From NCBI GenBank assembly GCA_916048095.2, contig OU696576.1, positions 3,326,501 to 3,390,500 of the forward strand: 64,000 nucleotides of DNA, written 5' to 3'. The stretch's first letter is position 1. Each line of letters opens with the position of its first letter. Shown here one piece after another: positions 1-64,000 of the stretch. The translations under genes and the position numbers were made by a program. The notes under the pieces were generated by a model, which saw only the letters and a program-made list of their open reading frames with translations, was not told the DNA's origin and searched no databases. Source of the DNA: Sacculina carcini (taxonomy: Eukaryota; Arthropoda; Thecostraca; Sacculinidae).

Positions 1-240
1 CAGGGCGTCGATGTCAATTCTTTTTGCACCGTCCACTTCAACGTCTACGCGACACTCTCCTTCACACGCCATCTCGTCACCACTGATAGTTACCAATGTT
101 GTATCAGTTCTTCTTAAACGGCTATCACATAAACGGTTGTATACTAGGCTCCTAGTACAACCAGTGTCCAGCATTGCTCGGCACCGCCTGCCATTTACGG
201 TGACCATCAGTGTGATCAGCGACGCTGGATTCACTGCGGA
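1..240 (-). CDS. P1 pol start: retropepsin (runs off the window)
   Basis: This is the beginning of the pol frame of gypsy-like element P1, read leftward off the edge of the window. The frame contains the retropepsin active site LDTGCTRSLV, the Asp-Thr-Gly triad that cuts the polyprotein. It is preceded by a short stretch reading VNPASLITLMVTVNGRRC. It lies in the -1 frame relative to the gag stop at 231-233, so Gag-Pol would need a -1 frameshift; I see no canonical slippery heptamer at the junction. The same DTGCT active site occurs in P2 and P3. Only about 75 codons are visible, and RT, RNase H and integrase would lie outside the window. Confidence 0.75.
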
Positions 241-1062
241 GAAAAGGCTCGCGTCGAGGCCTCCTCTCCTTTGGCATTTAAAGGACACACAGGGCTAATA
301 TGTCCGTATTTGCCGCAGGTATAACACGTCAGTCGTGCACGGCTTTTCGGATCGCCAACGCCTCGTTCAATTGTCGCCATTTGTCGCTGACTACAATAAC
401 GCGCTATATGACCCACCTTGTGACACACATAGCACCTCGCTGGAGACGTTCCTACGCGTCGCGGTGATGCGGCGTGTGCCACCACGGTAGCGACTGCGCC
501 CCCTTCAGGCTGCTGGTCAATTGCCGGTCCACATCCAGAAGCGTTTGACTCTGCCAGCACTACTCTCGCCCGGTCCACAACTTCCTCCATGCCCATAGCA
601 TCAAGTCTGGCGTTTGCTCGCATGGTCTGCCTCACGTGTTGAGGGAGGGCCGCCACAAACGCACATTTTAACGAAACGTCGTCGGAGATGTTGCATCGTT
701 TGCCCAGCCTGCGTAGACTTGCCAATAAAACGTTGACACTTTCGCCAGTCACTAACTTCCGTTTTGTGAATTCGTCGTAAGCAGTGAATGAATCCATTCC
801 GAACGCGGTTTGAAGCTCCTCTTCCAATTTAGACATATCCAGCTGGTCACTGTCAGACAAGGCATCCACCACTTCATAAGCATCACCCACGAGGCGCATG
901 CCGGCCACCACTGCCACTTGACTCACTCCGTGCAAACGACATATCTTTTTCACCTTCCCAATCCATGCAGACGGATCTGTCGTCCCATCGTATTCCGGTA
1001 CGAGTCTGAAATCCAACGTTGCCTCCGTACGCGGCGCCGAAATAGCTTGTAACTTGTGCTCC
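231..1062 (-). CDS. gag: P1 Gag with two CCHC zinc knuckles
   Basis: This encodes a Gag-like structural protein of an LTR retrotransposon, which packages element RNA in cytoplasmic particles. The N-terminal part aligns by eye with the Gags of P2 and P3: a PEYDGTTDP..WIGKV motif, a helical capsid-like region, and a CAFVAALPQHVR motif matching AFVVGLPREVSR. Two zinc knuckles follow, CYVCHKVGHIARYC and CYTCGKYGHISPVC, both CX2CX4HX4C. The frame is open upstream to 1241, but the region above 1048 is LTR. I take the ATG at 1062, although it lies just inside the LTR and the frame then reads through the primer site at 1036-1047. A start after the primer site is also possible. The stop is at 231-233, followed by the -1 frame protease. 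Confidence 0.8.
1036..1047 (-). other. P1 primer-binding site, complementary to the tRNA-Phe 5' end
   Basis: On the minus strand this reads AGCTATTTCGGC, directly after the LTR end TTACA. The plus strand, GCCGAAATAGCT, equals nucleotides 1-12 of the usual metazoan tRNA-Phe(GAA). The same block sits at the LTR edge in P2 and P3. Normal primer sites start with TGG and pair with a tRNA 3' end; this one does not. Confidence 0.6.
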
Positions 1063-1608
1063 ATGTCTTCACCCAATAACAAACGGAAGATTGCACGATG
1101 TATTAAAGATGAAGATGAAACAAGGCCGTAGAGATGAGAATGACGAGCAAAAAAGCAACCAAGAATAATACACAGAACGCCACGAGAACAACTCAACCGC
1201 GCACTAACACAATTCCTGTACCACCACAGCTCACAACACACACAACCACTCCTCGTATGGCACTGCCCTTCTTACCAACAACTTCATAGCTGAACTCCCA
1301 ACTGTAAAGCTCATAAGCGCAACAACGCACCACTGTATGCGCACACACGCGCATCAGCTTACACTACAGCTTTCAGTCATCACTACACTAGCTCCGCTTA
1401 TGCCCTTGACACTCACTACACTAGAACATACGCACAAGCACACACGCATACATACATACATACATACGCACACGCTCACACTCACACACAAATGCACGCA
1501 CACGCCAATACAGAACTACACACAAGCACACACACACACATACATACATACATACGCACACGCTCACACTCACACACAAATGCACGCACACGCCAATACA
1601 GAACTACA
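1048..1608 (-). repeat. P1 5' LTR (boundary partly inferred)
   Basis: The LTR end TTACA abuts the primer site at 1047. The far end is inferred at 1608, where the minus strand begins TGTAGTT, like the P3 LTR start TGTAGTTG and the P2 start TGTGGTTA. The partner LTR lies outside the window, so the length of 561 bp cannot be confirmed. The LTR is rich in CA/TG simple sequence, as are the P2 and P3 LTRs. Confidence 0.5.
1433..1608. repeat. 88-bp tandem duplication in the P1 LTR
   Basis: Two units of about 88 bp (1433-1520 and 1521-1608) each contain CATACATA steps, a CGCACACGCTCACACTC block and end in CAATACAGAACTACA. The units are nearly identical apart from the length of the CA/CATA runs. Confidence 0.8.
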
Positions 1609-2017
1609 ATACCACAAGGTGAAATTCAAAATCCTGTGTGTACATTTTTATGATTTTCTTTTTTTTCTAAATATTTAAAAAATTCTTGGTAAGTGGTACT
1701 CAAATATGTTCAACTATGTACTGAATAGCATGGTACAATCCTTTTTTTGATTTGTGCGTGCAAAGTATAAAAAACCAAATAAAAAAAACATTGTTTTTTT
1801 TGTTTTTTTCTAAAAAAAACATGGTTTTTGTTTTTTTGAAAAAAAACGTTTTTTTTCAAACCCTGGGTTCTACTGACAGTGATAGTCTGATTTAGTCCCT
1901 GTGACCAGAGCCGTTGCGAAGACTTATGGTGCCACCCCGAAGGCAACACTAATAGAGCACCCATTATTAATAGAGCACCAAATAATGAATTTATATATTA
2001 GACATAATCACATGATA
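1609..2017. other. A/T-rich spacer with A-run/T-run palindromes
   Basis: No gene is seen. Positions 1784-1862 hold repeated motifs of the type AAAAAACATGGTTTTTG and AAAAAACGTTTTTTT, where an A-run and a T-run flank a short centre. Similar motifs recur near 36925-37000 and 45150-45860. Confidence 0.6.
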
Positions 2018-2021
2018 GAAG

Positions 2022-2133
2022 TGTTAAGTGATTGTTCATTGTAACTAAACAAAACAGAACGTATCACTGTGTTGAGCTCCACATGTCAACTGCGCACTTG
2101 TTATCATTTTGAGGAGTGATGCCAGACGTAACA
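2022..2133 (-). repeat. M1 3' LTR
   Basis: A 112-bp LTR that starts TGTTACGTCTGG and ends CACTTAACA on the minus strand. It matches 5916-6027 with only a few differences. Confidence 0.92.
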
Positions 2134-2150
2134 TCTCCCCCCGTACGCAA
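2134..2150 (-). other. M1 polypurine tract
   Basis: On the minus strand, GTACGGGGGGAGA immediately precedes the 3' LTR, the expected place for the plus-strand DNA primer. Confidence 0.8.
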
Positions 2151-2192
2151 ACTATGTAATGTGACAAAAGACTGGACTGCATAACAATATAA

Positions 2193-4905
2193 TTAAACAT
2201 AATCATTATAACGCAATGGTCTAACAATGACCCTTCCGCAGCGTGTCTTCATCGGTGATTTTCTCTCTGTTTCCTCGTATGATATGTCACCAGGCATTGA
2301 GGAACCAGATCCCCCTGAATCACCGTCTGCACTGCGCGCTGTCCCCGATGTCATTGTCTGCCCGCCGTCTGTCACCGTCATGTTGGTAGGCGACTTAAGG
2401 TAACGGCGATTGCGGCGAAATACTCTGCCGTCGGGTGTGCGTACCCAGTAGTCTCTTGCACCATCCTTGGTCGTCACCTCCGCGCGTCGCCACTCTTTGC
2501 TCCTCCCATCTATTGGCTGTACGTAAACTCTGTCGCCGACGGACAGCTTTGGGAGCGAGCGCCGACCAGCACAGTGTACAACACTGTTATGACGTTTTAC
2601 CTCCAGTTGGTGTTGCACTTGGCTACCAAGTATTCGTTGTGGCTGAAGTCGAGAGGTGTATGTCGGTACGATTGTTCGCGTCCGACATCCCATGAGCCGC
2701 TGACAGGAGCTCCACTCTACTCCTTCTTGCGCTGTATTACCCAGGTTCAAAAGACCAATGTAGGGATCTTCTTTCGACACTCGACACTTGATCATCAAGC
2801 GTTTGACCACTTTCACCGCAGCCTCCGCTGCACCATTTGACTGTGCATTTCCCGGACTCGATGTTCAGTGCTGGAAACCCCACGTACGCGCGAAATCTCC
2901 GAACTCGCTGCATATATATTGTGGTCCATTGTCGGACACGAGAGTTTCGGGAATTCCGTAACGAGCAAAATGATGTTTGAGCTTGTGAATCACTGTACTA
3001 GTTGTAGTGTCTGGTAGAAAGTCAACTTCAATAAACTGGCTGTAGTAATCCACAGTAACAAGGTAGTTTCTACCACTGATAGCAAACAAGTCAGTTGCAA
3101 CTTTTCTCCACGGGAGAGTCGGTATAGGATGCGAGATAAGCGGTTCCTTGCTGTTACTCACCGTATTACTGGTACACACCGTACATGATTACACTAGTTG
3201 GCGTATCTCAGACGACATGCCAGGCCAGAATATAAAATCTCGGGCCCGTCGCAGACATTTATTGACTCCAGCATGACCCGCATGCACTCTTAATTTCATA
3301 TCAGATCGCAGACTGGCAGGGATGACTATACGTTCGCCACGCAGAATAATGCCGTCCTCAACGGTCAACTCGTCGCGATAAATGAAGTAAGGCATCACAC
3401 AATTAGGAAGAAGTGACTTGTACACTGGCCAACCTTTCACAATGACATCCTTCAATACTTGTAGGTCAGAATCTTGATTGGTTGCGTCTCTTATTTCAAC
3501 CAGACGATGTGGCTGCACCGATGAGTCACCCAGAACGTTTACATCTTCCGCATCATCATGGGCGGATTTTTCAGCGGGTGCGCGTGATAGCGCATCAGCA
3601 AGCGGAATGGCTTTCCCTGATTTGTAGTGAATGGTGTAGTCGTAATCTCTCATTCTCAAGAGCATGTTTTGTAGACGCCTCGGTACTACCGATAGAGATT
3701 TGTGCTGTATCGACACTAATGGCTGATGATCACTGTATACTACCACCTCTCGACCGTAGGTGTAGTGGTGATGTTTTTCAAGTGCAAACTTTATTGGCAA
3801 TAGCTCCTTCTCAATTTGTGCGTAATATTTTTCAGCACCACGTAGTGTTCGGCTCACATAAGACAATGGTCTGCCGTCCTGTAGCAACACAGCTCCTAAG
3901 CCATATGAACTTGCATCACATTCCAATAACAATTTCTTGTCTGGATCATACAGGGCCAGTTCCACGTTGTTGAGGACCATTCGCTTGATATGATCAAATG
4001 CTTCTTGCTGTCTCTTGGCCCATGTCCATGGCACGTCTTTTCTCAACAGATTGTGCAGAGGTTGTATATTATCAGCACATTTTGGCAGGTACCGAGATAG
4101 GTAATTAATCACGCCCAAGAATATTCGTAGATCATCAACGCCATTTAGTTCGGGGTATTTTTCGATTGCATGAGTCTTCACCGGATCAGCTCTAATACAC
4201 CCTGACGAAATTTGGTGACCCATGGAAGTAACCGAGTCACAATGTAGTTGCAGTTTGTCCTTGTTCGGCTTTATGTTCATTACACGACACCTTTTCAGAA
4301 AATCATTCAGATTGCGGTCGTGGTCATCTCTGTCTGAGCCATATATGATAACATAATCTGCAATACAAATGACTCCACGCAGATCATGCATTGACTCAGC
4401 CAGCTTTTTCTGAAAAACCTCTGCTGACACAGATAGAACGAATGGGAGTCTTAGCCATCGATACCGACCACAGTGGGTTTGGAAAGTCGTCAGATAACTC
4501 TATTTCTAATCAAGTTTCACATGCCAATATCCTGAGGAAAGATCGGCTTTGCTGAAAATCTTCGCACGGCTCAGTTCATGCAAGACATCATCGAGAACAG
4601 GTATGACGTAATGTTCCCTCATGAGACTTTTATTCGGCTCTTTTGGATCGATGCATACTCTGATAGACCCGTCTTTTTTTCTTACAGCTACCATTTCGCT
4701 TACCCAATCAGTGGACTTGCTGACGGGCGCCAGTACCTTGGCTTCCACCAATGATTCTAGTTTTTCTTCCAGTTGAGGTCGAATGGACACTGGGACTCGT
4801 CGACACGGCATAATCGACGGATGTGATTAACTCTTCAACTTCAGTTGACACTTCCCGGCAAAACAACCCAAAGTATCATCCAAAACATCTGAAAATTATT
4901 TCTCA
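2193..4905 (-). pseudogene. pol: M1 pol remnant: RT, RNase H, integrase
   Basis: One frame carries most of a Mag/K02A2.6-like Pol. In order: a stretch before RT (FSDVLDDTLGCF), RT motif A (FSKADLSSGYW), the RT catalytic region ADYVIIYGSD, RNase H (LECDASSYGLG, SDHQPLV, ADALSRAP), the integrase zinc finger (HAGHAG ... CTVC), integrase core (ATDLFAI, SDNGPQ, SNGAAEAAVK) and a basic C-terminal domain. The second catalytic Asp of RT is Tyr (ADY instead of ADD), near 4354. In-frame stops occur near 4500 (two, three codons apart), near 3189 and near 2865, with a further stop near 4830. Between them the frame is unbroken, so decay was mainly by substitution. Confidence 0.85.
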
Positions 4906-5745
4906 ACATTGGTAGTGCTGTGACGCCGGTTGCTGTTTTAACCACGTCACTGTCCGCGCTTATGGGCGGCTGGTTAATTTCGCCACAAGCAATAACCGAT
5001 CAGAGTTTTAGTTGTATTTACCACACGAGAACACAATGACACAATACAATTATATACAAAATGCAAGTGCAATATACAAAATACAGACACGCGCAACGGA
5101 AGACACAAGTGGGGCAATGCGCAGCCGGCAACGGTGCTACATAAACGCGGCCTAACTAATAGTATAATATGCGTGTAATAATGGGCAATAGCGGGCAAGG
5201 AACGAGTGAGCAGCAGAAATACATACCTTGCTCTAGCGTCTTGACACCCGAATTTCACCAAGTGAACAGTTCAGACGAGACACACGATTCGCACGGTTGA
5301 CAATACACGTCTCTTTTCGCTTGCTGTCAACCGGCAGCTTTATCGATCCCCCAGTCACTTGATAGTCACGATATCACCAGCAAACACCGTGAACGTGATC
5401 ACATGACCCACGGTGGTGATCCCGTGCCACAGGACAAAGACTGCTCATCAGGGGTCGTTGCCATGCGTGCGCGGGGTAACATCTATCGGGCATTGCCCCC
5501 GCGAATATGCCGCTATGCTAACACACCGATGCCGGCTAGGCGCAACCACAGACCATCTGTGTACATATCCGCCGCTATGCAAATACACAGTGACGCTCGC
5601 TAGGCACAAACACAAACCATATGCGCGATATCTAAACAACAACAATCATTTTGATAACACACTTGTTAATGCAAATTTAGGAAAACACAATATGGCAAAG
5701 TTAAATAAGCGTATAAATAAACTGAAGTGAACATACACGAATACG
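4906..5745. other. Unexplained segment between the M1 protease and RT
   Basis: About 0.8 kb with no recognisable coding similarity separates the protease fragment from the RT start. Related elements have only a short linker here, so 4975-5745 is probably an inserted or unrelated sequence. I could not find a clear target duplication or terminal repeats. Local near-repeats containing ACCATATG/CCGCTATGC occur at 5510-5630. Confidence 0.4.
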
Positions 5746-5896
5746 CCACAATAGCATTAACTCTTTCAAAGTTGTGCTCGTTAACATCAATTAGCTGCAT
5801 CTGTCGGGCAGCTCTCATACCCAGCAACGGACACAGATCACCGTCATAAACAACAAACTCGACATTGTATTTCTTCCCATTTTTCGGATTCATCAC
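5746..5896 (-). pseudogene. M1 retropepsin C-terminal fragment
   Basis: The frame reads NGKKYNVEFVVYDGDLCPLLG followed by a segment ending FERVNAI. This is the typical second half of a Mag/K02A2.6-like protease leading into the RT linker. The active-site DSG/DTG half is missing. The fragment begins within about 15 bases of the primer site, so the deletion that removed gag also removed the protease N-terminus. Confidence 0.7.
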
Positions 5897-5899
5897 ATT

Positions 5900-5915
5900 C
5901 CCACCGCTGCCACCA
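5900..5915 (-). other. M1 primer-binding site (tRNA-Leu type)
   Basis: On the minus strand, TGGTGGCAGCGGTGGG follows the 5' LTR directly. Its complement, CCCACCGCTGCC plus CCA, fits the 3' end of a metazoan tRNA-Leu as I recall it. Confidence 0.7.
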
Positions 5916-6027
5916 TGTTAAGTGATTGCTCATTGTAACTAAACAAAACAGAACGTATCACTGTATTGAGCTCCACATGTCAACTGCGCACTTGTTATCA
6001 TTTTGAGGAGTGATGCCAGACGTAACA
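5916..6027 (-). repeat. M1 5' LTR
   Basis: A 112-bp direct copy of the LTR at 2022-2133. It is flanked on the right by GAAG, the target duplication. Confidence 0.92.
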
Positions 6028-6224
6028 GAAGCTTAGATGAAAATATCTGAGCAAAAAGGTGAAGGACAACAACAACAACAACGTGTATTTGCTATAGCGC
6101 CGGTAAAACACAAGCGCGAAAAACGGAAAACAACAATTGTGGTAAAACGACAATTATAAGAAATAGGGGATAAATGAGCAGGTAAAAGAGAGGGAAGTCA
6201 CTAAACAACCAAGAATGGGTAAAT

Positions 6225-6604
6225 TGTAGCGGAGTCGTTAGGCGGTGCAATGTTGAGATGTTAGGCATTGTGCCGCCTCGTAACACTGGCGAAACACAAG
6301 TACTCTCGCGAGAGTTTATTCGACGACTACTAGTCGTCGACTAGTCGAATTCACTAGTCGCATTCACTAGTCGTCGACTAGTGAATGCCTCATACACGAA
6401 TACACACATACACAGACAAACACACCAGATGCTGCAGTTAGTGTCTGTGGCGGTGCCTGGTGGAAACGTGCGGAAACACTGGCAGCCACGTTTAGTGGCG
6501 CGATGTTCCTGCAAGCACAGCAGAGCGTGAGCGGTCTGGAGAGCGGAGAGAGTGCAGCCACGTGGTGTGTAGGTAGCGGTACCTTGCTGATTCAACGCGC
6601 TACA
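6225..6604 (-). repeat. Solo LTR, family T (TGTAGCGCG...)
   Basis: A 380-bp sequence, minus orientation, running from TGTAGCGCG to CCGCTACA. It is similar throughout to the LTR at 15371-15730, including CCACGTGGCTGCACTCTC, the polyadenylation signal AATAAA and the palindrome ACTCTCGCGAGAGT. No internal region follows on its own strand, and I see no convincing target duplication. It directly abuts the truncated 5' end of C1. Confidence 0.8.
6318..6388. repeat. Palindromic ACTAGTCGTCGACTAGT cluster
   Basis: Within the solo LTR, ACTAGTCGTCGACTAGT-type near-palindromes occur twice, with linked ACTAGTCG half-sites and flanking GAATTC/GAATGC. The matching place in the related LTR near 15617-15640 lacks this block, so it expanded in this copy. 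Confidence 0.75.
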
Positions 6605-6619
6605 CATCTCCTGCGACAC

Positions 6620-6630
6620 TGGTGACCCCG
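6620..6630 (+). other. C1 primer-binding site (tRNA-Trp type, partial)
   Basis: TGGTGACCCCG matches the first 11 positions of the tRNA-Trp site TGGTGACCCCGACGTGAT found elsewhere in the window, then diverges. Confidence 0.7.
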
Positions 6631-7553
6631 TGCAGAGCACGGCAGAGCATGACGCTCAACCTCATGGCTCCGAGCAAGCGGTACCCAGACCCAGCAACTC
6701 ATTCCGACTGCCAGTGTTCCTACCGGAGTACCCTGAAGTCTGGTTGGTACAAGCGGAGTGTGCGTTTGATGTGGCCTGCATAGAGAGCGACGAGACGCGC
6801 TTCAAGCTTGTTTTGGCAAACCTGCCGCCACACATCGCCACGCAATTGAAGGACGTGCTACGCGGACCCAAATCCTTCGCTGCTTTGAGCACCGCCCTGC
6901 AGGAACGGCTCGCGCAGTCAAACGCCAGTCGACCGGAGGCGTTACTGTCCAGCGAACAACTGGGCGACCAGAAGACCACCGCCCTGCTGCGCTCTATGCG
7001 GCATAAGCTACATTCAGCTGGCGATATACCTGCTGACACAGACCTTCTCCGCACACTGTGTCTTCAGCGCTTACCACAGGAAGCACGTGCTGCTCTGGCA
7101 TTACTGCCAGCTCCCAGCACACTGGACGAGCTCGCCGGCGCCGCCGATCAATACCTGGAGGCCAGCGGTCATTCATCTCGACCCACAGCAGCTCAGCACG
7201 TCACGGCCATCCAGCAGCAATGCCCATCTGCTTTGAAGCAAGTACTTTCTACACTCGTGGAAGCAGTGCAACGACTGGAGGCGTCCAACAAGGAGCTACG
7301 CACAGCGCTGCATAACCGCCCGACGTCACCTGATCGGCAGCAGTCCATCGCGTACAACAATCGCCGTCGATTACCGTCACCACGACCTACACGGCATCGT
7401 CAATCCTTCAGTAGAGGTGAGGCGCACCACAGTGCACCACGCTCATCAAAACAGCCAGCACATTCACAGCGGTGGCGTATCTGTCATTACCATGCGCGAT
7501 TCGGTGCCGATGCTCGTAAATGCTCACCTCCCTACTCATGGCCGTTAAGCTGA
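6630..7553 (+). CDS. gag: C1 Gag, CsRn1 type
   Basis: An open 307-codon Gag. The N-terminal half has the conserved gypsy Gag pattern (LPVFLPEYPEVWLVQAEC, then FKLVLANLPPHIATQL). The middle is helical and Gln-rich, and the C-terminal part is basic and Ser/Pro-rich. Near the C-terminus is the CsRn1-family zinc motif, here CHYHARFGADARKC, in place of the usual CCHC knuckle. The family normally has a last Cys a few residues later (PPC), but this copy reads PPYSW. The gene overlaps the pol frame by 34 bases in the -1 phase, as is usual for CsRn1 elements. It starts 10 bases after the primer site. Confidence 0.85.
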   Translation: MQSTAEHDAQPHGSEQAVPRPSNSFRLPVFLPEYPEVWLVQAECAFDVACIESDETRFKLVLANLPPHIATQLKDVLRGPKSFAALSTALQERLAQSNASRPEALLSSEQLGDQKTTALLRSMRHKLHSAGDIPADTDLLRTLCLQRLPQEARAALALLPAPSTLDELAGAADQYLEASGHSSRPTAAQHVTAIQQQCPSALKQVLSTLVEAVQRLEASNKELRTALHNRPTSPDRQQSIAYNNRRRLPSPRPTRHRQSFSRGEAHHSAPRSSKQPAHSQRWRICHYHARFGADARKCSPPYSWPLS

Positions 7554-10500
7554 AGAGCCCCCAGCACATGGCGCAGTGTTTGGGAGGCAATGCAACGTTA
7601 GTGTCATTATTGTTCGTGAGTGATAGGGCAACCCATGAAAAATATCTCATAGACACCGGCGCACAAGTGAGTGTCTTGCCATACAAAAGCAACAAACTTT
7701 GCTTTCCACGCACCGCAAATCAGACACGACTACGAGCCGCCAACGGGTCTGCCATTGAGATGTACGGCACCAGACACCACACAGTTACCTTCGACAACGG
7801 CGCAACGTGTCCGTGGACATTTCTGGTCGCTGACGTGAATATGCCTATTATCGGCGCGGATTTTCTGCGAGCACACAGATTGGTCGTGGACATCAACCAG
7901 CAACAGCTACTACGAGATGGTGTCGTCCTGAATACGGGCTCGATTCTACAGCTGACAGCACCCGGCATTCAGGTTATTGCAATGCCGTGCACTGCCTACC
8001 AACACGTCCTGGACGAGTTTACGGCCCTGACAGCTCCGTCACAGGTGAAGCATGCAGTCATACACCACATTGTGACCACCGGCCAGCCAGTGTTCTTCAG
8101 GCCCAGACGTCTGCCACAGGGTCGCGATGTCATTGCCAGACGCTCATTCGACAAGATGTTGAAACTCGGCATCATACGCCCATCGTCCAGCAACTGGGCA
8201 TCACCACTGCATCTCGTGCCGAAGAGAACACCAGGTGAGTGACGCCCATGCGGCGATTACCGTGGGCTGAACGCACGCACAGCGCCTGACGGGTACCCTC
8301 TGCCGTACCTCAGAGATTTTTCAACGCACCTGCACGGCTGCACGTTATTTTCTACGCTGGATTTGGTACGCGCTTACAATCAGATTCCTGTCGAACCGGC
8401 GGACATTCCAAAAACCGCAATAACAACGCCGTTTAGCTTAACGAAATGGTGCGTATGCCATTTGACCTTCGCAACGCGGGACAAACTTTTCAATGGTTCA
8501 TCGACGAGGTGTTGTGCGGAGTTCCTCATTGTTTTTCATACCTAGATGGTATTCTACTGGCCAGCCCGTCCGAAGCACATCACGAGAACATCCTGCTAAC
8601 CGTTTTCACTCGACTCCAACAGTACGGCATCGTCGTAAACAAAGAAAGGTGCGTACTCTTGTGCCAAACGCGTCAAGTTCCTGGGACACATGGTAGACTC
8701 TGGCGGTGTCCACCCACTTCCTGAGAGAGTGGACGCCATACGTCACTACCCATTACCATCCAGCCAGTCAGAACTACGACGCTTCTTGGGTATGGTAGCG
8801 TACTACCACAGATTCATTTGGAACACCGCCCATATTCTTCAGCCCCTTCATGCGCTCATCACACATCGCGCTACACGCTCCAGAGCTGCCGTCGCACGGA
8901 CTGTGTCAACACAAGATGCGTTCCAATTGATCAAACACACGTTGTCACAAGCGACTCCGCTTGCCCATCAACGGCCTGGTGCTCCGCTCAGCATCGTAGT
9001 GGACGCATCAGTCACTGGCGTAGGAGAAGTGTTGCAGCAAGAAGTCAACCATCAGTGGCAACCGCTGTCATATTTCTCAAAGTGACTCGACAAAACTCAG
9101 CGCAAGTACAGCACCTTTGCACGTGAGCTTCTCGGTATGTACCTGGCAGTGAAACACTTCCGACATATAATCGAAGGGCATCATCCCTGTGTATTCACCG
9201 ACCACAAGCCGCTCGTGAGTGCACTCGGTGCCGCATCCGATCGTCATTCTCCCCGTGAGCTGAGACATCTTGACTTCATCAGCCAATTCATCGGAGAAAT
9301 TCGGTATATTCCTGGCAAGGAAACGCAGCTGCTGACGCTCTATCGCGTACTTTGAATATGCTGACAAAACCAAGCATACCCATTTACGATTTCACCGCAC
9401 TCGCGCACGCTCAAATGGAGGATCCGTCCATAGAGGAAATCCGTCGTTCACCTGGCTCACTGAAGCTCAAGGACGTCAAATTGACAGACGACACTACACT
9501 GCTGTGTGACAAATCGACCGGATCTTCGCGTCCAGTATTACCGGTGGCATTGAGGCAACCTTACACGAAGTTTCTCCACGACATTTCTCACCCGGGTGTC
9601 GACGCCACTGTGAAGTTGGTGAGCAAGCGTTTCGCATGGCCCAATATGGATAGAGAAGTGAGGCACATTGCTAGAGCTTGCATCCAGTGCCAGAAAAACA
9701 AAGTGACTCGCCACACCAAATCACCAATCGGAACATTTGACGCACCAAAAGAACGCTTCGACCACATCCATTTTGACCTCGTGGGTCCTCTACCCCCGTC
9801 TCGTGGTTGTTTTTACATCCTCACTTGTGTCGACCGTTTCACTCGATGGCCGGAAGCCATCCCCATTCCAGATTCACGCACCGAGACAGTCGCACGTGCG
9901 TTCACCAGCAGCTGGATCGCGAGGTACGGCGTGCCAACCACCATCACAAGTGACCGCGGTGCTCAATTCGAGTCGGTGTTGTGGAGTGACATGCAGCGCA
10001 TGCTTGGTTGTCAACGAAAGCGCACAACCAGCTTCCATCCGGCCTGCAACGGCATGGTGGAACGGCTGCACCGGCAGCTGAAAACGGGCCTGAGGGCTCA
10101 CGATCTCACCTCCTGGACAGACGCTCTGCCTCTGGTTCTGCTAGGCATCCGAGCCACGCACAAACCGGACATCGGTGCCACAGCAGCGGAGCTCGTGTAC
10201 GGCTCTACGGTGAGATTGCCCGGAGAGTTCTTTCACTCTTCAGCACCGGCTTCTGACCCGTCTTCGTACGTGAACAGACTGCGACGTCATATGGCGAAAC
10301 TTAGGCCAACTCTGCCACGTCCGATTCAGCAGCGTTCATACGTTCCCAGTGCCCTGTCAACGTGCACTCACGTTTTCGTGCGCAAAGATGGTCATCGCTA
10401 TCCCCTGGAGAGTCGGTACGACGGTCCCTTCTTGGTGAAGGCCAGGACTGGCAAGACCATTACCATCATGAGACGCAGCAAAGACGACGTCATCTCCATT

Positions 10501-10797
10501 GATCGCTGCAAACCGGCATTTGTCGAAATAGCTGAAGAACGTGTTGCTTCATCGCCGATCATAAAGGACTCCATGTCAACAGAACCTGACACTACCGAGT
10601 TGTTTGCCAGAACCGACGCGCCTGTTCACCGGACATCTGAGTGCACAGACAGCAGCACGCACATAACTTCACAGCACACACACCCACCGGTGGTTACAAG
10701 TAAGTCGTGCATCAGAACACGCAGTGGACGCATTGTACGTGCCCCACAGAGATATCGATATGTCGCCTTTGTACTCGACAGTCTAGGGAGGGGGTAG
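7520..10797 (+). pseudogene. pol: C1 Pol: protease, RT, RNase H, integrase (broken)
   Basis: The frame begins with retropepsin (YLIDTGAQVSVLP), then the protease C-terminus (IIGADFLRAHRLVVD), RT, RNase H and integrase. A Trp codon conserved in relatives (PGEWR) is a TGA stop at 8240-8242. Frames shift near 8446, near 8670-8690 and near 9330, and a TGA lies at 9083-9085. The RT box reads YLDGILLA instead of YLDDILVA, losing the second catalytic Asp. The last part, 9352-10797, is a fully open integrase with HHCC finger (HPGVDATV ... CIQCQ), DDE residues in FDLVGP, SDRGAQFES and NGMVERLHR, and a basic tail. The stop lies in the polypurine tract (GGGAGGGGGTAG) before the LTR. Confidence 0.9.
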
Positions 10798-11198
10798 TGT
10801 AGCCACACACATCAATTCTGTTCCATGTATGTCAAATGTGTACACTATCATTGTATTTGCATTTGCCAATTATATGAATGCCACTATATCACTGCCACTG
10901 TATTACCGCGAGTATCATTACGTATTAATTCCGTTATATAACAATTATGTGTGCACGGTGTTTGTATATGCTTTTGATTGTTATTGCTGTTTTATTTATC
11001 GCAAAATGTTAGAAGCGCATGCGCGTCAGACAAACACACACACACACGTACACATTCATCATGTTGCACACGGTAGCAGTGACGTCACGTGTAACACCAC
11101 ACCGTACGGTTACAACGTGCGGTATATAAAGCGTGCACTTTCGGCAATAAAAGTCTCTTTCACGTCGTCGGCTCTGAGTTTGACTGGTCTCCACGGTA
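10798..11198 (+). repeat. C1 3' LTR (right end missing)
   Basis: It starts TGTAGCCACACACATC directly after the purine tract TCTAGGGAGGGGGTAG. It contains a TATA-like GTATATAAAG near 11131 and an AATAAA near 11146. The right end is not defined because there is no 5' copy to compare, and a tandem repeat begins at 11199. Confidence 0.7.
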
Positions 11199-11695
11199 CC
11201 GCTCCCGCTCCCTGTAAAATTAGCGAGTTAACCTACGCAATATACATTTCGGTCTTTTTAAAGACCACATCGCCCTCACAGCGTTTTGCCAAGGATAGAT
11301 TGTGCTCTCCCGCCTGCCTTGGACTGAATACCGTAGCCGGTTATTCCTCCGAGACAGACACCCATAGTGGTGGGCTTGAGCACATTTGATTCTGAGGCAT
11401 CAGACGTTCGCTTTAAACCGTCGAGTCTGGCTAGTGTCACTTAGCGGTGCACTCCCAGCTCGGACGTCTCTTAGCAAGACGGAAGGTTTTTATACCGAGC
11501 GTCGCGCTGTAGGGTAGTCGATTTCGGGTCGACAGACAGGGCACAGCCTGTCGTTCCAGTGCGCTGCAGTTGGCGTTAGTGAGTGACTGTGTCTCACACC
11601 CTCCGTCACTCGTACACTACGCCACTGGTTCACGGCACACCTGCTGCCACAGCCACTGGGACTGATCGCTAGCGGCATCATGCCCATCAGCGACA
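11199..11695 (+). repeat. 497-bp tandem repeat, copy 1 (uninterrupted)
   Basis: This unit comprises 290 bp starting CCGCTCCCGCTCCC and ending GACGGAAGGTT (11199-11488), five bases, then about 200 bp starting ACCGAGCGTCGCGC and ending CATCAGCGACA. The second copy begins at 11696. The last part equals the LTR end that precedes the primer site at 14804, so the unit is probably (part of) an LTR. Confidence 0.75.
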
Positions 11696-11985
11696 CCGCT
11701 CCCGCTCCCTTTAAAATTAGCGAATTAACCTACGCAACCGACATTTCGGTCTTTCTAAAGACCACATCGCCCTCACAGCATTTTGCTAAGGATAGATTGT
11801 GCTCTGCCGCCTGTCTTGGACTGAATACCGTAGCCGGTTATTCCTCCGAGACAGACACCCATAGAGGTGGGCTTGAGCACATTTGATTCTGAGGCATCAG
11901 ACGTTCGCTTTATACCGTCGAGTCTGGCTAGTGTCACTTAGCGGTGCACTCCCAGCTCGGACGTCTCTTAGCAAGACGGAAGGTT

Positions 11986-14600
11986 ACAATTGGCGTCGTG
12001 TATAGGTCACCGACCTCACCTGTTACAGCTAGTGTATTGACAACATGCTTCACTCTTGTCTCGCTCTTCCTCAACCATTGATTTTAACCGGTGACTTCAA
12101 TTTTAATGTAATGGACAAAATGTCATCTTCACGTTTTATAGATTTACTAAAAGACTATGACTTGCGCCAAATAATGGAAAAACCCACGCATTTGCTTCCG
12201 ACTCCAACGCTTCTCGATGTGATTGTGACAAGCGTCCCCAGTGATGATGTTCGAGAGATAACTGTCAGTGACACTCCTATTGCCGATCATCTCACAGTTT
12301 CAGCAGTTTTCAGTCAAAAATCGAGTCGCAACAAAATGTCGCTCAAATATGTGACATACAGACCCTGGAGAAAAATGAATTGGGATCTGTTCCGGCTGAC
12401 GCTGTTCTCGTCGGACTGGTCAAGATTCGTGACAATGTCGGATGTGAACGAAATGCTAACTGACTTTATGCGAATATGGAATGGTTGTTTGAACAATATT
12501 TGCCCTAAAGTGACATTGAGACCCAGAAAAAATAACCTACCTTGGGTCAAGGGCAACGAACACCTAAGCAACATAATCAAAGAGCAAATTGAAATGTTCT
12601 GGCGCTGGAGACCCTGACATTCTGACAGAGTACCGCAGGCGGATAAATCCAGTGAAGAGGGAAACTGAAGTCGGGCGTAGACGATATCTGACCGAACAGA
12701 TGAAAGTGGGCTACAGCGAATTCTGGGCGGGACTGAGACGTGTTGTGAGAAGTGACAAAAAAGACAACTCACAACAAATTAATATTGTTCAGTCAAAAGA
12801 AGATGCATACAGATTCAATTCGTACTACTCGGGTATTGCTGACAAGATTGCAGAAGAATTGATGGTTCGGAAGAAAGTGCAAAACAGGCCGCCAAAAGTG
12901 GTATCAGATGTTATGAAGCTGCATCCAATCACGCTTCCAGAGCTATCGAAGGCGATGCGGTCAATCAAAAGCAGATCATCAGTGGGAAGTGACGATGTTC
13001 CGCTCTTTGCAGTGATAAACACCATGGAGGTGATTGGCCCAAAGTTACTACAACTCATCAACTCCTCAATAAAGACAGGTACATTCCCTGACGAGTGGAA
13101 AACAGCCATCTAGATACCAGTGCCAAAATCGGGCGACATATCAAAACCCGAGAACACAAGACCGATTTCAATCTTGAGTAGTATGAGCCAAATCCTTGAA
13201 AAAGTAGTGAGCAATCAGTTGGTCGAATATCTGGATCGATGTTCAATCCTCTTTCAACACCAGTATGCATACCGTCGACGGCGCTCCACTGAAGACCTCC
13301 TGCTAGTCATGACTGATCATATGGCGCAAGCTATGGGCAGCAATCAACTCGCGGCATTTATATCTGTAGATACTAGCAAGGCATTCGACTGTGTCAGAAG
13401 ACCGGAGCTGTGTTTCAGGCTGGAGTGGTATTTTATCGAGTCTCGCTGGTTTGAAGACTACCTGAGTGGGAAACGGCAAGTTGTACGCCACTCTTCACGC
13501 GAGATACCAACAAAACATGGAGTTCCTCAAGGATCTGTGCTCGGCCCGCTACTCTATCTCTTAGCTGTGAATGATCTGCCATGCCATGTTACAGATGGAA
13601 GAGTTTTCACATACGCCGATGATCTCCAGCTTGTACTCACAGCTCCAGTGAAACGGCCTCACTGAATCTTCATGATCACCGCCTCTGTGAAACGCCGAAA
13701 TCCGTCGAAACCTGGTACGCGGCAAATGGGTTTAAGGTCAATGAAAAAAAGACCCAATTGCTGCTTTGTGGTACTGGAGGGATGCTCACCAAGGCGAAGT
13801 CAGTGAAACTAAAGCAAAATGACAGCACGGTGGCCCCCCAGACTAAATTAAAAGTACCAGGAGTGATGATAGACAATCGCTTGAAGTGGTGCTATCAAGT
13901 TGCACAAGTCACACGGCGGTGTAATGCAGTTCTGATCTCGATCGGCAGAATAAGACCAATGCTGACTGTTGACGCCATTAAAGCCTTGATAGCGGCACAT
14001 GTCTTGCCGCTCCTGCAGTACTGTCTGCCAGTCTGGGGTGGCATATCAGTGGCGGATGAAATACGAATATGTTGCGTCATAAGATTTGCAGCTAGACTGA
14101 TCGCCGGCATTGGTAAATATGACCACGTGACGCCAGCGCTGCGGGAGCTGAAATGGCCGTCTTTCCAACAAATGGTCGCCAAAAGAGACGTCAAGGCTGT
14201 TCTCAGATTCTTGGATGAAGACGTACCTGGGAATATCAGCAGAAACATGTTTCAGCTCCGCAGCGCAGTGTCATCTAAATCAACAAGAGCGACCGGTGAT
14301 GGCCAGCTGCAAATACCAAGAGACGTCAATCGTTGACAAAAAAGAAATTCAAGATCCGAGCAGTCAAGAATTACAACAAATACCTGAGCAGCTTATAACT
14401 TTTAATCTTAATTTTAACTTTTATCTTAACTTTTTATGTATATTTTGAGCTTTAACTAGACATAGACTATATATTTTCATGAGTCATATGTTTTTAGGTG
14501 CAATCACTTTGAGTTTATCAGTGTTTTGTGTTAATTCCTTGGAAAATTGTTGATAAAAACCATGAGTAGACAACAAATGAACATTGATTGATTGATTGAT
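11986..14600 (+). mobile_element. 5'-truncated LINE (endonuclease end plus RT)
   Basis: A non-LTR retrotransposon inserted in copy 2 of the 497-bp repeat. It opens inside the endonuclease domain (GVVYRSPTS) and ends in a run of TTGA/TGAT units (14581-14600), the kind of short 3' repeat tail many LINEs carry instead of poly(A). There is no obvious target duplication. The coding frame is broken at several places. Confidence 0.85.
12003..14336 (+). pseudogene. LINE ORF2 remnant: AP endonuclease C-terminus and RT
   Basis: The pieces are collinear. 12003-12617 holds the endonuclease end (LILTGDFNFNV, TLLDVIVTS, SDTPIADHLTV). 12589-13113 is the linker leading into RT. 13120-13665 holds the RT core (PISILSSMSQILEKVV, FISVDTSKAFDCV, HGVPQGSVLGPLLYLL, FTYADDLQLV), including an intact YADD box. 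13758-14336 is the C-terminal part (VPGVMIDNRLKW, ALIAAHVLPLLQYC). Frames change near 12040, 12600, 13115 and 13670-13750, so it cannot make a full protein. The architecture fits the Jockey/CR1 group; I cannot place the clade. Confidence 0.85.
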
Positions 14601-14803
14601 ACCGAGCGTCGCGCTGTAGGGTAGTTGATTTCGGGTAGACAGACAGGGCACAGCCTGTCGTCCCAGTGCGCTGCAGTTGGCGTTAGTGAGTGACTGGGTC
14701 TCACACCCTCCTTCACTCGTACACTACGCCACTGGTTCACGGCACACCTGCTGCCACAGCCAATGAGACTGATCGCTGCCGGCATCATGCCCATCAGCGA
14801 CAT

Positions 14804-15330
14804 TGGTGACCCCGACGTGATCACTCCTTCCTTCTGTTTTGTTTGCTTGGCTTTTCATCGTCTTCATCCTCGCGTTTTATCTTCATCATTTTCGAATTTC
14901 GGATCATTTTGTCAAGACTTTCTTCCCGCTCAGGAGGCTGCACGCAGCCATCACCATCAACGCTATCGCTGCACGGACGTGTCACCTCGACACAGCAGCG
15001 ACAGCGGCCGGCTCCGACCGGTGACAGCTACGCTGGACGGTCCACGGCAACGACGTCTGCTCTCCAGATACGCGCGCCTCGCCGACTCACTGGCGGCGCC
15101 TCAGCCTGGGCCTCATCCAATTTTTCCACCCCAGCCACGCACACCACAACGCATAAGCCGGTGAGTTTCCTGCAGCTCTACCCACATTTCGCCGCTCGCC
15201 TTTGCAAATCACATCGTTCGCCTCATCGTCACTCACATCTACCACTTGTCCTCCGTTCCACATCGTTCCAACACAGCCACATATATTCGCCGTTCGTCCT
15301 CTCCGTGGCCGCCCGTCTAGGGGGGGGATG
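14804..15330 (+). mobile_element. N2: gene-less stretch between primer site and polypurine tract
   Basis: The sequence begins with the tRNA-Trp primer site TGGTGACCCCGACGTGAT (14804-14821), one base after an LTR-like end. It closes with the purine tract TCTAGGGGGGGGATG and the LTR start TGTAGCGCGG at 15331. Only about 510 bp lie between, and none encodes a Gag or Pol motif. This is either a deletion derivative or a non-autonomous miniature element of the CsRn1 group. The flanking LTR pieces differ, so they cannot be paired. Confidence 0.55.
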
Positions 15331-15370
15331 TGTAGCGCGGTGAATCAGCAAGAAACCGCAGCCGACACAT
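15331..15370 (+). repeat. 40-bp family-T LTR start
   Basis: The first 40 bases of a family-T LTR (TGTAGCGCGGTGAATCAGCA...) are cut off by the start of the next, complete LTR at 15371. Confidence 0.7.
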
Positions 15371-15730
15371 TGTAGCGCGGTGTATCAGCAAGGCACCGCT
15401 GCCTACACACCACGTGGCTGCACTCTCTCCGCTCTCTCCAGAGCGCTCACGCGCTGCTGGCTTGCAGGAGCGTCGCGCGCTGCTGGCTTGCAGGAGCATC
15501 GCGCCACTGGGCGTGGCTTCAAGCGTTTGCGGACGTTTCCGCCAGGCGCCGCCACGGGCACTGGCTGCGGCATCTGGCGTGTTTGTATGTGTGTGTGTAT
15601 TTGTGTGTATGAGGCATGTAATTCGTCAGTCGTCAAATAAACTCTCGCGAGAGTACTGTGTTTCACTGGTGTAGCGAGGCGGCGCAGTGCCTAACATCTC
15701 AGCATTGCGTTGCCTAACGGCTCCGCTACA
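15371..15730 (+). repeat. Family-T LTR followed by a primer site
   Basis: A 360-bp LTR running from TGTAGCGCGGTG to CTCCGCTACA. It is followed after one base by TGGTGACCCCAACGTGATTT (15732), a tRNA-Trp site with one mismatch. AATAAA and the ACTCTCGCGAGAGT palindrome lie near 15641-15655. The copy at 6225-6604 is in the opposite orientation. Confidence 0.85.
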
Positions 15731-15731
15731 T

Positions 15732-16146
15732 TGGTGACCCCAACGTGATTTCTGTTGATACTGTTGGTAGCCATGGCAACCGGCGTGAAAAACCAGCTGC
15801 ACGGAGTGTTGCACAAGGGCCACCACGATTGCGCAAGAGTTCACCAATTATTCGCCTTTAGCAAGGCGTAAAATTGCGGAATTCGTTGACAAAATTGGCC
15901 TTTATAAAGGCGCATATGAGGTTTAATCGCTAAGAGAGTGCGCCTTTAAAAAGGCGTGAAGAGATGCTATGGGTACGTTACAATGCAGAAAAAGCAGATG
16001 GGTTTTTCCAGTGTATTAGCAAGTACAGCGTAGACTTGCAAAACAGCACGGCGAAATAACATTAAACACAAGGCGAGTATTGCAGAGGAGCAGCTGGAGA
16101 TGTGCTTGCAGTGTTGCTGGAGAGAGTGGCGAGTGCGCAGGAACAA
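15732..16146 (+). other. Leader remnant with three GCCTTT..AAGGC hairpins
   Basis: About 415 bp follow the primer site before array D cuts in. No Gag motif is seen. Three 16-bp near-perfect palindromes occur at 15853-15868 (CGCCTTTAGCAAGGCG), 15897-15912 (GGCCTTTATAAAGGCG) and 15941-15956 (CGCCTTTAAAAAGGCG), spaced 44 bp apart. Confidence 0.6.
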
Positions 16147-16707
16147 TGAGTTCACTCAGCATTGTGCGCCCACTTATATAGCCCGATGATTCATGCCGTT
16201 GTCGGAGCGCGCCGGAAGTGTGTCCGACAACCACATAAACTCGAGCTGATAGTGGTCAAAACGGTTGTGCTTTTGCGCAAAGCACGCGACTAAATGCATA
16301 GAGGACCGGGGTACAACACGTACCTTCACATACACAATACATTACAGTATATCTAAATAGGCAACACACATGAATAGCAAATACACATGCACGTTGATGC
16401 ATATGAACAGGCGAACATGGACGTACACAATTCAAAAACTATACAAACGTCACTTATGCATACATACAAAACATTTAAACACAAAACAAGATTATGTTTT
16501 AATTATGCGTGGTTCCCTAGGACATGGTTCAATACACTACACATGTTTCGCGCAGACAATAGTTTGGAATAACGTGCTACAACATTTTTCATCAAATTTA
16601 TACGATAGTGTAACGAATAACGTAGCATGTATGTATGTAATAAAAGTGTGCGCCTAAATACAAGAATATAACACATTAATATTTACGAGGAACGAATGGT
16701 GCCTACA
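16147..16707 (-). repeat. D LTR 1
   Basis: A 561-bp LTR which on the minus strand starts TGTAGGCACCATTCG after the purine tract TCTAGGGGGAGGGCCC and ends CTGAGTGAACTCA. It differs from LTR 2 at many positions in its left part but not in its right part. Confidence 0.88.
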
Positions 16708-19027
16708 GGGCCCTCCCCCTAGAAGTGTCGAGGAGAAACGAGACACTGCGATAACGCACAGGTGGGCGCACGGCACGACCGCTCCTAGTACGCAAAATGG
16801 ACTGTGGATGCGTGTATGTGTTGGTGTGTGTAGCTGTGTGTTCATGACCTGACCTGGTAGGGTCTGCAGCAGATGTCGGTGTCCGTGGCACGGTTGTTGG
16901 AGGCACGAACAGTTCTGTGTTGTCACCGTCATCTCGATCATCTGGCGTCGCAGGGGTTGAAACTGGCGAGTTTTGCTGCACGTCTTCGACGAAGGCCGGT
17001 TTGCAGCGATCGATGGAGATGACCGCGCGCTCGCTGTTTGTCTTAATCGTGACGAGTTTGTCTGTACGATGAATGACGGGAAACGGCCCGTCGTACGGAC
17101 AGTCGTGCGGGTATCTGTGCTTGTCTCTACGGACAAACACGTGCGTTTCGGTCTTGAGTGCTGTCGGAACAAACGAGGGCTGGTTGACTGCTCGTGGAAG
17201 TCGTGGCCGGAGTTTGCGCATGTGATTGCGCAGCGATGAAGCGAATGAAGCAGGATCACTGACTGTCTGCGTTGAGTCGCTGATCAACTCGCCAGGAAGT
17301 CGCAGGGACGCTCCGTAGACCAGTTCGGCCGAGCAGGCGCGGACATCAGTTTTGTGTGTCGACCGTATACCCAGTAATGCCATTGGCAAAACGTCCATCC
17401 ATGAAGATGTTTCGGCAGCGCGCAAACTTGATTTGAGCTGCCGATGGAAGCGTTCAGCCATGCCGTTGCTGCTTGGGTGATAACTGGTGGTGCGTATGCG
17501 CTGACAGCCAAGTAGTCGAGTGAGTTCGGACCACAGAGACGATTCGAATTGTGCCCCGCGATCTGTTGTGATGGTTGTCGGCACGCCAAAGCGTGAGACC
17601 CACTGGTGGAGAAACGCGCGTGCAACTGTCACTGCGCGAATGTCTGGCAAAGGAATGGCTTCCGGCCAGCGCGAAAATCTGTCCACACATGTGAGGAGGT
17701 ATGACTGACCTTGTGACGGCGGCAGCGGACCGACAATGTCCACGTGCACGTGACTGAAGCGTTCTCCAGGTGGCTGAAATGGTTGCACCGCGCTTTTCGT
17801 GTGACGGGTAACTTTCGCTCGTTGACACTGTAGGCATGTTCGGGTCCATTTGCGCACGTCGCGGTCCATGTCCGGCCACACGAAGCGTGACGAGACAAGC
17901 TTCACAGTGGCATCGATGCCTGGGTGTGAAAGATTGTGCAGAGAAGAAGTGTACGGCCGGCGTAATGCTGTCGGAAGCACTGGGCGAGGTCGACCGGTGG
18001 ACTCGTCGCACAAAACTTTTGCTTCGCCGAACATGACATCGCGTAGCTTCAGCGATGACGTCGCGTTGCGAAGCGTTCCCAATGAAGCGTCTTCCCGTTG
18101 AGCCGCAGCTAGGGAGACGTAGTCGTCGACTGGGCACGACGGAACAGTCAGTACAGCTGTTGTTCTGGAGAGTGCATCTGCCACTGTGTTTTTGTTGCCG
18201 GGTATGTGCCGGATCTCCGACACAAACTGGCTTATAAAATCCAAATGCCGCAACTCGCGAGGCGAGTATTTCTCTGACACTGAAGGCAGGGCATGCACGA
18301 GAGGGCGGTGATCGGTGAACACGATCACGTCACGCCCTTCGATCGTGTAGCGGAAGTGGCGAATGACCATGTACACTCCGAGCAGCTCTCTGCCGAATGT
18401 GCTGTATCGCCGTTCAGTAGACGTCAGCGTCTTGGAAAAGTAGCTGAGAGGCTGCCACTCACCATTGGTGTGCTGCTGCAGTACTCCGCCAACACCAGTG
18501 TCCGACGCGTCGACCAGGATACTCAATGGAGCACCGGGGATTTGATGTGCAAGCATACTACGGTCGGCTAGAGCTGTTTTGGCTGCATTGAAGCTGTCGA
18601 GGCTCTGTTGTGTCCATGCTACCGGAGCTTTGGACCGTTTGGCGCGGTGTGTCAGAAGAGAGTGCAGGGGGTGTAGTATGGCAGCTGCGTTGGGTATAAA
18701 ACGGTGATAATACGCCACCATACCAAAAAACCGGCGAAGCTGAGACTGACTGGTCGGCTGTGGGAATTCCCTGATTGCACGCACCTTGTCGCCGAGTGGG
18801 AAAATTCCGCCGGGTGTGACACGATGTCCGAGGAAAGAGACCGTGTCGCGACCAAATACACACTTGTCTTTGTTGATCACTACGCCGTAGGACTGCAATC
18901 TCTGAAACAAGGCGCGGAGGTGTCCTAGATGTTCGTCTTCGTTTGTTGATGCCACCAAAATGTCATCGAGATATGCGAAGCAGCCATCAACACCGCGCAG
19001 AACTTCGTCGATGAAACGCTGGAACGT
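16703..19027 (-). CDS. pol: D unit 1 Pol fragment: RT end, RNase H, integrase
   Basis: An open frame of about 775 codons with the C-terminal three quarters of a CsRn1-type Pol. It starts abruptly in RT at TFQRFIDEVLRG, just before the intact catalytic box YLDDILVAS. It then has RNase H (LVDASDTGVGG, FTDHRPLV, ADALSRT), the integrase finger (HPGIDATV ... CLQCQ) and the DDE core (VDIVGPLP, TDRGAQFESSLW, NGMAERFHR). Upstream codons come from the LTR, so it has no natural start. The stop codon overlaps the LTR start. The motif KTETHVF has Glu where unit 2 and C4 have Ala. Confidence 0.88.
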   Translation of the reverse strand, partial: TFQRFIDEVLRGVDGCFAYLDDILVASTNEDEHLGHLRALFQRLQSYGVVINKDKCVFGRDTVSFLGHRVTPGGIFPLGDKVRAIREFPQPTSQSQLRRFFGMVAYYHRFIPNAAAILHPLHSLLTHRAKRSKAPVAWTQQSLDSFNAAKTALADRSMLAHQIPGAPLSILVDASDTGVGGVLQQHTNGEWQPLSYFSKTLTSTERRYSTFGRELLGVYMVIRHFRYTIEGRDVIVFTDHRPLVHALPSVSEKYSPRELRHLDFISQFVSEIRHIPGNKNTVADALSRTTAVLTVPSCPVDDYVSLAAAQREDASLGTLRNATSSLKLRDVMFGEAKVLCDESTGRPRPVLPTALRRPYTSSLHNLSHPGIDATVKLVSSRFVWPDMDRDVRKWTRTCLQCQRAKVTRHTKSAVQPFQPPGERFSHVHVDIVGPLPPSQGQSYLLTCVDRFSRWPEAIPLPDIRAVTVARAFLHQWVSRFGVPTTITTDRGAQFESSLWSELTRLLGCQRIRTTSYHPSSNGMAERFHRQLKSSLRAAETSSWMDVLPMALLGIRSTHKTDVRACSAELVYGASLRLPGELISDSTQTVSDPASFASSLRNHMRKLRPRLPRAVNQPSFVPTALKTETHVFVRRDKHRYPHDCPYDGPFPVIHRTDKLVTIKTNSERAVISIDRCKPAFVEDVQQNSPVSTPATPDDRDDGDNTELFVPPTTVPRTPTSAADPTRSGHEHTATHTNTYTHPQSILRTRSGRAVRPPVRYRSVSFLLDTSRGRAL

Positions 19028-19588
19028 TGAGTTCACTCAGCATTGTGCGCCCACTTATATAGCCCGATGATTCATGCCGTTGTCGGAGCGCGCCGGAAGT
19101 GTGTCCGACAACCACATAAACTCGAGCTGATATTGGTCTAAACGGTTGTGCTTTTGCGCAAAGCACGCGACTAAATGAATAGAGGACCGGGGTGCAACAC
19201 GTACAACCACATGCACAATACATTACAGTATATCTAAATAGGCAACACATATGAACAGCAAATACACATGCACGTTGATGCATATGAACAAGCCAACATG
19301 AACGTACACAATTCAAAAACTATACTAACGTCACTTATGCATACATACAAAACATTTAAACACAAAACAAGATTATGTTTTAATTATGCGTGGTTCCCTA
19401 GGACATGGTTCAATACACTACACATGTTTCGCGCAGACAATAGTTTGGAATAACGTGCTACAACATTTTTCATCAAATTTATACGATAGTGTAACGAATA
19501 ACGTAGCATGTATGTATGTAATAAAAGTGTGCGCCTAAATACAAGAATATAACACATTAATATTTACGAGGAACGAATGGTGCCTACA
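19028..19588 (-). repeat. D LTR 2 (recombinant)
   Basis: 561 bp. Up to about 19326 it follows LTR 3 (for example TATACTAACG), and from about 19373 it follows LTR 1 (for example GATTATGTTTTAATTATG). The switch lies in 19327-19372. Confidence 0.88.
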
Positions 19589-21908
19589 GGGCCCTCCCCC
19601 TAGAAGTGTCGAGGAGAAACGAGACACTGCGATAACGCACAGGTGGGCGCACGGCACGACCGCTCCTAGTACGCAAAATGGACTGTGGATGCGTGTATGT
19701 GTTGGTGTGTGTAGCTGTGTGTTCATGACCTGACCTGGTAGGGTCTGCAGCAGATGTCGGTGTCCGTGGCACGGTTGTTGGAGGCACGAACAGTTCTGTG
19801 TTGTCACCGTCATCTCGATCATCTGGCGTCGCAGGGGTTGAAACTGGCGAGTTTTGCTGCACGTCTTCGACGAAGGCCGGTTTGCAGCGATCGATGGAGA
19901 TGACCGCGCGCTCGCTGTTTGTCTTAATCGTGACGAGTTTGTCTGTACGATGAATGACGGGAAACGGCCCGTCGTACGGACAGTCGTGCGGGTATCTGTG
20001 CTTGTCTCTACGGACAAACACGTGCGTTGCGGTCTTGAGTGCTGTCGGAACAAACGAGGGCTGGTTGACTGCTCGTGGAAGTCGTGGCCGGAGTTTGCGC
20101 ATGTGATTGCGCAGCGATGAAGCGAATGAAGCAGGATCACTGACTGTCTGCGTTGAGTCGCTGATCAACTCGCCAGGAAGTCGCAGGGACGCTCCGTAGA
20201 CCAGTTCGGCCGAGCAGGCGCGGACATCAGTTTTGTGTGTCGACCGTATACCCAGTAATGCCATTGGCAAAACGTCCATCCATGAAGATGTTTCGGCAGC
20301 GCGCAAACTTGATTTGAGCTGCCGATGGAAGCGTTCAGCCATGCCGTTGCTGCTTGGGTGATAACTGGTGGTGCGTATGCGCTGACAGCCAAGTAGTCGA
20401 GTGAGTTCGGACCACAGAGACGATTCGAATTGTGCCCCGCGATCTGTTGTGATGGTTGTCGGCACGCCAAAGCGTGAGACCCACTGGTGGAGAAACGCGC
20501 GTGCAACTGTCACTGCGCGAATGTCTGGCAAAGGAATGGCTTCCGGCCAGCGCGAAAATCTGTCCACACATGTGAGGAGGTATGACTGACCTTGTGACGG
20601 CGGCAGCGGACCGACAATGTCCACGTGCACGTGACTGAAGCGTTCTCCAGGTGGCTGAAATGGTTGCACCGCGCTTTTCGTGTGACGGGTAACTTTCGCT
20701 CGTTGACACTGTAGGCATGTTCGGGTCCATTTGCGCACGTCGCGGTCCATGTCCGGCCACACGAAGCGTGACGAGACAAGCTTCACAGTGGCATCGATGC
20801 CTGGGTGTGAAAGATTGTGCAGAGAAGAAGTGTACGGCCGGCGTAATGCTGTCGGAAGCACTGGGCGAGGTCGACCGGTGGACTCGTCGCACAAAACTTT
20901 TGCTTCGCCGAACATGACATCGCGTAGCTTCAGCGATGACGTCGCGTTGCGAAGCGTTCCCAATGAAGCGTCTTCCCGTTGAGCCGCAGCTAGGGAGACG
21001 TAGTCGTCGACTGGGCACGACGGAACAGTCAGTACAGCTGTTGTTCTGGAGAGTGCATCTGCCACTGTGTTTTTGTTGCCGGGTATGTGCCGGATCTCCG
21101 ACACAAACTGGCTTATAAAATCCAAATGCCGCAACTCGCGAGGCGAGTATTTCTCTGACACTGAAGGCAGGGCATGCACGAGAGGGCGGTGATCGGTGAA
21201 CACGATCACGTCACGCCCTTCGATCGTGTAGCGGAAGTGGCGAATGACCATGTACACTCCGAGCAGCTCTCTGCCGAATGTGCTGTATCGCCGTTCAGTA
21301 GACGTCAGCGTCTTGGAAAAGTAGCTGAGAGGCTGCCACTCACCATTGGTGTGCTGCTGCAGTACTCCGCCAACACCAGTGTCCGACGCGTCGACCAGGA
21401 TACTCAATGGAGCACCGGGGATTTGATGTGCAAGCATACTACGGTCGGCTAGAGCTGTTTTGGCTGCATTGAAGCTGTCGAGGCTCTGTTGTGTCCATGC
21501 TACCGGAGCTTTGGACCGTTTGGCGCGGTGTGTCAGAAGAGAGTGCAGGGGGTGTAGTATGGCAGCTGCGTTGGGTATAAAACGGTGATAATACGCCACC
21601 ATACCAAAAAACCGGCGAAGCTGAGACTGACTGGTCGGCTGTGGGAATTCCCTGATTGCACGCACCTTGTCGCCGAGTGGGAAAATTCCGCCGGGTGTGA
21701 CACGATGTCCGAGGAAAGAGACCGTGTCGCGACCAAATACACACTTGTCTTTGTTGATCACTACGCCGTAGGACTGCAATCTCTGAAACAAGGCGCGGAG
21801 GTGTCCTAGATGTTCGTCTTCGTTTGTTGATGCCACCAAAATGTCATCGAGATATGCGAAGCAGCCATCAACACCGCGCAGAACTTCGTCGATGAAACGC
21901 TGGAACGT
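19584..21908 (-). CDS. pol: D unit 2 Pol fragment: RT end, RNase H, integrase
   Basis: A near-identical copy of the unit 1 frame, 2881 bp to its right, with the same truncation at the RT residues TFQRF. All catalytic motifs listed for unit 1 are present. The single difference I can find in the protein is Ala for Glu in KTATHVF, caused by base 20029. The Ala form is shared with C4, so the unit 1 change probably came after duplication. As in unit 1, an LTR replaces everything upstream, so the frame lacks Gag, protease and the RT N-terminus. Confidence 0.88.
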   Translation of the reverse strand, partial: TFQRFIDEVLRGVDGCFAYLDDILVASTNEDEHLGHLRALFQRLQSYGVVINKDKCVFGRDTVSFLGHRVTPGGIFPLGDKVRAIREFPQPTSQSQLRRFFGMVAYYHRFIPNAAAILHPLHSLLTHRAKRSKAPVAWTQQSLDSFNAAKTALADRSMLAHQIPGAPLSILVDASDTGVGGVLQQHTNGEWQPLSYFSKTLTSTERRYSTFGRELLGVYMVIRHFRYTIEGRDVIVFTDHRPLVHALPSVSEKYSPRELRHLDFISQFVSEIRHIPGNKNTVADALSRTTAVLTVPSCPVDDYVSLAAAQREDASLGTLRNATSSLKLRDVMFGEAKVLCDESTGRPRPVLPTALRRPYTSSLHNLSHPGIDATVKLVSSRFVWPDMDRDVRKWTRTCLQCQRAKVTRHTKSAVQPFQPPGERFSHVHVDIVGPLPPSQGQSYLLTCVDRFSRWPEAIPLPDIRAVTVARAFLHQWVSRFGVPTTITTDRGAQFESSLWSELTRLLGCQRIRTTSYHPSSNGMAERFHRQLKSSLRAAETSSWMDVLPMALLGIRSTHKTDVRACSAELVYGASLRLPGELISDSTQTVSDPASFASSLRNHMRKLRPRLPRAVNQPSFVPTALKTATHVFVRRDKHRYPHDCPYDGPFPVIHRTDKLVTIKTNSERAVISIDRCKPAFVEDVQQNSPVSTPATPDDRDDGDNTELFVPPTTVPRTPTSAADPTRSGHEHTATHTNTYTHPQSILRTRSGRAVRPPVRYRSVSFLLDTSRGRAL

Positions 21909-22469
21909 TGAGTTCACTCAGCATTGTGCGCCCACTTATATAGCCCGATGATTCATGCCGTTGTCGGAGCGCGCCGGAAGTGTGTCCGACAACCACATAA
22001 ACTCGAGCTGATATTGGTCTAAACGGTTGTGCTTTTGCGCAAAGCACGCGACTAAATGAATAGAGGACCGGGGTGCAACACGTACAACCACATGCACAAT
22101 ACATTACAGTATATCTAAATAGGCAACACATATGAACAGCAAATACACATGCACGTTGATGCATATGAACAAGCCAACATGAACGTACACAATTCAAAAA
22201 CTATACTAACGTCACTTATGCATACATACAAAACATTTAAACACAAAACAAGAATATGTTTTAATGATGTGTGGTTCCCTAGGACATGGTTCAATACACT
22301 ACACATGTTTCGCGCATACAATAGTTTGGAATAACGTGCTACAACATTTTTCATCAAATTTATACGACAGTGTAACGAATAACGTAGCATGTATGTATGT
22401 AATAAAAGTGTGCGCCTAAATACAAGAATATAACACATTAATATTTACATGGAACGAATGGCGCCTACA
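21909..22469 (-). repeat. D LTR 3
   Basis: 561 bp. It matches LTR 2 in the left part and diverges in the right part (GAATATGTTTTAATGATG, GCGCATACAA, ATGGCGCCTACA). Confidence 0.86.
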
Positions 22470-22643
22470 ACACTACACATATTTCGCGCAGAAAATAGTT
22501 TGGAAGAACGTGCTACAACATTTTTCATCAAATTTATACGATAGTGTAACGAATAACGTAGCATGTATGTATGTAATAAAAGTGTGCGCCTAAATACAAG
22601 AATATAACACATTAATATTTACAAGGAACGAATGGTGCCTACA
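22470..22643 (-). repeat. Partial D LTR, tandem to LTR 3
   Basis: 174 bp repeating the last third of the D LTR on the plus strand (ACACTACACAT ... GGTGCCTACA), with a few differences from LTR 3. Confidence 0.8.
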
Positions 22644-22836
22644 ACATCACGTGGCTGCACTCTCTCTACTCTTCAGACGGCTCACGCTCTGCTGTGCTTG
22701 CAGGGATATCGCACCAATAAGCGCGGATGTAAGCCTTTCGGGACTTTTCCGACAGGCACCGCCACAAGGACTAACTGCAGCAGCTGGCGTGTTTGAATGT
22801 GTTTGTGTTTTTGTGTGTATGATTGTAAAATAAACA
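22644..22836 (+). repeat. Family-T LTR fragment
   Basis: Similar to 15412-15645: CACGTGGCTGCACTCTCTC, GCTTGCAGG, TTTTCCGACAGGCACCGCCAC, CTGGCGTGTTTG, ending at AAATAAAC. Both LTR ends are missing. Confidence 0.7.
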
Positions 22837-22844
22837 AAAAAATC

Positions 22845-23475
22845 TAGGTTATATTCAGACAGGCGCGCGCGGGCATCACTGCCCCACGCGCGCCCACAAG
22901 ACGTCGCGCCACAACCGCAGCTCAAACAGGAATGCTAGCTCACACCGTGACACACAGGAGCATACACGGAGACACACACACGCACAGAACTCACCCGCCG
23001 CAGCAACCAATCAGCGGCGAGCCGGTCACTCGCTCGCCGCCACGGGGTATGTACACTTCACTAAACGCATACACACACACCGAAACAACTACACACACTC
23101 GCTCACACACTCTCGCACGCCATACACAAATAAGCCATACACGATCACACGTTGATACACGTTGATGTGCAAGTGGACGGCAGTGCAGCATGGTGCCGGC
23201 AGGAAGCAGCTGAGGAGCTGTGGTCGAAGGATGCTGGTCGTCCCGCCTGCACTGGTGTAAGACACGTTGCCGGGCAGCTACAGGATTGCCGGTGGAGGCT
23301 GCTGGTGTGGCGTCTGTGCCAATGTAGGGCAACAACATTTGACCATCCACCACAAACGCACATTCTACCAGCGTTTCTGCGAAACGCGTCCCGGAGGTGT
23401 ATGTTCCCTGCACACGGACATACACCAAGCCAAAACACATGTTAGCGCGCACAAAGCCAAACACCAGGCAGCGCG
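22845..23475 (-). repeat. Dispersed repeat R, minus copy
   Basis: Read on the minus strand it shares several blocks with 35520-36375: a block around ACGCTGGTAGA.TGTGCGTTTG, the segment AATGTTGTTGCCCTACATTG, CGGCGAGCGAGTGACCGGCT, and a GC-rich end near GACAGGCGCGC. A shorter plus-strand copy of the first block lies at 24440-24570. Terminal structure is unclear. It may be an LTR, because purine tracts abut related copies. No protein motif is seen. Confidence 0.55.
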
Positions 23476-23937
23476 CACCCACTCCGCCTGGCCTCAAATT
23501 CACACAGGGATGAAGCAGCCATCGAGGGCAACATCTGGTCGACATCCGTGTGCCTAGACCATATGTGTCCCAGAAAACCACCGGCGATGACATGCGCGCA
23601 TACACACACGTTTTCAACCACACACACAAGCGCTGTATATAACGCTGTCACACACACACTCTTCCCTGGCAGACAGTCAACAGAGTCCATCCTGCTGCTG
23701 TCTCGCCCTGCTGCCCATCCTGTTGCTCGCGTTTGCGTTCGCCCATTCGTGCGATCATTCATCTTGCTGTGCGTCACTGTACCTGTATCGTTGTTCGCAA
23801 GTTTCAGTCCATTTCTTGTGTTATGTTTCCGCCACTGTAATTAACCGACTGTGAATGTAGTGATCTCTTGTAAATATATTGTGTTGTCGTCCCCTATTGT
23901 GTCGTCCGCCAGACCCAGGGGGATTGCAACAATGTGG
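23476..23937 (+). repeat. LTR-like end leading to a tRNA-Trp primer site
   Basis: A TATA-like GTATATAACG near 23636 is followed by an A/T-rich stretch and an end reading CAGGGGGATTGCAACA (to 23931). At 23935 comes TGGTGAACCCGACGTGATC, a tRNA-Trp primer site with one mismatch. The left end of the LTR could not be fixed. Confidence 0.5.
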
Positions 23938-23940
23938 TGA

Positions 23941-24158
23941 ACCCGACGTGATCACTCCATTCAGCTCATCGCTTACAGGTGGGAGCAGCATCAATCTCAA
24001 GGCGCATCACCCGACGTGATCACTTCATTCAGCTCATCGGTTACAAGTGGGAGCAGCATCACGCTCAACGCGTATCACCCTACGTGATCACTTCATTCAG
24101 CTCATCGGTTACACGTGGGAGCGACATCACGCTCAACGCGCACCACCCGACGTGATTT
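23941..24158 (+). repeat. 68-bp tandem array built on the primer-binding site
   Basis: ACCCGACGTGATCAC, the core of the primer site, recurs at 23941, 24009, 24077 (one change: ACCCTACG) and 24145, exactly 68 bp apart. Each complete unit continues with TTCATTCAGCTCATCG, a GTGGGAGC..CATCA block and CTCAA.GCG. Three full units and the start of a fourth are present. Confidence 0.9.
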
Positions 24159-24284
24159 GCATACACCTTTGAGTTCGCCAACGACTGTGCAGCACGACGT
24201 CGACTCTATTGTTGCAAATTCACTCGGCCTCGTGCTGCAGTGCAGTATAAAGCGCAACAACTCAGCAGCAAACCCCTCAACAAC

Positions 24285-24385
24285 GCAGCTACATGCGCAG
24301 CAACTCAGCAAGATGCTCAGCAACTTAGCAAGATGCTCAGCAGCTTGGCAACATGCTCAGCAGCGCAGCCACACGCGCAGCATCA
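24285..24385 (+). repeat. 20-bp tandem repeat (CAGCAACTTAGCAAGATGCT)
   Basis: About five degenerate units based on CAGCAACTTAGCAAGATGCT. Immediately after comes CCCAGGGGGATTGAAACA, nearly the same as the LTR-like end at 23914-23931. Confidence 0.75.
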
Positions 24386-24578
24386 CGCGCAGCCCCAGGG
24401 GGATTGAAACAAAGTGGGGGCTGGTGCGCGTTGGCTAGTGTTTGTGCGTGGTGTATGTCTGTGTGCAGGGGACATACACCTCCGGGACGCGTACCGCTGA
24501 AGCGCTGGTAGGGTGTGTGTTTGTGGTGTATGGGCAAATGTTGTTGCCCTACATTTGTACAGGCGCCACAGGAGCCCC
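24386..24578 (+). repeat. Repeat R fragment, insertion site of the BEL element
   Basis: A purine-rich AAAGTGGGGGC lies near 24410, followed by sequence similar to repeat R (GGTGTATGGGCAAATGTTGT). It ends with GCCCC at 24574-24578, the left target duplication of the BEL element. Confidence 0.6.
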
Positions 24579-24949
24579 TGTGGAGACGATGTTGGCGCCT
24601 CCGCGCTGAAAGGAGAAGACGGAACTATATAGGGTGTGTGGAGACTGTTGGTTTTTTGTGTTTATATTTGTTGGCTTACATGTTCTTGCTTTTGCATTGA
24701 TGGATTGAATATTTTGGCTATTTTGTGGGATAACAACAAGATAGATGGTGGTTGAGGTTGTTGTGGTTGATAATGTGTTTGGTTGGGAAGTGTTTGTGAA
24801 GTATTGAAAAGGAAGGAAGCGTTACTGTTTAGTACCGTGTCAAAGTGAAACCATTGATCAGAAAAATATATTGTGTGAAATATTGTGATCGGAACACCGT
24901 GGATTTTTGCTTGGGCGCGCGTAACAACAGTTCGTTTTTGGATCGAACA
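24579..24949 (+). repeat. BEL 5' LTR
   Basis: It starts TGTGGAGACGATG and ends GGATCGAACA. It differs from the 3' copy by scattered substitutions and small indels, for example ATATTGTG vs ATATTATGTG. Confidence 0.92.
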
Positions 24950-24994
24950 TAAGTACTAAACATCGTTATTTGGATCACAAAATTTGTTGCTGCC

Positions 24995-26520
24995 ATGTCA
25001 ATGTCAATGTCAATCTCGGATTTGGTACGCAAAAGAGCGAACAAGAAGTCACAAGTGACTAGAATTCGGCGAAATGGACTTGTGATGATTGAAAATTCCG
25101 GTAGTCGTACACAGTTATTTTTGGTGTTGCAAAGTTTGGAGAGTGCGCTATCGGAATGAATTGATGTCAATGCCGAACTGATTTCACGTTCACATGAAGA
25201 CGCCGAAACTGTGTCCGAGGCTGGAAACTATTAACAAGATGTGACTAGAGAATGTGACCAATTTAGGGAGGAGTTGGAAGTGTATTTGAAATCAAGAGAA
25301 AACGACGCCCCGTCTGTTATGTCCGGTAGTGCTGCTAGGTCTGTGGTGTCCAGCGCTTTATCAAAGGCCCAGTCCAGAGCGATGGAGGTAGAGACAAAAG
25401 TGTTGGAGATGGAGCAGGCTCAAGTGAAGATACGTCTCTCCTTGATGCGCGAGAAAGACAAGCTAGAACAAAGACTTCTTCTACGAGAAAAGCGTGATGC
25501 GGTCGAGGCGGTCAAAAGTAGAGCAGAGCTGCTCAAAGCGGCAGAAGATGATCTCGCGTGGGATAGACAAAACGATTTCATCGGTGAAGCATATGTACCC
25601 GTTGCGCCTAGTATATCACAGCCAAAAGTTGCGGGTTCAGGTTGTGCAACCCACTCAGCTTCGTTCATGCACACATTACCAAGACTCACCCTGCCATCGT
25701 TCAGTGGTAAAATAGCGGAGTGGCCGCGATGGTCTTCTCTTTTCAAGTCGATTGTTCATGATCAGAACTACTGGGATGCAGAGAAAATAATTCTGCTTCA
25801 AAATTCAGTGACTGGTGTAGCAGGCAATGTGATAAGCTGCATACTGATTGATGGTAGTGCATACGATGAAGCACTGGAGGTTCTAAAAATCGTTTCGGTA
25901 GAGATCAAGACGTAGTGCAAGCCGTTATGCGCAGTGTTTTCGATTGTTCCTCACCGAGGTATCTAGATGCCAACAGCACTGAGAAGTTTTACGGCGCTGT
26001 GCATGCTGCGGTTATGACGTTACGTGAGCGCCGATATGATGGTGATCTACGGTCGTGTGAAAACTTGTGACGGTGCGCGGAAAAGCCACCTGTTGAGCTC
26101 AAGAAGGAGTGGGCGGAGCACACAATGACCATGGAGCGTCCGTCGCTGGCTGAATTTGACGTGTGGTTGAAAGATCGCGTAAGAATTGCTCTGAGCTATT
26201 CTCAGGTGTCATCTTCTGGTTCTGTGCGGGGTCAGACGGCGCAACCAGTCGCGTATCGGAAGATGTTTGTGACGTCCGCGTCTTAACAAGAACAACAACG
26301 GGAAGTGAGCTGTATGTTGTGTGAGGGAGCACACAGTGTAAGTGTCTGTGAAAGATTCAAAGGTATGGAACCATCAGAAAGAATGGTATTTGTGCGTAAA
26401 AATGGTTGTTGTTTGTGTTGTCTAAGGAAGGGTCACCGGACACGATATTGTAGATATTCAAGAACATGTGAGTTACAAGGGTGCACTTGCTCATCGATTG
26501 TTGCATGTGTTTGCTGCTAA
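24995..26520 (+). pseudogene. gag: BEL Gag remnant
   Basis: It starts near MSMSMSISDLVRKR at 24995. Stops lie at 25157-25159 and near 25233. 25241-25915 is open and has a Lys/Glu-rich coiled-coil-like stretch, then the BEL Gag core (LPRLTLPSFSGKIAEWPRW, FKSIVHDQNYW, LQNSVTGVAGNVI). At about 25892 the frame shifts; the neighbouring frame continues with RDQDVVQAVMRSVFDCSS. The shift is explained by one base missing in a run of A. Further stops occur near 26066 and 26284. A zinc-binding region (CMLCEGAHSVSVC, CLCCLRKGHRTRYC) follows at 26305-26450. Confidence 0.85.
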
Positions 26521-27171
26521 TGATCACAGTTCTCCGCAGGTTGCTGAGCAGGCGAATCCAGTTAGCGCTCAGTCAACGGACGGTCGTGAAGCTGCAACTC
26601 GAGCGGTCCGCACGGTTTCTGGAGGTCATTCACAAGTTCTGCTGCAGGTTGTCCCTGTTCGTGTTCCTGCTGATAATGGTGAGTTCCGAGACACGCTGGC
26701 ACTTCTTGATCCTGGTGCTGAGACATCTTTGTGTTGTGAAAAGTTACTGGAGGAGCTCAATATTTCAGGTACTCCACAATCTCTGATTCTCGAAAATGTG
26801 GAATCGTCTGGATCACCGAAAACTTCTGTGAAGGTGAAATTGTCATTGAGTGCGATAGCTGACGGTGAGGATCAAACAAAGGAAATCAAAGTACAAGAAG
26901 CTTATTCTGTGTCAAATTTGAATATCAGAACACCAGCGACGTCAAGTTTCGATGCTAGAAAGTGGAATCATCTGCAGGATATTGCATTGCCAGTTTATTC
27001 TTCGGGCGCTGAGGTGGAAGTTCTACTGGGGGCAAATGCGATTGAAGCTGTGATACAGCGCGAGGCTCGTATTGGTCGTCCAGGTCAGCCGATTGCTGTC
27101 CGCACCGCTTTCGGTTGGTCTTTAACTGGCTCGATGTCAACCATGGTGCCTGCTCATGTGAAACATGTGAT
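26468..27171 (+). pseudogene. BEL retropepsin region, cut by P2
   Basis: This frame holds the BEL-type aspartic protease (TLALLDPGAETSLC). The active-site triad reads Asp-Pro-Gly where Asp-Ser-Gly is usual, so activity is doubtful. It continues into the conserved linker before RT (WNHLQDIALPVY, EVLLGANAIEAV, VRTAFGWSLTGSM). The codons stop matching at about 27176, where the P2 LTR begins; the reading frame beyond that point is LTR. The continuation lies beyond P2 at 31721. Confidence 0.85.
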
Positions 27172-27176
27172 GTTTG

Positions 27177-27630
27177 TGTGGTTAGTGCGTGTATTAATTG
27201 TTGTATATTTGTATATGTGTGTAAGAGTTTGTAAGCGTGCGCGTGCACTATTGGACTTGTTATTGGGAACGTTACTGCAGGTGGCTCGAATGTCATGCGC
27301 GTGCAACTGAACATGTGTGTGTATGCGCGTGTGTGTTTGTATGTTCGTGTGTGCGTGAGTGACAGTTGATTGCGTCAGCGAGAATGTGACGAGTCAGTGA
27401 GAGTCTTGGTGTTGCGTTGGTTTAGTGTGCGGTGTTTTGTGCGGCGATAGTTGTTTCAGTGCTTTTCGCGTGTGCGTTTGTCTAGGGGTTTTACGTGCGA
27501 GTGTGAGAGGATCTTGTGTGCCGTATTCTTCTCCGTGTTCTTTGCTGGCGTCGTCTGAACTATTGTGCGGCTTTATTTCCAGTTTCATATCATCGATATA
27601 ATTCGCATTAAATACATCGTTCACATTACA
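27177..27630 (+). repeat. P2 5' LTR
   Basis: 454 bp, from TGTGGTTAGTGCG to TTCACATTACA. It contains TG-rich simple sequence. Confidence 0.95.
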
Positions 27631-27642
27631 AGCTATTTCGGC
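27631..27642 (+). other. P2 primer-binding site, complementary to the tRNA-Phe 5' end
   Basis: AGCTATTTCGGC follows the LTR with no spacer. The LTR edge is exact here because the 3' LTR copy ends at the same CATTACA before the target duplication. Confidence 0.65.
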
Positions 27643-27650
27643 ACTTAGAT

Positions 27651-28427
27651 ATGGCGAATCTGAAGCTGCATGACATTGTACGGCCGTTTGACGGGAGCCA
27701 GGATGTCGTACAATGGATCGACAAGTTTGATAGAGTGGCAGAACTACGGAAGATTGACGCCCTCGAGACCGTCGTGCCTCTGTTCCTCGATGGCCCGGCG
27801 TACGCAGTGTTCTGTGAAATGGATGAGGTCAAAAAGTGTGTGTATTCGGAGATCAAAAGATCACTGCTGGACGCTTTCGCTACAGACAGGTTCTCGGCAT
27901 ACGAAATGTTCACCGCGTGCAAGTGGAAGGGAGAGCCAGCCGATGTTTACATGGCGAGCCTGAGGCGACTTGCTAAGCTTGCTAATATTGAGTGTGACAA
28001 TGTTCTCAAGAACGCTTTTGTGGTGGGATTGCCGCGTGAGGTCTCACGAGGATTGAGAACCATGCCGAATTTGACAACAATTGCTTTGGCGTCGGTCGTC
28101 GAGCGTGCACGCATCCTTTTGTCAGAGATCGGCGAGGGTAGTACTGCAATGGTGGCACGAAACACGCAACACTCTCGCAATGAGAAAATACAATATTCGA
28201 CGCAGAGAAGGTGTTTCAATTGTGGTGGCCCTCATCTCGCAAGGTACTGCAATGCGCGGAGCAGCGGTGGTTCATTGCAAAATGTGCGTCGCCAATTTGA
28301 ATGTTTCGGATGCGGGGGACCGCATCTAAGGCGAAACTGTCCTCGCGAACAAGAAAGAAGACAACAGACGGGAAACGACGAGGGGAGATCTGGTGCGCCA
28401 GCAGCTCTCCCACTGACCAGTCAGTAA
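27651..28427 (+). CDS. gag: P2 Gag with two short-spaced zinc knuckles
   Basis: An open 258-residue Gag starting at the first ATG after the primer site. The N-terminus has the family signature IVRPFDGSQDVVQWIDKFD, followed by a capsid-like helical region (FSAYEMF, AFVVGLPREVSRGLR). From about residue 188 two knuckles follow, CFNCGGPHLARYC and CFGCGGPHLRRNC. Their spacing is CX2CX3HX4C, one residue shorter between the second Cys and His than the canonical knuckle and than P1. The C-terminus overlaps pol; pol is in the -1 phase. P3 Gag is the closest relative in the window. Confidence 0.88.
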   Translation: MANLKLHDIVRPFDGSQDVVQWIDKFDRVAELRKIDALETVVPLFLDGPAYAVFCEMDEVKKCVYSEIKRSLLDAFATDRFSAYEMFTACKWKGEPADVYMASLRRLAKLANIECDNVLKNAFVVGLPREVSRGLRTMPNLTTIALASVVERARILLSEIGEGSTAMVARNTQHSRNEKIQYSTQRRCFNCGGPHLARYCNARSSGGSLQNVRRQFECFGCGGPHLRRNCPREQERRQQTGNDEGRSGAPAALPLTSQ

Positions 28428-31270
28428 TGGCGCTTCCGCGTGTACCAGCGGTAGTCAATGGTAGAAATGTGCATGCTGTGATGGACACGGGCTGCACAAT
28501 GTCGATCGTGTCTCGATCGATTGCTGCAAATGCGCGTGGCAGCTGCAGCGTGACTACCGTCGATGGTCGTAGAGTGCCGTGTGCTGGTACGGACAAGGTG
28601 CGAGTGGCTGTAGGTGGCGTGGAACTCTGGTTGCCTGTGATAGTGGCTAACGATCTATTGGGCGAGGTTGAAGTGATTCTTGGCATGGACGTCGTTGCGA
28701 GGCTCGGGGGCGTATACGTGGACGAGCGTGGTGTAGTATTGGGGCCTAGAGAATGTTCGGTGCCTAATGGCAGTCCGGTGTGCAGTGTGATTGCAGGTAC
28801 TGTTCCGAGAACAGCGAAAACTGAGGTGTGTCCGTCGGATGAACTGAAGATAGATGACTGTGATTTTGAGGCTAGATTCGATGGTGACTCGTGGATAGTG
28901 AAGTGGAAATGGTGCGACGGGGCCCCGGTGCTCAGAAACGTTGTCGGTAGTTACAGCAGTGTAAGGAAGCCCGAGTTGAAGGATAGATTTGACGAAGAGA
29001 TTCGGAGATGGATATCACAGGGCTGGTTGATACCTTGTGGAATGACCGGGGGCATACTTCCGTTGATGGCCGTTGATCAACCGAATAAGAAAAAGGTGAG
29101 GCCGGTGATTGACTACCGCGAACTCAATAAGTACGTTGAGAGTCACAGTGGGTTCGACGCTCCGGTGTGTGAAGAGACATTGCGTGGCTGGCGCAGGTGG
29201 CCGGGCCCGCTGAAATTGGTCGACCTGAAGACGTCTTATCTGCAGATCAAAATGGATGAAACTTTATGGCAGTACCAGCAAGTCGAGTTTAATGGGGACA
29301 GGTACTGTCTAACGAGACTGGGATTCGGTCTTAGTTGTGCACCCCGGGTGATGACGAAGATTTTAAGGAAGGTATTGAGCATGAACGAACGAATCCAGTC
29401 AGGAACGAGCTCGTATATAGATGATATTCTGGTAAACGAGAGTGTTGTGAGCGCCGCCGATGTCATCAATCATTTAAAAAAGAACGGTTTGGAGGCGAAG
29501 GTACCTGAGGACATGGAAAATGGTCGAGCGCTTGGACTGAATCTGCGAGTAGACAGAGGTGTTTTGGTTTTCAGCAGAGGGAATGAACTTCCGGATGATG
29601 TAGAAGATGGCACGACCAAGAGACAACTGATTTCCTTGTGCGGTAGACTAGTTGGGCACTATCCTGTGGCTGGGTGGTTGAGGGTTGCCGCTAGTTTTGT
29701 GAAAAGATCGACACAAAATATTGATTGGGATGAAAGCGTGAGCTGTGAGACTTTGGTAATGGCACGAGAAATGCTCAAGAAAGTTCTGTCGAATGATCCA
29801 GTGCGTGGCAGATGGCATGTACCTGACAAGCTGAAAGGAACCGTCTGGTGTGATGCTAGCAGTCTTGCTCTAGGAGTCATTCTTGAGGTGGACGGCGAGG
29901 TAGCAGAAGACGCGTCGTGGCTGCGAAAGTCAGGTGATGCACATCACATCAACGTTGTCGAGATGGACACCGTGTTGAGAGGAGTCAACCTAGCGGTGAA
30001 ATGGGGTATTCAGCAGATCGAGGTGAAAACGGATTCTTCCACGGTGCTTGGATGGCTGAAATCGGTGCTAAACGGCGAGAGCCGGATGAAGAGCAGCATT
30101 GCGGCTGAAATGTTGATCAAACGCAGGCTTGGCGTGTTGAGTGATCTGGCTGATGAACTCGGTCTGAGAATATCAGCATCTTACGTTAGGTCATAACATA
30201 ACAAGGCGGATGCACTCACCAGGGTGCCGAGGTCGTGGCTACGGATGTCTGAGGCAAATAATGAGACGGGTCTTATGACGGTGGAAGAGTTACATGGTCT
30301 GCATCATTTTGGTGTCGACAGAACCTTGGCGCTGAGTAGAATGGTAGATCCCAAAGTGACCAAGAAAGAAACGGAGGACTGTGTGAAAAGATGTTTGCGT
30401 TGTCAGTCGGTGGATCCAGCGCCAGTAAGACACCCTCCTGGCGAAATCAGTGTTGAAAATAATTGGAGTCGCTTGTCGGTGGACGCTACAGAGTACAAGA
30501 GCCAGTGCTATGTGACTATTGTGGATTCCGGCCCATGTCGCTTTGCGCTATGGAAAAAGGCGCGCTCCGAGAACGCCGACGACGTTGTGAGGATCCTGAA
30601 CGACGTGTTTCTCGAAAGAGGACCTCCGGATGAAATGTTGCTGGACAACAGTGCCGCGTTCCGATCGTCTGTACTGGCAGAGCTGTGTGACAAGTGGGGT
30701 GTCATCAGGAGGTATCGAGCAGCTTATCGACCTACGGGAAACGGGATCGTAGAGCGTCATCATCGCACTGTGAAGAGAATGGCGGAACGATGTGGCAAAA
30801 CTCCACCAGAAATGGTGTTTTGGTACAACATGGCACCAAGGAATATCGCCGACCCTGAGACGGCTCCAGCTCGCGGGCTGTACCGCTATGAGTGGAGACA
30901 TCCCATGACTCCTGTTGAGGGTTCTCGGAAAGAAGACAGTGGCTGGCGAGTGGGAGATGAGGTGCTGGTGAAACCACCTGGAGCGAGATGCACCATACAT
31001 TGGCGCAGAGGTAGAGTTACTGGTGTGACATCTTCCAGTAATATTGACGTCGACGGCACACCGCGCCACGTCCTAGACGTGCGGCGCTTGTTTGCGGTTG
31101 AATCGGACGAAGAGGACGAAAGCGAGGCGCGGCGTTCTACTGGTGAAGCGGAGATGCGGAGTTTCGGTGAAGAGCATCAAGGCAGGCCCGTAAGAGAAAG
31201 GCGCAGACCTCGGTGGATGGAAGATTACCACGTTGGAGATGATGAAGACATCACGGGGGCGTGTGGTTAG
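28301..31270 (+). CDS. pol: P2 Pol: protease, RT, RNase H, integrase (one stop)
   Basis: A single frame of 990 codons, open from 28301, interrupted only by TAA at 30194-30196. Retropepsin has VMDTGCTMS (Asp about residue 62). RT has VRPVIDYRELNKY, LVDLKTSYLQIKMD, RLGFGLSCAP and the catalytic box SSYIDDILVNE (about residue 372). RNase H reads VWCDASSLALGVILE, with VVEMDT and TDSSTVLGWL. Integrase has HGLHHFGV ... CLRCQ and a DDE core in SVDATEY, LLDNSAAFRSS and NGIVERHHR. The stop falls in the RNase H end, where P3 reads RSADNKADK. The WCDASS-type RNase H and this RT differ clearly from the CsRn1 and Mag elements nearby, so it is a separate gypsy-like lineage. The final codons enter the 3' LTR. 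Confidence 0.87.
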
Positions 31271-31715
31271 TGCGTGTATTAATTGTTGTATATTTGTATA
31301 TGTGTGTAAGAGTTTGTAAGCGTACGCGTGCACTATTGGACTTGTTATTGGGAACGTTACTGCAGGTGGCTCGAATGTCATGCGCGTGCAACTGAACATG
31401 TGTGTGTATGCGCGTGTGTGTTTGTATGTTCGTGTGTGCGTGAGTGACAGTTGATTGCGTCAGCGAGAATGTGACGAGTCAGTGAGAGTCTTGGTGTTGC
31501 GTTGGTTTAGTGTGCGGTGTTTTGTGCGGCGATAGTTGTTTCAGTGCTTTTCGCGTGTGCGTTTGTCTAGGGGTTTTACGTGCGAGTGTGAGAGGATCTT
31601 GTGTGCCGTATTCTTCTCCGTGTTCTTTGCTGGCGTCGTCTAAACTATTGTGCGGCTTTATTTCCAGTTTCATATCATCGATATAATTCGCATTAAATAC
31701 ATCGTTCACATTACA
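31262..31715 (+). repeat. P2 3' LTR
   Basis: 454 bp, nearly identical to 27177-27630. The differences I found are GTACGCG vs GTGCGCG, and CTAAAC vs CTGAAC. Confidence 0.95.
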
Positions 31716-31720
31716 GTTTG

Positions 31721-34700
31721 TGAGAAAGTCAGAGGCGGTATCGGAGCTAGATGATCTGTTGAGTGTTGGTGGTCAACAGAAACGTTTGGTACACGGTGCG
31801 ACGACCCTGTTCACGCTGACGATGCAAGAGCATTGAAGATGTTAAATGAAACAATATGTCAACGAGGCAAAAAGTATGAAGTTGGACTACTATGGATAGA
31901 TGACGATGTGGTTATGCCGAATAACTACTCGATGGCTTTCTCTAGGCTAAGGTTGTTGGAAAAGTCACTGAAACGTACGCCCGGGAAGATTGAGGTGTAT
32001 GACCAGGTTTTTCAAAGCTATGTTGACAAGGGGTTCGCGAATGTGATTCCAAAAGACAAAATCGACTGTGACTCTCCAAGGAGATGGGTGCTGCCGCATC
32101 ATGCTGTTTACCACCCAAGGAAGACCAAACCACGCGTTGTGTTTGACGCTGCTGCTGTATGTGAAGGGATATCGTTGAACAGTGAACTATTATCTGGACC
32201 CGATCTACTTGTAAACATGTGTGGCGTACTGCTTCGCTTCCGAGAGGAGTTTATTGGTATATCAGCAGATATTAAACAAATGTACCATCAGATCCTGGTT
32301 CGACCTGATGATCAACCAGCTTTGAGTTTTCTCTGGAGAAATGGAAATACTGCTGTCAAACCACGATTGTACCGAATGTTGGTGCTCATATTCGGAGCAA
32401 AGTGTAGTCCATCAATCGCGAATTTCATTTTGAGACGTGTAGTCGAAGATAAGAAAGATGTTTGTCAGCGAACGGAAGCGACCGCCGAAGCAGTTCATCG
32501 AAATATGTATATGGATGATTTTGTGCGCTCAGAAAAATGTTCGGCCGACGCTTCAGTTATGAAAGAAGACATGACGAAGATCTTGCAACAAGGAGGGTTT
32601 CGTCTCCACAAATGGACATCAAATCTTTCTGAGCTGCGGGAAGAAGGAATTTCAGCGCAGCAAAACGTCTTGGGGTGTATCTGGGATACAGATGAAGATT
32701 ACATACAAATTTCTGTTGGTGAAATGGACGTTACTAACACGAAAAGATGTTTGCTGCGACGTATAGCGACCATATTTGATCCTCTTGGTCTTGCTGCGCC
32801 GTTGGTGTTGAAATTGAAACTATTTTTCCAGCGTATGTGGCTCAAGAAGCAAGATTGGGACGATACGTTTGATTCAGCTGATGCTTCTGAATGGCACTCG
32901 TTGCTTCAAGAATCTTCATATCTCAGAGAGCTGCGCATTCCTCGATGTTTGCGCAAGGGGCCAGGGAATTTCGCTAGAACCGTTGAGCTTCATGTGTTTT
33001 GCCATTCATCCGAGTTGGCTTTTGCTGCAGTGGCGTATGCTCGGTTCGTGAGTGAAGAGGGTCGCGGGCTTATGTCTCTGATAACGTCTCGGACCAGGCT
33101 TGCGCCTTTGAAGGCATTGTCCATTGTACGGTTGGAGCTGCAAGGGGCTGTGATGGCAGTACGCATGGTCCGCATGTTGAAACAAGAGTCAATGTATTCA
33201 TTCAGTAGAATTGTGTTGTGGACTGATAGTATGGTTGTTTTGCAGATGATCCAGCATCCAAGTAGGAAGTTCAAAACGTTTGTGGCAAACAGAGTCTCAG
33301 AAATACAATGTTCGAGTGAAGAGCACCAGTGGAGACATGTGGCTGGTGGCAGTAATCCAGCGGATCTGGCGTCCCGCGGTGTTCCTGTGCGTGTACTCAC
33401 TTCATCCAAATTATGGTGGCATGTACCGAAGTTCTTGGCGGAGTTGGCAGATTTCTGGCCTGTATGTGATGTTGTAGATATTGACCAAGAACATTGTGAG
33501 ATCAAGAAGTCTTCTATGATTGAGTCTGTAAAAAATGTACAACTCGAACATCCAGTTGATCCTACAAGATTTTCATCGTGGTCGAAGTTCGTTCGGACTG
33601 TGGCGTGGATCCATCGCTTCGTTCGAAATCTCAAGGTGAAAGTGAATAAAGAAAAATCTGCACAGTGTGGACCCTTGAGTGTACATGAAGTGAATTCAGC
33701 AGAACTGTTTGTTATTAGTCGGGATCAACAAATGCATTCGTCAAGTGTGACCTCAGATGATTCTATGATTGACCAGCGAGGATTGATTCGATACAAGGGA
33801 CGTCTCAGTAGAGCACCGCTAGCTGAGTACACTCGACATCCCATCATTTTGTCGCGGAAAAGTGACCTAATTGGTTTACTGATACATGATCACCATGTTC
33901 GAGTCATGCATTCTGGATTGAATCACACCATGAATAAGATCAGAGAGAGGTTCTGGTTTTCGCACATGAGGTCGACGGTTCGAGATGTTATTCATCGTTG
34001 TATATACTGTCAGAATCGTCTAGCATCACCGACATTTCCAAAGATGGCCGAATTGCCATGTGAACGGTTCGATATGTCAAGACCGTTTTCGTCAGTCGGT
34101 CTACTAGATAAATAGACTACTTCGGACCTACGGAAGTAAAAAAGTTCCGAAAAGTTTAAAAACGATATATTCTTCTGATCACATGTCTATCCACGAGGGC
34201 TGTACATCTTGAAGTCACCTATTCTATGGACACGGATTGTTTTCTGTTAGCTCTGCGGAGGTTTATCGCACGTAGAGGCCAGGTCAAGGTTATTTTCTCA
34301 GATAACGGTACAAATTTCGTGGGCGGAGAGCGCCAACTTCGTGATGCCATTCATCTGTGGAACCAAGAGGTGATTGTAGATGAACTGTGTCAACGACAAA
34401 TAGACTGGATTTTTAATCCGCCGCTGGCTAGTCACATGGGTGGAGTGTGGGAGCGGTTAGTTGCATCTGTAAACAGAGCAATCCGAGTAGTCCTGCGCGA
34501 GAAAAAACCTACCGATGACGTTTTGTAGACGATAATAACAGAGGGGAGTTTATGATGAGTTCACGGCCGCTCACTTACGTTTCAAACGATGTTGGAGATC
34601 CAGAAGCGATAACACCAAACCATTTTTTGATTGGAGCAGGACAAGGTGGACTGCCGCCAGGTGTTTTCAATGAGACGGACATAATCCGGACAACAAGAAG

Positions 34701-34989
34701 ATGGAGGTTCAGTCAAGCTATGGCTGATCAAATATGGCGACGATGGAAGCGAGAGTATGTTCCATCGCTTATGGAAAGAAAGAAGTGGAGAAAGGACAGC
34801 GACAATCTCAAGCGGGGCGACGTAGTGATGTTGGTGGATGAAGACAGCCCTAGGAAAAATTGGCCGTTGGGTATAGTGAAGGCAGTGTTCCCCGGGTCTG
34901 ATGGAGTGGCGCGTTCAGCTACAGTTCGCACGTCGAGGAGTGAGTATCGACGTCCGGTTACCAAGCTGGCTTTGTTGGGAAAGGCTTGA
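31721..34989 (+). pseudogene. pol: BEL Pol: RT, RNase H, integrase
   Basis: The BEL frame resumes after P2 with VRKSEAVSELDDLL and shifts near 31800. It is then open from 31833 to 34115: RT (VFDAAAVCEGISLN, ISADIKQMYHQI, catalytic box RNMYMDDFVRS), RNase H (LWTDSMVVLQMI, HVAGGSNPADLASRG) and the integrase finger (HDHHVRVMHSGLNH ... CIYCQ). A shift and a stop near 34115-34165 break the integrase core, which continues at 34226 with SDNGTNFVGG and MGGVWERLV. Stops at about 34526 and 34550 precede the C-terminal domain 34552-34989 (ITPNHFLIG, RWRFSQAMADQIWRRW), typical of BEL integrases. The YMDDFV box and the order of domains identify BEL/Pao. Confidence 0.9.
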
Positions 34990-35095
34990 TTTGATTTATT
35001 TACCTCTCAATACCTTTCGTTCATGTTTCATTTGATTGACGTGTTTGTGTGTATATAGTGTGGGGTTGGATTTGCTGCGCAAATCAGAGGGGGAG

Positions 35096-35469
35096 TGTAG
35101 AGACGATGTTGGCACCTCCGCGCTGAAAGGAGAAGACGGAACTATATAGGGTGTGTGGAGACTGTTGGTTTCTTTGTGTTTATATTTGTTGGCTTACATG
35201 TTCTTGCTTTTGCATTGATGGATTGAATATTTTGGATATTTTATGGGATAACAACAAGATAGATGGTGGTTGAGGTTGTTGTGGTTGATAATGTGTTTGG
35301 TTAGGAAGTGTTTGTGAAGTATTGAAAACGAAGGAAGCGTTACTGTTTAGTACCGTGTCAAAGTGAAACCATTGATCAGAAAAATATATTGTGTGAAATA
35401 TTATGTGATCGGAACACCGTGGAGTTTTGCTTGGGCGCGCGTAACAACAGTTCGTTTTGGGATCGAACA
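35096..35469 (+). repeat. BEL 3' LTR
   Basis: It starts TGTAGAGACGATG after the purine tract CAGAGGGGGAG and ends GGATCGAACA. It is followed by GCCCC. Confidence 0.92.
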
Positions 35470-35474
35470 GCCCC

Positions 35475-36375
35475 CCTCCAGTTCAAGGAGAAAAACGGAC
35501 TGGGGGCGAACTACACGACCGGAACGAGTGATTCGCGTACGCAGAACCGCTGGTAGAGTGTGCGTTTGTGGTGTATGGGCAAATGTTGTTGCCCTACATT
35601 GGCACAGACGCCACACTGGTGCTGGAGGGCAGGTGAGAGAAAGGCGCTGCTGAAGCCGCTGCTGAGGAAAACATCGATTGACGACGACGGCGTGACCTGC
35701 GTGAAGGGTGACGTCCCGGCTGTTTGCGGCAGGTTGCTGAAGAGCACTGGAGTCGACGGGAGCATAGTGGGTGGTGGGGTCAAAGTGTTGTGCCCTGTCG
35801 CGACAGCCAGTGATGAAGAATACGGCAGGCTGCGGCGGAGCACTGAAGAACACGGGCGGAAGCGGGAGCGTGGTAGACGCTGGAGCCTGACGTGTTGTGC
35901 TTCGCCGCAGCCACGGTGTGTGCGTCAGGTGGAGGCCGTCGTCGGGGTCGCTTGTTTTTGGTTGTTTGGTTTGCGTTGTTTTATTGTATGTTCTCTAGTT
36001 TGTTTATGTTTCTTTAAAAACAGATGGAGGTGTGGTGTGATTACGAATTGTGAGCGAGAAAGGGAGTGTGTGAGCGCGTTGGAGTGTGTATGGTTTTGTG
36101 TGTGTGATGCGCATTTGCGTTCGTGTCGTTTACTGTGTGTATAGTTGTGTTTGTATGTGTATGTGTTTGGTTAAGTGTTCATGTCCCGCGGCGGCGAGCG
36201 AGTGACCGGCTCGCCGCTGATTGGTTGTGGCGGTTGGCGTGAGGCATGTGCGTGTGTGTGTGCTCCCGTGTGTCACGGTGTGATCCTGGGAGTCATGTTC
36301 GAAGTGTGGTGGTGTTCTGACGTCTTGTAGGCGCGCGTGGGACAGTGATGCTCACGCGCGCCTGTCTTTAATATA
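35475..36375 (+). repeat. Repeat R, plus copy
   Basis: It shares blocks in reverse orientation with 22845-23475, including GGCAAATGTTGTTGCCCTAC near 35578, GCGAGCGAGTGACCGGCTCG near 36190 and GC-rich CGCGCGTGGGACAGTGATG near 36332. A 350-bp stretch in between is not shared. It contains a purine tract (GGACTGGGGGCGAAC) near 35500. No coding motif is seen. Confidence 0.55.
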
Positions 36376-36890
36376 TTTTAGTGTTCTGGTTTCTTACATA
36401 CACCCAAATGTGACGCACTTTGCCAATTTCCACAATGCTAATTTTTTCCAACATAATCTCGTGGTCAATTGTGTCGAAAGCCTTTTTTGAATCTATGCAA
36501 ATACGAATTGTTAATTCCTTCTTGTCAATGTTTTCCGTTAATTCATTTACAAGCGCCGTCATAGCATGCAGCTTACTCTTGTTTTTTGGAAACCAAATTG
36601 GTTTTCATTACGAATTTTTAACTTATTCAAATAGCTTTGCTACTGTCGTCTTTCTGTCGTAGTCTGTCATTCATCTGTCATAGTCTACTGTCGAATATTC
36701 TTGAGAATTGTGGTAGCAGAGAGAAAGGCCTGTAATTAGATAGATCGCCCATATTATCACATTTGTGTAACGGTATCACTTTGACAATCTTCCTTTTGGT
36801 GGGAAATCGGTCTGTTTTCAGAAAAAGGTTATATATATATATATATATATATATATACCAATAGTTCAAGAATATAGAAGCAGGTCAATT
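36368..36890 (-). pseudogene. LINE RT fragment
   Basis: Two adjacent minus-strand frames hold non-LTR RT motifs in the right order. 36678-36869 reads VIPLHKCDNMGDLSNYRPFS (RT motif 0/1), and 36368-36562 reads CIDSKKAFDTIDHEIMLEK (RT motif A, Asp present). The catalytic YADD part is absent, so the copy is truncated at both ends and frameshifted. An (AT)n run lies at its upstream edge. The family differs in sequence from the other LINEs in the window. Confidence 0.75.
36830..36857. repeat. (AT)n microsatellite
   Basis: About 14 uninterrupted AT dinucleotides. Confidence 0.95.
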
Positions 36891-36899
36891 TCACTAAAC

Positions 36900-37221
36900 T
36901 CATGTTGAGACTAGAGATGCGACCTAAAAAAACAACGTTTTTTTATATAAAAAACAGTTTTTTTTGCCAAAAAAAACCTCGACAAAAAACACGTTTTTGT
37001 TGTTTGTTCAAGAGTCATGCAAATAATTCAAATTATGGAAATGATATATTTGGGATGTTAAATGAATTATTATTCATCAACACATGAGTTATTCATGCTA
37101 TTAGTGACCCTATCAAATTGAATTATCATTAAATATGCCTAATATAATTGTTATAATGTGTCTGAAAGCCCTAATATCATTGTTTGCACGGTACTGAGCG
37201 GCACTTCTATTTACAGTGTAG
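36900..37221. other. A/T-rich spacer with A-run/T-run palindromes
   Basis: No gene is seen. Motifs of the type AAAAAACAACGTTTTTTT and AAAAAACACGTTTTTG (36928-36995) resemble those at 1784-1862. Confidence 0.6.
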
Positions 37222-38265
37222 TGTGGCGTTTGGTTAGCCACTGAATTACTTACGTTTACAATGCGAGATCTTTGGACCGACTGTATTTGACCCCAGTGTT
37301 CAGGTCACACATCAGGTCATACCACAGGTCACACACAAGCATACAGACACACAATTACAAGAAGTCGAAAAAGAAAAGGACCTAGGGATTATCGTCAACA
37401 AACGGCTATCGCCTGATAACCACGTGACACAGGTTGTTAAGAAAGCCAATAATACAATGGCAAACATCAAGGCGGCGTTCACGTACATTGATGAGGAAAT
37501 GATGAAAAAACTGATCGTGTCTACAGTCCGCCCAGCGTTGGAGTATGCAGCCGCATTCTGGAGTCCGCACTTACAAAAACACATCGTTAAACTGGAAAGA
37601 GTACAAAGGTCGGCTACTAGAACAATAAAAACCCTTGAAAAATATAGTTACACAGATAGATTACAGAAACTGGCATTACCAACATTAGAAGACAGAAGAA
37701 AACGAGGCGATTTGATCACCATTTATAGATGCCTAACAAAAAAAGAGCAAATTCAGAACGAAAACATATTTCGACACTCAAAATCAAACAGAAAGCATAA
37801 TTTCGGCCTTCAAAAACAAAGAATCAAGAAAGACATACAAAAATACAGCTTTCCAAACAGGGCAATCGATTATTGGAACATATTACCCAAAGAAATTGTC
37901 AACCAGACCACAACACAAACGTTCAAACAGAAATATGATCTTTGGAAGGCAGGAGCCACGAGTCTTTGACTCATTTCTGCGGAGACAACTCGGTGAGAAC
38001 AACTCGGTGAGAACAATTGGTCAAGCACAGACATGATCCAACAACACACGCAGTGACAAAGGCAAACACGACACACAGACATACTAGCTCAGTAGACACA
38101 TACACACCGGACACACACCACTGACCCAAGACTAACTACACACAGACATACACTTGACATACATACACACCAGACGCGTATACAGACGAGCGAAACGTAC
38201 ACACACGACAGGACACACTAACACATCCGCAAACATACAAACAATGCAAAACATGATACACCACA
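37222..38265 (-). repeat. C3 3' LTR, split by a LINE
   Basis: On the plus strand the LTR starts TGTGGCGTTTGGTTAGCCAC and ends ATACACCACA. The LINE at 37357-38012 interrupts it between two ACAATT copies. Confidence 0.85.
37357..38012 (+). mobile_element. 5'-truncated LINE inserted in the C3 3' LTR
   Basis: Flanked by ACAATT at 37351-37356 and 38013-38018. The frame 37357-37969 is open and gives the C-terminal end of a LINE RT: a GIIVNKRLSPDNHVTQV-like start, TVRPALEYAAAFWSPHL, KLERVQRSATRTI and FPNRAIDYWNILPKEIV. The catalytic RT core is not present. The 3' end carries a short tandem repeat (AACTCGGTGAGAAC twice) instead of poly(A). The other C3 LTR lacks this insertion. Confidence 0.85.
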
Positions 38266-38712
38266 AGTCTCCCCCACCAGAAGCGGAGCTAGTCAAGCAG
38301 TGAAGTAAGCGAGTGTAAGCGTAAACAGTAGCAATGGTGGTGCGTATAACATGTTGAAAAATACAATGAAAATATCAAAGATATGTACGAATGACATCAG
38401 AACATATATGATCAACGAAACGCTCGGTTATCACGTGTGCATCAAGGTAGACGATTCACAATACGATGCACGACAGCAGCGTATACAAACATAGGTGCAT
38501 ATAGATCAATACAAAAATGAACATTAAACAGTGTGTAAATGATACGCGTGCATGACAAACAATATTACACAAAACATAGTGTGGCGCTTGTAGTCAAATA
38601 TGCAAATTGAAACACAGTGCTTAACACGCATATCATGTTCAACACGCACGCATACACCAATTAGGGACATACAGATATACACAATATTTACATACATTTT
38701 ACACTGCAATAA
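38266..38712 (-). other. C3 3' untranslated region with polypurine tract
   Basis: Non-coding stretch between the pol stop and the 3' LTR. The purine tract, read on the minus strand, ends GGTGGGGGAGACT at the LTR. The plus-strand block CTCCCCCACCAGAAGCGGAG (38270-38289) is identical in N1 near 63220. Confidence 0.75.
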
Positions 38713-41700
38713 TCAAAAGTAGTGGTAGTCTGGTTGTTTTGTGAATCTCACTTTTCGTCCAGTCCGCGTTGTGACTGGCGTTGGCGGCGACGCTCGAGGA
38801 ACAGGTACTGGAGCAGGTCGCAGTGCGGCGGGTGTCCGTGGAGCCGGAGTAGGTGTGCATGGTGACGAGGCGGTCGGAGAAGCTGACTGGACAGTAACGA
38901 CGGCTGGTTTCAAGCGATCGAATGACAGTGTCTCCGACCCACCAGTTGGCAGAGAAATCACGAACACTCTCGGTGATCTGGAAATAACTCGGAATGGGCC
39001 GCGATATGGCGCTTCAAGCGGGCGGCGGACTCGGTCGACGCGCACCAACACGTGCTCACAGATCATGAGTCTTGAAGGCACGTAGGAAGGCGATGTGTTG
39101 TGCGAAGTACCGGCAGACAATTTGTGGAAATCCACTTCTTGCATTCGTTTGGTGAGATCTAACACAAACTCATGCTGCGCCTTGGTCGAGACGGTGTCGC
39201 CCGTCGGTACACGCGGACACAACATGTTGCTGCCAGTCACAGCTGTAAATGGTGAGATGCCGGACTCGGTGGGCAACAAGCGAATACCCAGCATCACCAC
39301 TGGCAACGCAGAGAGCCATCATTGCTTACGAGCCATGATCGATGTTTTTATCACACGATGTAGCCGCTCAACCAATCCGTTTGATTGCGGTCGATACGCA
39401 GTGGTTCTAATGCGGTGAAAACCAACTAATTGCGAGATCTCACGGAACAATTCTGACTCAAGCTGTGTGCCACGATCGGTTACCACACGAAGCGGGACAC
39501 CGAAGCGCGACACCCAGTGAGTCATGAAGGCGTCGGCGACGGCTACAGCGGTGATGTCTTGCAGAGGAACAGCCTCCGACCAGCGACTTGCTCGATCGAT
39601 ACATGTGAGAATATACCGATAAGGCGTAGAGAACGGATGGCCGCGTGGAGTGGCCGGCGGCAATGGCCCGACCAAATCGATGTGGACACATTCGAATCGC
39701 TCACTAGGAACTGCGAATTCGGTGAGTGGCGATTTAGTGTGGCGTGTGATCTTCGTTTGTTGACGCTCCGTGCAGGCGCGCACCCATGACTTGATGTCTT
39801 TCTCCATCTAAGGCCACACATATCGAGACTTGAGCAGCTTGACGCTGGCCGTGATTCCAGGGTGGCTGAGACTGTGCATCTGATCGAAAACAGAACGCCT
39901 ACATTTGAGCGGCAGAAACGGTCTGGAATAAGGCGTTGATGTGTCGCACAGCAGAGGTTGATCTCCCGACGTCATAAATGGCGTAAGAGAAGCGGCAGCT
40001 GCCTGGGTCTCAGCATCATCGGCTTGGGCGCGCACAATCGCCGGCAGGTCCTATACGTCCACTTGGACTGCATTTACGCTGCGCGAGAGGCAGTCAGCGA
40101 CCATGTTCTCTGCTCTTCGGATGTATTGTACATCTGACACGTATTCGTTAATGTACGACCAGTGCCTTTGCTGACGATCCGATTTGGCCACGTTTGGGCT
40201 GATGAAAGCAGAAACCAGAGGTTTGTAATCCGTCAACAAAGTCACTGACCGACCTTTTAAATAGTGTCGAAAGTGCAGCACGGAATAATAGGCGGCCAGG
40301 AGCTCACGATCGTAAACCGAGTACTTGCGCTGGGCTGCAGACAATTTCTTCGAGAAAAATGAGATGGGTTGAGGTACTCCGTCAACCATCTGATGTAGTG
40401 CAGCCCCAGCAGCAGTCGAAGAGCAATCGGTAACGAGTTGCATATGAGAACAGTGCGGTAGCGGATGCGGCAGTGTGCATGCGCTAGCCAGTGACTGTTG
40501 GATGATATCGAAAGCGGCCAGCTCTTCGTCGTTCAGTGCAAGAGACTTATTGTTTGGTTGATGCTTGGTTCGTTCTGACAGTAGGTGCACAATGTTGGCG
40601 AAGCCAGGAATCATCCGGCGATAAAAACCCACCATGCCTAAGAAACGGCGGAGAGATGAGGAGTCAGCTGGAACCAGAAAGTCGTTGATAGCAGCGATCT
40701 TTGCGTCCGGAGGACACACGCCCGCAGCAGTGACTTGATGCCCGAGAAAATCTACGCTCGATTGAAAGAACGAGCATTTATCTAACGACAAACGAAGCCC
40801 CTGCCGCTCGAACACATCAAACACAGCTGACAAGTCACGCAGATGTTGCTCTTCGTTTTGCGAGAACACCAGAACATCATCGAGGTACATAAAAGTGCAC
40901 TTCAGATGTGAAAGAATGGTGTTCATCAGCCTTGGAAATGTAGCACCCGCGTTTTTCAAACCCAGCGGCATGAAAACATATTCAAAAAGCCCAAATGGCG
41001 TAATGACTGCGGTCTTGGCGGTATCTGCCTCGCTCATAGGCACTTGATGGTACGCCTGGAGCAGATCAAGTTTCGAGAACATCATCATACCGGCCAAGCG
41101 AGCAGATAGGTCCTGAATATGCGGCAGTGGGTAGCGATCAGGCACCGTACGAGTGTTCAGTGCCCTGTAATCGCCGGTGATGCGCCACTCACCGGGTGTC
41201 TTCTTGGCGACCATATGGAGCGGAAAAGACCACGGCGAGTTGGAGCGACGGACAACAACTGCCTGCATGAGGGCCTCGAATGCAGATTCGTCTGCTTGCT
41301 CTTTGTCAGCAGTCAAACGACGAGGAAGAGCAAAGACGGGTGCTGCGCTGCCTGTGTCAATGGTATGTTGCACCGGCATAGTGACATTCTCACAGACAGA
41401 GCGTGGTGCAATCAGAGTTGCATGTTGGGTCAACAGCAAACGCATAGGTGATGAAAGGTGACTCAAATCATTAAACACCAGTCCAGCATACTGCTCATCG
41501 TTGGATTTGACTGGCACACGGAGCAATGTGGTGGTGTCACGAATACACCTGTTATGACAGTCCACCACCAGTTTGAAGTGCGTGAGAAAATCGTGCCCCA
41601 GCAGCGGAGACACAGCATCTGAGACAACGAATGTCCAAGCGAATTTTCGACGCAATTTTTGCAGCACAATATCAAGACGGACCTCGCCATGCACCGACAT

Positions 41701-41910
41701 AGGTTGGCCGTTTGCTGCTGAAATGCGTACAGAAGTCGGCTGAAGCGACGGCGTACTCACTACACTTGGCGGAATAATAGAAACTCCAGCACCGGTGTCA
41801 ACGACGAAGTTCAGCCAGATAGTACAGATACGGGCTGCAACTGTTAGGAGCGGCATGCCATATGGTGCAGCAACCATAGCCTGCCGTTCTAGTTTTCCGA
41901 CGTGTGACAA
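38713..41910 (-). pseudogene. pol: C3 Pol with three in-frame stops
   Basis: A single 1066-codon frame in the -1 phase to gag, overlapping it by 22 bases. Retropepsin reads FVVDTGAGVSIIPP. RT has WRITGDYRALNTRT, FSKLDLLQAYHQVPM and the catalytic box FMYLDDVLVFS. RNase H has LVTDCSSTAAGAAL and LLTDYKPLV. Integrase has HPGITASV ... CTERQQ, where the second Cys of the finger is Arg, and the core IDLVGPLP, TDRGTQLESELF and NGLVERLHR. Stops are TAG at 40051-40053, TAG at 39808-39810 and TGA at 39319-39321. There is no frameshift, so decay is by substitution only and recent in evolutionary terms. Confidence 0.88.
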
Positions 41911-42686
41911 TCTGGAGTGGTTGGCATGGCTCTAGAGCGAGCAACAGGTGCTGGTGAAGAACTTCGCGAACTCGGCTCCATCTGTAGTCCCGCTGTTTTA
42001 TTAGGCCATTGGCACCACGGCTTGCACTTACGTGCTGAATTACCGTAAAACACGTGCCATCTGCACACAGGTGGACGCTGGCCGTGAAGGAACGGCTGCA
42101 TGCTGAAATTGCGCGATGAACGCGATTGGCCTGCCGTCGGCTGCTGAGATGCATGCGTGTTGAAGGCACTAGAGGAGCGAGCAGGAGTGTTGGCACTGAG
42201 AAGTGGCATGAGTTCATCCGCCAGCTTAGCCATGTCCTTCAAAGCCATTGTTTGCTGAGCTGCAAGCACAGCTCCAATGGTCGGCGGCAGAGTTTTTATA
42301 AACTGGTGGCGCACGAGATCGTCAGAGACGCCCAATTTTGCTGCCGTTGTCTGCAGTTCAGCCATGTTAACTGACGGACGGCCGGTGAATTGCTGCTTGG
42401 CAATTATTTCCTCGAAGAGTTCCGACTTGGTGCGTTGATATAACTGCACGACTTCTGCTTTGAGAGACGAATAATTCTGTTCTTGAAGAGTCGATGGCGG
42501 AAGTCGGCTGACAACATTGGGTGGAAGTGATGAGAACACGTAGAAAAATTTGGTACTTTCCGTTGTGATGTTGCGCAAGTGAAACTGCGCCTCCAGAACG
42601 ACAAACCAACCGTCAACAGCACCCTCCATGAACGGCGGTGGCTTTATGGCCACAGCATTTACGTGCTCTTCCAATCCTGTCTCCAT
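41889..42686 (-). CDS. gag: C3 Gag, CsRn1 type
   Basis: An open Gag of about 265 codons from the ATG at 42686 (METGLEEHV). The frame is open 26 codons further up to 42764, but those codons are hydrophobic, unlike Gag, and probably leader. The core reads PPPFMEGAVDGWFVVLEAQF, FFYVFSSLPPNVVSRL and TKSELFEEIIAKQQ. The C-terminal zinc motif CRWHVFYGNSARKCKPWCQW carries the complete Cys-His-Cys-Cys set of the CsRn1 family. A Ser/Gln/Pro-rich stretch precedes it. Confidence 0.87.
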   Translation of the reverse strand: METGLEEHVNAVAIKPPPFMEGAVDGWFVVLEAQFHLRNITTESTKFFYVFSSLPPNVVSRLPPSTLQEQNYSSLKAEVVQLYQRTKSELFEEIIAKQQFTGRPSVNMAELQTTAAKLGVSDDLVRHQFIKTLPPTIGAVLAAQQTMALKDMAKLADELMPLLSANTPARSSSAFNTHASQQPTAGQSRSSRNFSMQPFLHGQRPPVCRWHVFYGNSARKCKPWCQWPNKTAGLQMEPSSRSSSPAPVARSRAMPTTPDCHTSEN

Positions 42687-42780
42687 CGAACGGTCATTCT
42701 TTTTGACGAAAAAATGTAGCCAGTGAAAATAGCAGAAAAATATATACAATATGATGCAAGGCACAAGAGCTCACCAACCG

Positions 42781-42798
42781 ATCACGTCGTGGTCACCA
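42781..42798 (-). other. C3 primer-binding site (tRNA-Trp)
   Basis: On the minus strand, TGGTGACCACGACGTGAT follows the LTR after one base. It has one mismatch to the tRNA-Trp 3' end complement. Confidence 0.85.
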
Positions 42799-43136
42799 AT
42801 GTGGCGTTTGGTTAGCCACTGAATTACTTACGTTCACAATGCGAGATCGTTGGACCGACTGTATTTGACCCCAGTGTTCAGGTCACACATCAGGTCATAC
42901 CACAGGTCACACACAAGCATACAGACATACAATTGGTCAAGCACACACATGATCCAACAACACACGCAGTGACAAAGGCAAACACGACACACAGATATAC
43001 TAGCTCAGTAGACGCATATACACCGGACACACACCACTGACCCAAGACTAACTACACACAGAAATACACTTGACATACATACACACCAGACACGCATACA
43101 GACGAGCGAAACGTACACACACGACAGGACACACTA

Positions 43137-44056
43137 GAAGCTACTAGCTACTTAATTTGGATCTAGTACAATATTGCCCAATGAACATATTGGCCAAAAA
43201 CGCCCGCATGCTCCCATACTCTGCAATAGGGCAATATGTTCACCTCGGCCAGTGAAGTGTCAAAGGCGTATCAAGAGCGGTGAGTGCGACTGTGGCGTGT
43301 GGCCAATATGTTCACTTTTCACCATGGCGAAATTTTAGTGGTTTTCAACACAAGACAAGAGTTCATACACAAGTAGCTAGCACCTCACATACTGTGGGGT
43401 TATTGGCTAGGCTCAGTAATCTAAATTGACTTAACCTGACCTGACCTGACCTAACCTAGCCAAGACTAAACCTAGCCGCACAGTATGTTAGGTGCTAGCT
43501 ACTTGTTGTATAGAAACTCGTGTGTTGTGTTGAAAACCACTGAAATTATGCTATGGTGAAAAGTGAACATATTGGCTACACGCCACAGTCGCACTCACCG
43601 CACTTGGTACGCCTTTGACACTACGCTGGTCGAGGTGAACATATTGCCCTATTGCAGAGTATGGGAGCATGCGGGCGTTTTTGGCCAATATGTTCATAGG
43701 GCAATATTGTAGTACTCCCCTTAATTTCACTTCCATCCACAAACTATTCACCCTGTTACTAATCTTTCGTGACCTAAATAGAGGCAGCACGTTCCAAATA
43801 AGAGCCAACGTCTCACATACACGCAGAAACAACATGGACATTACCTGTCCTGCGTTTAGAACAATATTGTTTAAAAATAGTCTTTTTTATTTTGGTCCGA
43901 ATCTGTTCAATAGTCTTCCTCATCGTCTGAAATCTCTTCCAGCTACAAATAAATCACTGATCAAAAAGTATATAAAGAAATATTTGTTGGATTTACAGTG
44001 TACTCAGTCTCCTTAGGAGATTGAATTCGCAGTTTTGCTTGAGCGATTTTGTGCTT

Positions 44057-44090
<34 letters not shown>

Positions 44091-44323
44091 CTTCTGACAA
44101 TTGTGTTTCTACTTTTGGATGAATGATATATAATCCCACTTCACATAGTATTGTCTTTTTCAATTGTCACATTGTCCAAAACCTTCATGTCTGCTATTGT
44201 CCTAACTTTCATGTCCGCTAAGGAGCTCATGCTCGGCGGACATTTGTCACCTTGATTTGTTCTTATTTTCTGATTATTGTATTGTTTGTGTGTGACAATA
44301 AACTTACAATTTAAAAAAAATTT
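43137..44323 (+). mobile_element. 5'-truncated LINE with fold-back element, in the C3 5' LTR
   Basis: Flanked by ACACACTA (43129-43136 and 44324-44331). The right part, 43715-44016, encodes a LINE RT C-terminus (NNMDITCPAF, LFYFGPNLFNSLPHRLKSL). The 3' end has a GT microsatellite (44058-44087), AATAAA and a terminal A-run, the usual LINE end. The left part is occupied by the fold-back element at 43169-43709. Confidence 0.83.
43169..43709. mobile_element. Fold-back (MITE-like) element
   Basis: Two arms of roughly 240 bp are inverted copies of each other with scattered mismatches. They start CAATATTGCCC and contain GAACATATTGGCCAAAAACG, CTCCCATACTCTGCAATAGG and a GTAGCTAGCACCT inner end. A loop of about 60 bp contains ACCTGACCTGACCTAACC. 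TAGTA flanks both sides (43164-43168 and 43710-43714). It has no coding capacity, so it would need a transposase from elsewhere; the superfamily is not identifiable from these ends. Confidence 0.85.
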
Positions 44324-44691
44324 ACACACTAACACTTCCGCAAACATACAAACCATGCAAAACATGACACACCACAATGGTTTTGCATTCAATTATTGAG
44401 TTAACCATTGTGTAAGAAAGCAGGGTTTGAGAACTGTTTTTATGCTAAAATCTGAAACTGTTTTGAAAAAACAACAGGTGGCATAATTTTTTATTATTTT
44501 TTACATATTACTTTTTTCCTACCAGAAATGAACTACGTTGATTATAATAACTTTATTCATTTCATTCAGCAGATCAATTATTTGCAAATATAAAAGTACA
44601 AACACCGCAAATATTTACACAAATACTACAAATATGCACACAAACTTAGTGTCCCTAATGAGGCTACGAATAAAAGCGGGTCGCATTAATC

Positions 44692-44923
44692 TGTGGCGGT
44701 TGGCTCGCCACAAAGCTACACTAGCACACAGAGCGAGTGTTCTGGACCGACTGTGTATTGCACATATGACACATATTACAAGGCTGCACCGCACATGCAG
44801 ATGTATAGGATTGTGTAATATGATGCCGCACACAAAACGCTGCAAGGGCAGAGGACACTGCGCGTGTGCTTCTGGCGGGTTCCCCGAAGTAGTGCGTGAC
44901 GCTGTTGCACGTGGCGCACCACA
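44692..44923 (-). repeat. Solo LTR related to N1 and C3
   Basis: 232 bp, from TGTGGCGGTTGGCTCGCCAC to GGCGCACCACA on the plus strand, flanked by AATC (44688-44691 and 44924-44927). It matches the N1 LTRs (62983 and 63693) along its length. LTR-LTR recombination after insertion is the likely origin. Confidence 0.92.
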
Positions 44924-45976
44924 AATCAGAGTGACAATCCTGACCAGAAAAACAGACAATATTTTCGTGTAGGAAAAACTGAGATATATATGTAATGTAC
45001 AAAAAGGTATTTGAACACAAATAACTACATCAAAGAAACCATTATCCATAAAATCAGTTCTAGAAACAGGTTACTAATAAAAAACAGTTAATTTGGTTCA
45101 ACTTTCCTTGATCTGCCGCTATTTTTCTACAATCTCTACATCTACGAAAACCGTTTTAAAAAAAGATATATTTGGAAATATACCATGGTTAAAAACAGTT
45201 TAAATCAAGTGGTTTATCCAGCCGCTTATACGTACCAGCATGCTACTTGATATACAAAAGGTATTTGAACGTACATCAATCAAATCTATCTTACATAGAT
45301 ACTGTTTTAGAAAACATTGTTTCATTAAAAAAGCGTTAGTTTAAATGAACGTTTGTCAAAGAAACACTTGACCATCCAATTAACTTGTCTTGTTCTGCTG
45401 TCAACATTTTCTGAATCTGTACATTAATAAAACGAATTTAAAACCAATTTGAAAAACATCATCGCATTTTTTTTCATAAAAACATGGTTTCTTTAAAAAA
45501 ACACATGATTACTCAATTAATTTCTTTTATTCTGCTGACAAATTATTTCAAATATCCACATCATTAAAACCATCTTCAAAAACATGGGTTTTCTCAATGA
45601 AAAAACCTAAACCACCTGACCCGGATGCACTTTCAAACAGTCTCCTGAGGTATTTATTGATACATATTTTTGTTGTTTATACTATTATCAAATTATCTTT
45701 CAAATAAGACACATAAAGATGTACAAAACGTCAATTAAACTCGTTTCTATTTACTAAAATCCTACATGCGATGACAATTCGGGCTAATTCTAAAAAAAAG
45801 AAGTAAAAAACCCTTAAAAACATGTTTTTGTGTGCAAAAGAACGCAACAAAAACACGTTGTTTTGCATCACTAGTTGAGACTCCCAACTCCCATCGAATC
45901 CCATCGAATCCCATCTCCCAACTCCTAATGCACTCCCAACTCCTAATGCACTCCCAACTACTAATGCTACAACCCA
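44924..45976. other. A/T-rich region with degenerate repeats, no gene
   Basis: The block AAAGGTATTTGAAC recurs at about 45003 and 45257, suggesting a degenerate ~254-bp repeat. A-run/T-run motifs (AAAAACATGTTTTTG, AAAACATGGTTTC) are frequent to 45860. At 45888-45965 there is a short tandem run of CCCATCGAAT and ACTCCTAATGC units. Confidence 0.55.
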
Positions 45977-46524
45977 ATGCATGTCTGTCGCTCCTCCTCA
46001 AATTCTTCTAAAACTTCGGGTGGCGGTGTCGGCGTTATTTTTAATTCTTCTCTAGGTATTTCTTTACTTTCTGACCTTTCATTCACCTCAGTGTCATTTG
46101 AGTACATCGCTACTTCTCTGTGTCTGCCTGCGTCGCCTAAGCTGGGTATACTGCTTGTCTACCGCCATAATAACCCAGGCTCATATTCTCAATTTATCTC
46201 CGACTTTGACACCCTTATTTCGTATTTTTTCCAACACATTTACGATAATTTTATTATTATTGGGAACTTTAATTTCTGAGTGAACTGTCCCCTATCACAG
46301 CCCTATGCTTATGATTTTCTTTACTTAATTCTTGGGGTCTTTCTGTTATGAATTCGGGTATTACTCATACTTGAGGCCACCATTTTCTCATTTTACAGCT
46401 TCATCCGCAAATTAAATTCTTCCCGGTTTGCTTACTTTCACACCTGATGCCACCACATCCGATCATAACCTCATTTCCTTTGCTTTAAAACATCAAAAAC
46501 TGGCTAATACACACTCACCAAAAA
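45977..46524 (+). pseudogene. LINE H, part 1: AP endonuclease domain
   Basis: The frame gives the endonuclease of a CR1/L2-like LINE: TSGGGVGVIFNSSLGISLL, LCLPASPKLGILLVYR and FIIIGNFNF. The last motif normally reads GDFN, so a catalytic Asp is Asn here. A stop (TGA, 46279) and more substitutions follow. The sequence continues towards RT (ACACACTCACCAAAAACC) until M2 interrupts it at 46530. The left end near 45977 is not clearly defined. Confidence 0.78.
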
Positions 46525-46529
46525 CCTAC

Positions 46530-46715
46530 TGTTGTGGTGTTTATATAATGGTTAAATGTTCTTGATGTGCAGTGAACGTGGCGCGCGGGAGAGGGCGACG
46601 CGGGGAGTTTTTTTGGGGACGGTTTTCCTTTCTTCATGCTCTTGAATATTTATCGTTGTTGGTCGCTTCCAATATAATCAGCATTTGGATTGAGTGTTAT
46701 GTCTCAACCAGAACA
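46530..46715 (+). repeat. M2 5' LTR
   Basis: It starts TGTTGTGGTG and ends ACCAGAACA. A TATA-like TTTATATAATGG lies near 46539. The gag-pol ATG (46699) lies inside its last 17 bases. Confidence 0.96.
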
Positions 46716-49700
46716 TGGCGCAGTCGGTAGTGGAACCACCGAAAACCCTTTTTTGGCTCAATCGCAATCACAGGGGTGGGCGGGAAAAGTTAACCCACCA
46801 CCAAAACTGAACCTTTCAGTGGATAAAAGTGGATTCTCATTGTGGAAATCGCGGTACGATGATTACGTTCTTTTATCAGGTCTTTTACATGCTGATAAAT
46901 TCATTCAAATGGCGGTACTCAGATCAATGATGAGCGATGAAACATTGCGCGTAGTGCAAAACTTGGATTTGTCTGACGCCGATTCAGTGCAGCCTGGAAA
47001 GGTACTGAAAGCTCTGGAAGCTTATGCACAGGGTCAGATTAATGAAGTGGTGGAGCGCCGCAATTTCAATATGCGATCGCAGATGCAAGGGGAACTGTTC
47101 GATTATTTTCTCGTTTCTTTACGTGACTTCAGCTCGTCTTGCAATTTCTGTGATTCGTGCAGGGACAGTTTGATCCGCGACCGAATTGTCATTGGCTTGA
47201 GAGACCATGCAGTCATCAAGCGTCTCTGCTCAGAGAAGAAACTCACTTTGGACAAGGCCATCGAGATATGTCGAATTCACGAGGCCGCTGAGAGAGACAC
47301 CACTGTCATTGTCGGTAAGGCACACGATAGTGATGCCGCAGTTTGCGCTGCCGGCAAGAAATATCAGCCGAGTGATAAACCGTCAAAATGTCAGAAATGT
47401 GGACGCGCACACAGGGGGCGCTGTCCTGCAGATGGCAAGACATGTCACATTTGTAAAAAGCTTGGTCACTTTGCCTCAATGTGCCGATCGCGGAAAATGA
47501 AAAAAACCGCGGACGCTAGTCACGCAGCCGTAGTAGCCACTATGTCGGACAAGCGCGCACCGCGTATCAATGTGTGGGTAGAGCAGGATGGTCAAGGCTC
47601 TCACGTTATGGCACTCCCGGATAGTGGGGCTGACATTACTGTTGGTGGAGTCGACTTTCTGCACCAGGTGGGTGGTCATATCGACAACCTCTTGCCGCCG
47701 TTAGTGATGCCGCGAGCAGCCGATGGACACTCCATGAAATCCCACGGTATGTTGTCAATCAGAGTCAAGCTCGGTGAAGCTGTAGTTGGTACACAGGCTC
47801 ACATTCTGAAAGGCGCATCTGGTCTTCTTCTATCGTGGGACGTGGCTCGATCGTTGATGGTTCTACCTCCAGCGTATCCCGCTCAATTGTTGAGAGTCGA
47901 GGAAAACAAGTGCAGAAGCCCTTCGACCACATCAGAGGTCGCCGCCGGCAATCGTGCGCAGCCCTTAGTACGCAATGCAGAATTCGGTGCTCACGTCAAT
48001 GCCCTGCCGGCGTCACCAGACAACGCTAGTCTCTCAATAATGGTCGAGTTCTCCGACGTCTTCGACAGAGTGGTAAAGGTGCTCCCTGGCGAAGATTACC
48101 AGATCCACCTGCGGGAGGGCGCTGAGCCTTTCTCCATGAAAGCGCCCCGCAGAGTGCCGTTCTCATTGCGAGAACCTCTTCGAGCGGAACTCGACAAATT
48201 GGTCGACAACGGTATTATATTCCCAGTCGCTGAGCCCACTGATTGGTGTGCCCCAATAGTGGTGACCAAGAAACGATCCGGAGAAGGCATTCGTTTGTGC
48301 GTGGACTTATCACGTCTCAACAAATCTGTTCGTAGAGAGTTATACCAGAGTGGCACACCCATGGAATGTGTATCATCCATTGAAGCTACTAACGCGAGGT
48401 GGTTTGCTGTACTTGACTGCCTAAAGGGATATCATCAGTGTCCACTAGCGCCTAGCAGCCAACCACTGACAACCTTCATAACCCCCTTTGGACGCTTCAT
48501 GTTTCGCAGAGCCCCGTATGGCGTGTGCTCGATCTCAGAACACTACGAACGGCGCATGACCCAATGCTTTGATGGCTTACAGGGCATTCAGCGTCTGGTA
48601 GATGACGTCGTGGTGTACGGAAGCAACCCTTCTGAACTTGCAGAAAGAACCCGTGCCTTGCTACAACGCTGCCGTGAGAACCAGGTCTCACTAAACCGCA
48701 ACAAGGTGCAATACATGCAGGAATCCGTCAAATTCGCTGGTTTCATCCTGTCTGCAGACGGATACCGCCCCGATCCATCGCTAACAAATGCGATCGTGAA
48801 ATTCAGCACACCGCAGAATTTGTCAGAACTGCGCGGATTCTTCGGACTGGCGAACCAGATTGCCAGCTTCAGTGATCGTGTATCGAGGGCTCTCATGCCG
48901 CTACGTCCACTCCTCAGTCAGAAGAACGAATTCCTCTGGGAAGTCCAGCACACTGCAGCGTTTGAGCAGGCAAAGTCTGCCTTGTCCACACCCGGCACGT
49001 TGGCGTTTTTTGATGCTACCAGACCGACGAGGCTCTATACGGACGCCAGCAGGTTGAATGGCGTTGGTTTCCTGCTTCAGCAGCAGCAATCTGACGAATC
49101 ATGGAGACTCGTGCAAGCTGGATCCAGATTTCTCACCGATGCCGAGTCGCGATATGCTGCGATCGAAATCGAACTCACTGCGGTGGCGTGGGCATTCAAA
49201 AAGTGCCGGCTGTTTCTTTACGGTATGAAAATGTTCGATGTATTTGTCGACCACCGTCCTTTGGTTCCAATTCTCAATAACAAATTGTCATGTGACCTCG
49301 AAAATCCTCGTCTTCAGCGATTGAAGCTAAAAATTGACGAGCTCGGTCCTTTCTGTGCTCACTGGATAAAAGGCACAGAACACAGCGCTGCTGATGCCCT
49401 CTCGCGCAGTCCCGTCGACCAGCCGGTGGAGGGGGATGATGTAGGCGAAGATGGAGGCGAGAACGTGCTGTCTATCGTCGTACAAGAAGCTGAATCAACA
49501 GGCGCTGACTTACACCTGCAAGACATACGGAAAGAAGCTGCGAGTGACGTCGAGTATCAGAAGCTGAAAGAGATAGTTCAGAAAGGCTTCCCAGATCACA
49601 AACATGCTACGCCGACGGAGTTGCGGTCTTTCTGGAACGTGAGGGAACAGCTATCAGTTGATGACGGCCTGGTGGTCTACGGAAGACGCCTGGTGGTGCC

Positions 49701-50814
49701 TCGGGGGGCACGCAAAGTCATCCTTCAGCGACTACACGACGGTCACATGGGTCAAGAGAAGACGAAGCAGCGGGCTCGTGCCATCGTATATTGGCCCGGC
49801 ATGGACCTGGACATCGACAACGTCGTGCGCAGCTGTCCGTCATGCCAGCGTCAGCTGCCGTCACACCAGCCGGAGACCATGATCAGCCGTCCAACTCCCG
49901 CTAGTCCTTACGAGGAGGTCTCTATGGATTTTCTGGAATACGGCGGACGCAAGTTTCTCGTGGTAGTTGACCATACTTCAAACTGGCAAAATGTGATCAA
50001 TCTCGGACAAGCAGCCAATACCGGTAAGCTGATCTCTGCTCTGAGGGACATCTTCTGCATGGCCGGTGTTCCGTGTAAAGTATGGACGGATGGTGGACCT
50101 CAATTCACTGCGAGAGCTTTCCAGAGCTTCCTGAGGGACTGGGGCGTCGAACACCGTACTTCTTCTCCGCACTATCCGCAGAGCAATGGACGAGCAGAGG
50201 CCGCAGTGAAAGCGACTAAGAAACTAATCAAATCATGCTGGGACTTTCCGTCCGGCAACCTCGATGCTGAAAACTGGGCTCGTGGCATCCTGCAGCGCCG
50301 CAATACTCCTGGTCCCTGCGGTCGTTCGCCGGCCGAAGTGTTATACGGCCGACCAGTACGCGACATGGTGCCAGCCCATAGGCGTAACTTCGCTCCTGAA
50401 TGGCAGAGGGCTGCCGACGTGACGGACGCGGCCGCCGGGTCGCGCCAAGAGAAGATCGAGCAGCACTACAATCAGCACGCAAAGGATCTGTGTGAGCTGC
50501 GTGTAGGCTCGCACGTTGCACTTCAGAATCCTGCTACGAAAGAGTGGGATCGCTATGGCGTCGTCGTCGAGGTCGCGCCTCATCGACGCTACTCTGTACG
50601 ATTGCAGAGCGGACGGGTCTTAGTGCGCAACCGGCGGTTCCTTCGACCCAGGTTCGCGCTAGTCATGCCACCGCGTGGCGACCGCCCCGCGCCAGAGACG
50701 AGCCGTCCTCAACAGTCGACCTCGTTGAACGACAACAGCGAGAGCAACCACGCCCTTCGGAGAACAGGCAGGCGACGGCGTAGACCTCGCCGACTAATCG
50801 AAGAGATGGAGTAA
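46699..50814 (+). CDS. gag-pol: M2 Gag-Pol polyprotein, single open frame
   Basis: 1371 residues from the ATG in the LTR (MSQPEHGAVG). Gag occupies about residues 1-275 and ends with two knuckles, CQKCGRAHRGRC (about 231) and CHICKKLGHFASMC. Retropepsin has ALPDSGADITVGG (Asp about 308). RT has IRLCVDLSRLNKSV, FAVLDCLKGYHQCPL and the catalytic box RLVDDVVVYG (Asp about 635/636), with Leu where Tyr is most common. RNase H has LYTDASRLNGVGF, AIEIELTAVAW, VDHRPLV and ADALSRSP. Integrase has HDGHMG ... CPSCQ and the core SMDFLEYGG, WTDGGPQFTA and SNGRAEAAVK, then a basic Pro-rich tail. All catalytic residues are present. Gag and Pol are fused without frameshift, so the Gag to Pol ratio must be set after translation or by other means. 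Confidence 0.95.
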   Translation: MSQPEHGAVGSGTTENPFLAQSQSQGWAGKVNPPPKLNLSVDKSGFSLWKSRYDDYVLLSGLLHADKFIQMAVLRSMMSDETLRVVQNLDLSDADSVQPGKVLKALEAYAQGQINEVVERRNFNMRSQMQGELFDYFLVSLRDFSSSCNFCDSCRDSLIRDRIVIGLRDHAVIKRLCSEKKLTLDKAIEICRIHEAAERDTTVIVGKAHDSDAAVCAAGKKYQPSDKPSKCQKCGRAHRGRCPADGKTCHICKKLGHFASMCRSRKMKKTADASHAAVVATMSDKRAPRINVWVEQDGQGSHVMALPDSGADITVGGVDFLHQVGGHIDNLLPPLVMPRAADGHSMKSHGMLSIRVKLGEAVVGTQAHILKGASGLLLSWDVARSLMVLPPAYPAQLLRVEENKCRSPSTTSEVAAGNRAQPLVRNAEFGAHVNALPASPDNASLSIMVEFSDVFDRVVKVLPGEDYQIHLREGAEPFSMKAPRRVPFSLREPLRAELDKLVDNGIIFPVAEPTDWCAPIVVTKKRSGEGIRLCVDLSRLNKSVRRELYQSGTPMECVSSIEATNARWFAVLDCLKGYHQCPLAPSSQPLTTFITPFGRFMFRRAPYGVCSISEHYERRMTQCFDGLQGIQRLVDDVVVYGSNPSELAERTRALLQRCRENQVSLNRNKVQYMQESVKFAGFILSADGYRPDPSLTNAIVKFSTPQNLSELRGFFGLANQIASFSDRVSRALMPLRPLLSQKNEFLWEVQHTAAFEQAKSALSTPGTLAFFDATRPTRLYTDASRLNGVGFLLQQQQSDESWRLVQAGSRFLTDAESRYAAIEIELTAVAWAFKKCRLFLYGMKMFDVFVDHRPLVPILNNKLSCDLENPRLQRLKLKIDELGPFCAHWIKGTEHSAADALSRSPVDQPVEGDDVGEDGGENVLSIVVQEAESTGADLHLQDIRKEAASDVEYQKLKEIVQKGFPDHKHATPTELRSFWNVREQLSVDDGLVVYGRRLVVPRGARKVILQRLHDGHMGQEKTKQRARAIVYWPGMDLDIDNVVRSCPSCQRQLPSHQPETMISRPTPASPYEEVSMDFLEYGGRKFLVVVDHTSNWQNVINLGQAANTGKLISALRDIFCMAGVPCKVWTDGGPQFTARAFQSFLRDWGVEHRTSSPHYPQSNGRAEAAVKATKKLIKSCWDFPSGNLDAENWARGILQRRNTPGPCGRSPAEVLYGRPVRDMVPAHRRNFAPEWQRAADVTDAAAGSRQEKIEQHYNQHAKDLCELRVGSHVALQNPATKEWDRYGVVVEVAPHRRYSVRLQSGRVLVRNRRFLRPRFALVMPPRGDRPAPETSRPQQSTSLNDNSESNHALRRTGRRRRRPRRLIEEME
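46716..46730 (+). other. M2 primer-binding site (tRNA-Ser type)
   Basis: TGGCGCAGTCGGTAG begins at the base after the LTR. Its complement, CTACCGACTGCG plus CCA, fits the 3' end of insect-type tRNA-Ser as I recall it. The site is read through as codons of gag. Confidence 0.75.
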
Positions 50815-50884
50815 ATTTCTTCAGTGTAAGGTGTATGCGTGTGTTGTTGTGCCCATCTCATTGCGCTGGATGGGCAGGGGGGCA

Positions 50885-51070
50885 TGTTGTGGTGTTTATA
50901 TAATGGTTAAATGTTCTTGATGTGCAGTGAACGTGGCGCGCGGGAGAGGGCGACGCGGGGAGTTTTTTTGGGGACGGTTTTCCTTTCTTCATGCTCTTGA
51001 ATATTTATCGTTGTTGGTCGCTTCCAATATAATCAGCATTTGGATTGAGTGTTATGTCTCAACCAGAACA
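50885..51070 (+). repeat. M2 3' LTR
   Basis: Identical to 46530-46715 by direct reading, followed by CCTAC. Confidence 0.96.
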
Positions 51071-51075
51071 CCTAC

Positions 51076-51941
51076 TATACACGAGATTACAGTAACTTCG
51101 ACTCTTCCTATTTCTCTCTCCTCGTTTCTTCTCTCTCTCCCACTATCTACAATTATATTTCCCCTTCAGCCATCTCACACTTCATAAATGAATCTTTGTG
51201 TAACATTAATGAGGTACTGTTCCCAATGCGCCGTCGCGTGATTAAGTCCTCTGTCTCGCCACTTTCGTGGTTAAATTCTGACTTACGCCACTTACGTGCA
51301 GAGACCCGTGCTCATGAACGACGTTGGCGCCGATTTCGCACTGAGTCCAACTGGCTGTCTTTTTGCGACGCTCGCAATACTTTTCTTTCCTCTCTCGATC
51401 TTGCAAAATCTGTAAATTATAAAGATAAGCTTTCATCCCGCTCAAATTATTCTGACTCCAGGTGGCACACCCTGAAATCTATCACCGGTTTTTCCAAATC
51501 GGCTCCTTGCTCTATTTCTGCTTCATGTTTTGCATCATTTTTTCCGCGATAAACTCCTCTTCGCCTGATCAAAGCTTCCTTCCTCTTCCCTTCCTCTAAC
51601 TTTTTCGTCGTCAAATTTTTCCCTCGATGCCTTCACACCTATCACACCTGCGATGATCAAGCTTCTAAGTAAGCTACAAAATTCCAGGTGCCCCTCTGAC
51701 CCAATCAACTTTCGTGCCCTCTCTGACTACATCTTACTGCTTGTTCCTATGCTTACCCATCTTGTAAATACTTCTTTTCTTCATGGTAATTTCCTAGCAT
51801 CTAAGCACGCCATTGTCTCACCTATTCTCAAAAAACCTTCCCTTGAATCATCTATCCCCAGCAATTACAGGCAATTACAATTACAGCAATTACAGCAATT
51901 ATTTCTTTGCTTCCTCTTCATTCCAAGCTTCTTGAAGCTGC
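51076..51941 (+). pseudogene. LINE H, part 2: linker and RT start
   Basis: It continues part 1 across M2 (YTRDYSNFDSSYFSLLVSS), then SAISHFINESLCNINEVLFP and LSWLNSDLRHLRAETRAHERRW, the usual CR1-type stretch before RT. It goes on to the RT start (SNYRQ, then in another frame ISLLPLHSKLLEAA). Frameshifts and stops occur near 51550-51650 and at the short CAATTA repeats at 51868-51902. P3 interrupts it at 51942. Confidence 0.78.
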
Positions 51942-52327
51942 TGTAGTTGTATTGTTCGTTTATAACTTGTTATATGCTGTGTATATATATGTATGTGTGT
52001 ATGCATGTATGTGTGTATGTATGTATGTGCGTGTGTGCAAGACTGACGCAGTGCTTTTGCAACGGGTCCTGGAATGCTGATGCAGCTCGTGTTACACTGT
52101 CGGTGCGAGATGTCAGTTATATGCAGAGCGTGTGTGTATGAGTATGAAAGTTGTGGAGTGTGTGCGTGCAAGATGACACCTGATGTGGTTTGGCGTACTG
52201 TATCATGAAGTGAAGGGGAGTCGAGATATGTGTGCTGTGCGAGTGGGAGTGTTTGGTGTGTTCTTGTGAGTGTTACCGGTTGTGTGGAAATATAATCAAG
52301 TTCATTTATTGGAAGCTGCGTGTTACA
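51942..52327 (+). repeat. P3 5' LTR
   Basis: 386 bp, from TGTAGTTGTATTG to GCGTGTTACA, with GTAT/GTGT simple sequence inside. The first 35 bp recur at 56091. Confidence 0.8.
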
Positions 52328-52339
52328 AGCTATTTCGGC
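52328..52339 (+). other. P3 primer-binding site, complementary to the tRNA-Phe 5' end
   Basis: AGCTATTTCGGC directly after TTACA, as in P1 and P2. Bases after it (TGAAAA) are not shared with the other two elements. Confidence 0.6.
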
Positions 52340-52344
52340 TGAAA

Positions 52345-53190
52345 ATGGCGACAGGCGATGCTACGAGTACTGGTTCAGCAGTGAATATCAAGTTGAGCGA
52401 TATGATCCGTCCGTTCGACGGCAGCCAGGATGTGGTGCAGTGGCTTGATAAGGTGGAAATGGTGGCCAAATTGAAAGGTATTTCCAATTTGGAATGTGTC
52501 GTTTCGCTTTTTCTCGAGGGGACTGCATATGCGATATACAGTGAGATGGACGACAACAAGAAGAATCGGTATGATGAAACTTCAAGATCTCTACTGAACG
52601 CATTTGCTATGAATAGTTTTTCCGCCTACGAAATGTTCACGACGCAAAAGTGGCAAGATGAACCAGCCGACGTATTTATGTCGAAATTGAAGAGACTAGC
52701 TAAACTGGCCGGTATGGAAAGCGAGTTCGTTTTGAGGAAGGCGTTCGTGGTTGGGCTGCCAAGAGAAGTGTCACGTGAGCTAAGGGTCGTGTCAGGGGTG
52801 GACACAGTGGGTCTTCCGCTGTTGGATGAGCGGGCGCGTGTACTGCTATCTGAATTGTGCACTGACAATGCCGCCATGGTGTCAAGAACTGTGCCTTCTC
52901 GAAACATTCACGTGAATTGAGGCTCTCTATCGCAAGTTCGTGGAGGCTGCTTCAACTGCGGAGAGCCCCATTTAGCCAGGAACTGCAGCAGGTCAACGAT
53001 AGCCGGTCAGTATAGCCTGCGCCGATTTCAGTGCTTCGGATGCGGATGTGCTCATCTTCTCAGAAGCTGCCCAGCAGCTGGACAAATGTACAGGAGATCG
53101 GGAAACGACCACGGGAGGACTGGTGCGCCAGCACTTCTCCCAGCCACCAACGACCAACAGAGGCGCTACCACGCGTTGAGGCGAGAGTGA
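52345..53190 (+). pseudogene. gag: P3 Gag, one premature stop
   Basis: It starts MATGDATSTGS and carries the family signature MIRPFDGSQDVVQWLDKVE and KAFVVGLPREVSRELR. TGA at 52918-52920 cuts the frame before the zinc knuckles. In the same frame beyond it are CFNCGEPHLARNC and CFGCGCAHLLRSC, both CX2CX3HX4C as in P2. The frame ends at 53190 and overlaps pol in the -1 phase. Overall similarity to P2 Gag is clear along the whole length. Confidence 0.85.
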
Positions 53191-56071
53191 ATGGTGTGCT
53201 GGTGTCGGCAGTGATCGACACTGGCTGCACTAAATCAATTGTGGCCGAATGTTTGGTGGACAGATCGCGAGGGAGTAGTTATGTGACAGCTGTTGATGGT
53301 CGCCGCGTGAAGTTTGGCGGTGCATTGGACGTGCAGGTGATTTTGAATGGTGCCACTCTCGAGGTCTCTTGCATTGTTGCCAGTGGCTTACTGGGTGGTG
53401 TCAAAGCAATTTTTGGGATGTACGTCATTAGGCAGCTTGGCGGCGTGTATATTGGGGAGCAGGGTGTCACATTTGGAAGCCGGTCCTCCAGCTGCAAAAC
53501 AATTTTCAACCTTGACGATTCTACCCGTGGTAACATGGACATTTCTACTGCACCACACTACTCACATGATAATCGTAATGGTGTGTCATCTTGTGACGCT
53601 GACGATTTCTTGGAGGTGCATGACTCTGATTTCGACGCCAGGTTCAGTGGTGGGAAGTGGACCGTTTCTTGGCGGTGGAAGGATGGTGTGGAGCCCAAAT
53701 TGAGTAACACTGTCAGTGAGTACAGCAGTGTTCAGGATGAGGCGATACAGGACGAGTGGAGACGGAAAATTGAGGACTGCATCAGTAAGGGTTGGCTTAA
53801 TGAATGTAAACATCGGTGAGACGTTGAGGGAATTTTGCCTTTGATGGCGGCAGTTCAGAAAAGTAAAGGAAAAGTGCGGCCTGTATTGGATTACAGGGAG
53901 CTCAACGATTATGTCAGTTGTCATCCCGGCCTTGATGTTGCTGTGTGTGATGAGACTATAAGGAAGTGGAGGAGGTTTCCGGAACGAGTCAAACTTGTCG
54001 ATTTAAAGTCTGCGTATCTGCAGGTACACATGGATGAGTCGCTTTGGCGTTATCAGCGAGTCAGGTATAATGGCCGCTTGTACTTTCTTACTCGCTTAGG
54101 ATTTGGGCTTAACTGTTCGCCAAAGGGAATGTCAAAAATCGTAAATGCTGTCCTCGCGGCCGAAGCTAAGGTGCGCAGTGGTACCGATAGTTACATCGAC
54201 GACATCATCGTCAACGAGGACGTCGTGACCGCTGAGACGGTAGTGGCACACCTGGCTCGCTACGGACTTCAAACGAAGCCTCCGGAGTCACCTGATGGCG
54301 GAAGAATACTTGGGCTGTCTCTAAGGAAGGACGTTCCTGACGGTAAGCTGCATTTTTCTAGTGGGAACGAACTGCCGCAGATCGACAGTGAAGGTGAGCT
54401 GACAAAGCGTCGATTGTTTTCTGTTTGTGGGCAACTCCTGGAACATTATCCTGTTTGTAGTTGGTTGCGTGTAGCGTGCAGTTACATAAAACGTAAATGT
54501 CAGTGCGAACGATGGGATGATACTGCGGGCGTTTCAGCGTCAAACTTCCTAAAAGAAGTTATACAAAGAGTAACGATTGAGGATCCAGTGAAAGGTGCAT
54601 TTCAATGCTGATAATGATCATGGTCGCGTCTGGTGCGACGCTAGTAGCTCGGCTACAGGTGTATGTTTGGAGATAGACGGAGATGTTGTAGAAGATGCCG
54701 CTTGGCTGCGGAAAAGCGAGGATTTTGGGCACATAAATCTGGCCGAGCTAGAGGCTGTTTTGAAAGGTGTTAACCTCGCTCTTAAGTGGAACTTGACATC
54801 AATTGAAGTGTTAACCGATTCAGCGACAGTGTTGAAATGGTTAAAGACAATGCTATGTGACGAGAACCGGATAAAAGTGGCGGGGATGTCGGAGGTCTTG
54901 GTGAGAAGACGATTAGGTATTTTGCGCAGTATTGTAGACGAGATGAAGGTGAACATTACCGTAAAATTCACACGTTCGGCTGACAATAAGGCCGATAAAC
55001 TTACGAGGGTGCCTAACAGATGGCTAAAGACGCACGACTCACATGCATGTACAGTGGCCATGGATGCGGCATCGAAATGACATGCCAACCATCATCTGGG
55101 CGTGGATCGTTCCCTGTATCTAGCGAGACTAGCGAATCCGAAGGTGACGAGGAAGGAAATGACTAGTATAGTGAGAAATTGCATAGATTGTAAGATGATT
55201 GATCCTGCGCCGGTTGTACTTGTACGCGGCGAGCTTGAAGTGAAATTGAATTGGAGTAGACTTGCGTTAGACGTTACTCATTACAATGGTGAATGCTACC
55301 TAACTGTGATTGATTGTGGGCCCAGCAGATTCGCGATTTGGCGCAAGATAAGGGCAGAAGATGCTGCTGAGGTGAGCAGTCGGGTTGAGCAAATATTCAT
55401 GGAAAGAGGCCCGCCAGACGAACTTTCGATGGACAATGGGTTTGCTTTCAGATCAGAAAAACTTGCGAGGCTTTGTGAGAGCCGCCGCCGCAGATTCCGT
55501 GCAGCCCATAGACCATCAGGAAACGGCATTGTCGAGAGGGTGCATCGCACTGTCAAGCGCATGACAGCCAGGTCTAGGAGCGACCCTTTGAGGATGGTTT
55601 TCTGGTATAATCTCGCTGCAAAAGAAAGCCACCGCTCCGTCGGCAGCTCTGCATACGTACGAGTGGCGTCATCCTGCGTGTGTCAGACATAGCACAGACA
55701 GTCCGATTATATCAGAGTTTCGAGTTGGTGATTTGGTTGCGACGAAACCGGGAGTTGCAAGGTGTACTACTCGACGAAAAGAGGTCACTGGTATAGTTTC
55801 AGGTGATGTGGTAGAAGTCGGGGGAGTGCCGAGACACGTGAGGGATGTTCGACTGCTCAAGCGAAGAGACGAAGGAAGGAATCGTTCGGGAAGAGTGTGC
55901 GCTCCTGATGAAGCAATTCAGCAATCAACTCGCGTCCTCTCAGAAGAGTCCGAAGATGAAGCGCCTGTTACTGAACGGTCCGAACAAGAAAGCGAAGAAA
56001 CTGCTCCTCCGAGAAGTTCGAGTCGCGTGAGGAAGGATCCGACATGGTTTATAGATTATATTGTAAACTGA
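53031..56071 (+). pseudogene. pol: P3 Pol: protease, RT, RNase H, integrase (broken)
   Basis: Collinear with P2 Pol. Retropepsin reads VIDTGCTKSIVAE. TGA at 53817-53819 falls before RT (VRPVLDYRELNDYV, VDLKSAYLQVHMD, and the intact catalytic box DSYIDDIIVNE). A frameshift near 54600 separates RNase H (VWCDASSSATGVCLE, TDSATVLKWL). TGA at 55078-55080 precedes the integrase finger (HHLGVD ... CIDCK). The core holds LDVTHYNG, MDNGFAFRSE and NGIVERVHR. Another frameshift near 55625 precedes the C-terminal domain (YEWRHP, VPRHVRDVRLL). The catalytic residues survive despite the breaks. Confidence 0.87.
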
Positions 56072-56090
56072 TCTTGAGATCAAGGGGGAA

Positions 56091-56125
56091 TGTAGTTGTA
56101 TTGTTCGTTTATAACTTGTTATATG
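56091..56125 (+). repeat. P3 3' LTR, first 35 bp only
   Basis: Identical to 51942-51976 (TGTAGTTGTATTG ... GTTATATG), then the sequence becomes LINE. Confidence 0.8.
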
Positions 56126-57400
56126 TTTTGTATTCAAGCTTCTGTTTCCTCCAAGCTTCTAGAATCTGCCATTCTTGTTCAATTACGGCCTATCATCTTG
56201 CCTGTTCTCGATCCTTGCCAATCTGGTTTTGTATCTCAGCACTCTACCGAAACACTTCTTCTCTGCCTCTCCAATGATCTATTCTCTAATTTTTCATTTG
56301 GAAATTCCGTGCTTCTGATTTCCTTAGATTTTTCTGCTGCCTTCGATCTAGTCGACCACGAAATCTTATGCTGCGATCTTGCTCATCTAGGCCTCACATC
56401 TACTGCACTTTCTCTTCTTACCTCATATCTAAATGATCGTTCCTATGCTGTTCGCAGTAATGCGGCTTTATCGTGCGACTTTCCTCTCACCTCTGGGGTT
56501 CCACAAGGCTCACTTCTTGGTCCTTTACTTTTCAACTTATACGTATCATCCCTTTGTCCTATTCTCCGCAGCTATCCAGTTTCATTTCACGTATACGCTG
56601 ACGACATCCAAATTTATTTTCCTCTTTCTCCTCATTCTTCAAATTTGGTCTCTATGCTGCTCACCCAGTTTTCTTCTTGGGCTGCTTCACGTAAACTTGT
56701 TCTCAACCCTGACAAAACAGAATATCTAGTCTTTCACCCTCCTCGAATTTCTCCTCACTCTATCAACCTTCCGCTAGCCAATCAAATGCGCAATTTGGGT
56801 GTCTTGTTTGATCCCAACCTTTCTTTCTCGACTCATTTTTCTCAGCTTATCCGCTCGTGCCGCTTTTTACTCCGACAATTTTACCCTATTCGTTCGTCGA
56901 TTGATGTCTCATCCGCTAGTCTTCTGGTAAACTCCTATATCTTTTCTAAGATCGACTATTGCAACTCGCTCTTCTTCCATCTTCCCTTGAAATCTATCCG
57001 CCAACTCCAAGCAGTGATCAACCTTGCTTGTCGGTTTGTACTGAGGCTTCCTCCGCGAACCCCTACTTCGGTGCATATCCGACAGCTCGGTTGGTTACCT
57101 GCTCTTTCTCGTATCCGCTATAAGGTATGTTGTCTGGTCTTCAAACTTATCCACTCTCCTTCTTCTCCTTCATATCTCCGTTCCCTATTGACTCTCAATA
57201 ATCGCACTTCTTGTCGCATTCCTGTGCCATTAGTCTGTCCTCCTGCTCTTAATCAATCCTCTTGGTCATCCAAATCTTTTTATTTCTCTGCTCCTCGTAT
57301 CTATAGCTCGCTTCCATCTTACCTTCACCACAAGTCTTCATTCCGATCCTTTTCTGCTGATCTTCATAAATATCTGCTCACTCGTTCTCTTGATGACTAA
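56126..57400 (+). CDS. LINE H, part 3: RT core and C-terminal domain
   Basis: An open frame of about 425 codons with a CR1/L2-like RT: VSSKLLESAILVQLRPI, LISLDFSAAFDLVDHEIL, TSGVPQGSLLGPLLFNLYV, the catalytic box FHVYADDIQIYF, LVLNPDKTEYLVF and NLGVLFDPNLSFSTHF. The C-terminal part has CNSLFFHLPLKSIRQLQ and the typical LGWLPALSRIRYKV. There is no start codon of its own; the first codons derive from the P3 LTR remnant. Part 2 ends SKLLEAA and this part starts SSKLLESA, so the two overlap by several codons and differ. It is therefore either a separate 5'-truncated copy or a rearranged junction. Confidence 0.85.
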   Translation, partial: FCIQASVSSKLLESAILVQLRPIILPVLDPCQSGFVSQHSTETLLLCLSNDLFSNFSFGNSVLLISLDFSAAFDLVDHEILCCDLAHLGLTSTALSLLTSYLNDRSYAVRSNAALSCDFPLTSGVPQGSLLGPLLFNLYVSSLCPILRSYPVSFHVYADDIQIYFPLSPHSSNLVSMLLTQFSSWAASRKLVLNPDKTEYLVFHPPRISPHSINLPLANQMRNLGVLFDPNLSFSTHFSQLIRSCRFLLRQFYPIRSSIDVSSASLLVNSYIFSKIDYCNSLFFHLPLKSIRQLQAVINLACRFVLRLPPRTPTSVHIRQLGWLPALSRIRYKVCCLVFKLIHSPSSPSYLRSLLTLNNRTSCRIPVPLVCPPALNQSSWSSKSFYFSAPRIYSSLPSYLHHKSSFRSFSADLHKYLLTRSLDD

Positions 57401-58327
57401 GTGTATGATTTGTCTCTGGTTATATGCGTGTTGTTTGTGCTGATCGTCCTATGTTGTACACTCGTTGTTCTTGCTTGATATTTGTCTTTCAACTCACTGT
57501 GAATTATCTGTTTTCGTTGCTGCGTCCCGTTTTCGCATCTCTTGCATTCGTCGTTGTCTGGTCAGGCTTCGCCCTGCTACTGGTAACCGTGTAATTCCAG
57601 TACAACCAGATTCATGGTCAAGTCGTCGGCGACTAAACCGGCTCCCCCACTGTTCTGAAGTGAGGAGGGTGGCTAGACACCCGACAGGAAAAAAAACAAA
57701 ACCTGTTTCAAGGGCGGATGAGCTATCTGATAGCCAACGGCCATCTAGCATGTTCCAGTTTGCAAACGTGTTTTCATTTTTCTATTTGTGCCTACTCCCT
57801 GCTCGCTGTGATGTTCCTGTCGGTTGTCTTATTCGCGCGTTTGTATAAATATGTGCGCTATATTAAATATATGTTGTTGTTGTTGTTGTTGTTACTTCAG
57901 TGCAAACACCTATAAATCGAAAACTACAATCAGTTTAGAGCTGTAATTTGCCACATATCCCATAGATATATAGATCATTGCACATATAGAATTTCAGATA
58001 AATCAGGTGAATGGAAGTGGGTTAGGGGCATCACTTATTGAACGCCCCTCGTATATCTTGCTTGTCGGTCCGCTTCTTGTTATCTATAACCATATTTTTT
58101 GGCAATGCTTAAATTTTATGCTTTTTTCCCATTATTTCTCAAGTGTCCTTAGAGTTTTGTTTGTATTCCTCAATTCGTTTGCGATAATATTCTTTTTTAC
58201 ATACTTTGATGATATATTAGTTTATTTTTATACATTTTGTAATTTTTCTCTGTATCGGCTGGTTTTTCTTTCATGTATAATTAATTTAGTTTTTGTGGAT
58301 ACAGGACAGTTTCAATCCTTTCGTCAT
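57401..58327. other. LINE 3' region and A/T-rich spacer, no gene
   Basis: Probable LINE 3' untranslated sequence up to a (TTG)n run at 57869-57893, then A/T-rich sequence without recognisable features. CATC at 58324-58327 is the left target duplication of C4. Confidence 0.5.
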
Positions 58328-58528
58328 CTGTGGCCGCCGTCTGTTATTTCTATTTATTTAATAGTTAAATATCATGCAATTGTTATATTGTTTCTGTTTT
58401 ATTGTTAGACCTTGTGTGCGCCAAATGTGAAGGTGTAAAGACAACAACACATCGTGCTTCTGTAAATACACCAGTTGTTCGTTGCAGCTCATGTGTGTTA
58501 ATTACTCGTTACTGTAGGCGTTCCTACA
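58328..58528 (+). repeat. C4 5' LTR
   Basis: From TGTGGCCGCCGTCTG to GGCGTTCCTACA. One single-base difference (GCTCATG vs GCTCGTG) and one apparent length difference to the 3' copy. Confidence 0.93.
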
Positions 58529-58530
58529 AG

Positions 58531-58544
58531 TGGTGACCCCGACT
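58531..58544 (+). other. C4 primer-binding site (tRNA-Trp)
   Basis: TGGTGACCCCGACT, two bases after the LTR. The first 13 bases match the tRNA-Trp site. Confidence 0.8.
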
Positions 58545-58651
58545 CCAATTTTTTTATATAGATATATCTATCATCTGCATGTAGATATATTTTTTTTCTT
58601 CATAACATTTTGATTGTTCTGTGTTTTTTCATCGTTTTTGTTTCGTTGACG

Positions 58652-59424
58652 ATGTCTAACACCGGTAGCATACACGCGGTAAGGGTGGAATTACCTGTTT
58701 TTGACTGCGAGAAGTGGATGTGTGGCTCGCCATGTGCGACAACCTCATGGCCGACGGTGGTCTTACGTGTCAAACCACCATGTTCCGAAAATTATTGGCC
58801 AAATTGCCTCCGTCGCATTTTCGCATGGTGATGGATCTGGCCACTCAGGTGCCCCTCGCCACTGACTGCTACGATCAGCTGAAAGAAAGGCTAAAGCAGC
58901 GTCTCCAGCTCACTCCGGCGGAACGCTTACAGCGCCTCTTGAGTCTGCCGCAGCAGCTTGGCTCGAAGAAACCGTCGGAGCTTTTCGGAGACCTCGCGGC
59001 TTTGTATCCGAATGATACAGATCACGAAATAATTCGCGAGATATTTCTCATCCGAGTGCCAAATGATCTCCGGCTTCTTTGTCGCGAGTGGCTGGTCACG
59101 ATGAGCTTGCGTGAAGCGGCTCTTCGCGCTGACGCCTTTCACCAGCCAGCTGCGTCTTCTGCAGTGTTCACGGCCCAGGTGGTCAGTGAAGCTGCTGCTC
59201 CTGCGACTGATGAGCCGGAGACCCATCTTGTTGCCGCTGCCACAGGTCCTCGTCAGCGTCCCAGTCGTCAGAGACAACCGCAAGCAGCCCAGCCATCTGT
59301 GAACGACTTCGTTAATCGCTGGTGCCGTCTACACCGTAAATATGGACCCGCTGTGCGTCGTTGCCTGGGATCGTGCACTTTCCACGCAGACGTGTCGGGA
59401 AACGACAGCGGCAGCCGGCGGTAA
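58652..59424 (+). pseudogene. gag: C4 Gag with an early frameshift
   Basis: The ATG at 58652 opens MSNTGSIHAVRVELPVFDCE, the expected CsRn1 Gag start. Around 58712-58720 the frame must change by one base to continue with DVWLAMCDNLMADGG. From there the frame is open to 59424: FRKLLAKLPPSHFRMVMDL, LFGDLAALYPND, FLIRVPNDLRLLC and REAALRADAFHQ. The C-terminus has the CsRn1 zinc motif WCRLHRKYGPAVRRCLGSC. A sequencing error would also explain the shift, since everything else in the element is intact. It overlaps pol by 64 bases. Confidence 0.85.
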
Positions 59425-62400
59425 TGACGGCCCACGACTGCCGTAAGAAGTGCCGTCTTTTATTCGTTACGGATCTCAAAGGCCGTAGATATCTGGTGGA
59501 CAGCGGGTCGGAGGTGTCGTTACTGCCGGCCCCCTCGGGATGTTCAGCCGCATTGAGTCAGCCGGTACTCCGCGCCGCCAATGGTACCTCCATATCTGTC
59601 TACAAGGTAAACCACCGTGTGGATGTAGACTTAGGTCTTGGCCGAGTGTACTCGTTTGGTTTTTTTGTGGCGGCAGTTCCGACTCCAATCCTCGGTGCTG
59701 ACTTTTTGCGGGAATTCGGCCTCATGGTCGATATGACAAAACATCGGCTGATCGACAGCGCCACCTTTTTGTCAACCAGCAGTTCACCTCAACGCACCGA
59801 CCGGTATCCAGTCATAGTTCATGTCAGCACCGTCCAGCGACGAGAGCAGGACGGCGAAGGGTTTGATGATGTTCGTCGGTCGAGCGAGTTTTTGAAACTC
59901 ACAGTTCCGCCAACAGGGTTTCCTGTGGTATCCGTACCCGGTGTGAAACACCGCATCATCACTCGCGGCAACCCGGTGTTTGCTAGACCACGACGTCTCA
60001 TGCCGGCCAAGCTAGCGGCCGCCAAGCGGGAGCTCGATGAGCTAGTGGAACGTGGCATCCTGGTACCATCATCTTCTTCATGGTCGAGCCCAATCCACCT
60101 GGTCCAGAAGGATGGTGGCGCTTCGTTCAGAATGGTTGGGTGTTGCGAACGCCTCAACGCCATCACTGTCCCGGACAGATATCCTGTGCCGCACATGCAG
60201 ACCTTCGCTGATCGTCTCTCAGGTGCCACCATTTTCAGCACAGTCGATCTGCCAAGAGCATTTGCTCAGGTTCCTGTGCATAAAGACGACCAAGATAAGA
60301 CAGCCATAACCACTCCCTTCGGGCTGTTTCAGTACACCCGCATGCCCTTCGGTCTCTGCAACGCGGCACAGACGTTTCAGAGGTTGATGGACACGGTTCT
60401 CAGGGGTATGCCGCGGGTGTACTGTTACCTAGACGACATTCTCATCTACTCGCCCGATGCTGCAACTCACCGCAGGGACTTGCAGGAGCTTTTTCGCCGT
60501 CTGAGCAAAGCTGGGTTGGCTGTCAAACCGGAGAAGTGTGTTTTTGGCGTCAGCAAGGTCCGCTTCGTTGGCATGGAGGTGTCCGCCCGTGGCATTGCAC
60601 CTCTTCCCGACAAAGTGGAGGATTTGCTGTCCATGCCGCCGCCACGAGATCCAGCGGATTGCAGAAAATACCTGGGCATGGTGAACTTATTTCATCGGTT
60701 CATCCCTAATCTGGCGTCGATTCTGCAGCCACTTCATGACACGGCGAACGCGAAGCGCGGGTTTTCCTGGGGTCCGCGCCAAACGGCAGCCTTCGAGAAA
60801 TCCAAATCTGCGCTGGCCGCCGTATCCCAGCTTGCGTACCCTCGACACGACGCCATCACAAAGGTCGTCGCGGACGCATCGGACCACGCCGTCGGCGCGG
60901 TCATTTTGCAGCTGCAGGAAGGCAGATGGGTGCCTCTGGCATACCATTCTCGTGTGTTGGCCGGTGCCCAGCTGAGATGGTGCACAGGAGACAAGGAGCT
61001 GTTTGCCATTTTCAGCGTCTTGAAGCGTTTCAGGCATTTGCTTGAAGGTCGTCCAGAACTGCAGCTGTGGACGGATCACAAGCCGTTGACGCACGCGTTC
61101 ACGAGCATGTCCGAGCGTTCGGCACGTGTACAGCGTCAACTGGCTTTCATCAGTGAATTCTCCACCGACATCAGACACATTAGCGGCCGAGACAACGCGG
61201 TGTCTGATTACCTGAGTCGACCACCGGTCTCCGTCACGGAACACCAGGTCTCACAGCTTGATGTCGTCGCTCAGCAAGGTCTGGACATCAGAAGGATCGC
61301 CATCGCGCAGCAAGGTGCCGCGGACGTTTCTGAACTCGCCGCCTCCCCGTCGCTTTGTGTTGAACGTCGAGAGGTCGAGGGTGTCCCGGGTGGCCTGCTA
61401 GTTGACGTGTCTAATGGTGTTGATCGTCCTCTTGTACCTGAGTCGCTCCAGCACGATATCTTCTGTTCATTTCACAACATGCACCATCCTAGTACACGAG
61501 CAACACGTCGCTTGATTTCCGAGCGCTTTGTTTTCAAACGCATCGGATCAAAGGTTTCAACCTGGGCGAAGAACTGTGTCCCTTGTCAGCAGTGCAAGGT
61601 CGGTCGTCATCAGCGCTCGGCTCTGCGTCGTCCTGCCACACCGTCCGGCCGATTTGAGGCCCTGCACGTTGACATCGTCGGTCCGCTTCCTGAAGCAAAC
61701 GGGTACCATTACCTGTTTACTATCGTCGACAGGTACACACGTTACCCGGATGCTGTGCCAATGACGGACGCATCGGCTGCTTCGTGCGCACGTGCACTGC
61801 TGGAATGGACTTCACGTTTCGGCATGTGCTTGTGCATCACATCAGATCGCGGACGACAGTTCGTATCTGATCTGTGGTCAGAGTTCTGGTCCATCCTGGG
61901 AGTGGCTCACAAAACAACATGCGCGTATTCTCCTCAGCAGAACGGATTGGTGGAGCGGATACATCGTCAATTGAAGGCGTCTCTCACCGCTGCACTGGAG
62001 AGGTCCACAAACTGGCTCATCGCTTTACCTGTTGTGCTGATGGGCATGCGAGCTTCTTACAAACCAGACATCAACTCGTCTTCAGCAGAGCTTGTCTTGG
62101 GAGAGAAAATGCGTCTGCCGGGCCAGTTCTTCTCTCAAACGACTCCAGCGCCGGCTTGTGAGACTGCTCGACAACTGGCAACTGCCATCTCCAAGCTGCG
62201 ACCGACACCAACATCCTGGCATCGGAGTTCTGACGCCAAACGCCCATTTGTCTCGCAGCCGCTGAAAACAGCGACACACGTATTTGTCCGCGTCGATGCT
62301 GTATGCCCGCCTTTGACACCACCTTACCGTGGTCCATATGCTGTAATCAAGCGGGGTGACAAAGCTTTTGTCCTGGACATCAACGGAAGACTAGACACCG

Positions 62401-62567
62401 TCGCCCTTGACCGGCTGAAACCAGCATTCTCGGAGAACAGTGACGCGCCCTCTCCTGCTTCGGCATCGGCTCTTCCGAACGGACCACCAGCAGCCACTTC
62501 AACGACTCAGACACCTCCCATTCCAGCTGAACCATCTCTCACACAGTGTCCAGACAGAATTGTGTAG
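59361..62567 (+). CDS. pol: C4 Pol polyprotein, intact
   Basis: 1068 codons without interruption. Retropepsin has RYLVDSGSEVSLLP (Asp about residue 47) and ILGADFLREFGLMVD. RT has FRMVGCCERLNAIT (relatives have Asp-Tyr where this reads Cys-Cys), FSTVDLPRAFAQVPV, MPFGLCNAAQTFQR and the catalytic box YCYLDDILIYS (about 356). RNase H has VVADASDHAVGAV, DKELFAIF, WTDHKPLT and VSDYLSRPP. Integrase has HNMHHPSTRA ... CVPCQQC and the core HVDIVGPLP, TSDRGRQFVSDLW and NGLVERIHR, then a basic Pro/Ser-rich tail. Translation would follow a -1 frameshift near the gag end. All catalytic residues are present, so this is a potential source of activity in trans for defective relatives. Confidence 0.93.
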   Translation: MPGIVHFPRRRVGKRQRQPAVMTAHDCRKKCRLLFVTDLKGRRYLVDSGSEVSLLPAPSGCSAALSQPVLRAANGTSISVYKVNHRVDVDLGLGRVYSFGFFVAAVPTPILGADFLREFGLMVDMTKHRLIDSATFLSTSSSPQRTDRYPVIVHVSTVQRREQDGEGFDDVRRSSEFLKLTVPPTGFPVVSVPGVKHRIITRGNPVFARPRRLMPAKLAAAKRELDELVERGILVPSSSSWSSPIHLVQKDGGASFRMVGCCERLNAITVPDRYPVPHMQTFADRLSGATIFSTVDLPRAFAQVPVHKDDQDKTAITTPFGLFQYTRMPFGLCNAAQTFQRLMDTVLRGMPRVYCYLDDILIYSPDAATHRRDLQELFRRLSKAGLAVKPEKCVFGVSKVRFVGMEVSARGIAPLPDKVEDLLSMPPPRDPADCRKYLGMVNLFHRFIPNLASILQPLHDTANAKRGFSWGPRQTAAFEKSKSALAAVSQLAYPRHDAITKVVADASDHAVGAVILQLQEGRWVPLAYHSRVLAGAQLRWCTGDKELFAIFSVLKRFRHLLEGRPELQLWTDHKPLTHAFTSMSERSARVQRQLAFISEFSTDIRHISGRDNAVSDYLSRPPVSVTEHQVSQLDVVAQQGLDIRRIAIAQQGAADVSELAASPSLCVERREVEGVPGGLLVDVSNGVDRPLVPESLQHDIFCSFHNMHHPSTRATRRLISERFVFKRIGSKVSTWAKNCVPCQQCKVGRHQRSALRRPATPSGRFEALHVDIVGPLPEANGYHYLFTIVDRYTRYPDAVPMTDASAASCARALLEWTSRFGMCLCITSDRGRQFVSDLWSEFWSILGVAHKTTCAYSPQQNGLVERIHRQLKASLTAALERSTNWLIALPVVLMGMRASYKPDINSSSAELVLGEKMRLPGQFFSQTTPAPACETARQLATAISKLRPTPTSWHRSSDAKRPFVSQPLKTATHVFVRVDAVCPPLTPPYRGPYAVIKRGDKAFVLDINGRLDTVALDRLKPAFSENSDAPSPASASALPNGPPAATSTTQTPPIPAEPSLTQCPDRIV

Positions 62568-62637
62568 TCACGGCGCGCCCGACTGGTTCGCGTCCCCAGA
62601 CGCTATCGGTAATCGGTGCCTTGCACCTGAAGGGGGC

Positions 62638-62837
62638 TGTGGCCGCCGTCTGTTATTTCTATTTATTTAATAGTTAAATATCATGCAATTGTTATATTGT
62701 TTCTGTTTTATTGTTAGACCTTGTGTGCGCCAAATGTGAAGGTGTAAAGACAACAACACATCGTGCTTCTGTAAATACACCAGTTGTTCGTTGCAGCTCG
62801 TGTGTGTTAATTACTCGTTACTGTAGGCGTTCCTACA
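62638..62837 (+). repeat. C4 3' LTR
   Basis: 200 bp starting TGTGGCCGCCG after AAGGGGGC and ending GTTCCTACA, followed by CATC. Confidence 0.93.
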
Positions 62838-62982
62838 CATCCATGGTTTAGACGGCCGATTTTTTGTATATGGAAAGTGTGTGTTGACAGCTTTCATTAA
62901 TTCATCTATTTTTCCAGCCTTCAATTCAATATTCATTCATTCATTCAAAATAGTGATATAGGAGTTATTTCATCTATAAGCC

Positions 62983-63216
62983 TGTGGCGATTGGCTCGCC
63001 ACGGAGCTACACTAGCACACAGAGCGAGTGTTCTGGACCGACTGTTTATTGCGACACAGGACACACATGCACAAGGTTGCAACGCACATGCAGATGCATA
63101 GGATTGTGTAATATGATGCCGCACACAAAATGCTGCAAGGGCAGAGGACACTGCGCGTGTGCTTCTGGCAGGTTCCCCGAAGTGGTGCGTGACGCTGTTG
63201 CACGTGGCGCACCACT
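62983..63216 (-). repeat. N1 3' LTR
   Basis: 234 bp; plus strand TGTGGCGATTGGCTCGCCAC to GGCGCACCACT. A GTGGCG/CGCCAC hairpin lies at the left end. Confidence 0.92.
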
Positions 63217-63673
63217 GAGCTCCCCCACCAGAAGCGGAGCGCTGTTGTTGATGAGTCGGCGAATACACCGGTGTAAAAACCGGCGCGCTGTACTGCACCG
63301 CAACACGAGGCCAAGTAGGTTTCACACAATCCAGTCGTCCTCGTGCTGCGCAGTCCGGTAGCGTAACAAGGTATTGTTGCAAAGACTGCAGCCAGCAAGG
63401 AGTCGAGCCAATCTTGATTGTGTTGACCCCTTGCTGCGCAGACGGTTGCTTCTGATGTTTTAACGTCCAGCGGTATCGGAACAGAGATTGCGTACGCGCC
63501 GGACGGAGTCGGTCCTCGATGGTGTGATGCTGGTTACTCTTGCCAGCAGCTTATGGTGCGTCGTCATCATAGCGAGGCACAGACGGCTGCTGACAGAGAG
63601 GCGCGGAGCGAGTAGATGGCGCATGTAGATAGCGCAGATGAGGCGCCACAGATATCAAACACAGCACCACACC

Positions 63674-63691
63674 ATCACGTCGGGGTCACCA
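63674..63691 (-). other. N1 primer-binding site (tRNA-Trp)
   Basis: On the minus strand, TGGTGACCCCGACGTGAT, a perfect 18-nt match to the tRNA-Trp 3' end complement, one base from the LTR. Confidence 0.9.
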
Positions 63692-63692
63692 A

Positions 63693-63926
63693 TGTGGCGG
63701 TTCGCTCGCCACGAAGCTACACAAACACACAGGACGAGTGTTCTGGACCGACTGTTTATTGCGACACAGGACACACATGCACAAGGTTGCAACGCACATG
63801 CAGATGCATAGGATTGTGTAATATGATGCCGCACACAAAATGCTGCAAGGGCAGAGGACACTGCGCGTGTGCTTCTGGCAGGTTCACCGAAGTGGTGCGT
63901 GACGCTGTTGCACGTGGCGCACCACT
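63693..63926 (-). repeat. N1 5' LTR
   Basis: 234 bp, very similar to 62983-63216, with a few substitutions near the left end (GGTTCGCTCGCCACGAAG). Confidence 0.92.
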
Positions 63927-64000
63927 AGCCCACTATAGTGCTCTCCAGTGCATTTATATATGTATAACGAATTATATTCAATATATCAATCGATTATATA

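Follow-up and report, generated by a model that had tools for sequence, protein, structure and literature searches.

What starts reverse transcription in an LTR retrotransposon when the edge of its LTR carries no TGG, the mark of an ordinary primer site? The question is raised by three elements, P1, P2, and P3, in a stretch of 64,000 nucleotides from Sacculina carcini (contig OU696576.1, positions 3,326,501 to 3,390,500), which we call the window. A sequence-only reading of this DNA had claimed that the three elements share a 12-nucleotide block, AGCTATTTCGGC, directly after the LTR, and that the block is complementary to the 5' end of tRNA-Phe. The block is indeed at the LTR edge of P1-P3, and the phenomenon is larger than first described.

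The block and the elements that carry it

Exact copies of the block lie at positions 1036-1047 (minus strand) in P1, 27631-27642 (plus strand) in P2, and 52328-52339 (plus strand) in P3, with no further exact copy in the window. When up to two mismatches are allowed, the window contains nine matches against 3.26 expected, a number that was reached in none of 100 shuffles. A tblastn search of the window with the gag of P2 (E at most 1e-6) returns three gag-like copies, those of P2, P1, and P3, and the block stands just upstream of all three; in P1, the gag homology is just downstream of it on the minus strand. The edge of P2 is fixed by two LTRs of 454 bp, 99.6% identical, which occupy positions 27177-27630 (TG...TTACA) and 31262-31715 on the plus strand. 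They are flanked by a 5-bp target-site duplication, GTTTG, at 27172-27176 and 31716-31720, according to our own reading of the edges of the repeat pair. Since the LTR pair and the duplication fix the edge, TTACA is the end of the P2 LTR and the block comes next with zero spacing, just as had been claimed.

The coding content of P2 starts with a gag-like ORF of 258 amino acids (27651-28427, plus strand), which has no Pfam match and which we named by its place and its relatives. It is followed on the same strand by an ORF encoding an aspartic protease, a reverse transcriptase (RT) with the YIDD motif, DUF7047, and an RNase H of the family PF13456 (28301-30196), and by an integrase ORF (30224-31270) whose Pfam scores are just below the curated cut-offs. 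In P3, a gag-like reading frame recognised as an ORF with gag homology (52345-52920, plus strand) precedes a pol region with several broken frames (53031-55692, plus strand), where Pfam identifies the protease, RT, DUF7047, RNase H, and integrase. P1 is a partial element, with a gag-like frame (234-1043, minus strand) that includes a CCHC zinc knuckle. P2 and P3 have the Ty3/gypsy order of domains, i.e., protease, RT, RNase H, and integrase, with the Pfam match of the latter slightly below the curated cut-off. Yet, their RNase H belongs to PF13456 and not to the usual gypsy families PF17917 and PF17919. The D, E, D, and D residues of what we take to be the RNase H motifs are present in P3; the fourth of them, an aspartate, lies in P3 in a region that the pol frame of P2 does not reach. 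DUF7047 (PF23088) precedes RNase H in both elements, and two other ORFs of the window carry PF17917/PF17919.

The search for relatives gave 843 proteins (E at most 0.001). Among the best 120 of these 843, most are from environmental assemblies, and those with a named organism are only from the sea spider Nymphon striatum; relatives that have DUF7047 occur in both sources. When the RT profile was compared with solved structures, the best match was to retroviral RTs. Searches for relatives matched three stretches in viral contigs and 16 in prokaryote genomes, none of which was confirmed. 14-mer matches in viral contigs (at least 120 stretches) were put down to chance, since the stretches listed encode no relative. 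At another host locus, L218, a TRIM9/67-like ORF gave 20 matches, and those with a named organism are from a beetle, a grasshopper, and a mantis shrimp, in line with an arthropod host. The sequence-only reading had described the elements as gypsy, with copia as the closest parallel: the first part is in agreement with the domain order but not with the family of the RNase H, and, for the second, Tf1 appears closer in mechanism (see below).

The host assembly that we searched (264 Mb, 43 contigs) contains 2,021 exact copies of AGCTATTTCGGC (1,005 + 1,016), against five for the reversed control. On the complementary strand, the nucleotide that follows the block is A, C, or G in 46 copies, and it is T followed by A, C, or T in 62, such that 108 copies lack the TG expected of an LTR. 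By subtraction, CA, the usual end of an LTR, precedes the block in 1,913 of the 2,021 copies. We examined 73 junctions, which comprise 70 of the genomic copies, all from contig C1, and those of P1-P3. The block is preceded by CA in 71 of them and by TTACA in 31. The junctions fall into 22 groups that are mutually without BLAST similarity (E 1e-4, 150 nt on either side), and the largest group comprises 27 junctions. When each group is represented by a single sequence, the two positions of the CA carry 2.0 and 1.7 bits of information, and none of the ten positions that follow the block exceeds 0.5 bit. The invariance within the 12 nucleotides was imposed by the pattern search and is no evidence; what counts is how sharp the edges are, that CA stands there, and how many copies exist. 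That similarity ends right after the block, with leaders that otherwise differ, had been noted for three elements and is now seen across the 73 junctions and 22 groups. A BLAST search with the flanks for junctions found independently of the block, among the host loci collected here, recovered P1-P3 alone. Two junctions of L244, a locus that was not picked via the block, carry it exactly.

The LTR edges of other copies had been proposed as the place to look for TGG. In the 73 junctions, all selected by the block, it is the block itself that stands there. The window also has eight other repeat pairs, and four of these show TGG at the edge or at most 3 nt off, as in ordinary elements. These sites, read from the edges of the repeat pairs (46716 and 58531 on the plus strand, about 5915 and about 42799 on the minus strand), are usable as internal controls. 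The other four pairs (X11, X16, X24, and X38) have no TGG at the edge. One of them, X24 (24579-24949 and 35096-35469), is an LTR-like pair (TG...CA) of 371 bp and 97% identity whose edge lacks both TGG and the block.

The match to tRNA-Phe

The complement of the block, GCCGAAAUAGCU, equals nucleotides 1-12 of animal tRNA-Phe, which we checked in print for human and fly. A primer for the 5' end of the human tRNA-Phe reads GCCGAAATAGCTCAGTTGGGAG (PMC10505166), and probes that hybridise to the 5' end of the Drosophila tRNA-Phe terminate in AGCTATTTCGGC (PMC6542536; PMC7038984). The complementarity claimed for metazoan tRNA-Phe thus agrees with the printed ends of both species. The duplex between the block and nucleotides 1-12 has 12 Watson-Crick pairs and an energy of -18.8 kcal/mol. 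By our own estimate, the probability that a random 12-mer coincides with the first 12 nucleotides of any of some 45 tRNAs is roughly 3 in a million. Thirteen other host tRNAs, among which the initiator tRNA was not identified, match the block over at most six contiguous nucleotides. Complements of the 5' ends of 15 other host tRNAs were searched after CA in 363 kb enriched for the Phe block, and none was present there. We consider that tRNA-Phe is likely to be the partner of the block.

Which end of the tRNA would be used? Ordinary priming by a tRNA 3' end was rejected on three grounds. First, there is no TGG at the edge. Second, the block is in its place in 73 junctions. Third, the site expected for the 3' end of tRNA-Phe, TGGTGCCGA, is not nearby: it is absent from the window and from the 73 junction segments (108 kb in total, with 40 segments of only about 400 nt). 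A less direct use of the 3' end would have the block act as an accessory contact for the 5' strand of an intact tRNA-Phe, with the CCA end priming elsewhere, as in the bipartite arrangements of Ty1 and Ty3. Such bipartite contacts are known (PMC5371799), but the lack of TGGTGCCGA in any of the 73 segments and in the window speaks against one here, as does the position of the block, which is where minus-strand synthesis must begin. We give this explanation only the slimmest of chances.

The sequence-only reading had proposed to compare the junctions with the tRNA-Phe genes of the host. The junctions are available, 73 of them with the block at the edge, but the host gene was not found in the assembly, and for this reason we infer the 5' end of the host tRNA-Phe. 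The gene was missed by patterns for the 5' end and for the D arm and anticodon, by the middle segment of the tRNA with up to three mismatches, and by a similarity search with all 73 nucleotides. The 3' part, with up to three mismatches, added only two tRNA-Val genes, both three-mismatch matches. One D-arm/anticodon pattern gave 11 matches against five in the control, and ARAGORN reported no tRNA-Phe among them; a second pattern gave five matches, with no tRNA in the two of the five loci scanned by ARAGORN; and a third gave three, of which one locus was scanned. The four matches of the middle segment were discarded: one is a tRNA-Tyr, another has the same letters, and two are not tRNA genes. 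The search with RF00005 produced 51 matches among the 63 candidates scored out of 15,013 found at first look. The 28 loci derived from it hold 29 tRNA genes (Arg, Cys, Lys, Thr, Ala, Met, and Ser), which we judge to be of animal type, and none for Phe. Across 171 host loci (299 kb), ARAGORN found genes for Arg, Lys, Val, Cys, Thr, Ala, Ser, Met, and Tyr, and again none for Phe. An animal assembly of 43 contigs that has other tRNA genes and yet no detectable tRNA-Phe gene is an observation in its own right.

The lack, in the assembly, of a tRNA-Phe gene with the 5' end GCCGAAAUAGCU would suit a scenario where another host RNA, e.g., a spliced leader or a small RNA, bears this sequence and acts as the primer, in which case the match to tRNA-Phe would be fortuitous. 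A source gene for GCCGAAAUAGCU could be sought among the block copies themselves. We inspected 52 of the 108 copies that lack the TG, for tRNA genes only: they mostly resemble mutated primer sites, and none of the 52 is a tRNA gene. The 1,913 copies with TG were only sampled in this hunt. Arguments against another RNA are the estimate of about 3 in a million for a chance equality and the existence of tRNA-Phe chimeras within block-type elements (see the last section), which make this scenario very improbable.

Proposed priming by the 5' end of a tRNA

We favour the hypothesis, with a probability of roughly 0.7, that the block is a primer-binding site pairing with nucleotides 1-12 of tRNA-Phe, and that the tRNA is cut after nucleotide 12, most likely by the RNase H of the element. 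Under this hypothesis, AGCTATTTCGGC would be the site where minus-strand synthesis is primed in a large lineage of LTR retrotransposons, and it would pair with the 5' strand of the acceptor stem of the host tRNA-Phe, with nucleotides 8-9, and with a part of the D stem. Given that the block begins exactly at the LTR edge, the 3' hydroxyl of the primer would be at nucleotide 12, and the tRNA would have to be cut after this nucleotide, which is plausible. The most likely cutter would be the element's own RT/RNase H, acting in an RNA-RNA duplex as Tf1 does on its mRNA. The priming routes explained so far, in the parts of the literature accessible to us, use tRNA 3' ends, half-tRNAs, or the 5' end of the element's own RNA, and our search, which covered few subscription papers, found no primer site for a tRNA 5' end.

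Tf1 uses the first 11 bases of its own RNA, which anneal to the primer site and are severed from base 12 by RNase H (PMC7175516). Tf1/sushi elements resemble those described here in having a site at the LTR edge without TGG, and in a primer made of the 5'-terminal 11-12 nt or so of an RNA, which needs a cut. They differ in the origin of this RNA, which is the 5' end of their own mRNA and here would be the 5' end of a host tRNA. Could the elements simply do as Tf1 does, with the 5' end of their own RNA pairing with the block? The site is short, has zero spacing and lacks TGG, and Tf1-type elements are known to use an 11-nt self-primer (PMC7175516, PMC4600332). Still, in 33 copies from 15 groups, the upstream sequence (up to 1,400 nt) contains no stretch of 9 nt or longer that is complementary to the block. 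The longest upstream complement in these copies has 8 nt, or 6 nt when it must include the 3' end of the primer, so the complementarity between primer site and RNA 5' end that characterises Tf1 is not found, and self-priming from the 5' LTR was rejected for matches of 9 nt or more. Self-priming would also turn the equality of the block with nucleotides 1-12 of tRNA-Phe into a coincidence. We regard it as highly improbable.

The primer of copia is an internally cleaved initiator tRNA. The likeness to our hypothesis is the use of a cut tRNA (PMC5371799), a putative one in our case; the difference is that copia uses an internal region of the tRNA ending at a cut in the anticodon loop, and the elements described here would use nucleotides 1-12 of tRNA-Phe. 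The mechanistic parallel appears closer to Tf1 than to copia. The copia route does suggest another source for the primer: a host nuclease might make in advance a 5' fragment of tRNA-Phe that ends at nucleotide 12, or might trim a half of about 35 nt. Halves of this length from the 5' part of tRNA-Phe occur in Drosophila (PMC7038984), and copia primes with a half-tRNA (PMC5371799). However, the known halves end in the anticodon loop and not at nucleotide 12, and a 5' half would be left with about 25 nt unpaired at its 3' end. We find a host-made fragment unlikely.

The other systems to which priming by a 5'-terminal tRNA segment can be compared are of two types. First, ordinary Ty3/gypsy elements and retroviruses, IAP among them, share with the elements of the window the LTRs, the succession of protease, RT, RNase H, and integrase, and the target duplication. 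IAP even uses tRNA-Phe as primer (PMC7472051), but in IAP and the others the 3' end of the tRNA is paired, whereas here it would be the 5' end and there is no TGG at the edge. Second, some elements with unexplained priming resemble those described here in that their LTR edge lacks a primer site of the ordinary kind: Skipper of Dictyostelium, which has a polypyrimidine stretch (PMC5006619), the fungal GalEa, which has a conserved hairpin (PMC5445492), and Tcn2-5 of Cryptococcus (PMC7175516). None of these is described as matching a tRNA 5' end in the accessible text of the same three papers.

If the elements do prime on the 5' end of tRNA-Phe, then this would connect two routes, that of tRNAs and that of Tf1, and it would suggest how self-priming and tRNA priming might interconvert. 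There might also be advantages for the element, such as escaping competition with the aminoacylation of the tRNA 3' end, or escaping silencing by 3' tRNA fragments, which act via 3'-end primer sites (PMC7472051). A direct prediction is that RNA-linked strong-stop cDNA should start with GCCGAAAUAGCU.

Pieces of tRNA-Phe in rearranged copies

The similarity search of the assembly with the 73 nucleotides of tRNA-Phe returned exactly two matches, L243 and L244, both of them copies of the 3' part. The piece in L243 (C19:4480881-4480915, minus strand) spans nucleotides 38-72 with two substitutions, one of them at position 58, and the piece in L244 (C12:8527627-8527656, minus strand) spans nucleotides 38-67 exactly. 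Both begin at nucleotide 38 of the tRNA and both are inside scrambled copies of block-type elements. In L244, the order is an inverted piece of pol, the tRNA piece, an LTR, and the block. L243 has neither LTR nor block: the tRNA piece, flanked by inverted arms of about 174 bp (93%), stands where the LTR and the primer site are expected, and directly abuts a leader akin to those of copies that have the block. The leader motif that they share starts 28 nt past the tRNA piece of L243, against 29 nt past the block in copies like L005. On the other hand, the leader of L243 falls short of that of its best match, L185, by 16 nt, and of those of L189 and L190 by 26 nt. These distances place the tRNA piece at the primer site or at most 26 nt inside the leader.

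Nucleotides 66-72 of the tRNA (TTTCGGC) are identical to the last seven nucleotides of the block, since both are complementary to nucleotides 1-7. This identity leaves the switch point anywhere within nucleotides 66-72, such that the tRNA origin of the chimeras can be taken as certain for nucleotides 38-67 only, and nucleotides 66-72 of L243 could derive from the primer site. The same identity would allow the nascent cDNA to slip from the end of the primer site onto the freed 3' strand of the acceptor stem, UUUCGGC. The slipped cDNA might then copy the tRNA back as far as the modified base 37, and copying that slips and stops in this way would yield chimeras like L243 and L244. In some insects, base 37 of tRNA-Phe bears m1G37 only, a modification that hinders reverse transcription. 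In eukaryotic tRNA-Phe, this base can bear peroxywybutosine, reported to be a major roadblock to RT, and zebrafish reads stop there (PMC11417395). The start at nucleotide 38 hence fits an RT that copies from the acceptor end. It also adjoins the zone of anticodon-loop cleavage, as expected if the host had made the fragment: a cut in the anticodon loop yields the same end, but so does the roadblock at base 37. Furthermore, m1A58 has been described in tRNA-Phe (PMC11417395), and the change from A to T at position 58 of L243 fits a misreading of this base, as a single case in a diverged copy that has a second change.

How much do the chimeras tell us about priming? Next to proviruses, RTs have copied tRNAs that do not serve as primer as well (PMC12220202), such that two chimeras are a support and not a proof of primer use. 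In the accessible text of that source, the DNA of HIV and of murine leukaemia virus also has tRNA cDNA fused to that of the retroelement, but there it comes from tRNA-Gly and others that are not the primer, whereas here it comes from the tRNA that matches the primer site, the sole tRNA searched. The case for tRNA-Phe as primer, and with it the complete scenario given below, is slightly weakened by the leader distance of L243, which fits only some of its relatives, and by the presence of TGG in only four of the eight other repeat pairs of the window. One could also think that the chimeras are plain insertions of tRNA halves by LINE-type machinery, with no tie to priming, given that tRNA-like repeats seem present in the host genome (as matched pattern strings). 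This is quite unlikely, because both pieces are at breakpoints of inverted and rearranged block-type elements, and in L243 the tRNA copy replaces the LTR and the primer site ahead of the leader. Chimeric copies may instead serve as a readable record of tRNA-Phe inside the reverse-transcription complex. The complete scenario, in which the lineage starts reverse transcription on the 5' 12 nucleotides of a host tRNA, cuts it with its own RNase H, keeps the remainder in the particle, and occasionally has this remainder copied into the genome, is one that we put forward tentatively, at slightly under even odds.

Some other rearrangements were observed in the host genome and in the window. In L188, a copy similar to P1, the block is partly duplicated (GCCGAAATAGCTGAAATAGCTTG), as would result from slippage in the primer-site region during copying. 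In L207, two blocks (C23:4634282 on the plus strand and 4634357 on the minus strand) face each other over a short palindrome, with an identical flank each. Five block copies on contig C24 (1090956, 1094056, 1097156, 1100256, and 1103356), with TT next on the complementary strand, are spaced by exactly 3,100 bases, and are perhaps a tandem array of the element or of a satellite derived from it. Within the window, a tandem element at 16136-22643 has repeats spaced by 2,881 bases, with three copies of 300 nt and four of 174 nt, and 3,453 bp at 99% identity. Finally, an inverted repeat at 43164-43714 has arms of 209 nt that are 92% complementary and separated by 133 nt.
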